Shown here piece by piece: positions 1-64,000 of a stretch of DNA of 64,000 bases (within the stretch, counting starts at the first letter, position 1; every line of letters begins with the position of its first letter). The notes below the pieces were generated by a model, which was not told the DNA's origin, made no database searches, and was given only the letters and a program-made list of their open reading frames with translations. Source of the DNA: Mycoplasma sp. SG1 (GTDB lineage Bacteria; Bacillota_I; Bacilli_A; Mycoplasmatales; SG1); NCBI RefSeq assembly GCF_023612375.1, contig NZ_CP076852.1:124001-188000 (forward strand), in the 5' to 3' direction. A program made the translations under genes and the position numbers.

Positions 1-635
1 AATTTATCAAAAAATAATTCATTTTTTTTAATAATAATTCCTTTTAATAAAAATTTTAAATTAAAATTACCTAATGTATTCCCTGTAAAATATGCATCTC
101 TAAGTAAAAAATCCATTCTATCAATATCAATTTCTGAAGAAATTAAATTAACAATAGCAGAATTTGAATGTTTGTGTTTGTAAACATTTATTAAATTTTC
201 TAATAAATCATAATCATTTCTTTTTTTATATTGATCTAAAATAAATTTAATTTCTGAACTTTTTAAAATTTCAATCGTTTTTATTTCATGCTTTTCTTTC
301 TTAAAAATTTTTTCAAAAGCATGTGAAAAAGGTCCATGACCTATATCGTGTAATAATGCAGAAATTAAAAATAATATCTGTTCATTTTTTGATAAATCGT
401 GTTGCTTAAGTTCTAAAATTTGATATGCTATTCAATAAGTTCCTAAAGAATGGGCAAATCTTGTGTGCGTTCCTGATGGATATAAAAAATAATTAAATCC
501 CAATTGTTTAATGCTTTTTAAACGTTGAAATGTTTTTGTATTAATTAATTGGTCGATTATATTGTCTTTTATGTAAATTAATCCGTGGACTGGATCTGCT
601 ATGAAATATTGAGTAAATTTATTATCACTATCCAT
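1..635 (-). CDS. HD-domain phosphohydrolase (YwfO/dGTPase-like), 3' end outside window
   Basis: Partial gene: the start is at 635 and the coding frame runs off the left edge. The protein opens with a DPVHG motif, then a TFQRLKSIKQLG segment and THTRFAHSLG, and carries the metal-binding HD signature LLHDIGHGPFSHAFEK near residues 95-110. This order is typical of the HD-superfamily nucleotide phosphohydrolases related to dGTPase, such as Bacillus YwfO. The expected activity is hydrolysis of a phosphorylated nucleotide; the substrate cannot be read from sequence. At least one internal UGA is read as Trp. It lies 115 bp downstream of mnmE on the same strand. Confidence 0.85.
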
Positions 636-750
636 TTATTTAAATTTTTAGAGCTTTACAATGATTAATTTTTAAAATAAAATTCATTTTTTTCATTCTA
701 TAAAATGATTATATAGTTATAAATTGATAGTTTGGTATGACTATCATTTT

Positions 751-2154
751 TTATTTTCCAAGACAATAGTTTCTAAAAAGAAAATCAACGATATCTGTTT
801 TAACATTTCTTCCATAAAGTTGATTAATTTTATCAAATATTTCATGAAATGGTTCAGCTAAAAGATCGTAATATTCAAATATTTCTTCTTTCATTTTGGT
901 TTCTTTTAAAATGTTGTTGATTTGTTTTAAAATACCTAATTGATGATTTGTTTGTAAAAATTCAAGATTGGTGTTTTTTAACTGGATATTTTCAAGGATA
1001 AAAGCATTTTCAATCCAGTTTAAAAGTTCATCTAAATCTTTTTTTAAGCTTGAAATAAAAACTAATCGATTTTTAGTTTGGTATTTTAAAAGAAAGTCTG
1101 GAATTTGAAAATCATTAATATTGAATAAATCTTTTTTATTTAAAACAACTAAAAAAGGTATTTTTTGATCTTCAAGAAATTGAAGAATTTCAGAGTTGAT
1201 TTCTTTTTCTTTTTTCATTTTTAAACCATCAATTACTAATAAGACAAGATCAGCATTTTGTGATAAATGTTTCGCTTTTTTAATTCCAATTAATTCTATT
1301 TTATTTTTAGTTTGCCTAATCCCTGCGCTATCTAATAATCGTAATGTTAAAGATCTAAGATTTATTTCACCTTCAATAATATCCCTTGTTGTTCCTTTAT
1401 ATTTTGAAACAATCGCTTTTTCTTCGTTAACTAAAGCGTTTAATAATGAAGATTTACCAACATTAGGTGCTCCGATAATTGCAATTTTAATTCCTTTATT
1501 AAGTTTAATAATTTTTTCACTTTCATCAATGATTTTTGATGTTATCTTTAACATTTCATCAATTACGCTTAATATTTTCGGTTTTCTGATTGGAATTGCT
1601 TCTTCATATTCAGGATAATCAATATTTATTTCTATTTGAGCAATTAAATTATTTACCCTTTCAGATAAAAGATCTAAATCATACAAAGATTTATGTTCTA
1701 AAATTTTTAAGGAAGTTTGATGCTGAAATTCATTTTTTGCTTCAATTAAGGCATTTATTGATTCAGCTTGAATTAAATTAATTTTGTTATTAAATCAAGC
1801 CCTTTGCAAGAATTCTCCTTTTAAAGCTAAACATGCTCCAGCAGCAATTAAATTTTGTAAAATTTGATAAGTTAAATAAACCCCCCCGTGACAATTAATT
1901 TCAATCATATTTTCGCCTGTGAAAGAATTTGGTTTTTTATAAACTAAAACAACAACTTCATCTAAAAGTTGGGTTTTTTTAATATCATAAATTTTTAATA
2001 ATTTAAAACTATTTGCTGGGCGTTGATTAATATCGAACTTAATCAATTTATTAATAATTGAAAAAGCATCTTGACCTGAAAGACGAATTATTGAAATGGC
2101 TGCTTTAACAGGTGCCGTTGAAATCGCAACTATTGTTTTTTTTAAATCTTGCAT
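751..2154 (-). CDS. mnmE: tRNA modification GTPase MnmE
   Basis: 467 aa, the usual family length. With MnmG it makes the cmnm5 modification of U34 in tRNAs reading split boxes; mnmG is on the right arm at 26.3 kb. The N-terminal folate-binding domain starts TIVAISTAP and contains ENMIEINCHGG. The inserted G domain has the P-loop GAPNVGKS at about residues 228-235, the switch TTRD, G3 DSAGIR and G4 NKKD. The C-terminus is YCLGK, matching the CxGK tail whose Cys is needed for modification. One UGA (1795-1797) is read as Trp in the linker. It lies 66 bp downstream of sufB. Confidence 0.97.
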
Positions 2155-2220
2155 ATTTTATTAAATTAAGAAATAATCTTGATTAATTGTTTAAAAAAAA
2201 TAATAAAGAATTGTAAAATA

Positions 2221-3633
2221 TTATCCAATGTTAATTTTAATCAGTTGGTTTAATTCGACAGCATACTCCATTGGTAACTGAGAAGCGAATTCTGATAAAT
2301 AACCGATTGTAATCATTTGAATAGCATCCTTTAAGCAAATCCCTTTGCTTTGTAAATAACTAAGTTCTGTATCGCTGATTTTTGAAATTGTTGCTTCGTG
2401 TTCAATGAATGAACTATTATTATTATTAATGTTGGTTGGTAATGTAACTGACTTACTTAAATCATCAATTAATAAAGTATCACATGTCACATTAGCATAA
2501 CAATTATCTGCTTTTTTATCAATAAAAACTTTGCCCCGATAAATTGATTCTCCATGATTAAATGCAATTGTTTTTGAAATAATTTGACTTTTAGTATTTG
2601 AAGCTAAATGGATCATTTTCGATCCTGTATCTTGAATAATATTTTTATCATCAGCAATTGCAACCGACAAAGTGTATCCCCTTGCTTCTTTCCCGATTAA
2701 CATACATGATGGATATTTCATGTTAATTTTTGATCCAAGGTTACCATCGATTCATTCCATAAAACCATTTTCATGGACAACTGCTCTTTTAGTAACTAGA
2801 TTGATAACATTTTTTGATCAGTTTTGGATTGTAGTATAACGGACATGGGCGTTTTTTTTAACAATAACTTCAACGACAGCAGCATGAAGTGAATCTTCTG
2901 AATAAACAGGGGCGGTACATCCCTCTATATAATGAACGCTGGCTCCTTCTTCGACGATAATTAAAGTTCTTTCAAACTGACCAAGGTTTCTTGCGTTTAT
3001 TCTAAAATATGATTGAAGCGGTTTATCAACTTTAACCCCTTTCGGAACATAAATAAAAGATCCACCGCTTCAAATAGCGGTATTTAAGGCAGCATATTTG
3101 TTGTCTTTATAATTAACTACTGATCCAAAGTATTTTTGAAAAAGTTCAGGATGCTTTTTTAAGGCGGTGTCGGTATCAAGAAAAATAACTCCTTGATCTT
3201 CTAATTCTTTTAATAAACTATGATAAACCGCTTCAGATTCATATTGAGTTGAAACACCAGCTAATCATTTTTGTTCAGCCTCAACTATTCCTAACTTAGA
3301 AAAGGTATCTTTAATTTCTTTTGGTACTTTTTCTCATTTATTAGCAACCGATTCAGTTGCTTTTAAGAAATATTTATATTCATTTAGATCAACATATTTA
3401 TCAAGGTTTGGTCCTCATCACGGCTGCCCTCTTTCAATAAAGTGTTGGTAAGATTTTAAACGAAGATCTCGCATTCATTCGTTTTCACCTTTTTTAATCG
3501 AAACTTCTTCGATTAAATCTTTTGAAAGATGTTTTGTGTTTTGATAATAACTTATTTCACGCTTTGAAAAACCATATTTAGAAAGGTAATTAGTTTTTAT
3601 ATCGGTAATATTTTTATTTATCTTTTTTTTCAT
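2221..3633 (-). CDS. sufB: Fe-S cluster assembly scaffold SufB
   Basis: 470 aa, typical for SufB. With SufC and SufD it forms the SufBC2D scaffold on which Fe-S clusters are built in the cytosol. Recognisable segments include [45 protein letters not shown] and [19 protein letters not shown], and the C-terminal beta-helix ending with [22 protein letters not shown]. Several UGA codons encode Trp, including both in the QPWWGP motif. The ATG at 3633 lies 20 bp inside the end of sufD, which suggests translational coupling. It is the last gene of the PFOR-sufC-sufD-sufB cluster. No SufS or SufU is in the window. Confidence 0.96.
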
Positions 3634-4510
3634 TGAAAAATTTGTTGATTGTTTTTTTTAAAGATTGCAAAATCTTTGTTTCAATTTTAATGTCATATAA
3701 GTTTTTTAAAATTTCAACACTATAGCCAAGGGTTAACATTTTTTTAATTTCCTGCTTACTAAAGCCACGACTAAATAAGTAAATGAATTCATTTAAATTA
3801 ATATCCCCGACAGCACATCCATGTGAGCACTTTACATCATTATTATAAACCCCCAAGATTGGTTCATTGTTTATGATTGACTTTTTGTCAAAATTTAAAC
3901 ATTTTATAACCTGATGTGATGAACAGAAACGAATATTAGCTGGAACTATGTTAATAATGCGGTTTTTAATAGTATTTTCACCTAAACATAAATCGGAATT
4001 AATTATGTTTGCATTAGAATTATTTCCTTTATGAATGACATTAATATATTGATTTTTTGTTGAATTTTGTAAAACTGATAATGAATAAATATTTAAATTA
4101 CTTTTTTCACCTAAAAGCTCGCCATTTATCGTTAAATCAATATTATAGTCGTGAATATTGATTAAAAATAACTCAACTGAACTATTTTCTTCTAGCCTTA
4201 AATTAAGAAAATGATGGTTTGATTTTTTAAATAAAATGTAAAAAACCGTTTTTGAGTTATTTTTGAAATTAAAATTTAGTTTAAAAATATCATCATCTTT
4301 TTCTTGAACCTTAATATTTGGTCAAAGAAGTTGAAAATGATAAAAATTATTTTCTTGTAATATAAAATTTAAATAATTAATATTTTTAAGATCTTTTTTA
4401 TTAACTTTAACATTAATAAATTTATCAATATTTGCTTGTAATTCAATATTTAACTCGGATTTAGTCTTTATTTTGGTTTCAATAACTTTATTTTCTTGTT
4501 TTAGCTCCAC
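3614..4510 (-). CDS. sufD: Fe-S cluster assembly protein SufD
   Basis: 298 aa, shorter than typical SufD (about 420 aa) and short at the N-terminus, but with the family hallmark near the C-terminus: NNEPILGVYNNDVKCSHGCAVGDIN, followed by the helical SRGFSKQEIKKMLTLGY tail. SufD is the SufB paralogue of the SufBC2D scaffold and takes part in iron acquisition. The central beta-helix is poorly conserved and rich in Asn and Lys. It overlaps sufC upstream by 50 bp and sufB downstream by 20 bp. The C-terminal signature and the neighbours make the call secure despite low overall similarity. Confidence 0.9.
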
Positions 4511-5300
4511 AAATTCCTAAAAATTTATTTTCGTCTTTGCTTAAATTATAACGGGGGGTAAGATTGTGTTTTTTAAAAAGTCATTGATATCCATCGTTTT
4601 CAATTCTATCTAAAATCGTCGGATCTGATTTTTCAACAACTTGACCATTCAAAACAACATAAACAATGTTCGGTTTTAAAATTTTAAATATTTTTTGATA
4701 GTGACTGACTAAAATTAATGAAACATTTTTTTCTTGTTCAAAATATTTTTTTAAAAAGTCTGTAATTAAAATTAAACTATCATTATCAATTCCAGAGTCG
4801 ATTTCATCTAAAAAGATATAATTTGGTTTTAAGAAATAAATTTGTAAAATTTCCCCTTTTTTTCTTTCTCCACCGCTGAAATCTTCATTAATATTTCGTT
4901 TTAATAAATCAAAATTAAAGCCTAATTCTTTTGTAATTTGATTAACTTTATTATAAAATTCTAAAATTTTAGGTTTTTTGCCTGTTTTTGCAATTAGAAT
5001 TTGTTCAAGAAATTCTAAGTAATTAACACCGTGAATTGTAACTGGATTTTGTCAACTAACATATATACCAGCTAATGATCGTTTGTCAATTGTTAGTTTA
5101 GTGATATTTTTTTCATCAAGAAAAGTATCACCTTCAACTTTAAGACGTGGATTGTTAATAATTCCGTTAATTAAAGATGATTTACCAGCGCCATTTGGAC
5201 CAACGATAGCGTAGATTTTATTCGGTTCAAATTCTAAATTTACATTTTCAACTAATTTATTTTCATCAATCGATACTGATAAATTTTTTACTTTTAACAT
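4461..5300 (-). CDS. sufC: Fe-S cluster assembly ATPase SufC
   Basis: 279 aa ABC-type ATPase that powers SufBD scaffold remodelling. It has Walker A GPNGAGKSS (about residues 34-42), the ABC signature DFSGGERKKGEILQ, Walker B IFLDEIDSGID and the H-loop LVSH. Two UGAs are read as Trp, one straight after SLAGIYVS. The frame runs to TAA at 4461, so the last 16 codons overlap sufD by 50 bp. The usual SufC C-terminus (GYQWL) comes earlier, making this C-terminus longer than usual. It starts 14 bp after the PFOR stop codon. Confidence 0.95.
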
Positions 5301-5314
5301 TTATAATAACGGTT

Positions 5315-8300
5315 TTATTTTTTGATTAACAAATCTAAAACTTGTTTTTCGTACTCTTCTATATTGTTAATATTTTTTATTTCTGTTTTGCTTAAATTTA
5401 ACAATTCCTGATATAAATTTTCATGGTATTGACGCATTTGCGCAAATAATTTAGCAAATACTTTTGGTTTTTTATCAGCTAAACGTTTATAACGTTGTTG
5501 TGATAGAAGGAAATTGATTAAAGTATCAAATTTTGGTGGTTTATAATCAATTTGAAGCGGATTAAGGTTTTGTTCAATTCTTCTTGGGTCATAACGATAA
5601 ATTGGTCAATAACCAGAACTTACAGCATCTCTTTCAAGTTTTTGATGATTTTTCATCCCGCCTTGGATACCATGAGCTATACATGGAGAGTATGCAATAA
5701 CAATTGATGGTCCATCATAGTTTTCAGCTTCAAGCATTGCTTTAATAGACTGGTTAATATTAGCACCCATACAAATTTGAGCAACGTAAATATTTTTATA
5801 TGACATAAAAATCTTACCAAGATCTTTTCTATTTTTACCTTTACCTCCAGCAGCTAAAGATGCAACAGCTGACATATCAGTAGATTTAGATGCTTGTCCT
5901 CCGGTGTTTGAATAAACCTGAGTATCAAGAATAAAGATGTTTAAATTTGAACCACTTGCAAGAATATGATCTAATCCACCGTAACCAATGTCATAAGCTC
6001 AACCATCCCCACCAATAATTCAGTGCGCTTTTTTAACTAAATATGTTTTTAAATTCAAAATGTTTTTAGCGTATTCTGATTTAGAATTTTGACAATGGAA
6101 AAAGATTTGTCCTTTTAACTGACGTTGTTTTTCACGATCAGAATCAGGGGTATCTTTTCATTCTTGTAAATATTTCACCAGTTCTGGTTCAGCATTTTTA
6201 TCGTTGATACAACTATCGATATTTTTTAATAAATCGTTGAATTTATGTCTTAGCGCTAAATGCATTCCATATCCAAATTCTGCGTTATCTTCAAAAAGAG
6301 AGTTAGCTCATGCAGGGCCTTCGCCATCACGATCGGTTGCAAACGGAATGTAAGGTAATGAACCACCATAAATTGATGAACAACCAGTTGCGTTAGCAAT
6401 AATCATATCTTTCCCGAATAATTGCGTTAACATTTTGTAATAAGGGGTTTCACCGCATCCAGGACATGCACCTGAATTTTCAAAATATGGATATAAGAAG
6501 CCTTCTCCTTTGAATGATGTAATTGGGAAAACTTTTTTAACAGTTGTTTCTTTGTATAAATATTCTGTTAATTCAACATTTTTATTTACTTCTTCATTAA
6601 TTGGAACCATTTCTAAAGCTTTAACTGGACATTCTGTCGCACATAATGAACAACCAACGCAGTCTTCAGCGTTAACTTGAATTCTGAAACGATATTGTTC
6701 AGCTCCAATTGCTTTTAAAGATTCAAATGTTTTTGGCGCTCTTAAAATTTCTTGATCATCTAATAGAAATGCTCTAATTGTAGCGTGTGGACAAACGATT
6801 GCACAGCGGTTACATTGAATACATTTTTCTGGAATTCAACGCGGAACCATTTCAGCAGATTTTCTTTTTAGTTTAAAGACGGAATCGCTTCTTAGTGAAC
6901 CATCAACCATATTCAAAGAACCAGATTTTTGGAATTTTGAAACTGGCATTTCATTTCCTTCAAGATAAAAAATTGGTTTTACATATTCATCAATATATTT
7001 ATCTTTTGTTTTTGTAAATAATGATTTTGTAAAGTTAACTTCTAAATTAGCTCATTCAGGATCAACTTTTACTTCAAAAACATTTCGACTTGCTAAATCA
7101 ATCGCTTGGAAATTGATTTCAACAACTTTTCTTCCTTTTGAACCATATGCTTTTTCAGCAAAATATTTCATTGCTTTGATAGAATCATCATATTTCATCA
7201 GATTCTCATTTAGTTTAAAAAAGGCAGATTGCATAATGGTACTTGTTTTACCAGGAATTCCAATTTCACGAGCAATTTTTCCAGCATCAATGATATAAAA
7301 TTTAATTTTTTTAACCGCTAATAAATATTTAACTCTATTTGGCAAAATATTTAATACTTCTTCAGGACTAAAACTTGTATTTAAAAGAAATGTTCCATTA
7401 TCTTTTAGTTGTTCAACCATTTTACATCTCATTAAATATTGATCTTTATTACATGAAACAAAACTAGCTTTTGTTGGGAAATAAGTTGAACGAATCGGTT
7501 TTTTAGAAAAACGTAAAAATGAACGCGTTAATCCTCCAGATTTTAATGAATCAAAAAGGAAATAACCTTGAATATGATAATTAGTTTTTTCAGCTATGAT
7601 TTTAATTGTTGAACGATTAGCAGAAATTGTTCCATCCCCGCCTAAACCTCAAAAAATTAAGGTGTTATTGTCTAAATTTTCTGAATCAGTTAGAAAACTT
7701 TCATCAGTTTCAAGTGATAAGTTAGTAACATCATCAATAATTCCAATTGTAAATTGTGTTTTTGGATCTCGTTTTTTAAGTTCATTGAAAACAGCAACTA
7801 TTTGCGCAGGACTTGTGTTTTTTGATGATAAACCAAAACGACCACCTATAACCTTGATTTTTTTGTTATTTTTTAAGGCGAAAACAACATCAAGATATAG
7901 CGGTTCAGATGGAGCTCCTTGTTCTTTTGTTCGATCAAGAACAGCAATACTTTTAACTGATTGAGGAATTTCATTTAATAAATCTTCAACACTGAAAGGA
8001 CGATAAAGATAAACACAAATAACTCCAACTTTTTCTCCTCTTTTATTTAAATGGTCAACTGTTTCTTTAATCGTTTCAGTTACAGATCCCATCGCTATAA
8101 TAATTCTTGTTGCATTGCTATCACCATAATAAACAAATGGTGCATATCTTTTTTTTGCAAGTTTAGAAGTTAATTTTAAATATTTTTTTGCAATATCAAT
8201 TACTTTATTGTAATGAGCGTTTTGCGATTCAAGGGCTTGGAAGAATGTATCATCATTTTCAGCACCACCACGAACAGTAGGAGTTTCGCTATCTAATTTT

Positions 8301-8932
8301 TTAGTTCTAAACCCTTCTAAAGCTTTAAGATCTAAAAACTGTCTTAACTCATCTTCAGTATATAAATCAACCTTTTGAATCTCACTAGATGTTCTTAAAC
8401 CATCATAAAAATGAATAACTGGACATGAACCAGTAATAGCAAGTCCATGTGCTATAGGAGCAATTCTTGCACAATCTTCAACTGAATGTGAACATAGTAA
8501 TACAGCCCCTGTTTGTCTTACTGCATAAATATCTTGATGATCTCCCATAATTGAAAGAGTTCTTGAAGCGATTGATCTTGCAGGAACATGAATAACGGCT
8601 GGTAACATTTCACCTTTTCATTTGTAAATGTTCGGAATCATTAATAATAATCCTTGTGAAGCTGTAAAAGTAGTAGCTAAACTTCCTAATTGTAAAGCTC
8701 CATGTACTCCTCCAGATGATCCTCCTTCAGACTGAAATTCAAAAACTGATACCTTACTGCCAAATAAATTCTTTTTATTAGCTGAAGATAACGCTTCTAC
8801 CAATTCTGAAATTTCAGTTGATGGACTAATCGGATAAACAGCAGCAACTTCAGTAAATGCATATGCTATATGAGCAACAATCGTATTGCCATCCATAGCT
8901 ACGATTTGTCGGTTAATTTTTTTATTTTCCAT
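5315..8932 (-). CDS. nifJ: Pyruvate:ferredoxin (flavodoxin) oxidoreductase, single-chain
   Basis: 1205 aa, full length for the homodimeric single-polypeptide PFOR, in one uninterrupted frame when UGA is Trp. It converts pyruvate + CoA + oxidised ferredoxin to acetyl-CoA + CO2 + reduced ferredoxin. Visible in order: the N-terminal pyruvate/TPP domain with AAVYPISPSTEISE; domain II with QTGAVLLCSHSVEDC; a gamma-type domain around 7.05-7.6 kb; a two-[4Fe-4S] ferredoxin domain with CIQCNRCAIVCP and CVGCSLCATECPVKALE (about residues 700-775); and the C-terminal TPP domain with CPGCGETPY, ATGCSSIYGG, GGDGWAYDIGYGG and DTQVYSNTGGQ. It has its own transcription unit, separated from pta by a terminator, and leads into sufCDB. 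Most mycoplasmas use pyruvate dehydrogenase instead, so this is a strong anaerobic marker. Confidence 0.98.
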
Positions 8933-9009
8933 AAAATTTTATCTAAAAAATTAAAATTTTAATCTTATTAGGTTTATTGAGTTAGTTTGTTTTAGCGATA
9001 AAACCATTT

Positions 9010-9037
9010 AAAAAGAAAAAGCAAAAGAAAACTTTTG
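9010..9037 (-). terminator. Rho-independent terminator after pta
   Basis: On the minus strand, CAAAAG - TTTT - CTTTTG is followed by a T-rich tract (CTTTTTCTTTTT). It lies between the pta stop and the PFOR start, so it should separate the flavodiiron-nfu-ackA-pta unit from the PFOR-suf unit. The rest of the 193-bp gap holds no gene. No convincing -35/-10 pair for PFOR could be singled out in it. Confidence 0.6.
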
Positions 9038-9125
9038 TTTTTTTATAAGTTGATTTTAGGAAAACAATTTAACTAATAAATTAGTTCTTTGTATATATTA
9101 ATTTTACTAACTTTTATTTAAAAAT

Positions 9126-10124
9126 TAAAAAATGATAATTTTTAAATTATTTTTTTTCTTTAGCTAACAACGCTTGATAAGCGGTTAAAATTGTTGTATT
9201 AAAAATTTCTTTATCATCGCACCCACGACTTAAATCATTGATTGGTTTTTTTAATCCTTGTAATACAGGTCCGATTACATTTCAATCACCTAAACGTTGT
9301 GCTATTTTATAACCAATATTAGCAGATTCAAGATTTGGAAAAACAAATCCGTTAGCTGGTTTTGGTTCTAGTTTTGAATTTGAAAATTTTTGATTTCTAA
9401 CCGTAACTGAAAGAGCTGCATCAAATTGCATTTCTCCATCTCAAGCAAAACCTACATGTTCCTTTTTTAAATCGATAACAGCTTTTTGAACAACTTCAAC
9501 CGATGGTGATGATGCACTTTTATTTGTTGAAAAAGATAAAAGGGCAATATTTGGGGTCATTTTGAAGAAATTTTTAATTTTATTCCCTAATCTTTTTGTT
9601 AAAATAACTAGTTGTTCTGAAGTTGGAGACGGAATGATAGCGCAATCTGTAAAAAAAAGAAATTGATTATTTTTTTCTAAAATCATAAAACTTGAAACCA
9701 ATTTATCGTGACAACCAATGATTTGTAAAGCAGGACGAACTGTATCAGCAGTTGAATAGGTTGCCCCTCCAACTAAGCCATCAACTAATCCTTCATTTAA
9801 ACACATTGTTGCAAAATAGTTATGTTTATTAAATCAGTTAGTTATTTCTTCTTTTGTTTGTTTTCCTTTTCGAATATTAAAAACATTTTCAATCATTTTT
9901 TCTTTATTTTGAAATGTTTTAGGATCGAGAATTTCAAAATTTTCTAAAATTTTTTCTTTTCAACAAATTTGATTTATTTCATCAGTATCGCCTACTAAAA
10001 CTGGTTCAATGATTTGACTTTTCTTTAAAAGTGTGCATGCCTTCAAAACTCTTTTATCATTTCCTTCAGGGAAAATAATTCGAATATTTTTACCTTTTAA
10101 TTCTTTTATAAATTCTAATAACAT
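9126..10124 (-). CDS. pta: Phosphate acetyltransferase
   Basis: 332 aa, the usual length of the short Pta class. It converts acetyl-CoA + Pi to acetyl phosphate + CoA, the step between PFOR and AckA. Recognisable segments are [16 protein letters not shown] at the N-terminus, [25 protein letters not shown] in the middle, [15 protein letters not shown], and [26 protein letters not shown] near the C-terminus. It lies 17 bp downstream of ackA on the same strand. The frame ends at TAA 9126-9128. Confidence 0.97.
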
Positions 10125-10141
10125 AATAAATTCCTTCTTTT

Positions 10142-11344
10142 TTATTTTAAAATTTTGTCAGTATCTTTTGCTATAACTATCTCTTCGTTTGTCGGAATGA
10201 TTAAAAATTTTGTTTTTTCATTTTCAGCTAAGATTAAACAATCATCGATTTTTTTATTAACAATATTTAAATTAATAATTTTATTTATTCTTTCTAAAAT
10301 TAAATTCTGAAATTCTTTTGAATTTTCTCCAATTCCTGCAGTTAAAACAATTCCATCTACTTGACCACATAATTGAAAATAATATTGTCCAATAAAATCA
10401 ACTATTCTATCAACAAACATATTCCAAGCCAAATTAGCTTGTTTATTTGTCGCTTTTTTAGCTAAAATTTCACGTAGATCACCACTTATAAAATCACTTA
10501 CTCCTTTAAGACCAGATTGATTATTTAAAATTTTTATAACTTTTTCAATATCTAAATTTTCTCTTTGAGCCATAAATTGTAAAACGGAAGGATCTAAATC
10601 TCCAGATCTTGTTCCCATCATTAGTCCTCCTAATGGTGAAATGCCCATCGTTGTATTAACTGCTTTATTTTTTTCAACTGCAACAATACTTGAACCCGCT
10701 CCAATATGGCAAATAATTAAATTTAATTCCTTTTTATTAAAAATATTGAAACTTTTTTCTAAAATATAACGATAACTTGATCCATGAAAACCATATTTTC
10801 TAATTTTATATTTTTTATAAAAATGAATAGGAATTGGATAAATGAATCTTTCTGGACTAATAGTTTGATGAAAAGAAGTATCAAAGACTGCTACATGTCG
10901 ACTTCAAGGAAGTTCTTTTTTAAAAATTTTATAAGATAAAAAATTAGCCGGATTATGTAATGGAGCTAATGGATTTAATTCTTCAAATATATGATAATCT
11001 TTTTCTAATATTTCAGATGAAGATTTAAATATTTCTCCTCCTTGAACGAAACGATGACCTATTTTATCAATTTCTTCTTTATTGCTAATAATATTATTTT
11101 CTAAAAGAAAGTTGATAAAAAATTTAATAGCATCGCTTAATGAATAATTTTTTAATTTAAACGTTTTTTTTGAACTGTTTTCTGTTCGAAAATCTGATAA
11201 TGTTGCTTCGCAATTTTCATAATTTAAAGCTTGACAATTAGAAAAAATTATTTTTTGAAAAAGATTATTTTCTTTTTTAAACAAAGCGATTTTTATCGAA
11301 GATGATCCACTATTTACAACTAAAATATATTTTGAATTTTTCAT
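10142..11344 (-). CDS. ackA: Acetate kinase
   Basis: 400 aa, normal length. It transfers phosphate from acetyl phosphate to ADP, giving acetate and ATP by substrate-level phosphorylation. The N-terminal LVVNSGSSSIKIALF, the central KYGFHGSSYRYI and CHIGAGSSIVAV, MGISPLGGLMMGTRSGDLDPS, and the C-terminal LTAGIGENS and PTNEEIVIAKDT are all family signatures. One UGA (10904-10906) encodes Trp. It is the third gene of the flavodiiron-nfu-ackA-pta run, with gaps of 13 to 22 bp. Confidence 0.98.
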
Positions 11345-11365
11345 TAATTTAAATTTTATCTTTAA

Positions 11366-11602
11366 TTATTTTTTATTTACAATTTCAATTTTTATGACTT
11401 CAGGAACCTCATCTAAAAGGATTTGTTCGATCCCGTTTTCAATTGTATCGTCTTGTCAATTACAATCTTGACATGCTCCTAAAAATTTTAAATAAACCAC
11501 TCCATCTTCAAAACCAACTAAAAGAATGTCTCCGCCATCACGATGAAGAAATGGACGAATTTTTTCTAAAGCGTTATTGATTTTTTCTTCAATTGAAATC
11601 AA
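11366..11602 (-). CDS. Nfu-type (NifU C-terminal domain) Fe-S scaffold
   Basis: 78 aa made only of the NifU C-terminal domain. It reads EKIRPFLHRDGGDILLVGFEDGVVYLKFLGACQDC, then NWQDDTIENGIEQILLDEVPEV. The CQDCN dithiol binds the [4Fe-4S] cluster in Nfu proteins that carry clusters to apo-enzymes; the family motif is CxxC, as here. UGA encodes the Trp after CQDCN. The likely start is TTG at 11602, because an in-frame TAA lies just upstream and the domain begins at once (ISIEEKINNAL). It sits 13 bp after the flavodiiron stop and 21 bp before ackA, fitting a job in maturing PFOR and other Fe-S enzymes. Confidence 0.9.
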
Positions 11603-11615
11603 TTTATTTATTTGT

Positions 11616-14267
11616 TTATTTGTTAAATTTTTTTAAGTATAAACTTCAAGCCTGATTTGGGTTTAAAATAATTTCTTCTATGTCTTTGTTGTTTAAAGAT
11701 TCACCAAATAAAAAATTATTTTTATCATCAAAAATAATTTTTGCATATGAATTTAAATCTTTTCAAACAACTTCATTACATTTTTTACAACTATTTAAAG
11801 AATTATAATCACCGAAAGCTACTATTCTAGAATCAAAAACATCTAAAATAAAAGGATAATTAGCGAAATTTGTATAACTATATTTATCGTTAAAGAAGAT
11901 ATTTTTGCTAACAATTTCTGCTTGATCTAAAGCATATGGTCAAATTTTCGGAACTCTTTTATTCTTAAATTCAACTACATCACCGCATGCGTAAACACAA
12001 TTTTGTGACGTTTTCATTTTATCATTAACGATAATTCCAAAATTAGTTTCAATATTTTTACCTTTTAAAAAATTAATATTTGAAACTACACCAATACTTA
12101 AAATATAATAATCTGCTATTATTTCTGTTCCATCAGTAAAGATAATTTTTTTAATTTTATTATTTTCAATTTTGACTTCTTTTATTTGTTTATTTATAAG
12201 AATATCAACATTGTTTTGCAATTTAAGATTTTCATAAAGAGTTTGACTGGCTTCATTATCTAATTGCATTGGTAAAAGTCTTGGTAATGCTTCAATAATT
12301 GTTATTTTATTTCCTAGCGAATGAATACCATAACTTGTTTCAAGACCAAGAAGTCCTCCACCAAAAATAGCAACTGTTTTAGATTTATCTTCTCTTAAAA
12401 TATTTTGAATATGTAATGAGTCATGAATCGCATTTCCAGTAAATAAATTTTCAACATCTTTAGATAAACCTATTTGTGGCAGATAACGAGCAGATGCACC
12501 AGTTGAAATTATTAAATAATCGTATTTAATTGGTTCAGATTCAAAAGTTTCAATTATTTTATCTTCAAACGAAATGTTTTTAACTTTTTGATTAATTAAT
12601 AGTTTGATATTGTTATTTTTAAATCATGTTTTATTTTTTAATAAAAATTCTTTATGTTTTAAAATATCATTAAAATAACTATCAGAAACTAAAGGTCTGT
12701 AATAAGGATAATAGTTTTCATCAGAAATAATTGTAATTCTACTATTTTCACTAATTAGTTTAATTTTTTCAGCAGCTTTTATTCCAGACGCTCCTCCTCC
12801 TAAAATAACAATATCAAAAGCTTTTTCAGATTTTAAAACTTCATCTTTGATTACAACAAATTGTGTATAAGCAGCAGAACATACAGGACATTCAAGTGGA
12901 GGTTGTTTACCTTCAATCACCTCACCACATGCTAAACATTTTCATTTAACAACATTATTTAATGGATTTTTATTAAATAATCATTCTTTGAAACCTGTTT
13001 TTTTTAAAGAACGATTTATTTGTTCAGGAACTTTTCTTTTAATAACAACATCATAAAAAGATTTACCATATTCTTCTAGTTGTTTAATTTCATTTTTATT
13101 TGCTCTAAAATTTATTCTAATTCCTTCAACAACTTTGAATTTTAGTTGTAAAAGTCGTTCTGTTATATTTTTTACTGCTTCCCCGCTTCATCCAAAAGAA
13201 CCAAAACAACTACCTATTTTGTTTCTCATTGGAATAGGATTTAGTTGAGATAAAATTTGATAAATAACTGGTAAAGCGTCTGAATTTATTGTTGGAGAAC
13301 CTAATAATAAAGCGTCACATGTAGCAATATCAGCTAAAATCTTATCATTTAATTCATTAATATTAGAAACATCAACTATATATTCTGAAATACTACATCT
13401 ATTCTCGTTATCTTTAAAATTAATTCCTCTTTTTATAGCTTCAGCTAATTCAGTTGTATAACCGTAAGCTGAACAGTAAACCATAACTATTTTACGATGA
13501 AAATCATCTTTTAAAGTTGTTGCTCATTCACGATAAATATCTATTACCCACTTCACTGATTCATGAGTATCAAAAATTGGTCCATGACCTGTTGCAATAA
13601 AATTGATTTCTTTGTTTTTAATTTTATTTAGAGCAGAAATAATATATTGTTTAAACGGTCCAAAAATTACATCAAAATAATATTTTAATGATGGAATATA
13701 AGTTTTTTTCTCTTCAGGAGTCATTTTTGAGATAAATATCTTATCAAATGAATAATGGGCTCCAAATGAATCACAAGTTACAAGAATTTTTTCTTTATGA
13801 ATATAAGTATAAATCGAGTCTGGTCAATGAAGAAAAGGAGCGGGAATAAATTCAAAGATATTATCGTCTACTTTTAATTCTTTTAATTTTTCTGTTGTTT
13901 GAAATTTAAAATCAATATTTAAAATTTTTCTTAAATATTTAATTGCTACTTCACTTCCAATTATTTCTATTTTAGGATTTAATTCAAGTAGTTTTATTAA
14001 ACTGCCTGAATGATCAGGTTCAGTATGATTAACAATAACATAATCGATATCATTTATTCCATTTTTGAAAATAGCATTAATATTTTTTAAATATTCATAA
14101 AAAAATTTTACTTTTACAGTTTCAAATAAAATGTTTTTTTCACCTGAATAAATGAATGAGTTATATGATGAACCGTGTTCTGTATACATGATAATATCAA
14201 AAACTTTTAAGTTTTTATCTTGAACACCTACATAGTAAAAATTATCTGAAATCTTTATAGTTTTCAT
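11616..14267 (-). CDS. Multidomain flavodiiron protein fused to rubredoxin and NADH:rubredoxin oxidoreductase
   Basis: 883 aa in one frame (UGA = Trp). Domains in order: (1) beta-lactamase-like diiron domain, residues about 1-250, with HTEPDH at 81-86, FLHWPDS, CDSFGAH and ATGHGP supplying the expected iron ligands; (2) flavodoxin domain from about 258, with YCSAYGYTTELAEAI and LLGSPTINSDALP for FMN; (3) short rubredoxin with Cys pairs at 444/447 and 460/463; (4) NAD(P)H:rubredoxin reductase from about 484, with GGGASG at 490-495, AIFGGGLLGLE and YACGDVVEF. A further SCKKC motif lies near residue 826. The layout matches class F flavodiiron proteins of clostridia, which pass electrons from NADH to O2, giving water. 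The role here is probably O2 (perhaps NO) removal protecting PFOR. It heads the nfu-ackA-pta unit. Confidence 0.95.
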
Positions 14268-14306
14268 AAAGGTTTTTTATTTCTTAAAATTTTGTCAGTT
14301 ATTTAT

Positions 14307-14340
14307 TAAAAAAAATAGTTTTAAATTAATTATAAAACTA
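14307..14340 (-). terminator. Rho-independent terminator after yidC
   Basis: On the minus strand, TAGTTTTA - 9-nt loop - TAAAACTA forms a perfect 8-bp stem followed by a run of T. It lies in the 141-bp gap between the yidC stop (14409) and the flavodiiron start (14267), so the flavodiiron unit needs its own promoter. Confidence 0.7.
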
Positions 14341-14408
14341 AAAAATAAAAAACTATAGATTGTATTAATAAGTAATTTGGAAATTATTATTTTTTAAAAA
14401 TGAAAAAA

Positions 14409-15440
14409 TTATTCCATTTTTTTAATTTTTCTATGTTGCATAAAATAATAAAACAAACATGTTTGAACAATTGTAAATATACCAGTTAATGATCAATAAA
14501 TTGTCAATGAAAATGGAACAAATACAGAAATACCTGAAAAAACAACAATTAAAACATATGTTATTGTTTGAGATGACTTATATTTATTTTTGGCTTCAGT
14601 TGATAATCTTCTTAAACTTGACTTTTTATTTGTTAATCAACTATTAATTTTGAATGAACAAAATTGAATTGGTACAACAATAACGATAATAATTAAATAC
14701 ATTCAGTGTCCAGAAAGAAGGGATGATAATGGCGCATTTCTCATTAAAAATGGTCCTCATGATGCATTTTTAATTATATAAACTGATGAAAAAACCCGAT
14801 ACATAGCATAGAAAAAAGGAAGTGTTATAAACATAGTTGAAAAAATACTTCATGGTTTTAAATTATATCTTTTATAAAGAGCAATCATTTCCATTTGTTT
14901 TTTTTGCTTACTAGCTTTGTCAGTTTTATCTTTATATTTAGCTTTTATATTTGATATTTTAATTTGAAGTTTAGACATTATCAACTGTTGTTTAAATTGA
15001 GGAACAGTGAAAATCAAGGTAAAACCTCTAACGATAACAACAATTAAAAAAATAACAAAAAAAACAGCTCATCCACTTCCTCCAATTTTTTCAAACATAA
15101 CCATCGAAAATAAAGCAAATGGATAAACGAATAAAGCATAAAAAGGGCCATAATTCCATGAATCAGCTCAGTTATTAATAAAATTGTAAAAATTTTCTTT
15201 TAAATTTCCGCTTGAATCAAAAATTAAATAATGGGAATTATGATTTGTAAAACTAAACTCAAAACCAGAACCTGGATATTGACTATTAACAACTCTACTA
15301 TCAACAAACTGCTGAATAAAACCATAAACAGCCATTAAAATTAAAAAAGCAAATAAAATTAATTTTAAAATTTTAATTGTTAATTTTAATGGTGGTGTTT
15401 TTTTATGTTTTGAATCTTTAGAAAGGATATTTTGAATCAT
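14409..15440 (-). CDS. yidC: Membrane protein insertase YidC/OxaA
   Basis: 343 aa. It inserts proteins into the cytoplasmic membrane with or without SecYEG. An N-terminal membrane segment (LILFAFLILMAVYGFIQ) is followed by an extracytoplasmic stretch, then the conserved YidC core: RGFTLIFTVPQFKQQL, a charged cytoplasmic loop (NIKAKYKDKTDKASKQKKQMEMIALYKR split over the loop), YNLKPWSIF, and further membrane segments ending LTIYWSLTGIFTIVQTCLFYYFM. Several UGAs encode Trp. It follows rnpA in the classical rpmH-rnpA-yidC order next to oriC. No lipobox Cys is evident at the N-terminus, unlike many Gram-positive YidC proteins. Confidence 0.95.
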
Positions 15441-15480
15441 TTAATATTTTATATTTATAAACTTAATTTATAAAAATTAA

Positions 15481-15876
15481 CTACAAAAAATTTTTTGATA
15501 ATAATTTTTTATTGAAAAGAATAATTTCGCTAATAACTCTTTTTTTAGTTTCTTTTAAATTTTCATTTAAAGATAACTTTCTATTTTTTAAAATGATAAT
15601 ATCATAATAATAAGAATTATTATAAAGGTTTAATTTTATTATATTGTTTAATAGTATATTAAACTCTTTTTTAATGATTCTTATAAATTTATTTTTTAAA
15701 TAATTTTTTTTAAACTTTTTTTTTGATAAAAAAAATCCAAAGCGAAAATGATCTATTTCGTTTTTTTGAATTAAAAAAATTAATTCTTTAAAATATATTT
15801 TTTTTACCTTCTTGTTCCCTTTTATAAAAAAACTATCGATAGTTTTTTTATTTTTTAAAATATATTTTTTTTTCAA
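15481..15876 (-). CDS. rnpA: Ribonuclease P protein component
   Basis: 131 aa, strongly basic. It is the protein subunit of RNase P, which trims tRNA 5' leaders. The N-terminus YILKNKKTIDSFFIKGNK and the RNR-like motif KNYLKNKFIRIIKKEF (equivalent to KRNRIKRLIRE in other species) identify it, together with its place between rpmH and yidC. The sequence is diverged and dominated by Lys, Asn and Ile. Confidence 0.9.
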   Translation of the reverse strand: MKKKYILKNKKTIDSFFIKGNKKVKKIYFKELIFLIQKNEIDHFRFGFFLSKKKFKKNYLKNKFIRIIKKEFNILLNNIIKLNLYNNSYYYDIIILKNRKLSLNENLKETKKRVISEIILFNKKLLSKNFL

Positions 15877-15900
15877 TTTAAAATTATTTTAATTCTATAA

Positions 15901-15941
15901 AAAAAATAACCATATTTAGTTTTAAATGTGGTTATTTTTTT
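15901..15941 (-). terminator. Long hairpin between rpmH and rnpA
   Basis: A-rich and T-rich arms extend a 13-bp inverted repeat (ATAACCATATTTA / TAAATGTGGTTAT, one imperfect pair) around a 4-nt loop. The hairpin includes the last codons and stop of rpmH. On the minus strand the stem is followed by a T-tract, so it can act as an intrinsic terminator or attenuator limiting rnpA-yidC transcription. A processing site is an alternative. Confidence 0.6.
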
Positions 15942-16050
15942 TATTTCTTTGTCTTTTTAAAATTAAACGACCAGATTTAGTTTTTAATCTAGAAAAAAAA
16001 CCGTGTTTCTTTTTATATTTATAATTATTTTTTTGAAATGTTCTTTTCAT
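15922..16050 (-). CDS. rpmH: 50S ribosomal protein L34
   Basis: 42 aa. [18 protein letters not shown] followed by [18 protein letters not shown] matches the L34 pattern MKRT(Y/F)QP...HGFR.RM.T..GR.VL..RR.KGR. L34 is a basic protein of the large subunit. It is the first minus-strand gene from the origin, head to head with dnaA. Confidence 0.96.
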
Positions 16051-16171
16051 GAAATTTAAATTTCAATATATTTTAAAGTTATTTTTTTATTTTAAAGTAA
16101 AAAAAAGAGAAAATGTTTATTTATTATAATTTAAATTAGAAATATATTGAATTTATTAAAATGTATTAAAA
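16051..16171. other. Origin region, rpmH-dnaA divergent spacer
   Basis: 121 bp, nearly all A/T, at the switch point of gene orientation (minus genes to the left, plus to the right), which is the hallmark of oriC. No TTATCCACA-type DnaA box is visible on either strand. A TATAAT at 16135-16140 is a plausible -10 for dnaA, without a good -35. The spacer between dnaA and gyrB (17585-17750) is equally AT-rich and could hold the unwinding element. Confidence 0.65.
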
Positions 16172-17584
16172 ATGGAAAAAATAACTAATAAAAATGATAA
16201 TCAAATTATTCAGCTTTGAAAAATTACATTAACTAAATTCAAGAAAAATGTAAAAAATACAACTATTAATCAATATTATTTAAATGAAATAGAATTTAAA
16301 AAAATTCAAGATAATTTAATTATTTTAATAGTAAAGGATAATTATATTAAATGAATTTTAAATAAATTTAAAAAAGAATTTGAAAATATAGTTCTTGAAG
16401 TTTTTCAAACTAATTTAGAAATTAGTTTTTTAACTCCTTTAGAATATAAATCTAAATATTTAGATAAAAATAATTTAGAAAAAGAATCTGAAAAAGATAA
16501 AAAATCTCTAAAACTTTTAGACATTGAAAATTTAAAAAAATTTATAAAAATAATTCCAGAATATAATTTCGATAATTTTTTAATGTATGAAAATAATAAA
16601 ATAGCATTTAATTCAGCTTTTATAATAAGCGAAAAAAATAATCAGGATTGAAATCCTTTATATATTTTTGGAAATACAGGAGTTGGAAAAACACATCTTT
16701 TACATGCGATTGCTAATGAATTAATAAAAAAAAGAAAAAATCCTATTTTATTAAATAGTGATGTATTTCTTCTGTTATTTATTAGTAATATTACAAAAAA
16801 TAATAAAAATAACTATTTTTTTGAATATTTTTTAAATTTTTTAGATGATTATGATTATTTTTTGATAGATGATATACAATTTCTTGATAATAAAGAAAAA
16901 ACAATAGAATTTTTTTTCTTTATATTTAATTGATTTATTAATAAAAATAAACAAGTTGTAATCGTTTCAGATAGATTACCTAAACAATTAAAAAATATTA
17001 ATAAAAGATTAATTTCTAGATTTGAAAATGGATTAATTGTTAATATTAAAAAAATAGATGAAAATTCTGCAATTAAATTATTAAAACTAAAACTAAAAGA
17101 ATATAAAATTTTTAAATTAGAAGAAGAAGTTTATAAATATATTGTTGAAAATTTCAACGAAAATATAAGACAATTACTTGGATGTATTAAAAGATTAATG
17201 TTTTATTGTTTAAATGATAATAAAAATAAAGAAAATAACATTATTACTTTAAAAACAGCGAAAGAAGCATTATCTATTTTTGATAGTCAAATCTCAGAAA
17301 ATAAAAAAATTGATAAAATAGTTGAATTATTTTCAACTTATTTTAAAATAGATAAAAAAATAATTTTTTCAAATTCAAAAGTTAAACAAAATGTATTAAT
17401 TAGAGAAATGTTTATTTATTTTCTGAAAAATATTGAAAATATAAAAAATAAAAATATTGCGGATTTTCTAAATAAAAAAGAATCTCAAATAATATATTCT
17501 CTAAAAAATTTTAATTGTAAACTTAAGAAAAATTTACAATTTAAAAATACAATTAATGAATTAAAAGAATTGTTAAAAAAATAA
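16172..17584 (+). CDS. dnaA: Chromosomal replication initiator DnaA, divergent C-terminus
   Basis: 470 aa, normal length. It is the AAA+ initiator that opens oriC. The core is clear: YIFGNTGVGKTHLLHAIAN (Walker A), FLIDDIQFLDNKEKT (Walker B), IVSDRLPKQLKN (sensor I), RLISRFENGLIV (arginine-finger region) and NIRQLLGCIKRL (sensor II). The N-terminal domain I is present (QLWKITLTKFKKN). Domain IV, which binds DnaA boxes, is only weakly recognisable: the usual GRDHTTVxHA helix is replaced by KKESQIIYSLKN. The ATG at 16172 follows an AT-rich leader. Unlike the common dnaA-dnaN order, the next gene is gyrB. Confidence 0.95.
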
Positions 17585-17750
17585 AAAAATAAAACTTTAT
17601 AAATATATATTTATATATATTTATACTATTTTTTCTATTATAATAATAAATATAATAAAAATAATAATAAAAATAAATATTTATAAACTAATATTTATTT
17701 TATTAATAAATAATAGATTTCTTGATTAAATCAGACTTAAATAAAAAATA
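17585..17750. other. AT-rich dnaA-gyrB spacer, candidate DNA unwinding element
   Basis: 166 bp with very few G or C, containing stacked TATATATTTATATATATTTAT-like runs and repeated TTTATAAA/ATATTTATT units. It lies where many Firmicutes have the second half of a bipartite oriC. No DnaA box, dnaN or recF is present. Confidence 0.45.
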
Positions 17751-19658
17751 GTGAAAAATACGAATTTAGAATTAAAAGAAAAATATACAGACAAAGATAT
17801 AAAGATATTAGAAGGTTTAGAAGCTGTTAGAAAAAGACCTGGAATGTATATTAAAAATTTACAAACCGACGGTCTATTGCAGTTGATATGAGAAATCATA
17901 GATAATTCTATCGATGAAACCTTAGCTGGATATTGTAATGAAATAAAATTAATCATTAATGATGATTTTATAATCATTCAAGATAACGGAAGAGGTATTC
18001 CTTTAGGAATAAATGAAAAAACTCAAAAATCATCTATAGAAACTGTTTTTAATAATTTACACGCTGGTGGAAAATTTGAAAATAAAGCTTATAAAATCAG
18101 CGGTGGTCTTCATGGTGTTGGAGCATCTGTTGTTAACGGTTTATCTACATCATTCGAAGTTTGAGTACAAAGAGATGATTTGATTTATTATCAGAAATAT
18201 GAAGATGGAGGGAAAAAGATTTTTCCTTTAAAAAAAATAGGTTACACAAATAAAACAGGTACTACAGTAAAATTTTTTCCAGATTATGGCTTTTTTGAAC
18301 CAGGAACGAAAATTAACTATGAAATTTTAAGAGAAAGAATAAAACAAATTGCTTTTTTAAATTCTAATTTAAGAATCCTTTTTAAAGAATCGGATTCTCA
18401 AAATTGATTAGTCTACCATTATCAAGGAGGTATAAAACAATATTTAGATGAAATTTCTTCTCAAAATATCACTTTATCTTCTTGTTTAAAAACATATCAC
18501 GAAAATATTAAGGATATAGATATTAGTTTTGTATTTAAATATGTTGATAACGAGGAAACAAAATATTTTATTTCATTTTGTAATAATATTTATACAAAAG
18601 ATGGCGGGACTCATCAAGATGCATTTATTAATGGTTTTGTAAGAGCAATAAATTTTTATATTCGTGAAAAAAAATTAAAACCTAAAGATATTTCTTTAAT
18701 AAAAGAAGATTATATTAAAGGTTTATACGTTATTTTTTCTATTAAAATTTTTAATCCTCAATACGAAGGTCAATCAAAATTAAAATTAATTAATAATGAT
18801 ATAAAAGAAGTTATTTCTGGATATATTTATAAAGTTATCAAACAATATTTTTGAGAAAATCCAAAAGATGCTGCTCTAATTTGTGATAAAATTATTCAAA
18901 CCGCAGTTTTTCGTTATGAAATAAAAAAAACTTTAGAAATAAAAAAATCTAAATCTAAAATAATAAATTTAGATTTACCATCTAATTTAGCTGATTCAGC
19001 AACTAAAAATAAAGAATTATCAGAATTATTCTTAGTTGAGGGAGAATCAGCTGGTGGTTCTGCTAAATTAGGTAGAAATCGTGAATTTCAAGCTATTTTA
19101 CCTTTGAAAGGAAAAGTTTTAAATGTTCAAAAATCTAATTTTTCTAAATCTATAAATAATATTGAAATTAAAAATTTAATTAACGTTTTAGGATGTGGTA
19201 TAAAAGAAAATTTTAATATTGATGATTTAAGATATGGAAAAATAATTATTATGACTGATGCTGATGTTGATGGATCTCATATTAAAACATTAATTTTAAC
19301 TTTCTTTTTTAATTTTTTATATAAATTAATCGAATCAAGAAAAATATATATTGCTTTCCCACCATTATTTAAAGTATCTTTAAATAAGAAAAATTTTTAT
19401 TTTTATAGTGATGAAGAATTACAAGATTTTAAAGATCAAAATAAAAATAAAAATTTAATTATTCAACGTTATAAAGGTTTAGGAGAAATGAATCCAGAAC
19501 AATTATGAGAAACAACTATGAATCCCGAAAAAAGAAAATTAATTAATATTTATATTCATGATTTTAGTCAAGCAAGCATTATTTTTAATGATTTAATGGG
19601 AATAAATGTCGAAGAAAGAAAAAAAATTATTTTTTCTAATTTTAAAATAAATAATTAA
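17751..19658 (+). CDS. gyrB: DNA gyrase subunit B
   Basis: 635 aa, normal length. It is the ATPase subunit of gyrase. The start is GTG at 17751. GHKL ATPase motifs: [31 protein letters not shown] and [16 protein letters not shown]. The transducer domain follows, then the TOPRIM domain with [15 protein letters not shown] (including EG-SAG) and [11 protein letters not shown]. The C-terminal [20 protein letters not shown] is the gyrase B tail that docks on GyrA. It sits 14 bp before gyrA. Confidence 0.98.
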
Positions 19659-19672
19659 ATAAAAATCTAAAT

Positions 19673-22129
19673 ATGGATAAAGATAATAATTTCCTTGATT
19701 TAAACGATGAATTAAATGAATTAATCATAAATAAACCTGTTTCTTCTGAAATTGTAGATTCATTTTTAAGATATGCTTATGATGTTATATCAAATCGAGC
19801 TATTCCTGATATTTTTGATGGTTTAAAACCAGTTCATAGACGTATTCTTTTCGGGATGAAAAATTTAGGTTTATGAGAAAATAAAGGATTTAAAAAATCA
19901 GCAAGAGTTGTTGGTGAAGTTATTGGTAAATATCATCCACACGGTGATATAGCTATTTATGATTCGATAGTTAAAATGGCTCAAATCTTTCATAGTAATG
20001 AAAGATTAATAATTGGACATGGTAATTTTGGTTCTATAGATGGTGATTCAGCTGCTGCTATGCGTTATACTGAGGTTAAATTGTCAAGTTTAAGTTCAGA
20101 AATACTAAAATATTTAGATTTTTCATCAGTTCCATTTGTTGAAAATTATGATGGTTCAGAAACTGAACCTGTATACTTACCTGCTCTTTTTCCGAATTTA
20201 TTATTAAATGGATCAACAGGAATAGCTGTTGGGATGACAACGCATATTTCACCGCATAATTTAGGCGAATTAATTGATGGTTTAACTTTTTATGTTAAAA
20301 ATAAAAGTTGTGAAATTAATGACCTTTTAAATTTTGTAAAAGGTCCCGATTACCCTACTGCTGGTTCTATTCATGGAACAGATAAGTTAGCTGAATTGTA
20401 TAAAACTGGTCATGGTGAAGTCGTTGTTAGAGGAAAAATAGTTCAGGAAAATATAAAAGATAATCAAAAACTTTTAGTTATTACTGAAATTCCTTATCAA
20501 GTTAATAAATTAAAACTGATAGAAAAAATAATTTTTTTAATTAAGGAAAAAATTATTTTTAATGTTGTTAATTTAAAAGATGAAAGTAACTATAAAGGGA
20601 TAAGAATAGTTTTATTTTTAGAAAAAAATATTACTGAAGAAAATATTAGAATTATTATTAATAAACTTTATAGATTATCACCTCTTGAAACCAAAATCCA
20701 TAATATTTTTAATTGTTTATATAATGGAAAGTTTTTAAATTTTAATTTAAAAACTTATTTTGAAATATTTTGAAATTTTCGTAAGGATCTTGAAATTAAA
20801 AAATCCAATTTTCTTTTAAAAAAAGATCAAGAAAAACTAGAAATAGTTCAGGGATTAAAAATTTGTTTAGATAATATAGATATAGTTATAAATATTTTAA
20901 AAAGTTCACCAGATATAAAAACAGCTGAAGAATTATTAATTAAAACTTTATCTTTAACAAAAATTCAAGCAAATGCAGTATTAGAAATGAAATTACAAAA
21001 AATTATAAAACTTGAAAAAGAAAAAATTGAAATTACTTTTCAAGAATTAACTAATAATATTAATTTTTTGACTTCTCTACTTCAAAATGATGATAAGATG
21101 GAAAATTACATTTTAGATGATATCAATAGAATTAAAGATAAATATTCTAAACCAAGAAAAACAATCATTCATGATAAATATATTCGTTTTAAAGATGAAG
21201 ATTTAATCAGGGATGAAAATATTTTAATTACTATTTCTAAAAATAATTACATAAAAAAAATGATTATTGATGACTTTAAAAGTCATCATCGTGGTAATTT
21301 AGGAGTTAAATCAGGAAATATTGTTAGTTCAGATATCATAAAACGTTTATATACATTCAATTCTAGAGATAAATTATTTATTTTTTCAAACTATGGAAGA
21401 GTATATTTAATAAATGTTTATGATATTAGAACATTTTCAAAACAAGCAAGAGGATTGCCCTTTCAAAATTTGATAGATTCATTCAGTAAAGATGAAATAA
21501 TTAGTTCAATTCAAAAATATGATCAATCATATGAATATTTAGTAATTATTACTAAGCAAGGTAAATTTAAAAAAACTAAATGGAATCATTATCAACAAAT
21601 TAGAAAAAATGGTAAATATGCTATTAAATTAAGAAAATCTGATGCAATTATTGATGTATTTAGTGTTAATAACGATTCAAATATTTTAATTGCATCAGAT
21701 TCAGGACGAATTTGTCGTTTTAATATAAATAGTATAAGAGCTCTTGGAAGAAGTTCTATCGGTGTACAAGGAATCAAATTAGAAAAAAATGGATATGTAG
21801 TTTCAGCTTTAAAAGATGATTCTAATAATAAAATCATTTTAATTTATGAAAATGGTTATGGTAAAGTTACATATTTTAATAACTTTAGATTAACTAATAG
21901 AAACAGTAAAGGAGTAAAAACTATATCTTCAAAAGCTGAAAAAGTGGGTAAATTAATAGGAATAAATGTAGTAGATGATAAAAATGATTTGTTTTTAGTA
22001 ACGAATGATGGAAAAATAATTCGTATGCCTCTTGATGAAATTAGAGAGTTAAAAAATAAAATGTCAATAGGATTAATGTTAACTAAATTAAAACCAAATC
22101 AAGTTATAACAGACTTTTTTATAATTTAA
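19673..22129 (+). CDS. gyrA: DNA gyrase subunit A
   Basis: 818 aa. It is the strand-breaking subunit of gyrase. YHPHGDIAIYDSIVKMAQ and GNFGSIDGDSAAAMRYTE contain the catalytic Tyr, followed by LPALFPNLLLNGSTGIAVGM and the coiled-coil arm. C-terminal beta-pinwheel repeats such as YGRVYLINVYDI and ARGLPFQNLI are present. Two oddities: the codon matching E. coli Ser83 is Ile (19949-19951), and the GyrA box (QRRGGKG in E. coli) reads HHRGNLG, so DNA wrapping may be weaker. ParC is an alternative, but the position after gyrB favours GyrA. Confidence 0.95.
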
Positions 22130-22130
22130 A

Positions 22131-23357
<1,227 letters not shown>

Positions 23358-23360
23358 CAG

Positions 23361-23446
23361 GCATCACAATAAATTGGTTCAAACCAGATCAGGATTTAAC
23401 TATAGCAGTCTTAAGAACAAATCTTTTATGTGTGGTGTTTTTTTAT
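23361..23446 (+). ncRNA. ffs: Signal recognition particle RNA (4.5S type)
   Basis: The 5' strand GCATCACA pairs with TGTGGTGT at the 3' end (8 pairs, two of them G-U), closing a long hairpin. The apical part has ACCAGATCAGGAT on one side and AGCAGTCTTAAG on the other, matching the conserved SRP helix 8 core (ACCAGGTCAGG...GAAGCAGC), which binds Ffh. The RNA is about 78 nt without an Alu domain. The terminal stem runs into seven T residues, giving its own terminator. A TATAAT sits just upstream. Confidence 0.85.
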
Positions 23447-23482
23447 TATTAATATTTAAAAACATTTTTAAATCAATATTTT

Positions 23483-23989
23483 ATGATATTTTCTTTTAAT
23501 AAATTTAATTTAAAAAAACATATAAATTTAATTATTAATGATTTTTCGTTTAAAAATAATATTACTGATCCCCAAAATATTGATAAAATCAAAAACATTA
23601 ACCATTTAATTAATAATTATTTTTACGATAATATTTTAATTAATTTAAATATTAATAATAATAACCATTTTAAATGTTTAACAATATTTAATTTTATTTC
23701 TTCTGATATTTTATATTTTAAATTTTTTTCTGAATATTTATTTTTGTTTGTTTTTAATGAAAATATTAAAAATATAATTATGACTTTTAAAAATAATGAA
23801 GAAATTCAGAAATTTTTTTCTATTGTTTTAAATAATTTTTATAAAAATAACAAAATAATACTTTATACGGAATCTGATAAAAAGAATATAAAAAATTTTT
23901 TAACCTTAAAAAAAATTTTTAATGTTAAAGATTTAAGTAATCAAAATAAAAAGTTTAACGATTTAAAAAAAATATTTAATAATAAGTAA
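23483..23989 (+). CDS. Hypothetical protein between SRP RNA and tmk
   Basis: 168 aa, not recognised. It is rich in Asn, Ile, Lys and Phe, without a signal peptide, Cys motif or nucleotide-binding loop that I can see. It starts MIFSFNKFNLKKHINL and contains KNNEEIQKFFSIVLNNFYKNNKIILYTES. It is 42 bp upstream of tmk on the same strand. In mycoplasmas a DNA polymerase III delta-prime gene (holB) is found near tmk, and a very degenerate, truncated clamp-loader relative is one possibility, but no motif supports it. Confidence 0.6.
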   Translation: MIFSFNKFNLKKHINLIINDFSFKNNITDPQNIDKIKNINHLINNYFYDNILINLNINNNNHFKCLTIFNFISSDILYFKFFSEYLFLFVFNENIKNIIMTFKNNEEIQKFFSIVLNNFYKNNKIILYTESDKKNIKNFLTLKKIFNVKDLSNQNKKFNDLKKIFNNK

Positions 23990-24031
23990 ATATTTAATAA
24001 ATAAATATTTTTAAAATTATAAAATTTAGTT

Positions 24032-24718
24032 ATGTTAATTATATTTGAAGGTGTAGATGGTTCTGGTAAAACTTTTACAATAAGACAAATTCAAAAAAAA
24101 GTATCTCAAAAAGCAAATAATAATTTTATCTTTTTGAAAGAACCGATGTTGTTAGAAGAAGATGGGATAAATATTACTGATTTTTTATTAAATTATAATT
24201 TAGATTCCTTATCTGAATTTTACTTTTTTATGGGTATAAGAGTATTAGGTTATTATAAAAATTTGTTACCAGCGTTAGCTAAAAATAAGATAGTTATATT
24301 TGACCGTTATTTTTATTCCACTTTAGTTTATCAATCCATTAATACAGATAAAAAAGAAAATTTATCAATAAATTTTTTAAATAATATAATAATTAATACG
24401 ATTGAAAAATTACATGTAAGTAAAGAAACAAAAAATAAAATTTTAAACCCCGACATTATTTTTATTTTTATAGCTAGTTATGAATCAGGTATTTTTAGAA
24501 AAAGAATTCAAAACGAAGTAAATAAATTTGAAAAAAGAGGGTTTGAGTATTACGAACAAATTAATCAAAATTATATAAATCTTTTTAATAAGTTAAAAGA
24601 AAAAAATCAGTCAAAAGTTTACTTAATAAACAGCAATCAAAATATTGAAAATATAATAGATTATTGTTATGATGTAATCATTAAACATACTTCTTCAAAG
24701 TGCGGTGCTAAAAAATAA
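24032..24718 (+). CDS. tmk: Thymidylate kinase
   Basis: 228 aa. It phosphorylates dTMP to dTDP. The P-loop GVDGSGKT is at residues 7-14. FLKEP, the DRYFYSTLVYQ (DR motif, dTMP binding) and the C-terminal VYLINSNQNIENI are typical. It is slightly longer than the usual 210 aa, with an insertion after the DRY segment. Its end overlaps the start of metG by 14 bp. Confidence 0.95.
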   Translation: MLIIFEGVDGSGKTFTIRQIQKKVSQKANNNFIFLKEPMLLEEDGINITDFLLNYNLDSLSEFYFFMGIRVLGYYKNLLPALAKNKIVIFDRYFYSTLVYQSINTDKKENLSINFLNNIIINTIEKLHVSKETKNKILNPDIIFIFIASYESGIFRKRIQNEVNKFEKRGFEYYEQINQNYINLFNKLKEKNQSKVYLINSNQNIENIIDYCYDVIIKHTSSKCGAKK

Positions 24719-26294
24719 AAAAAATATATTTATATCAACTCCAATTTATTATATAAACTCTAATCTTCACTTAGGGCACTGCTATACAACAGTTTTAGCA
24801 GATATTTATAATAGATTTCAAAAAAAAATATTACAAAATAATACTTTTTTTGTTACAGGTTGTGATGTTCACGGCGAAAAAGTATTTAATTCCGCGAAAG
24901 AAGCATTAAAAAAAGAAAATATCAGCACAGACGATTTATTAAGTTTAATAAACGAAAAACAACAACATATAAATGAACTTTGATCATTGTTGGATATTAA
25001 AACAGATTATTTTATTTCAACTCATGATGAAAATCATATTAAAAATGTACAAAAAATTTTTTCATTTTTTTACGATAACCAAAATATTTATTTAGGAAAA
25101 TATAAAGGTTATTATTCTGAAGTTAATGAGTGTTATTATTCATATAAAGAAATTAAAGAAAAAAAAATAGACATTCATAGTTTAAAAAAAATTGAAGAGC
25201 AAAATTATTTTTTAAATTTAAATAAAATTAAAAACAAATTAGAAGATGTTTTAAAAAAAGATATTCTTATTCCAGAATATAGAAGAACAGATGTTTTAAA
25301 TTATTTTTTTAAAAAAAATAATTTATTAGATTTATCTATAACAAGGTCTAAATCCAATGTTCACTGAGGAATAACAAATCCTATTGATAACAAATCTATA
25401 ATTTATGTTTGATTTGATGCATTAATAAATTATTTAACAGCATTAAATTACGGAGAAAAAAATAACGAATTATTTAAAAAGTTTTGATCTGTTAATTCTT
25501 TTAAAGTTCAATTTATTGGCAAGGAAATTATAAGATTTCATTCAATATACTGACCTGCAATTTTATTTTCATTAAATTTACCGATACCCGATAAATTAGT
25601 ATCACACGGTTGATTAATTTATAAAGATGAAAAAATGTCTAAATCTAAAAAAAATATTGTCGATCCATTTCTTTTTTTAAAAACTTATGATTTTGAATAT
25701 CTCCGTTATTTTTTTATGTATAACGGAGACTTAAGAAAAGATTTTAATTTTTCTGAAGAAGAATTCAAAGTGATTATAAATTCTACATTAATAGATAATT
25801 TTGGTAATTTTATTAACAGAGTTTTACATTTAATTAATAAAAATTTTAATGGATATATTTCGTTTGAAGAAATTACAAATAAACAACACTATCAACAAAT
25901 TATTAATGATTATCTAAAATATTTAAATGGATTTGAGTTTAGCAAAGGATTAAATTATTTATTAAATATCATAAGAGAACAAAATAAACATTTAAACGAA
26001 ACCGGACCTTGAAAACAGATTAATATAAAAAATAATAGAGAATATCTTAATTATTTTAAAAATTATTTTATAATTATAAACATAATTTTTTTCCTTCTTT
26101 CTCCGGTGTTTACGAAAAGTTATAAGCTTTTTTTAAATCATTTTACAGTTAACTCAAAAAAAGCAAAAACAATACTAGAAGGAAATTTAAAAGAGCCAAC
26201 TCTTGATATGTTTTCTAACCTATCATACTTTCAAAACAAAATTTTTAAAATTAAATTACCAATAAAAATTATTTTTAAGAAAATTGACAAATAA
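24705..26294 (+). CDS. metG: Methionyl-tRNA synthetase
   Basis: 529 aa class I synthetase charging tRNA-Met. The GTG start at 24705 lies inside the end of tmk. ISTPIYYINSNLHLGHCYTT holds the HIGH-type motif; TGCDVHGEKV follows. GVTNPIDNKS-like and VYVWFDALINYLTA segments carry UGA-encoded Trp, and KMSKS is at residues 310-314. The C-terminal anticodon-binding domain ends shortly after, with no tRNA-binding EMAP-like extension. Its tail overlaps mnmG by 11 bp. Confidence 0.97.
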
Positions 26295-28185
26295 TAATCA
26301 AAAAATCAACAACGCAAACATAGATGTAATAGTTATAGGCGCTGGACATGCAGGAGTAGAAGCAGCGAACATAGCCACTAAATTTAATAAATCAGTGTAC
26401 TTATTTACTTTTTCATTATCAACTGTTGCTACAACTCCTTGTAATCCATCCATTGGGGGTTCTGCGAAAGGAATAGTTGTAAAGGAGATAGATGCACTTG
26501 GTGGGTTAATGGGCGAAGCTGCCGACAATAATATTCTCCAAACCAAAATTTTAAATAAAGAAAAAGGTGTATCAATACAATCTTTAAGATTTCAAATAGA
26601 CAAAGATACTTATTCTAAGTATGTTTTAAATAGAATTTTAAATAATCCAAAAATAAAAATTATTCAAGATGAAGTTACAGAATTTTTAATCAAAAATAAC
26701 AAGATTTATGGTATAAAGACAAAAACACAAGGAGATTTTTTTTCTAAAACCGTAATTTTAACTACAGGAACATATTTAAAATCAATAATATTTCAGGGTG
26801 ATTTACAAATTAAAGAAGGCCCAAATAAACAAAAAAGAAGTGTTACTTTAAGTGACCAGTTAAAAAAATATAATTTTAATTTAAAAAGATTCAAAACAGG
26901 AACTCCCGCTAGAATTTTAAAAAATAGTATTAATTTTTCTGAGTTAGAAGAGTCCCCGCCAGATTATGATTCTACATATTTTTCGATACAAAACTGAGGA
27001 AATTTTTTGCCTAAAGTTCAAGAAATGTGTTGAATAACATATACAAATGAAAAAACACATAAGATAATTAAAGACAACATACATTTAAGTCCTATGTATA
27101 TAGATAGAACTAAAGGTATTGGTCCACGTTATTGTCCAAGTATTGAGGACAAAGTTATGCAGTTTCAAAATAAATTAAGACATCAGATATTTTTAGAACC
27201 AGAAAGAAAAATAAATACAGATATTTATCTTCAAGGAATGTCAACATGCCTACCACCAGATGTTCAAGAACAATTTTTAAAAACTATAAAAGGTTTAGAA
27301 CATTGTAAAATTGCAAAATATGGATATGCTATTGAATATGATGTTATAGACCCAATTCAGTTAAATCCTTCACTTGAAACCAAAGCGATAGAAAACCTTT
27401 TTACAGCAGGTCAAATAAACGGAACATCAGGTTACGAAGAAGCCGCATGTCAAGGACTAATAGCAGGAATTAATGCGGCTTTAAAAGCAGATCAACAACC
27501 TCCATTTATTTTAAATCGTTCTGATGCATATATTGGTGTACTTATTGATGATATTGTAACCAAAGGAGTAGATGAACCTTATAGATTGTTAACATCAAGA
27601 GCAGAACATCGTTTGTTGTTAAGAACCAATAATGCAGACATTCGTTTATTAAAATATGCATCTAAATACAATCTTCTTACAGATTATCAATTTCAAAATG
27701 TTAATGAAAAAATTAAGGAAATTGATGAAATTATTAATTTTTTAAAATCAACAAAAATCAAAGATAAAATAGAAGATATTAAAGAAATTTTTCAAGTAAA
27801 TACTAAAAATATATTTCAATATACATGCTATGATTTATTAAAAAACCCTTCAGTAAACTTAAAAGATTTATTAAAAATATTTCAATTTAATAAGACATTT
27901 CATTCTGAAAGTTTAAAAGAAACTGAAATAAATGTTAAATTAGAAGGTTATATAAAAAGACAAAATCAAGAAATTAAAAATATTGAAAAATTTAAAAATA
28001 TATTATTTCCGAAAGATTTTGATTTTTTTTCAGTTCCAAATATTTCAAACGAAGCTAAGGAAAAATTAAATAGAATTAGACCTATTTCTCTTGATCAAGC
28101 ATCAAGAATAAGTGGAATTAATTTAAATGATATCTTAATTTTAAAAATTTATATTCAAAAAATTAACGATAAAATTAACAATTAA
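26284..28185 (+). CDS. mnmG: tRNA uridine-5-carboxymethylaminomethyl modification enzyme MnmG (GidA)
   Basis: 633 aa FAD protein, partner of MnmE (at 0.75 kb) in wobble-uridine modification. The TTG start at 26284 is followed soon by the Rossmann motif DVIVIGAGHAGVEAA. CNPSIGGSAKGIVVKEIDALGG, LKRFKTGTPARI, DRTKGIGPRYCPSIEDKV, QGMSTCLPPDVQ and GTSGYEEAACQGLIAGINAA are diagnostic. The C-terminal helical domain (IRPISLDQASRISGI) contacts MnmE and tRNA. Confidence 0.98.
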
Positions 28186-28236
28186 ATATATAAAAAATAT
28201 TTATAAAATTACAAGAAACAATACATAAATAATTAT

Positions 28237-29793
28237 ATGATTCTAATATTTGATTTTGGAAGTCAATACACATTATTAATAAAAAAAATATTAGATAATT
28301 TTAATATTCATTCAGCAGTTTATCATCATAATGAATTAAAAAATTTATTCAATAATTTTAAACATGCTTCCGTTTCAGGAGTTATTTTTTCTGGAGGTCC
28401 AAAAAACATTAAACCAGAAGAACATCTAGCAGAATTTAATTTATTAGAACAAGCACCTTTTCCTATTTTAGGAATTTGTTTTGGATTTCAATTAATAGTC
28501 AGTTATTTAGGTGGAGAAATAACAAAACATAAAACATCAGAGTTTGGCAAAACCATCGTTAAACAAACAGAAAATAAATCTAAACTTTTTGAAAAAATTG
28601 ACAAAAAAACTTATCAAACATGAATGTCTCATTCAAACGGGATAATAATACCAAGAGAAATACTCAAAAAAATAAATGTAACAAGTTATTCTGAAAATAA
28701 TTTTATTGCTTCATTTGAATTAAAGAAAAAACCTATTTTCGCTTTACAGTATCACCCAGAGGTAGATCATACTGAATATGGAAAACAAATATTAGAAAAT
28801 TTTATTTTTAATATTTGTAATGAAAAGAGAATATTCAAAAATTCTATAGAAGCAATATTAGAAAAGAAAACAATAGAAGTAAAAAACAAACTAGGAGAAA
28901 ACAAAGTATCATTAGCATTATCAGGAGGAACTGATTCTACGATTTTAGCTGTATTTTTAAATTCTATTTTAAAAAATGGACAATTAATTTGTCTTTTTAT
29001 TGATAACGGATTACTTAGAAAAGATGAAGTAAAAGAAGTAAAAACTTTATTTAAAGAATACAAATTGCCAGTAGAATATTTTAATTACAGAAGTTTATTT
29101 TTTAAAAACCTTAAAAATATTAAAAAACCAGAAGTAAAAAGAAAAATAATAGGAAAAACCTTTATTAAAATTTTTGAAAAAATTTTAAAAAATAAAAATA
29201 TTAAATATTTAGCACAGGGAACTATACACTCAGATGTTGTAGAATCTTCTTTAACAGAAACAAAAGCTCAAAAAGTTATTAAATCCCATCATAATGTTGG
29301 TGGTTTACCAAAAAACATGAAATTGAAATTAGTTGAACCATTTTCTGATTTATTAAAAGATTCTGTAAGAGAATTAGGAAAAACAATTGGTTTAAGAAGT
29401 TCTTTTTTAAAAAAACATCCATTTCCAGGACCAGGCTTAGGAGTAAGAATTATTGGAGAAGTTACACCATCAAAAGTAGCGATTCTACAAAAAGCAGATC
29501 ATATTTTAATAAATATCTTACGTGAGAAAAATATTTATTATTATGTTTCACAAGCATTTACAGTATTGTTATCAGATAAAACAACTGGTGTTAAAGGGGA
29601 TAATCGATCATATGGCTTTGTTATTGCAATCCGTTTAGTAACAACCAAAAATTTTATGACAGCAAGTATTTATCACTTAGATTATTCAATATTAGAAACT
29701 ATATCATCAGATATTACAAATAAGATTCCACAAGTTGTTAGAGTGGTTTATGATATAACATCAAAACCACCTGGCACTATAGAGTGGGAGTAA
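28237..29793 (+). CDS. guaA: GMP synthase (glutamine-hydrolysing)
   Basis: 518 aa. It converts XMP to GMP with glutamine and ATP. The class I amidotransferase domain has the nucleophile Cys81 in LGICFGFQ and the catalytic His/Glu in QYHPEVDHTEYG. The ATP-pyrophosphatase P-loop SGGTDST and the dimerisation domain (HPFPGPGLGVRIIGEVT ... SKPPGTIEWE) complete it. A UGA at 28621-28623 is read as Trp (TYQTWMSHSNG). It converges on guaB with an 11-bp gap, so the two steps IMP -> XMP -> GMP sit together. Confidence 0.98.
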
Positions 29794-29804
29794 AATTTTT
29801 AAAT

Positions 29805-31268
29805 TTAGTTTATTGTATCGTTTTGTTGAGAACTTTCAACAATATCTAAGTCATGGACATTTCCCTCAGCAATACCTTGATTTGTTATTTCTAAAAATTC
29901 TGCCGTTGTTTGTAGGGATGGAATATTTTCACATCCACAATACCCCATACCGCTTTTTAAACCACCAACAAGTTGATAAATAACTTTTGATACAGGTCCT
30001 TTATATGGAATAAATCCCTTAACGCCTTCTGCAATAAATTTTTTACTTTTGCTTTGAAAATATCTATCAGCACCGCCTTCTTTCATTCCCTGAATACTAC
30101 CCATACCATAATAACTTTTATATTTTTGTCCTTGATAAAAAGTAATTTCTCCTGGAGCTTCATCTGTTCCAGCTAATAAATTGCCAAGCATAACAGAACT
30201 TGCACCACAACCAATCGCTTTAGTTATATCTCCGCTTGTTCTTATTCCGCCATCAGCAATAACAGGGATATTATGTTTTTTACAAACTTCAGCAACATCC
30301 ATAATAGCAGTAGCCTGAGGGACACCAATTCCAGCTATGACTCTAGTTGTACAAATACTACCAGGACCCATACCAACTTTAATGGCATCAACATTTAGTT
30401 TTATTAAATCTATAGCTGCTTCTTTTGTTGCAACATTCCCAACAATTAAATTAATTTTAGGAAATTTTATTTTAATTTTTTTTGTCAATTCTAAAACATT
30501 GCTGGAATGGGCATGAGCTGAATCTAGCACAATTACATCTGCACCAAATTTTATTAATTCTTTAATTCTATCTATTGTATCTTCTGATACACTTACAGCA
30601 GCCCCAACTCTTAATCTTCCTTCGTTATCCAAAGTAGCATTTGGATATTCTATTTTTTTTTCAATATCTTTAATAGTTATTAATCCAGCTAAATTAAAAT
30701 TACTATCAACTAATATTAATTTTTCTATTCGATTTTTATGAAGAATTTTTTTTGCTTCTTCTAATGATGTTTTAGGATTAGCAGTGATTAAATTATTTTT
30801 AGTACAAACATCTTTAACTAGTAAATTTGTATTTTTATCTAAAAATCTAATATCTCGATTGGTAATAATTCCAATTAACTTTTTATCATTTTCACTTTTA
30901 ACAACAGGCAAACCACTAATTTTATATTTTTGCATTGTTTGAATAACTTCTAAAACAGGAACAGATTCAAAAGTGTACAATGGATTTTTAATCATCCCGC
31001 TTTCATATTTTTTTACAAGATCTACTTCGTAGGCTTGTTCTTTAATTGATAAATTTTTATGAATAATACCAATTCCACCATATTTAGCCATTTCTATAGC
31101 CATTTCATGTGTTGTAATTGTACTCATCGCTGCAGAAATTATAGGAATATTTAAAATAATATTTTTCGTTAACTTTGTCTCTGTTAAAATATTATTTATA
31201 TAGTAATTAGATTTTTTTGGAACTAACAATAAATCATTAAATGTTAGACCTTTTTTAATATTTTTCAT
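29805..31268 (-). CDS. guaB: IMP dehydrogenase
   Basis: 487 aa, no internal UGA. It oxidises IMP to XMP with NAD+, the committed step of GMP synthesis. [15 protein letters not shown] at the N-terminus, two CBS domains (about residues 90-205), [14 protein letters not shown], the catalytic loop [17 protein letters not shown] with the active-site Cys, and [10 protein letters not shown] identify it. It is one of the few minus-strand genes on this arm, convergent with guaA. Confidence 0.98.
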
Positions 31269-31652
31269 GTAATTAAAATTAATTTTTATTTTTTATTAAT
31301 TATTTTATAAAAAAAATTATAAATTTATAAAAAAGCAATATAAAAATTTTAATAAATTTAATATCCTATTTAGCAAAAATATAAAATATAAATCATATTA
31401 ATAAATATATTTTTATATTTTATTTATAAATTCGTTAATTTAATTAAAATTATCATACATAAATACTAAAATTATGTTTTTATTCTTATTAGAATTTAAG
31501 TTTATTTTTTTAAGCATTATGTATTTGTTTTTTAAGAAAAGTTTTATAATTAATATAGGCAAATTTTAAACAAACAAAATCATTAATATAATGAAGATCA
31601 GATTGATATATTATTAATTTATATATCATCTAATATCTCGTGAGGTTATAAC
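31269..31652. other. 384-bp intergenic region between guaB and rubrerythrin
   Basis: Divergent promoter region without a gene I can support. It is AT-rich. Near the rubrerythrin end are a bulged inverted repeat (31600-31631) and a good Shine-Dalgarno GAGG 8 bp before the ATG at 31653. No purine riboswitch core was seen next to guaB. Confidence 0.5.
31600..31631. promoter_or_regulatory. Inverted repeat upstream of rubrerythrin, candidate operator
   Basis: AGATTGATATAT and ATATATCATCT pair over 11 bp with one bulged T around a 9-nt loop. It lies 22 bp before the rubrerythrin start. It might be a repressor site or a leader hairpin. The regulator is unknown. Confidence 0.35.
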
Positions 31653-32264
31653 ATGAAAAAATGAAAATGTACTATTTGTGGTGCGGTTTTTGATTCAACT
31701 GAAAAAGATTTAGATAGATGCCCAGTTTGTGGTGCACCTAAAGATAAAATCATTGAATTTGCAGCAGAAGCTCCCACTTCTTCAGGACCATATGGTAAAG
31801 TAGCTCCTACCAAAGGACCTTTAAAATGGCTTGCTGAGCATTACATTGGTATCGCAAAAGATGCTCCAGAAGAAATTAAGGAAAAACTAAGAGGATGTTT
31901 TAAAGCTGAAACTTCAGAAGTTGGAATGTATTTAGCTATGTCAAGACAAGCTTTCCGCGAAGGATATCCAGAAATCGGAAGAGTTTGAGAACAAATCGCT
32001 TTTGAAGAAGCTGAACATGCATCTAAATTCTGTGAAGCTATTGGAGAAGACGTTGCGCCATCAACTCAAGAAAATCTAATAAAAATGATTTATGGAGAAA
32101 ATGGAGCTAACCATATTCGTTATGAAATAGCCCATTGAGCTAAAGTTGATAACCGTAATGACGCTCTTCATGATTTAGTACATGAAATAGCACGTGACGA
32201 AGCTCGCCATGGAAAAGCACAAATAGGTCTTTTAAAAAGATACTTCAATAAAACTATAAAATAA
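31653..32264 (+). CDS. Reverse-type rubrerythrin (N-terminal rubredoxin domain)
   Basis: 203 aa. The rubredoxin-like iron site is at the N-terminus (CTICGAVF ... CPVCGAP, residues about 6-28), ahead of a four-helix diiron domain with [32 protein letters not shown] and [11 protein letters not shown] supplying the ExxH ligands. Reverse rubrerythrins of clostridia act as H2O2 (and O2) reductases fed by NADH:rubredoxin reductase, and here the flavodiiron fusion carries such a reductase. The UGA at codon 4 is Trp, so readers using the standard code miss the start. A GAGG ribosome site precedes it and a strong terminator follows. Confidence 0.93.
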
Positions 32265-32303
32265 GACATTTATTATTTTTTAGTTTTTATAAAAGATATG
32301 CAA

Positions 32304-32331
32304 AAAGAACCAGTATGGTTCTTTTTTTTTA
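32304..32331 (+). terminator. Rho-independent terminator after rubrerythrin
   Basis: AAAGAACCA - GTA - TGGTTCTTT is a perfect 9-bp stem with a 3-nt loop, followed by T residues. Confidence 0.85.
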
Positions 32332-32406
32332 TTAAAAATTTATTTTATACAAACTAAAAAATTCTAATTTTTTAGATTATATAGATTCTAACCTTATAAT
32401 ATTTTT

Positions 32407-33198
32407 GTGAAAAAAGCTAAAATCATTGCAATTACGAACCAAAAAGGTGGAGTTGGTAAAACAACAACCAGTATTAATTTAGCCGCTGGTCTTGCAACTT
32501 TCAAAAAAAAAGTCTTACTTATTGATTTCGATCCGCAAGGAAATTCAACAATTGGACTTGGAATCATGCGTTCAAATTTAAAATCATGTATCTTTGATTT
32601 TATGATTAGTCAAGATAATTTCCAAAATATCGTTACTTCCATAACTTTTAAAGATTGTAAGTTTGATCTTCTACCAGCAACAATTAATCTTGCTGGGATT
32701 GAAATTTATTTAAGTGAAGAAAAAATAAATACTAATTTAGTTTTAAAACAAAAAATAAATAAAATTATTCCACTTTATGACTATATCATCATTGATTGTC
32801 CACCAAGTTTAGGAATTTTGAATCAAAATGCATTAAGCGCAGCCGATTCTGTATTAATTCCAATTCAAACAGAATTCTATTCACTCGATGGATTAACACA
32901 GTTATTGTACACAATTACGATAATTAAAAAATTATACAATCCTAAACTTCATATCGAAGGGATTTTGTTAACTATGTATGATAATAGAAATAAACTTTGT
33001 TTAGAAATTGAAGAAGATGTCAGAAAACACTTCAAAGAAAAAGTATACTTAACGTTAATTAATCGTAATATTAAAATTCCAGAATCACAATCTTTAGGAT
33101 TACCAATTTTTCATTATGATAAAAACTGTAAAGCTTCAGAACTTTACAAAAATTTTACATTAGAGGTATTGAAATTTAATGAAAAAAGAGATAAATAA
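32407..33198 (+). CDS. parA: Chromosome partitioning ATPase ParA (Soj)
   Basis: 263 aa with a GTG start. The deviant Walker [10 protein letters not shown] is at residues 13-21, with [16 protein letters not shown], the [19 protein letters not shown] Walker B region and [13 protein letters not shown]. It binds DNA as an ATP dimer and moves ParB-parS complexes. It overlaps parB by 20 bp, and a parS site lies in serS. No internal UGA. Confidence 0.96.
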
Positions 33199-34087
33199 AT
33201 CATCAACCCGTATTATCAGAAAAGTAAAACCAAAAAAATTGGTAAGAGGACTTGACACTTTATTTGGAACAGATTTATCCAAAGCAATAGAAAAAATTCA
33301 AACTTCTCATAGTAAAAATGAGATTCAACAAATAAAAATTGATGATATTTTGCCTAATCCGCATCAGCCTAGAAAACATTTTAGTCAAGAAAAATTAGAA
33401 GAGTTATCTGACAGTATCACTAAAAATGGACTTTTTACTCCTATTATTTTAAGAAAAAGTAAACTAGATTATTATTATTTGGTTGCAGGAGAAAGAAGAT
33501 TAAGATCTGCAAAGATGGCAGGGTTAACCCACATTTCTTCAATTATTCTAAATATTAGTGATGATAAAATGCAAGAGATTTCTTTATTAGAAAATATTCA
33601 AAGAGAAAATTTATCAATTGTTGAAGAAGCTATGGCATTAAAAAGATATCAATTAAAACATAAATTATCTCAAGAAGAATTAGCTAAAAGATTTGCCAAA
33701 TCAAGAAGTTATGTAGCAAACGTTTTAAGATTAACCAATTTACAACCAGAAATTCAACAAGTTCTTATTGATCAAAAACTTACATTTGGACACATTAAAC
33801 CATTAATGGGCTTAAAAGATAAAGATCAAATGTTAAAAATAATTAATAAAGCCGTTGAAAAAAACTTAAATGTTAGACAGGTTGAAGATATTGTTAAAGG
33901 TTATAGTTTAAAAAAATATCATAGTGGCCCAAACAAAATTTTAAATGATAGTCAGGTAAAATATCATTTAAATAAATTGAGAAAAAAACTACTTACAAAA
34001 ATTAAAATCAATAAAAAAAATCATCTTTTAATCAAATTTAAAGATAAAGAAGATTTTGAAAGAATCATTTTTTTACTATTAAAATAA
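33179..34087 (+). CDS. parB: Chromosome partitioning protein ParB (Spo0J)
   Basis: 302 aa. It binds parS and spreads as a CTP-dependent clamp. The N-terminal VRGLDTLFG is the ParA-contact motif. [17 protein letters not shown], the CTP-binding [27 protein letters not shown], and the HTH segment [23 protein letters not shown] followed by [12 protein letters not shown] are all present. This is a full ParB, with both CTP motifs. Many mycoplasmas keep only a ParA homologue, so the complete system is worth noting. Confidence 0.96.
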
Positions 34088-34126
34088 AATAGTAAAAAAA
34101 TAATAAGAAATATTAAAATTTAAAGT

Positions 34127-35233
34127 ATGAAAATCGGAATAGTTGGTTATCCTAACGTTGGTAAAAGTTCATTATTTAAAACTTTAACAAAACAAGAAGT
34201 TTTAATTGCTGATAGACCATTTGCTACTATTAATCCTAATATAGGGCAAATTGTTGCAAAAGATCAACGATTAGAAAAACTTCAAAAAATTTATAAATCA
34301 AAAAAAATAGTTTATCCAGTTATCCAACTTATAGATATTGCTGGAATTGTAAAAGATGCTCATAAAGGAAAGGGGCTAGGGAACAAGTTTCTTTCAAGTA
34401 CAAGGGAAACAAATTTAATTTTGGTTGTTATTAGGCACTTTAATGATCCAAAAACAAAAAACAATGAGTTAACAGATATCGCTTTAATTGATCAATTAAA
34501 AACTATTTATCTTGAACTTTTATATGCAGATTATGAAATAGTTAATAAAGTTTTACCTAAACTAAACAGTCAACACAAAAAATACCCAGATGATATTTTT
34601 ATCAAAAGAAAAATAAAAATTTTAAATAAATTTTTAAAAATTGTTCAAAAGGAAGAATTTTTTATTGATAAAAATTTTACAGATGATGAAATAGAAAGTA
34701 TAAAAGAATACAATTTTTTTTGATATAAACCTCTTTATGTTTTAGTTAACACAGATTCATTAAACAACGACAGCAACAACAAGGAATTTGATGAACTTAG
34801 AAATTTTTTAAATAACAACTCAATTAATTGAGTTGTTATTAACATTAAGTTTGAAGATGAATTGATTATGTATAACGCAAACGAACTTAAAGAAATCGAA
34901 GAGTGGACAAAAGATTATGGTAAACAATTAGATTATCTAATTTTTAATATTTTAAAAATATCTAGTTCTGATATTTTTTTTACTTGCGGCGAACAAGAGG
35001 TTAGAGGGTGAATTTTTAAAAAAAACAGTAACGCTAAAGAGGCCGCTGGATCAGTTCACACAGATATAGAAAAAAATTTTAATATTTTAGAAAAAATTAA
35101 TTATCAAGAATTAATTTCTGAATCTGAAAAAACAGATAAAATTGATTTTAGAAAACTAACAAAATTTGAAAGCAAAAACTACATCGTAAAAGACGGAGAT
35201 ATTTGCCATTTTCGTTTTAATAAACCTAGTTAA
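34127..35233 (+). CDS. ychF: Ribosome-binding ATPase YchF (Obg family)
   Basis: 368 aa. The P-loop GYPNVGKSS is at residues 7-15, with RPFATINPNIG (switch I), DIAGIVKDAHKGKGLGNKFL (G3) and NTDS in place of the usual NxxE specificity motif of YchF. The helical insertion and the TGS domain ending IVKDGDICHFRFN are present. FFTCGEQEVRGW carries a UGA-encoded Trp. It converges with the next minus-strand gene across a bidirectional hairpin. Confidence 0.96.
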
Positions 35234-35238
35234 AATTA

Positions 35239-35261
35239 AAAAAATTAAAGAGTAATTTTTT
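35239..35261. terminator. Bidirectional terminator between ychF and the small membrane protein
   Basis: AAAAAATTA - AAGAG - TAATTTTTT gives a 9-bp stem with A and T flanks, so it works in either direction between convergent genes. It includes the stop codon of the minus-strand gene. Confidence 0.6.
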
Positions 35262-35622
35262 TATTCTCATCAGTAGTTTTTACATCTTTTTGAGCAACAG
35301 AATTTGTATTTAAATTAGGGTTATTATTTAAGCTTTGGTTTTGATTTCAATTAGGGTTATTATTTAAGTTTTGGTTTGGATTTAGATTATTATTTCTTAG
35401 TTGATCTAATTGCATTTGAAAAACCATAGCCTTCTTTTTTGCATGATGATTATAAAGAAGACAACCACCAATAAGAAGACCTAACAGAAATGATCCAAGA
35501 AAACATAAAACTAATCCTAAAGCATTACCTTTATAGCACAATCAACCACCAGTTCATGTTAGACCAACTGCTAAAACAACTCCTAAAATAATAAGAAGTA
35601 CAATAATTAACAACGGAGACAT
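35245..35622 (-). CDS. Small membrane protein with Asn/Pro/Gln-rich tail
   Basis: 125 aa, not recognised. Two hydrophobic segments: about residues 3-22 (LLIIVLLIILGVVLAVGL) and 33-52 (ALGLVLCFLGSFLLGLLIGG). Between them lies a short WTGGWLCYKG turn. The rest is a cytoplasmic-type tail with a KKKAMVFQMQLDQL helix and a low-complexity repeat of NPNQNLNNNPNWNQNQSLNN type, ending in a charged stretch. The ATG is at 35622, and three UGA codons encode Trp. It lies downstream of the symporter gene on the same strand (124-bp gap). Confidence 0.75.
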
Positions 35623-35746
35623 ATATATTTATTCAATCTTTTTAGTTTATATTTATTTTATTTAATATATTATATTTTAAAAACGTTTTTAAAAACAAAA
35701 ATTTTCTTTGGAAAAAAATGTTTAATTTTATATTAATTTTTGCTTT

Positions 35747-37363
35747 TTATAATCATTCAGTGGCAGCTTGATAATTTTTAATTTTTAATGTTTTAGGATT
35801 GTAATAATATTTACTACGTAAATTTTTCTTATTTAGTTTTATTTGATTACCAAAATCTTTATATGTTTTGACGATAACAGGCATTAAAAGACAAAGAACA
35901 AAGACATTCGTGATAAAACATAACATAACCATAAAATCTGAAATATCAAAAATACTTCAAGTTCCACCACTAGACGCTCCGATTTGAACTACTAAAGGAG
36001 CGCAAATACAAAGCAAAGGAACAATTACTCGATAACATAAAACTATTCACCAGCGGTGTTTTTCATTTTTAAGACCGCGACACATAAATAACAAATTAAA
36101 TTCTGCAATTAATACCCCACCCAATGTTGAGTTAAAAATAAAATAGAAAAGAATAATTGAAAAAAAGATTGTTCCAATTATAAAACCAACCGAACCCGGT
36201 GCACCGAATAAACTTCCTCCCGTCAATCACGTTATTAATTCACCCAAATGATTACTTGCCTCTGGATCGCTACTATATCGCCCTAAATCAATTGTATAAG
36301 AATCGCCACCAGGAGCAGAATGTCAAAAATTACTAAAATCATATCCATTATTTACATACAGAATAATTAAAAATAATAAACCACCCGCTGTACAGAAAAA
36401 TATTGTATCAAAGAAAATTCCAAATGCTTGAGCAAAGCCTTGTTTTGCAGGATGGTCAACATCAGCAGTAGCTGCAGCAGATGTCCCTGAGCCCTGTCCG
36501 GCCTCATTTGAATATATTCCTCGTATAGCCCCCGTTCTAAAAGCTAAAAATAAACCAGCCCCAGTAAATGCTTTGACTGAAAAAGCTGAACCAAAAATTG
36601 CTCCAAAAATAGCAGGGAGTGAGGTTATATAAACTAAAATGACAACAACAGCAATGCTTAGATATAAAAGAATAAATAATGGAGCAACTTTTGACGATAA
36701 CTTGATTACCCCTTTTAGACCTCAAATTCAAACACAGATAGCAGTAAAAATAGCAAAGACACCAGAAATAATTCATTTAGCTGATCCTATATCAACTTTA
36801 CTACCATTTGAAACAGCCAGCGAAATATCATAAAACAATGCAGAAATATTAGTTGAAAAAATAATAAAACCTTTTGAAAAAAATGATAAAAAAGCAAAGA
36901 AAATGGCTAATCATGCTCATGATCTGCCAAGACCATATCTTATATAATATGCAGTTCCTCCAACATACATATTTTGTTCTTCGGGATCTTTTCTTTTATA
37001 AACTTGTGAAAGAACAGATTCTCCAAATCCAATCCCTACACAAACAGCTCCAAAAATTCACATTCAAACCAAAATTCCAGGACCACCAACAGCAAGACCT
37101 AGAGCTATTCCAACAATATTTCCGCCACCCATTCTTGTTGCAAGCGATGTCATAACAGCAGCAAATGATGAAACAGATTTAGTTTTTTTAGATGATTTTG
37201 TGGTTGATTTTAAATCAAGAAAAAAACATCGAGCCATTTGAGCAAATCGAGAAAATTGGAACCCCCGCAAAGCGAAAGTGAAAATGATTGAAACTAAAAA
37301 AAGAAAAATTGGATAATAATAATTATTAGTTAAGATATGAACGATATTAACAGAAAAAGGCAT
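35747..37363 (-). CDS. Sodium:alanine symporter family (AGCS) amino-acid transporter
   Basis: 538 aa polytopic membrane protein. The N-terminal GGGNIVGIALGLAVGGPGILVWMW and the central RTGAIRGIYSNEAGQGSGTSAAATADVDHPAKQGFAQAFGIFFDT are signatures of the AGCS (AlsT/DagA) family, which imports alanine or glycine with Na+ or H+. About ten hydrophobic segments are seen, many with UGA-encoded Trp. An insertion with SNFWHSAPGGDSYTIDLGRYSS separates late helices. Substrate is inferred from the family. Confidence 0.92.
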
Positions 37364-37741
37364 ATTGAATTCTATTTATTTTTTTTATTATTGTTTTATT
37401 TTAAAACAAAAAAAGGAATAAATTAATACGGTAAATACAGTAAATTTAAAAAAGACATCACGTGTATTTTAATTATACAAAAAGAATAAAACAAAAACCG
37501 CTAATTTAAAAAAATAACCAAAAAAATTTAAAAATAGTAAAATTTATTAAAAAATCTGAATAATATCTTAAAATTTTAACAAACTTGCCAAAAATAAAAA
37601 ACGATTTTCATCTATTTTATAAATCAATATATAATTAATTTATTGTAAATTTTTAAAATAAAACAGATTTTATCTGTGGTTGAAAATAACACAAGTAATA
37701 TAAATCAGATTCTATAAAGATCTGAAAATAATAGGATATAT
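37364..37741. other. 378-bp intergenic region between symporter and fba
   Basis: Divergent promoter region. I see no gene. The half next to fba holds two inverted repeats sharing CAGAT/ATCTG arms (annotated separately). Confidence 0.5.
37663..37725. promoter_or_regulatory. Twin CAGAT/ATCTG inverted repeats upstream of fba
   Basis: ACAGAT-TTT-ATCTGT (37663-37677) and TCAGAT-9 nt-ATCTGA (37705-37725) are both perfect 6-bp inverted repeats with the same CAGAT core, 27 bp apart. The second surrounds TATAAA and ends 16 bp before the fba start. They could be operator sites of one regulator or leader hairpins. I know of no matching regulator. Confidence 0.35.
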
Positions 37742-38629
37742 ATGTATAAAAAATTTAATTTATCAAATTTAGTTACAACTAAAAACATGCTTGAGAAAGC
37801 ATATAAAGAAAAATATGCAGTTGCTGCCTTTAATGTTCATAATTTAGAATGATCAAGGGCAGCTTTAGAAGTTGCTCAAGAACTGAATGCCCCAATCATT
37901 TTAGCAGTAAGCAAAAGAGGGGGAGAATGATTTGGAAGTTTTGCTTCTGGTGTTAATTTAATTGTAAATTTAATGAAAGATTTAAAAATTACAATTCCAG
38001 TAGCAATCCATTTAGACCACGGGGGATCTTATGAAATTTGCAAAGACGCTTTAGAAGCAGGATTTACATCAATTATGTTTGATGGTTCAGCCAATTCTAT
38101 TGATCGAAATATCAATGAAACTAAAAAAGTAGTTGAACTTTGTCATAAATATGGTGTTCCTGTTGAAGCTGAAGTTGGAACAATAGGCGGAGAAGAAGAT
38201 GGCGTTGTTGGCGATGTTTTATACGCTAAATTAGATCATTGTGTTCGTATGAAAAACGAAGCTCACGTTGATTACATCGCTGCTGCTGTTGGAAGTGTTC
38301 ATGGTCACTACAAAGGGAAACCTAAATTTGGTTTTGACAGAATGCAAAAAATAAGCGAAGCTATCAAAATTCCAATGGTTTTACACGGTGGAAGTGGAAT
38401 TTTAGACGACCAAATTAAAAAAGCAATTTCGCTTGGTGAAGCTAAAATAAACGTTAATACTGAATGTCAAGATCATTACTGCGCTGCTGTTAAACAATAT
38501 TTCGTTGACAAAAAAGATCTTTTAGTACACGGATATGATTCAAGAAAAATTCAAACCGCAGGGATGAATGCTGTAAAAGTAGCAATGAGAGAAAAAATTC
38601 TATTATTTGGTTCAAACAATAAAGCATAA
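37742..38629 (+). CDS. fba: Class II fructose-1,6-bisphosphate aldolase
   Basis: 295 aa. It splits fructose-1,6-bisphosphate to DHAP and glyceraldehyde-3-phosphate in glycolysis, with a Zn2+ ion. YAVAAFNVHNLEW, IPVAIHLDHGGSYE (zinc-binding His), VEAEVGTIGGEEDGV, AAVGSVHGHYKGKP and VLHGGSGILDDQI, INVNTECQ are family signatures. The ATG at 37742 precedes MYKKFNLSNLV; the frame extends through two UGA-encoded Trp codons. It is upstream of rpmE. Confidence 0.97.
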
Positions 38630-38704
38630 TATAATCTTTATTGTACAAAATTTTATTAAATAAAGTTTTTTGCTATTTTACTCAAATCTTATAACAAAAA
38701 AATT

Positions 38705-38995
38705 ATGAAAAAACACATTAAAATTTATGATGTTGAAACGAAATGCTTAACATGCGGAACCGTTTATCATCTTAAAAGTTCAACTCCTAAAATATCACTG
38801 GATGCATGTTCACATTGTCATCCGTTTTATACTGATGAAAAATCTCAAAAAGTTGCTACCGGGCAAGTTGAGAAATTTATCAAAAGATATAAAATTAGTG
38901 GATCTGATTACTTTTTACGTAGTCAAAAAGAAGCCGAGGACTTAAAAGACAAAGAAACTAAGCCCAAAGCACCAAAAGTTTCATCAAAAAAATAA
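38705..38995 (+). CDS. rpmE: 50S ribosomal protein L31 (zinc-binding type)
   Basis: 96 aa. The CLTCGTVY and CSHCHPFYTDEKSQKVATGQVEKFIKRY segments match L31, with CxxC pairs indicating the Zn-binding (C+) type. A lysine-rich C-terminal tail of about 25 residues extends beyond the usual 66-70 aa. Confidence 0.95.
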   Translation: MKKHIKIYDVETKCLTCGTVYHLKSSTPKISLDACSHCHPFYTDEKSQKVATGQVEKFIKRYKISGSDYFLRSQKEAEDLKDKETKPKAPKVSSKK

Positions 38996-39039
38996 CCTAA
39001 AAAATTAAATAATTTTTTTATTTCTCCCTACTAATTATT

Positions 39040-40002
39040 TTGAAACCTATAAAGTTAGTCTCCATATTTCAAGATCTTGTAGCTAATACTGCTGCTGTTG
39101 CTTATTCTCTTAACAAAAAGTCCAAATCTGTTAAAGAGATAGATAACCATGTTACTGATATGATCGATAAAACTTTAAAAGGAATCAAAGATTATAATTT
39201 TGAAGTTTTAAATTTCGAAGGAATACTTGATAAATGTAAAATTTTAGATGGGTTATATATTAATAAACCAAATGATTCAAAAGTCGATTTTGAATTAACG
39301 ATTGATCCGATTGAAGGAACAAAAAATCTAGTTAATAAATGTGGAGCTTGTTGTTCAGTTATTTTATGCACAGAACCTGGCGCAACATGAAATGTTCCTG
39401 AAATGTATTTAGAAAAAATCTTTATCAATAAAAAATATAAAGATTTTTTAACCCTAGATAAACCGTTAGAAGAACAATTAAAAATATTAACGCAAACCTT
39501 CAAGGACAAACAATTTACAGGGATTATATTAAACAAACCAAGGCATAAAAAGATAATTGCTATTTTTAAAAAATACGGGATAAATATAATTTTAGTTAAC
39601 GATGGAGATTTTATTGTAACCTTAGATGTTGTCTTTGGTAAAGCAGATTTTGTTTATGGAACAGGATGTAGTCCTGAAGCAATTCTTATGGCTGCTTTAG
39701 CAATAATCAATGGTTTTTCTTTTCAAGGAATATTTGTTCCATCTGACAGCGTTCATCCACAATTATTATCAAATGAACAAAAATTAATTGAAAATAGATT
39801 TTTAGAATCGCTTCCAAGTAAAAAAACTTTCTTTGAAAACGACTTTATTAAATCAAAAAATCCATCTTTATTTATTTCAATAATCAATCCAACCTTATCT
39901 AAAAACGGAATTGAAGAAATAAATGGACAGTTATCAGTTCCTTTAATCACCTTTTTTGATCTTAAAATAAAACAATCAAAAAAATTAATCTTAATAAATT
40001 AA
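39040..40002 (+). CDS. Divergent GlpX-like fructose-1,6-bisphosphatase class II
   Basis: 320 aa, GlpX length; likely TTG start at 39040. LTIDPIEGTKNL and the following WNVPEMYLEKI (UGA Trp) correspond to VDPIEGTRL and NAPDMYMEKL of GlpX. GKADFVYGTGCSPEAILMAALAI matches the G(A)xEGVLAAAAL region. However, the GDKN and GEGEIDEAPM metal-site motifs of GlpX are not seen: the matching stretches read KKSKSVKEID and LNFEGILDKCKIL. It is probably a relative whose FBPase activity is reduced, lost or changed. It follows fba and rpmE, so a link to sugar phosphate metabolism is possible. Confidence 0.75.
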
Positions 40003-40053
40003 AAAATTAAAGTATAATCAAATGAATTAAATATATTAATCAACTTTTTAAGT

Positions 40054-40470
40054 ATGTATAACTATGAACTAATGATTCTTTATTCTGAAAACACAACACC
40101 AGAAAAACAAAAAGAATTTAATCAAAAAATAAAAACAATCTTTAAGGAATTCACTTTAGAAAAAAACTTAGAATTTCGCCAACTTGCTTATAAAATTAAT
40201 CAAAATAAAGCAGGTTATTATTATTTATTTCAATTTAAAGCAGATAACAGTATGTTAAAAAGCTTTTATGATTTTGTTAAAATCAATAAAAATGACATCC
40301 TTCGTCATTTATTGATTAATCTTGATCGCGAACCGCTATATAAATCGAAAGATCAATCAAACAAAAATTTTGAAAAAATTGCTGAAATTCAACGTCAGTA
40401 TTATTTAAAAAAACAGCAAGAAAAAGAAAATCTGGCTAACTCAGAAAATCCTGAGTCTAATACACAATAA
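40054..40470 (+). CDS. rpsF: 30S ribosomal protein S6
   Basis: 138 aa. MYNYELMILYSENTTPEKQ, LAYKINQNKAGYYYLFQFKAD and LRHLLINLDREPLYK match S6. A basic Gln-rich tail follows. It is first in the classical rpsF-ssb-rpsR operon. Confidence 0.95.
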   Translation: MYNYELMILYSENTTPEKQKEFNQKIKTIFKEFTLEKNLEFRQLAYKINQNKAGYYYLFQFKADNSMLKSFYDFVKINKNDILRHLLINLDREPLYKSKDQSNKNFEKIAEIQRQYYLKKQQEKENLANSENPESNTQ

Positions 40471-40525
40471 TTTAATTTATTAATTTTAAATAAAATTAGA
40501 AGAAAAATTAGAAGAAAACAATTCT

Positions 40526-41008
40526 ATGATAAACAAAGTAATTTTAATTGGCAGAGTAGCCAATGACTTAAATTTAAGAGTTTCTACAAATGGGGTTAAT
40601 GCTATGAACTTTAATCTTGGCATTAATAGTAATAAACCAAGTGAACAAACTACATTCGTCCCTTGTTTTGCCTTTGGCCAAACAGCTGAAACTATGCATA
40701 AAGTTTTAAAAAAAGGATATTTAATCTATGTTGAAGGAAAAATTTCAGTTTTTCTTTTTAAAAACAACGATAATAAAAGCCAAAAATCAGTCGACGTTTT
40801 AATTAATAAATTTTTAATAATTCAAAAACCAAAATCTCAGAATCCAAGTCAAAATCCTAACTATTATGATAAAAATGGTCAAGTTGAAGATTCAAACACC
40901 GATATTTCAAGAGATTTAAATCAAAAAGATAATAACTCCTTTGATTTAGACAATCTTCAAAATTTAGATAATAGTTATGATGATAAAAATAATGAAGACT
41001 TATTTTAG
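40526..41008 (+). CDS. ssb: Single-stranded DNA-binding protein
   Basis: 160 aa. OB-fold start MINKVILIGRVANDLNLRVSTNG, then TFVPCFAFGQTAETMHKVLKKGYLIYVEGKISV. A disordered Asn/Asp-rich linker leads to the acidic C-terminal tip ending NNEDLF, which recruits partner proteins. The canonical tip is DDDIPF. It lies between rpsF and rpsR. Confidence 0.96.
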   Translation: MINKVILIGRVANDLNLRVSTNGVNAMNFNLGINSNKPSEQTTFVPCFAFGQTAETMHKVLKKGYLIYVEGKISVFLFKNNDNKSQKSVDVLINKFLIIQKPKSQNPSQNPNYYDKNGQVEDSNTDISRDLNQKDNNSFDLDNLQNLDNSYDDKNNEDLF

Positions 41009-41021
41009 TATTTAACAACCT

Positions 41022-41276
41022 ATGAATAAAAGATTTAGAAAACCCAAAAAAAAATTACCAAGAAGAATTTTAGAGAGAAGAAAATATAAAAAATGTTTTT
41101 TAACTCTTAATAAAATCGAATATATCGATTACCAAAACATTAAATTATTAAAAAGATTTCTGTCATCACGGGGCAAAATTTTAGCAAGATCGATGACCGG
41201 AACTAAAGGAAAACCACAAAGAAAATTAACAATTGCCATCAAACGTGCTCGTCATATGGCATTGTTACCATATTAA
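41022..41276 (+). CDS. rpsR: 30S ribosomal protein S18
   Basis: 84 aa, basic. [29 protein letters not shown] and [13 protein letters not shown] are S18 signatures. Starts 13 bp after ssb. Confidence 0.97.
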
Positions 41277-41410
41277 ATTAAGCAAACGTTTAAATTTTTT
41301 TCTTTATACAAGATTTTCTTTTCGATTATTTTTTTAATCTTTCAGATGTATTTTGTATTTATAAAGTTATAATTTAAATAATATTTATTAATTTTATTTA
41401 TCTTGTATCC

Positions 41411-43399
41411 ATGCGTTATTCATTACTATATTATTTAGCAACTATTCTTTTAGCATTTTTTATAGTAGAGTTCGTCATTGGAATCGAGGTTTTCGTCAAT
41501 TATCAGAATAATACAAGCGAAAGTTATATTTTTGTTATTTTATCATTTGTTTTTAATTTATTATTTCTATTGTGTTCATTATTTGTTTTGCTTAAGTATC
41601 TTAAAAAGTTACAAACAGATAAATTCAATAGAGTTAATAATTTATTTTTTGATATTTTACAAATTTCTGGTGTTTCTGTTTTTCTTTTGAACGATGAAAA
41701 TCAAATAATCTGAACCAATTCTTCTTTGTTTCTAGAAGAAGACAAAATAATTAATAAAAACGCCATAACTTTATTCCCTAAACTATCAACGTTATTTTTT
41801 TCTAAAAATAATAATATGATTGAAATAACCCACAACCTTTCTGATTATTCAGTTTATTTTTTCAAAGAATTTGGTGTTTTAGTTTTTCGTGATATCACAG
41901 AAATTAAAAAGTTAAAAGATACTTATCACAGTGATAGTATCGTAGTTGGACTTTTAAGAATTGATAACTATGAATACATTAATATTAATTTATTAGAAAA
42001 AATTAAAAATCTTATTCCAAGCAAAATTTTTTTAACTATTAATAAGTGAGCAACTGATAATGATATTCTAGTTAAAGAATATGAACCATATCACTATTTT
42101 TTAGTTATGAAACACGCTTCTTTCCAAAAAATTAAGAAAGAAAAGTTTGAGATTCTAAGTTTAATTAAAAACAACACAAAAGATACGGGCATGATGCTAA
42201 CTTTAAGTATCGGATTCGCTTACAATCACAATGAACCGGTTAAGTTATTTGATATTGCTAATAAGGCATTGGCGTTAGCAACAAGTCGTGGTGGTGATCA
42301 AATTGTTATTTCAAAATTTGGTGAAAGTAATAATGAAGTTTTTGGCGGTAAAACAGATATTATTCTTTACTCAAAAGCAGATAAAATAAAATCATTTGGT
42401 AACAGAATCATTCATGAGCTAAAAGAAGCTAATAATGTCGTTATTTGTGGCCATAAATGAGGAGATTATGATTGTATTGGTTCTGCATGAGGTTTATATC
42501 ATTTCATTAAATCAAAAAGTCCAAATCCAAATTTAGATATTAATATCGTTATTAATCTCGATTTGTTAGATGAAAATGCTCGGAGTAAATTAATGAAAAT
42601 TATTCCGCCAAAATATAAAAAACTTTATATAACACCGCAACAAGTTTTAAAACCAACCTTATTGAAAAAAAATACATTGGTAATTATTAATGATACCCAT
42701 GTAAAAACAAGAATCGAAGAACCAGAAATTTTAAATAAAAAACATAAAGTTATTGTCTTGGATCATCACCGTTTAAGTGATTCTGAATTTATTAATGTTA
42801 GTCAAAACCTTTCTTTTATTGACCCAAAAATCTCATCTACATCAGAAATTGTTACAGAGCTAATTAATCAATTTATTCCTTTTGACAAAGAAATGCCTGA
42901 ATTTATTGCTAATCTTTTGTTAACAGGAATTGTTTTAGATTCAAATCACTATAAAAAACGAACAACATCTCGAACATTAGAAATGTCAGCTTTTTTAAGA
43001 ACAAAAGGCGCTAAGGTCGATGTTGTAGAAGAATTCTTAAAAGAAGATGTTGATGTCTTTAAAATTAAACAAGCAATTGTTTCAAATCTTTTGGTTTTAA
43101 AATCAAGATTTGCAATCTCAACAGCCGAAGAAAATGAAAGAATTCCAAGAAGTATTTTAGCTCAAATTGCGCAAGAAATGTGTGATCTTGAAGGAATAGA
43201 TGCTGCCTTTGTTTTTGGTTACGATTTAAAGGGTCAAAGCGCTATGTCAGCAAGAAGCAATGACACAATAAACGTTCAACTTATCGCTGAAGAAATGGGC
43301 GGAGGAGGTCACTTTTCAGCGGCTGCTGCCCAATCACTAACTGAAGGGATCAATGAATTTAAAAATAGATTAATTTTAATTCTTAAAAATAAATATTAA
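41411..43399 (+). CDS. gdpP: Cyclic-di-AMP phosphodiesterase GdpP
   Basis: 662 aa. Two N-terminal membrane segments (about residues 4-27 and 37-62), a degenerate PAS-like region (EDKIINKNAITLFP), a degenerate GGDEF domain (SLGFAYN-like LSIGFAYN and ALALATSRGGDQI), then a DHH domain (CGHKWGDYDCIGSAWG, VLDHHRLSD) and DHHA1 (GGGGHFSAAAAQS). This order is GdpP of Firmicutes, which hydrolyses c-di-AMP. In GdpP the first motif is GHRxPDxDAxG; here GHKWGDYDCIG keeps both Asp residues. UGA codons encode several Trp residues. Followed by rplI and dnaB as in Bacillus. Confidence 0.95.
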
Positions 43400-43411
43400 A
43401 ACATTAAAAAT

Positions 43412-43879
43412 ATGAAAGTTATTTTACTAGAAACCATCAAAAAAGTAGGTAAAGAAAACCAAATAGTAGACGTAAAGGAAGGTTATGCTTGAAATTTTTT
43501 AATTCCGAAAAAAAAAGCGATTCTTGCTACAACTCAAAATAAAGAATCAGTTAAGTCTGAAGTTGAGAAAAAAAAGGTCCTAAAAGAAGCAAAACAAACC
43601 AAATTAGAAGACACTTTAAAGCAATTAAGCATTCATCAATTTAATTTTTTCTTAAAACCAAAAAAAGATTCAAAAGAATGCTATGGATCAATTAGTCACC
43701 AAAAAATCGTTAAAGAAATTAATCGATTATTTAAAACAAATTTTTCAATTCATATATTTCCAAATAAAGATAAAGAAATTTTAAAACTACTTGGAGATCA
43801 TATAGTTGCTGTAAAAATAGCAAACAAAGATATAAATCTAAAAATTAATATTAAACCAATCACTGAAATTATAAAATAA
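43412..43879 (+). CDS. rplI: 50S ribosomal protein L9
   Basis: 155 aa. [36 protein letters not shown] is the L9 N-terminal domain (the Trp is UGA, replacing the usual ARNYL Arg). A long Lys-rich helix links to the C-terminal rRNA-binding domain with SKECYGSISHQKIVKEI. It lies 12 bp after gdpP and 3 bp before dnaB. Confidence 0.95.
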
Positions 43880-43882
43880 ATT

Positions 43883-45393
43883 GTGCCTTTAACAAATACA
43901 CCTAAAAAATATCAATTTAAACAAAAAAGACTTCTTCAGCTTGACTTTGCCCATAAAGAGTATTCAGCTTCATTATTACAACAGATGTTAAATAATGAAG
44001 AATGTTTAGCTTACGTTGCAAGAAGAATAACATCTCTTACAGGGGATGATTTTCACGATTATTTCAAACCACTTGCAAAATATCTTTTAACACAATTTTC
44101 AACTCACAAACATCAAATCGGAATCAAAGAAGCTTTAACAAATTTTCCAGAAACAGATTATCCAGAAATTTATACTTTTATAGTTGATGCTTATGGCAAG
44201 GGAGTCAATCGAGATAAATTAGAAGTTATGGTTGATGAGTTTTTGAATATTTCAACTAGAATTAAAATGATTTTTCTTCTAAATACTTTTTTAGAAAAAA
44301 AAATTTACAGCGATACAAAAATAACAGAAAATACTTTTGAGTACATAACCGATCTTGAGTCACAGTTAAATAAATTGGTCCAAGTCGAATTTACTGAACA
44401 ATCATATTTTACGATTGACCGATTAGGAGCTAGATTTTTAGAGAAAATCAGAACGAGTGCTTTTAAAAGCGATATTATCCCCCTTGGTTATAAACAGCTT
44501 GATAGCATGTTAAATATTAAAAAAGGTGATTTGGTTATAGTAGCAGGTAGACCAAGTATGGGAAAACAGCGTTTGCGTTAAATATCATGCTTCATGTCTC
44601 AAGAGTTTTTAAAGAACAGTTTAAAAAAAATGAAGAACAGCATCTTCAAAATGGAACGAACAATTTTAGTCAAAAGAATATCAAACCAAAAAAGATTCTT
44701 TTTGTTTCTTTAGAGATGACCAAAAATCAAATCTTTGAAAGAATCGTTTTAGCTACTACCCATTTGACAAATAAAGAAATTCATAACTTATCTGAAACAG
44801 ATGGACCTGTAAAAGAAAAGTTTATTAACGATATTGAATCTATTTCAGAAGAATATGATAATATTCTTATCAATGACAACGATTTAACTGATTTTTTTCA
44901 AGCTTTAGCAAGAATCCAATATTTAGTCCAAAAAGACAATATTGGTTTGATATTAATTGACTATCTACAACTGTTAACAATTAACCAAAAACAAAAAGAA
45001 ACTAATCGTCAACAAGAAATAACCCAGATTTCTAAAAATATAAAATTATTTGCTAAAAAATTAAATATTCCCGTTATCCTTTTATCACAACTTTCGCGAA
45101 ATGTTGAAAGAAGGGAAAATAAAAGACCAATTATGAGCGACTTAAGAGAATCAGGTGCCATTGAACAAGATGCTGATGTCATTCTTTTTCTTTACCGCGA
45201 TTCTTATTACGCAAATACTGAAAGAAATGAAGCGGTAGAAAAACAATTTATCGCCCAAAAAGCCGAAGATCCAGAAAAAGGTTCAGATAAAGTAGAAGTT
45301 CTTATTTCAAAAAATAGAAACGGCGAGATCGGTCATTGTAATTTAAAATTTTGGGGCAAATATAGTTATTTCTGAGAAGAAAGGGGAAACTAA
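43883..45393 (+). CDS. dnaB: Replicative DNA helicase DnaB (DnaC in Bacillus), interrupted by a 1-base frameshift
   Basis: The hexameric helicase of the replication fork. The GTG start at 43883 leads into the N-terminal collar domain and then IVAGRPSMGK, the first half of Walker A. At the A-run 44563-44566 the frame breaks: this frame ends at TAA 44579-44581, while the next frame continues in register as TAFALNIMLHVSRVF, LFVSLEMTKNQI, LILIDYLQLLTI (Walker B), VILLSQLSRNVERRENKRPIMSDLRESGAIEQDADVI and ISKNRNGEIG, to TAA 45391-45393. One extra A would restore the full Walker A. A homopolymer sequencing error is most likely, since this gene is essential; -1 slippage on AAAA is the alternative. 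Confidence 0.9.
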
Positions 45394-45469
45394 TTTTAAT
45401 AAACAGCAAAAGATAAGCGGAATTGCTCTAAAAAAGTTTATAATTATGCTTAAATTATTTTCTTAAAAC

Positions 45470-46006
45470 ATGAAAAAAATTCATATTTCAAAATTTATCC
45501 ATCACAAACCTTTAAAGTCTATTTTTATCTCAACGCTTGTTCTTTCTTTGTTAGCTGCATGTGGTAAAACTTATCCTGTTCAAACTAATTTATCAGATGA
45601 TCCAAGCAGCGATATTCCAAATTATACTGTTAGGCAGTTGGTTGCTTCAATGAAAAACGAATATGATCAACTTAAATCATGAAATGTTCCACAACAATTC
45701 ATAGATAATACTTATGATAGCGATAATAATTTTTCTTTTTTATTTGTTAAGCGCTTAATGTATTATTCTACTTCTGATCGAAGCGATAATCCTCCCAATT
45801 GCGATGCTTCAATAACTTTAAAATTAGGAGCACCATTTCAGTGTTTAGTAAGCGGCGGAGAAATGACGATTCAAATAAATTCAAGCAAAGATCAATACTG
45901 AACCCTTTTCTTTAACAGTTGAGTTGACACAAGCGGAAAAACAGCACAATTTAGAATGAGCGATATGGCTGTTTATGAAGTTAATCAGTGAACAAAAGGT
46001 TTTTAA
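45470..46006 (+). CDS. Putative lipoprotein
   Basis: 178 aa, function not recognised. A basic N-terminus and a hydrophobic stretch (IFISTLVLSLLAAC) end in a lipobox LLAAC, so Cys near residue 31 should be lipid-modified and the protein displayed on the cell surface. The mature part has no motif I know. It contains ITLKLGAPFQCLVSGGEMTI and a C-terminal WTKGF. Five or so UGA codons encode Trp. A TATAAT at 45439-45444 lies upstream. Confidence 0.8.
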
Positions 46007-46037
46007 GAAAAAATAATAAAAAAATGTATATTTAAAT

Positions 46038-46064
46038 TTGTTAATTTCTGTTAGACTCTATAAT
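46038..46064 (+). promoter_or_regulatory. Candidate promoter of the zinc-ribbon gene
   Basis: TTGTTA - 15 bp - TATAAT, followed by a leader of about 60 nt to the ATG at 46130. Confidence 0.45.
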
Positions 46065-46129
46065 ATATAAAAAAATAAAAGTAAAATAGAAGTTTAAAAG
46101 GTTATAAATTAAAAAAAACTTACCATACT

Positions 46130-46294
46130 ATGGATCAAAAAATTTATTCATCTGGAGAAGCACCTGGGAAAGGTCGATATAAGTGTTTGGGCTGTCCGTA
46201 TTACGTTAATTTAGAAGACGGAGAAGAGTTAGAAACTTGCCCAATGTGTGGAGTTGAGGAGTATATTAAAGTTCCAGACGACGAAGGACTTTAA
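46130..46294 (+). CDS. Rubredoxin-like zinc-ribbon protein (54 aa)
   Basis: 54 aa. SSGEAPGKGRYKCLGC followed by 14 residues and CPMCGVEEYIKV forms two CxxC knuckles. This matches a family of short zinc-ribbon/rubredoxin-like proteins with a GExPGxGxYxC start. The spacing between knuckles (14) is close to the rubredoxin domains of the rubrerythrin (13) and flavodiiron fusion (12) here, and shorter than true rubredoxin (about 29). It may bind Zn rather than Fe. It has its own promoter and terminator. Confidence 0.8.
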   Translation: MDQKIYSSGEAPGKGRYKCLGCPYYVNLEDGEELETCPMCGVEEYIKVPDDEGL

Positions 46295-46319
46295 AATTTG
46301 CTCTACACTTTACAGTTAT

Positions 46320-46366
46320 TAACTATTTATAACAGTCAGGATCGTTAATAAATAGTTATTTTTTTA
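46320..46366 (+). terminator. Rho-independent terminator after the zinc-ribbon gene
   Basis: AACTATTTAT and ATAAATAGTT pair perfectly over 10 bp around a 17-nt loop, followed by ATTTTTTTATTTT. The ung start lies just after. Confidence 0.75.
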
Positions 46367-46370
46367 TTTT

Positions 46371-47060
46371 ATGGAAATAAATGATTTTCAGTCTTTCAAA
46401 GAAAATATTGATAAAAGTTGAATTGATATTTTTAATGCTGAATATCAAAAAAAATATTTCTACAGTTTATTAAACTTTTTAGAACAGGAATATAAAGATA
46501 AAATTATATATCCACCAAAAGAGTTAATATTTCATGCTTTTTATGAATCTAGATTAGATAATTTAAAAGTTATTATTATTGGTCAAGATCCTTATCATCA
46601 ACCATTTCAAGCTGATGGTCTTGCATTCAGTGTATCACCAGCGACGAAAATAACTTCATCATTAAGGAATATTTTTAAAGAATTAAATTCAGATTTAGGA
46701 ATTAATAATTTAAATTTATCATTATCTAATTGAGCAAAACAAGGGGTATTATTATTAAATACGACTTTAACTGTTAAGGAAGGGGAACCTTTATCACATA
46801 AAAATATAGGTTGAAATACATTTATTATCAATATATTAAATGCTATCTTTCAAATTAAGAAAGAAATCATTTTAATTCTTTGAGGTAAAAAGGCTCAAAA
46901 ATTAATTTTATCATTAGATTTCAAAAATAAACCTATAATTTTAAAAGCAGGACATCCGAGTGGTTTGAGCGCAAAATATTTTTTAGGATGTTGCCATTTT
47001 TCAAAAGTTAATCAAATATTAATTGAAAATAATTCAGAACCAATAAATTGAAAAACCTAA
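46371..47060 (+). CDS. ung: Uracil-DNA glycosylase
   Basis: 229 aa. It removes uracil from DNA. The water-activating motif GQDPYHQPFQADGLAFS (Asp near residue 73), LLLNTTLTVKEGEP, ILILWGKKAQ and the HPSGLSAKYFLGCCHF loop are diagnostic. UGA Trp codons are used throughout, including in LSNWAKQG and INWKT. Its end overlaps the next gene by 13 bp. Confidence 0.97.
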
Positions 47061-47860
47061 AATTTAATATTATTCATCACTTCAAGGAAGTTAAGTTAAA
47101 AAATAATAAATTAACTACTAAGAAAATTATTAATATTTCTATATTTTCTGCAGCTAGTGTAGCGATGATTGTTGTTCTTTTTTCTTATACGCCAATTTTA
47201 ATTTTTCCAACCGCTAAAATTGCTTTTGAAGGTGTTTTTATCAAAATCGTTGGTTATTTATTTGGACCATTTTGTGGAGCAATTATTGGATTAATAACAG
47301 AATTATTAGTTAATTTAATTCGACCTAGCTTTGTTCATTGAGTATTTTTTGTCACTATGATAGTTTATGGTTTAATTGGGGGAATTGGTAATTTTATTAA
47401 CCGTAGTTTTAGTTACAGGTTAAAAATGATTAGTTTTTTTCTTTTTTTAGGTTTAGTTTTAGGGCTTTATGTCGGACTTTGATATTATTATGACAGTCAT
47501 GGTTTAGTTACTACAGGTTCATTTATTGATAGTATTTTTAAATCCGCCCTCCTGATTAGTTTCTTGGTTATAACGATTATTTTAATCGCAATATTAGCTA
47601 TATTTATCAGTTGTTGCCATTTTTTAAAAAAACAAAAATTAGTCGCAGATTTAATTCCGATTATTATTTTTTCAGGAATTTTAGATTTTGGGATCGGAAA
47701 TTTCCTAATCCCAATCGCTGATCATTCAATTTTAGGAATATCATACGGAACTCTAGTCTTTTTAAAATTTTTCGTTTCCCCTATCATCTTTTTATTTAAT
47801 ATTGCTATTATTTATACAGTTGTTACAGTTTTAAATAAAATTTTAAAAAATCATGCCTAA
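47048..47860 (+). CDS. ECF transporter S component, probably for folate
   Basis: 270 aa membrane protein, TTG start at 47048 inside the end of ung. About six hydrophobic segments; IKIVGYLFGPFCGAIIGLITELLVNLI is the typical ECF S-component sequence (FGPxxGxxxGxxxD-like). S components capture a vitamin and use the shared EcfAA'T energy module, which is not in this window. The 8-bp overlap with folC suggests a folate substrate (FolT), but this is inferred from context. Confidence 0.82.
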
Positions 47861-49115
47861 AGACATTAATTGAGATAATTTGTTAGAAAAACTTTTTTTA
47901 AAAAAAAATAATTTATCATCAGCAGAAAGACTTATTCAAAATTTAAAAATCAAAGATTATATTTTTTCTTTTAAAAATGTTTTGAAATTTCCAGAACTAA
48001 TCATATCAGTTACAGGAACAAACGGCAAAAGTAGTGTTTGTTATTTTTTAAATCAAATGTTAAAATCAAAATTTAAAAAAAGAGCACTCTTTATATCGCC
48101 ACACATCATCAGCGTTCAAGAAAGGATAAAAATCAATGATAAAGAAATTTCAAAAGATGACTTTCTTGATATTTATTTCCAACATCTTGAATTTATAGAA
48201 AAGAACCGATTAAATTTTTTTCAGATATTATTTTTAATTGCTGTTTTCTATTTCTTTACAAACAATATTGATTTACTAATTCTTGAGTACGGGATCGGAG
48301 CAAAGTATGATTGTTGTAATATATTTGAAAAACAAATATCTGTCATATCTACAATTGGAGTTGATCATCAAAGATTTTTAGGTTCAACAAAAGAAGAAGT
48401 TGCTGAAAATAAAAAAGCAATTATGCGACAAAATTCACTTTTAGTTTGTAACATAAGTGATAAAAAAATATTTTCATTACTTGATCATTATGCTAAACAA
48501 CTTAACAGTCAAGTTATTAATATCTCAGACACTTTTAAGATTTTAGAAACAGGCACGGATTTTATTAGATTCTCTTATTTAAATCAAGAATATCAAATCT
48601 TTTCAACAGCAGAATTTCAAGCTAAAAATTTAGTAATCGCCATCGCTATCGCAAATACTTTAAATATTAAATATTCATTAATTAAAGATGAAGTTAATAA
48701 AATTAAATTCCTTCCAGGTAGAGCAGAAATTTTAAAAATTAAAGATAAAACGATAATTTTAGATGGAGCGCACAATATAGAAGCAAGTTTTAATTTTTCG
48801 AAATATTTAAGGAAAAATTATAATCATAGGCAAAGTCTTATTTTTTTAGCTTTATTGAAAGATAAAAATGTTGAAGATATTTTAAAAATTTATGTAAATC
48901 AAAAAATCAATTGTTATTTAGTCAATTGTAGTTCGTTACATGATAGGTTTTTGTCATACAATGATTTATTTAAATTAAAAAATAAATATAATCTTAATAT
49001 TTTAGATTTCAAAGACATAGCTAAAACATTACCAAAACTAACAGAAACCATAATTTGTTTTACAGGTTCCTTAATGTTTATATCATACTTAAAAAATAAA
49101 CATACCCTTAATTAA
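47853..49115 (+). CDS. folC: Folylpolyglutamate synthase
   Basis: 420 aa. It adds glutamates to tetrahydrofolate and so traps it in the cell. The ATG at 47853 gives MPKDINWDNLLEKLFLKK, placing the Trp (UGA) near the start. SVTGTNGKSSVCYFL (P-loop), SPHIISVQERIKIN, EYGIGAKYDCCNIF, STIGVDHQRFLG, LPGRAEIL and ILDGAHNIEAS are Mur-ligase/FolC signatures. Downstream of the ECF S gene, it probably processes imported folate. Confidence 0.95.
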
Positions 49116-49129
49116 TTTTTCATTTTAAC

Positions 49130-50065
49130 GTGGAATATTTCTATTGATTTATTATTCTTTTTGGAGCTTTAATAGTCGTTTTTCTTTTAGAGCATTATAT
49201 TTTTAAAATAAATACTTTTAAACCATTAAATAAAATTATTATTAGCAGAATAGCTCATTGCGGTCTTTTCATTGCAGTCGCTATTATTTTACAGCTTTTA
49301 TCAAATTCTGTTTTTGCATTTAGCCGTTATTTACAGTTCCCGTTATCAAACATACCATTAGCTTATACTGGTTTTTTGTTTGGTCCATTTTATGGTTTTT
49401 TATCTGGAATTATTTATGATTGTTTAAATACATTATTTGGAGTTATAAACGGAGCATATCATCCTGGATTTACTTTTGTTAGCGGTTGCTATGGTTTAAT
49501 TCCTGGATTTTTAGTTCTTTTAATTGTTAAATTTTATAAATTCTTTCATAAATATGGATTTTTTATCATATGGGGATTAATTTTGGCTGTTTTAACATGA
49601 ATTATTATTTATACGATATTAAATCAAAATACATTAGCTGACAAACTTTCGCTTTCAAAAACTGTTTTTTTTAGTATTTATTTTTCTGTTATTTTTATTT
49701 TTTACTCCGTTGTCTTGATATTATTTATTTATAATTTTAAGAAAAATAATATTAGAAATATTAATCTTTTTCATTTAATATTTCTAACTTTCTTCTTTGA
49801 GATGATATTTGTTTCGTTTTTTTTAACCCCAATCCTTTTAAAGCAGATATATGGCGTTCCTGTTAGTGTATGATTATTAGTTAGAATAACTATATCCCCG
49901 TTAACTTTTGGATTGGTAGCTTTATTTACCGTTTTGATAACTTACCGTCTAAAAAATGTAATTACCGCTGATAAAATGTTGTATTATGTTATGAATCCAA
50001 AAGTTAAAATTCTAAATACAAGCACAATGAATGATAATAATATAAAGCAAAAAAATACGCAATAA
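49130..50065 (+). CDS. ECF transporter S component, substrate unknown
   Basis: 311 aa, GTG start at 49130. An N-terminal anchor is followed by [28 protein letters not shown], the ECF S-component motif, and four more hydrophobic segments ([68 protein letters not shown]). It is a second S component right after folC, similar in layout to the first. Either it is a paralogue with another vitamin or both serve folate forms. Confidence 0.78.
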
Positions 50066-50081
50066 CAGAATATTTTATTCA

Positions 50082-51482
50082 ATGAAACTTCACAACAGCC
50101 TTGATAATCAATTACATGACATTACTTCATTAAAAAAAATATCAATTTATGTTTGTGGGCCAACTGTTTATTCAGATATTCATATCGGTAATTGTCGCCC
50201 GATCATTGTTTTCGATGTTTTAGTTCGTTTTTTAAAATTTGTATTAAAAAAAGAAGTTTTTTATATACACAATATTACAGATATAGATGATAAAATTATC
50301 AACGCCGCTAAAGAAAAAAAAGTTTCAGAGACAGAAATTTCTGAAAAATATACCAAACATTATTTTGTTATTTGAGATAAGCTTAATCTTTTAAAAAGCT
50401 CTGTTTATCCTAAAGTTACTGAAGAAATAAATTCTATTGTTTCGTTTATAAATTTTTGTTTACAAAATAATTTTGCCTATAAATTATCGAGCGGTATTTA
50501 TTTCGATCTAGATAACGTTCAAAAAATTTATGGAATTTTATCCAATCAAGATCAAACCAAAATGTTTATAAACAAAGCCAAAAACAAATATTTTAATCAG
50601 AAAAAAAATATTAATGATTTTGCGTTATGAAAATTTTCAGACAACGAACCATCTTGAGATGCACCCTTTGGTTCTGGAAGACCTGGTTGGCATACTGAAT
50701 GTATGTGCTTGATTGATAAATATAATAACAGCGATACCATAACAATACACGGTGGAGGGATAGATTTAATCTTTCCGCATCACGAAAACGAAAGAGCACA
50801 ATTTTTCGTATACAAAAAAAAAGAATTAGCCAAAATATGAGTCCACACTGGAATGCTTAAAGTAAAAAGCAAAAAAGGCGAAATATCAAAAATGGCTAAA
50901 TCTGATCGAAATTTTATTACAGCGGATCAATTTTTAAAAATTTATAACAGCAACACATTACGTTATTTATTTTATTTATTTAATTACCGTAAAGACGCAG
51001 TTTACATTAAAACAGAAGTAGATGGAATATTCAACCTTTTAAAAAGAATCAACAAATCAATTAATACTGCAATTTTTTATCATTTTTTGATATCAGAAAC
51101 ACAATTCACTTTTTCAGATAATGATTTAAACATTTGACTTCAAAATATCAAAAACAATTCATTAGAAAAAAGTTTTTTAGATTCGGTAAATGATAATTTA
51201 AATTTAAGCAATGCTATAGCAGTTTTTAATATTTTTTTAAAAAAATATTTTAATAACTTAATCCAAAAGAAAGATCAATTAAAAGATCATTTTATTGAAT
51301 TAAAAAATCAATTAGGAACTATTTTTGCTTTTTCTTTTTTATTGGGATTTAAATGAAATTTATATGAATACTCAGCTGATGATTTAAAAATATATAAAAA
51401 TTATCAAAACGCTGTTAAAGAAAAAAATTACATTCTTAGCGACAAACTAAGAGAAAAGTTAATCAAAAAAGACATTATTTAG
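50082..51482 (+). CDS. cysS: Cysteinyl-tRNA synthetase
   Basis: 466 aa class I synthetase charging tRNA-Cys. [26 protein letters not shown] holds the HIGH-type motif (HIGN), [14 protein letters not shown] follows, [14 protein letters not shown] and [19 protein letters not shown] provide zinc ligands, and [10 protein letters not shown] is the KMSKS-type loop (residues 270-274, KMAKS). It ends at TAG. It stands before the sigma-like gene, as in the cysS-...-sigH order of Bacillus. Confidence 0.97.
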
Positions 51483-51515
51483 TCAGAAACTAACAGACAT
51501 TATTTATAAATTAAT

Positions 51516-52160
51516 ATGGAATCCAAAGAATCAAAAAATTTTAAAATTGATGAATATTTAGCAATCTTATATAAAAGCAAACCAACTACAGCGATTGTTG
51601 ATTATTTTTTACAAAAATATGATATTCAAATGAATTATATTGCTAAAAAACTGCTTTTTAAGTTTACACATAGTCCATTTTATCTAGAAGATTTCTCTTT
51701 TTTTAAATATAAAGCAGTAATCGAAGCATTAAAATACTATCATAGAGTTTTAAAGTTTTCTTTTTTACAATCGCTTCATGTAATACTACGATCTATGATA
51801 AGAGATTATCTACGTGTTCAGATAAATAACCGGAATAAACTTTTAAATTATGCTTATTCACTAGATATTAACAACACTTATAACTTTTCTGGTGGTAATA
51901 ATTCTATAACCAAGAATAAACAAAAATTTTATTTAAACGATAACAGCGAAAAACAACTTTTACTTTCAGAATCGATAAGAAAACTTAAAAAAAGTAATAA
52001 GTTTAGTCAGAAAGATCTTGAAATTTTTCTTTTATACTTAGAAGGTTCATCAATAAAAGATATTTCAGAAGCATACAATATATCTTCATTCAAATTTAAT
52101 AAATTGATTGAAGAAATCAAAGAAGAACTTAAAAACTATTGAAAAACTAATAAAAATTAA
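51516..52160 (+). CDS. Sigma-70 family-like protein at the sigH position
   Basis: 214 aa. It is weakly similar to alternative sigma factors: a region 2-like segment (KYKAVIEALKYYHRVLKFSFLQSLHVILRSMIRDYLRVQ) and a C-terminal helix-turn-helix-like region (SQKDLEIFLLYLEGSSIKDISEAYNISSFKFNKLIEEIKEEL) resembling region 4. The place between cysS and secE-nusG equals sigH in Bacillus. The domain boundaries are diverged and promoter specificity cannot be read. A DNA-binding regulator without sigma activity is the main alternative. A UGA Trp codon lies near the end, with the true stop TAA at 52158. Confidence 0.7.
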
Positions 52161-52179
52161 TATTTATAAAAGTTAAAAA

Positions 52180-52209
52180 AATTTTTCAAGATTGAAAATT
52201 CCTTTTTTT
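52180..52209 (+). terminator. Probable terminator after the sigma-like gene
   Basis: AATTTTTCA and TGAAAATT pair with one bulged T, followed by CCTTTTTTTG. It lies 20 bp after the stop. The 140-bp gap to secE holds no rpmG (L33) gene, which stands here in Bacillus. Confidence 0.5.
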
Positions 52210-52300
52210 GTTATTTATTTATCTAAATTTATCTATATAATAAAACAAAAATAAAAGACTACTCAGTGTTAAGTCGATAAATTGACTTTTTAAATTCATC

Positions 52301-52642
52301 ATGTTTAAGAAATCACCTAAAAATCAAAACCAAAAATTCAAGTTAAAAGAAGAATTAAAAAAACTAAAATCAAGGAAACAAGTTTTTAAAAAAATTCAAA
52401 AAGAGAAAGATATAAAAGACTTGTTAGAAAAATACGATAAAAAAAACCCTAACCCTTTATCTTTAAAACTAAAACATTATTTTTACGGACTAAGAAAAGA
52501 ATACGTTAGAATCGGCTGATTAAAAAAAGCGGAGGTTATTCGTGATTTTTATCAGGTAGTTGGATTTTCTTTATTTTTTCTTTCTATTTTTTTAATTGTT
52601 GATATTTTAATGAGTATATTTAGATGAACGGGGTTAATGTAA
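52301..52642 (+). CDS. secE: Preprotein translocase subunit SecE
   Basis: 113 aa. A long Lys-rich cytoplasmic part ends in LRKEYVRIGWLKKAEVIRDFYQVVGFSLFFLSIFLIVDILMSIF, the single-membrane-segment SecE core, with UGA-encoded Trp. SecE clamps SecY in the translocon. It precedes nusG as in nearly all bacteria. Confidence 0.92.
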
Positions 52643-52710
52643 TTTAAAGATATTTTTTTTTAGAAAAGAGTCAATCAAATATCAATAACATTTTGCAAAA
52701 TTTTAAAACC

Positions 52711-53307
52711 ATGGACGATAAGAAAATAGACAACAATACAAATGAAGAAAGCACTGACCGCCCTGAACAAATCAAAAAGCTTTGATATGCTTTGAATATT
52801 AGTAATGTAAATCAAAGACAAATTATTAATTTATTACAAAATAGAATTAAAGAGTCAGGGTTAGGCGATCAAATAGGAGAAATTTTATTAGTAGAAAAAA
52901 AACAAAAACATTTAAAAACTAATAAAATTACATATAAAAACATCTACGCTGGGTACATTTTTATTAATATGACAATGAACAATGATACTTGGAAATTGGT
53001 TAAAAATACTCCTGGAGTTTTTGGATTTGTCGGGTCAGTTGGTAATAAGTCACAACCATTACCGATTTCAGATGAAGAAGCTGAAGAAGTTAAAAAAACA
53101 TTAGAAGAAAACAAAGATTATTCTCCAACCTATTTTATTAATTTTAAAGTTGGCGATGTTATTAAAATAAATGATAAAAATTTACCAATTAATCAAGGAA
53201 AAGTATTGTCTATAGATGATAAAAAAGGGATTGCAATCGTTGAAATAGAAATGTTTGGTAGATTAATTTCTTGAAAAATAAAATTAAATAAAATAGAAAA
53301 ATTTTAA
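52711..53307 (+). CDS. nusG: Transcription antitermination factor NusG
   Basis: 198 aa. After a short acidic N-terminal extension, LWYALNISNVNQRQIINLLQNRI starts the NGN domain; YKNIYAGYIFINMTMNNDTWKLVKNTPGVFGFVGSVG follows. The KOW domain is NFKVGDVIKINDKNLPINQGKVLSIDDKKGIAIVEIEMFGR. The ATG at 52711 gives the extension MDDKKIDNNTNEES. NusG links RNA polymerase with elongation factors or ribosomes. Confidence 0.96.
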
Positions 53308-53386
53308 TTTAACAAAGTTTTTATATATAATTTTTCGTATGTGCTTCATCAATTCTAATATTGATTAGAACTTTGATTTTTGCAAC

Positions 53387-53392
53387 TATAAT
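53387..53392 (+). promoter_or_regulatory. -10 element of rplK-rplA promoter
   Basis: A consensus TATAAT precedes the likely rplK start (53418) by 25 bp. If used, the in-frame start codons upstream (53361, 53391) would not be in the transcript, supporting the 53418 start. No clear -35. Confidence 0.45.
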
Positions 53393-53417
53393 GCAAAAAA
53401 TAAACAAAACAACAAAA

Positions 53418-53918
53418 ATGAGTGTAAAATCAAAAACAAAAAAAATTCATAAAGTAGCAAAAGTAAAATTTTTAGGCGGAACTGCTAAACCTTGTGCTGT
53501 GTTAGCAAGTTTACAAATAAATATGATGCAATTTTGTAGTCAGTACAACGAACAAACTAAAAACAATCCCGATGATTATATTCCAGCAATAATATATGCA
53601 TACAAGGATAAAACATTTGATTTTGAAATTTTAACGATACCAACCGGGGATTTAATCAAAAAACACCTAAAAATAGAAAAAGGCTCAAGTGAACCATCTA
53701 AAAACATTGTTGGTGAATTAACATTAGAACAAGCTAAAGAAATTGCTCACTATAAATTACAATCTTTCCCGAATAAATTAGATATTGATGCAGCTTTAAA
53801 ATCAGTTCACGGTACTGCAAAATCTATGGGTGTTAAAATTAAAGATTATGATCCCTCAAAAACGATAAAAAGTGATAAATTTTATCAACAGTTTAGTGAT
53901 TCAAAAACCAACAATTAA
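53418..53918 (+). CDS. rplK: 50S ribosomal protein L11, divergent N-terminus
   Basis: 166 aa from the ATG at 53418 (MSVKSKTKKIHKV); start codons at 53361 and 53391 in the same frame would add 19 or 9 residues. FLGGTAKPCAVLASLQINMMQFCSQYNEQT aligns with the L11 N-terminal domain, but the usual PAPPVGPALGQ loop is replaced. The C-terminal rRNA-binding domain is clear: VGELTLEQAKEIAHYKL ... SVHGTAKSMGVKI. An extra tail of about 20 residues follows. L11 sits in the GTPase-associated centre. Confidence 0.92.
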   Translation: MSVKSKTKKIHKVAKVKFLGGTAKPCAVLASLQINMMQFCSQYNEQTKNNPDDYIPAIIYAYKDKTFDFEILTIPTGDLIKKHLKIEKGSSEPSKNIVGELTLEQAKEIAHYKLQSFPNKLDIDAALKSVHGTAKSMGVKIKDYDPSKTIKSDKFYQQFSDSKTNN

Positions 53919-53952
53919 AAATATATTTCAGATTATTTAAAGACTTGTATAT

Positions 53953-54627
53953 ATGGACAAAGCAACTAATAACAAAACTTCTAAAGTGGATAAAAAACCA
54001 TTATCGATAGAAACTGCGGTTTCTGAATTAAAAAAATTTCCTAGTAAAAAATTTAATGAAACGATCGACGTTGTCTTTTCATTAAATATAGATACTAAAA
54101 AACCAGAACATCAATTAAAAGGAACCATTTCCCTTCCACACAGCTGTTTAAAAAAACAAAAAATCGTTGCAGTTGTTGCACCTGATGAAATTGACATAGC
54201 AAAAGATGCAGGAGCAGATATAGTTGGAGGTTCTGATATTATTGAAAAAATATTACAAACTAAGTGAACCGATTTTGATGTACTTTTAGCAAGCAACAAA
54301 ATGGTTGGTTCTTTAGCAAAAGCAGGTCATATTCTTGGACCAAAAGGATTAATGCCAACAATTAAAAAACAAACAGTTAGCAATAACATTGAAAAAACAA
54401 TTAAAGAATTTGTTAAAGGAAAAAAAAGTTATCAAGTTGATAAACAAGGTAATTTTCACTTTATTATTGGTAAAAAAAGTTTTTCTGATGAACAAATTAT
54501 TGAGAACTTTAATCACGTTTTAAAAGTTGTAAATACAATTAAACCACAAGGCATTAAAAGTAATTACATTAAATCTATCGCTATTTCTGCTACAATGTCA
54601 CCATCTATTTTGATTCAGATGGATTAA
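53953..54627 (+). CDS. rplA: 50S ribosomal protein L1
   Basis: 224 aa. VVAPDEIDIAKDAGADIVGGSDIIEKI, SLAKAGHILGPKGLMPTIKKQTVS and FVKGKKSYQVDKQGNFHFIIGKKSF with SNYIKSIAISATMSPSILIQMD identify L1. A UGA Trp lies in KWTDFDVLLAS. It follows rplK. Confidence 0.95.
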
Positions 54628-54754
54628 TTTATTTAAATTTATCTAAATTAAACAGTTTAATATATAATTTTAAAGCAGTTATTTTATTTTCATAGACCAT
54701 AATTGTAAAAATATATATTACTTAATACTAAAATTATCAAGAAAATAAATAAAA
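54628..54754 (+). other. rplJ-rplL leader region
   Basis: 127 bp, AT-rich. A TATAAT at 54663-54668 may drive rplJ-rplL. I could not find an L10-binding kink-turn leader by eye. Confidence 0.35.
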
Positions 54755-55279
54755 ATGGAAATTTCACCCGAAAGACAAAAAAAAGAGAAAATCGTTGAAA
54801 CGATCTCTGAAAGATTAAATTTATCCAATTCTTTGTGTATTTTTAACTACAAAGAATTTAAATCATCAGAATTTGCTAGTTTACGTACAAAATTTAAAGA
54901 AAATGGTGCTGAAGTAAAAGTTTTTAAAAATACTTTATTTTTAAAAACGCTTGAAAGCAGAAATGACAACAACATAAACAAATTTAGCGATGTTTTAAAA
55001 GGTCAAAACGCTTTTTTGTTTTCATATCAAGAACCATTGTTACCTATCAAAACCTTTTTAACATTTTGTGAAGAAAATCGTAAACCATTTTTACCTATTA
55101 TTTCCTTAATTGAAAATGCGGTAATAACTGACAAAAACAATCTGAAAAAATTAGCTAATTTTGAAATTAAAGACAATATGTATTCTTATGTTGGTTTTAT
55201 TTTAAAATTACCTCTTATAAAGTTATTGTTAACTTTAAAACAAATCACTCTTGCTAAAGATGAAAAGAGCGATAAATAA
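54755..55279 (+). CDS. rplJ: 50S ribosomal protein L10
   Basis: 174 aa. It starts MEISPERQKKEKIVETISERL, then IFNYKEFKSSEFASLRTKFKENGAEVKVFKNTLFLKTLE, typical for the L10 N-terminal domain that sits on 23S rRNA. The C-terminal helix (FILKLPLIKLLLTLKQITLAKDEK) binds L7/L12 dimers. It is followed 33 bp on by rplL. Confidence 0.94.
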   Translation: MEISPERQKKEKIVETISERLNLSNSLCIFNYKEFKSSEFASLRTKFKENGAEVKVFKNTLFLKTLESRNDNNINKFSDVLKGQNAFLFSYQEPLLPIKTFLTFCEENRKPFLPIISLIENAVITDKNNLKKLANFEIKDNMYSYVGFILKLPLIKLLLTLKQITLAKDEKSDK

Positions 55280-55312
55280 ATAAAATAATATAAATTAATC
55301 TCAAAATATCTC

Positions 55313-55690
55313 ATGGAAAAAAAAGCAATCTCAGACATTATTAATCAAATTAAATCAATGACTATCGTAGAAATCAATGAATTAATTTCTGCAATAGAAA
55401 CAGAATTTAAAGTTTCAGCTAACATTAATTTGCAAGCAAGCGATCAAGGTAATAAAAAAGCTAGTGATGACGCTGAAGCAAGCGAAGTTACAGTGTGATT
55501 AAAAGAAGTTGGACCTAAGAAAGTTGAAATGATCAAAAAAGTTCGTGAACTTAAAAATCTAGGTTTAATGGAAGCTAAAAAACTTGTTGATCAAACCCCT
55601 GTTGTAATTGAAGAAAAAACTAAACCTGATAAAGCTAAAGAACTTAAAAAAATTCTTGAAGACATTGGGGGAGTGGTTGAACTTAAATAA
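55313..55690 (+). CDS. rplL: 50S ribosomal protein L7/L12
   Basis: 125 aa. The N-terminal dimerisation domain (IINQIKSMTIVEINELISAIETEFKV) joins a flexible hinge, then the C-terminal domain LKEVGPKKVEMIKKVRELKNLGLMEAKKLVDQTPVVIEEKTKPDKAKELKKILEDIGGVVELK. A UGA Trp sits just before the domain. A terminator follows. Confidence 0.97.
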
Positions 55691-55720
55691 AAAAATAAAC
55701 ATTCTAAACCATTTACAAAC

Positions 55721-55760
55721 AATCAGAGACTTTTCAAAATAGAAAGCCTCTGATTTTTAT
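55721..55760 (+). terminator. Rho-independent terminator after rplL
   Basis: AATCAGAG ... CTCTGATT pairs over 8 bp and CTTT/AAAG extends it inside; TTTTTATTG follows. It separates rplJ-rplL from rpoB, so rpoBC should use its own promoter. Confidence 0.75.
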
Positions 55761-55765
55761 TGTTT

Positions 55766-55804
55766 TTTGTAAAACTTAAATCCAATATTTAAAAGTTTTA
55801 CAAA
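55766..55804. promoter_or_regulatory. Perfect 12-bp inverted repeat upstream of rpoB
   Basis: TTTGTAAAACTT (55766-55777) and AAGTTTTACAAA (55793-55804) are perfectly complementary around a 15-nt spacer. It lies 50 bp before the rpoB start. A possible -10 (TATATT, 55823-55828) follows it and the right arm covers the -35 zone, so it could be an operator. A terminator is less likely on the plus strand because no T-run follows. Confidence 0.45.
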
Positions 55805-55854
55805 TCAAAAAAATCTAAAAACTATATTTTAAATAAGGTTAAAACAATTTCAGA

Positions 55855-59316
<3,462 letters not shown>

Positions 59317-59320
59317 TGTC

Positions 59321-63223
<3,903 letters not shown>

Positions 63224-63254
63224 AATTTAAATATAATTAAAAGACAAGAAAATA

Positions 63255-63283
63255 TATACAATTTATCAATAGTTTCTTATAAT
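63255..63283 (+). promoter_or_regulatory. Candidate promoter of rpsL-rpsG
   Basis: TATACA - 17 bp - TATAAT, ending 18 bp before the rpsL ATG. Confidence 0.45.
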
Positions 63284-63301
63284 ATTAAAGAAAAAAATAA
63301 T

Positions 63302-63736
63302 ATGCCAACAATAAATCAGTTAATTAATAACCCAAGAGTTAAAAAAAAGAAAAAAGCAAAATCTCCTGCTTTAAAATACACTTACAACACTTTAAAGAAA
63401 AAACAAACCAAAATTAATTGTCCACAAAAACGGGGCGTTTGTTTAAGGGTCGCTACTATGACACCGAAGAAGCCTAATTCAGCATTAAGAAAATATGCTA
63501 GGGTAAGACTTTCAAATGGTGCTGAGGTAGTTGCTTATATTCCTGGTGAAAAACACACCCTTCAAGAACACTCAGTTGTTTTAATGGAAGGGGGACGGGT
63601 AAAAGATTTACCAGGGGTCCGTTATCACATTGTTCGTGGTGTTCTTGATGCATCACCAGTTGCTGCAAGAAGACAAAGTCGTTCATTATATGGAGCTAAA
63701 AAACCCAAAACCAAAAAAGCTTCTGAAAGTGAATAA
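63302..63736 (+). CDS. rpsL: 30S ribosomal protein S12
   Basis: 144 aa. [56 protein letters not shown] and [29 protein letters not shown] are S12 signatures. The Lys residues linked to streptomycin sensitivity (in TPKKPNS and GRVKDLPG) are unchanged. First gene of the str operon order after rpoC. Confidence 0.98.
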
Positions 63737-63774
63737 TTAATTTCTAGTTAATTTTTTAAAATAATAACAATACA

Positions 63775-64000
63775 ATGAGAAAAAAAGTAGTTAAAATTAG
63801 ACCAATAACTCCAGATTTAGTCTATTCATCAAAGTTAATAACTAAAATGATAAACTATATCATCAAAGATGGTAAAAGACATCTTGCTTCTAAAATTTTT
63901 TACAATGCAATGGACATTGTAAAAGAAAAAACAAACCAAGACCCCATTTTAGTTTTTAATCAAGCTGTTAAAAATGCGATGCCGCAACTTCAACTTAAAT
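63775..64000 (+). CDS. rpsG: 30S ribosomal protein S7, 3' end outside window
   Basis: First 75 codons only. MRKKVVKIRPITPDLVYSSKLITKMINYIIKDGKRHLASKIFYNAMD and NQAVKNAMPQLQLK match the S7 N-terminus (RGxxxxRxxxPDPxYxSxLVxKFINxLMxDGKKxxA...). It follows rpsL as in the str operon; fusA or tuf would be expected next. Confidence 0.95.
   Translation, partial: MRKKVVKIRPITPDLVYSSKLITKMINYIIKDGKRHLASKIFYNAMDIVKEKTNQDPILVFNQAVKNAMPQLQLK

Follow-up and report, generated by a model that had tools for sequence, protein, structure and literature searches.

The closest described systems are CD1623, the class F flavodiiron protein of Clostridioides difficile, and TvFDPF1-3 of Trichomonas vaginalis. The enzymes of both organisms depend on NADH and O2 and form water (PMC6033852, PMC9364112). 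The C. difficile enzyme is selective for O2 and has a negligible NO reductase activity (PMC6033852). TvFDPF1-3 are proven water-forming NADH oxidases of an anaerobic host with a PFOR-based metabolism, the classic NADH oxidase activity of T. vaginalis is that of its class F protein, and cryo-EM of TvFDPF3 has revealed a subdomain rotation of the core (PMC9364112). No published report of a class F flavodiiron protein in a mollicute reading UGA as tryptophan (Mycoplasmatales) was found in the literature. In the available parts of the articles on Trichomonas-associated mollicutes (PMC5476646, PMC10557491), PFOR and rubrerythrin are mentioned, while a flavodiiron protein is not.

Such a protein is encoded by Mycoplasma sp. 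SG1. Its gene, fdpF, is located at positions 11616..14267 on the reverse strand of the window, i.e., the whole 64,000-nucleotide stretch that was analysed, which is part of a host genome consisting of a single 622,752-base contig. Judging from its sequence, fdpF almost certainly encodes a class F flavodiiron protein (FDP_F) with the predicted activity of a self-sufficient, soluble NADH:O2 oxidoreductase. Under genetic code 4, the region is one open reading frame of 883 amino acids, in which nine tryptophans are encoded by TGA (W148, W248, W360, W429, W442, W548, W776, W835 and W874). Translation with code 11 yields only fragments, the longest of 147 amino acids. The single frame that had been reported originally is thus confirmed; the accompanying statement that UGA codons hide the gene from annotation holds where code 4 is not applied, but the use of this code is routine for mollicutes. 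The whole chain matches other mollicute fusions with E-values of about 1e-180, far beyond a chance match, and the frame with its domains can be regarded as genuine at the sequence level. The type of enzyme is known; the novelty is taxonomic and contextual, extending the class F family to a mollicute in which UGA encodes tryptophan. Elsewhere in the window, the replicative helicase gene dnaB occupies two frames (43883-44581 and 44587-45393, forward strand), separated by what appears to be a frameshift of one base, within a run of A at the Walker A motif. A gene that is truly split seems less likely than an assembly error or a slippage site, and this frameshift warns that indels are possible in other genes of the window.

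Four domains follow each other in FDP_F, each matching its Pfam model above the curated cut-off, and all coordinates given here refer to the reverse strand. The metallo-beta-lactamase-like diiron domain (aa 1-253, 13509..14267; ODP 5e-20, with ODP/Lactamase_B spanning aa 38-229) carries the ligands H81, E83, D85, H86, H147, D166 and H228. It is directly followed by a flavodoxin-like FMN domain (aa 259-405, 13053..13493; Flavodoxin_1 1.6e-6, aa 263-397), and a single match extends over the resulting flavodiiron core (aa 4-405), with an NCBIfam flavorubredoxin model spanning aa 4-406. A short-spaced rubredoxin (aa 442-470, 12858..12944; RUBY_RBDX 6e-8 over the same residues) contains the motif C444-X2-C447-X12-C460-X2-C463. 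The chain ends with the NADH:rubredoxin oxidoreductase domain (aa 484-883, 11619..12818; Pyr_redox_2 5.6e-51, aa 484-783), with a GGGASG motif at residue 490 for FAD and a GGGLLG motif at 636 for NADH. All features that define class F by sequence (diiron ligands, flavodoxin, short-spaced rubredoxin and Pyr_redox_2 reductase) are therefore found in this protein, and the proposed fusion of the path from NADH to the diiron site in one chain is borne out by the domain order and the intact ligands and motifs.

The seven diiron ligands and the four rubredoxin cysteines are kept in 82 out of 82 aligned sequences, and they are the same as those named for the enzymes of C. difficile (PMC6033852) and TvFDPF3 (PMC9364112). 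Both GxGxxG motifs are near-constant in this alignment. What little variation there is, chiefly G/A as the third residue of the first motif, has been described previously for class F. CD1623 shares with FDP_F the four domains and their order, the short-spaced rubredoxin and the diiron ligands (PMC6033852); in comparison, only FDP_F has a host with UGA-encoded tryptophan, nfu-ackA-pta as neighbours and a private SCKKC motif. TvFDPF1-3, although eukaryotic, are alike in architecture, with 871 amino acids for 883 in FDP_F, and the mollicute resembles their host in being anaerobic and PFOR-based (PMC9364112).

Among PDB entries, the closest sequences to the first 405 residues are E. coli flavorubredoxin, Moorella FprA and D. 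gigas ROO. For aa 482-823, the closest is the NirB-family reductase 3klj, and ferredoxin reductases match as well. An AlphaFold model of the full chain, built with a 46-sequence alignment, has a mean pLDDT of 87.4 and a pTM of 0.54. In a Foldseek search, this model retrieved the expected flavodiiron cores and putidaredoxin/ferredoxin reductases with E-values from 1e-34 to 1e-28. The rmsd of the flavodiiron match is high, at ~7 Å over ~410 columns, which could mirror a subdomain rotation of the modelled core like the one in TvFDPF3, or result from modelling as a monomer. The relative placement of the domains in the model is uncertain, given the pTM and the only listed segment with a pLDDT below 50 (aa 417-424), situated in the linker before the rubredoxin. 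With the domains, the PDB relatives, homologs including those of C. difficile and the invariant ligands, the likeness to clostridial class F proteins noted in the original prediction is well founded.

The gene neighbourhood is compact. On the same strand, yidC is followed after 141 bp by fdpF, after 13 bp by nfu (11366..11602, TTG start), after 21 bp by ackA (10142..11344) and after 17 bp by pta (9147..10124, probable ATG start at 10124). The 78-residue nfu product is a NifU-like Fe-S scaffold domain (Pfam NifU 2e-23), and the other two genes encode acetate kinase (Pfam 1.2e-114) and phosphotransacetylase (Pfam 7e-95). After a further 214 bp comes pfor (5315..8932, 1205 aa), the pyruvate:ferredoxin oxidoreductase (Pfam POR_N 7e-61, among others), and 14 bp later the overlapping Fe-S assembly genes sufC-sufD-sufB (2221..5300), which were named by sequence inspection. 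The spacing suggests that fdpF-nfu-ackA-pta are probably co-transcribed. A promoter scan of the neighbourhood remained at background, promoter and terminator scans being uninformative in this AT-rich DNA. Among 80 homologous loci, a position of fdpF beside genes for PFOR, pta or reverse rubrerythrin is a minority arrangement. The gene lies directly downstream of PFOR in one locus (L090), about 1 kb from pta in two (L058 and L098), and next to a reverse rubrerythrin gene in four (L034, L049, L060 and L064), the latter being two pairs of related genomes and so about two independent cases. These neighbourhoods point to protection of PFOR-acetate metabolism from O2 and to teamwork with peroxide reductases, and the one studied here would connect Fe-S assembly and the PFOR-acetate pathway with the removal of O2.

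In the proposed mechanism, NADH would reduce the FAD of the C-terminal reductase. Electrons would then be handed on singly, first to the Fe(Cys)4 rubredoxin, next to FMN and finally to the diiron site for the reduction of O2 to water. The enzyme would thereby clear O2, which would otherwise inactivate PFOR and the Fe-S enzymes of an anaerobic mollicute, and regenerate NAD+, probably being co-expressed with nfu-ackA-pta. The window also contains two ECF-type substrate-binding components with a match to the riboflavin-transporter family, close together on the forward strand (47048-47860 and 49130-50065). A connection with the flavin requirement of FDP_F and other flavoenzymes is conceivable.

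The reductase might also supply electrons to the reverse rubrerythrin encoded at 31653..32264 on the forward strand, as had been suggested originally. This protein of 203 amino acids has an N-terminal short-spaced rubredoxin (Pfam RUBY_RBDX, aa 4-32) and a C-terminal diiron four-helix bundle (Pfam Rubrerythrin, aa 79-188). It is, together with FDP_F, one of just two proteins with a short-type rubredoxin-like domain in the host genome, where no canonical rubredoxin was found. Only three proteins of the genome have a Pyr_redox_2 domain: FDP_F, TrxB with its CAVC active site, and an MnmG-like protein. By sequence, the reductase of FDP_F is thus the only one of the NADH:rubredoxin type found in the host genome, which favours the idea that it feeds the reverse rubrerythrin. 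In vitro, E. coli NROR combined with a rubredoxin domain feeds the reverse rubrerythrins of C. difficile (PMC7482061). Considering also the adjacency in four other loci, such an electron transfer is plausible.

Two further functions had been envisaged originally. An additional CxxC motif, SCKKC at aa 826-830 (C827/C830; 11778..11792, reverse strand), had been counted as a fifth module and a candidate metal or redox site. The motif is truly present, as one of just three CxxC motifs in the chain, and in principle an additional metal or dithiol redox centre could be built from it and further residues, giving this class F enzyme another function. However, none of the 81 homologs in the 82-sequence alignment has a CxxC at this position, which is an ordinary surface loop ahead of the C-terminal strands. 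The pLDDT around it is only 64-75, no second ligand pair was found nearby in the sequence, and a CxxC appears somewhere in 3% of the shuffles of the reductase half. An added site of this kind is hardly credible, and SCKKC was rejected as a functional site or module. It is lineage-specific, unconserved and probably without function. Of the five modules, the diiron, flavodoxin, rubredoxin and reductase parts stand, and SCKKC is no domain, which leaves four. What appear by sequence to be genuine five-module flavodiiron fusions are the Syntrophomonadaceae-type class F proteins (L037, L044, L049, L060 and L066), with a second short-spaced rubredoxin at the extreme C-terminus. The other envisaged function is the reduction of NO, and FDP_F might even mainly detoxify NO like E. 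coli flavorubredoxin, as both the top named NCBIfam models and the top PDB relatives of its core are anaerobic NO-reductase flavorubredoxins. Yet the protein scores far under the NCBIfam equivalog cut-offs for NorV (257.7 against 635 bits and 230.4 against 711 bits). The preference for O2 over NO is deduced from homologs, and by analogy with the O2-selective C. difficile enzyme (PMC6033852), NO reduction is unlikely and was probably wrongly expected; NO detoxification as the main role is very improbable.

The preferred reading of FDP_F as an O2-scavenging enzyme leaves room for a second role of its NADH oxidation. Searches of the host genome for L-LDH, PFL, Fe-Fe hydrogenase, Fe-ADH/AdhE and alanine dehydrogenase returned no match, whereas pfor, pta and ackA are present. 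Glycolytic NADH would then have no sink among those tested except FDP_F, which is only a lead. As the other Pyr_redox_2 proteins are TrxB and the MnmG-like protein, there is no separate water-forming NADH oxidase among them, and FDP_F is, by predicted function, the only NADH:O2 oxidase found in the genome. Together with the precedent of T. vaginalis, this makes it conceivable, if doubtful, that FDP_F is the main regenerator of NAD+, besides or instead of its defensive role, with O2 as the terminal acceptor after the loss of fermentative sinks. On the other hand, the genome may hold sinks beyond the five searched for, such as D-LDH, GpsA, Zn-ADH, malate dehydrogenase, NiFe hydrogenase or Rnf, the single-contig genome has a stated completeness of 81%, and a cell using PFOR is expected to live at very low O2, with little flux through an O2 sink. 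More speculative still, and rather improbable, is a "soluble respiration" by which an anaerobic PFOR mollicute without fermentative NADH sinks would live: FDP_F would burn NADH with O2, its reductase would power peroxide removal by rubrerythrin, and acetate kinase would make ATP. Since several usual routes of NADH disposal seem to be missing from the genome, FDP_F could nevertheless matter beyond defence, and a minimal genome with few other NADH sinks offers a clean test of class F as a defence system or a redox valve. Despite the presence of PFOR, Pta and AckA, the five enzymes searched for gave no outlet for reduced ferredoxin or for NADH. Ca. Mycoplasma girerdii differs in having PFL, and its PFOR has 1192 amino acids (PMC5476646) compared to 1205 here; identity of the host with this species was rejected as unlikely.

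A homolog scan of genome contigs, with FDP_F and two mollicute fusions as the query alignment, identified the 80 loci, with 33-40% identity over nearly the whole chain; almost all encode one full-length fusion. Nearly all belong to Clostridia (C. difficile being L036, L038 and L039), in addition to Fusobacteriaceae, a spirochaete MAG and others. FDP_F is divergent: its identity to any other row of the 82-row alignment does not go beyond 39%, and its end branch is 1.87. A recent transfer from a clostridium was rejected, as no close donor was found, identities do not exceed 40% and the end branch is long.

Within the order of the window, where all other genomes searched belong to other families, 36 out of 320 genomes have an ODP match above the cut-off and 34 have PFOR. 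The whole chain was used to search 23 genomes in which the ODP match is strong, and a fused class F protein was found in three, i.e., the window's genome, G007 and G014. In G002, core and reductase are adjacent separate genes, and the remaining genomes match over the core only. The latter are stand-alone class A proteins, which share the two-domain core of FDP_F but lie on branches distinct from those of class F. In the whole-chain tree, the three fusions group together with an SH-aLRT of 97, subject to a warning of long branches. A single mollicute origin of all the order's class F copies, which the AU test does not reject (p-AU 0.31), is a possibility.

The core of G002 (L004, G002:C1:184773-188987) is the sister of the window core (support 100/99.8). 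Its reductase gene lies directly downstream, but the two parts are separate, with no rubredoxin between them. The best tree nests this core inside class F, but the alternative is not rejected (p-AU 0.20), and the reductase is placed apart from the class F reductases with a weak support of 87. A fission of the class F gene in G002 is at best suggested, and the split version provides a natural comparison for the benefit of the fusion. Elsewhere, G002 has a stand-alone short rubredoxin-like frame of 49 amino acids (L143:329-478).
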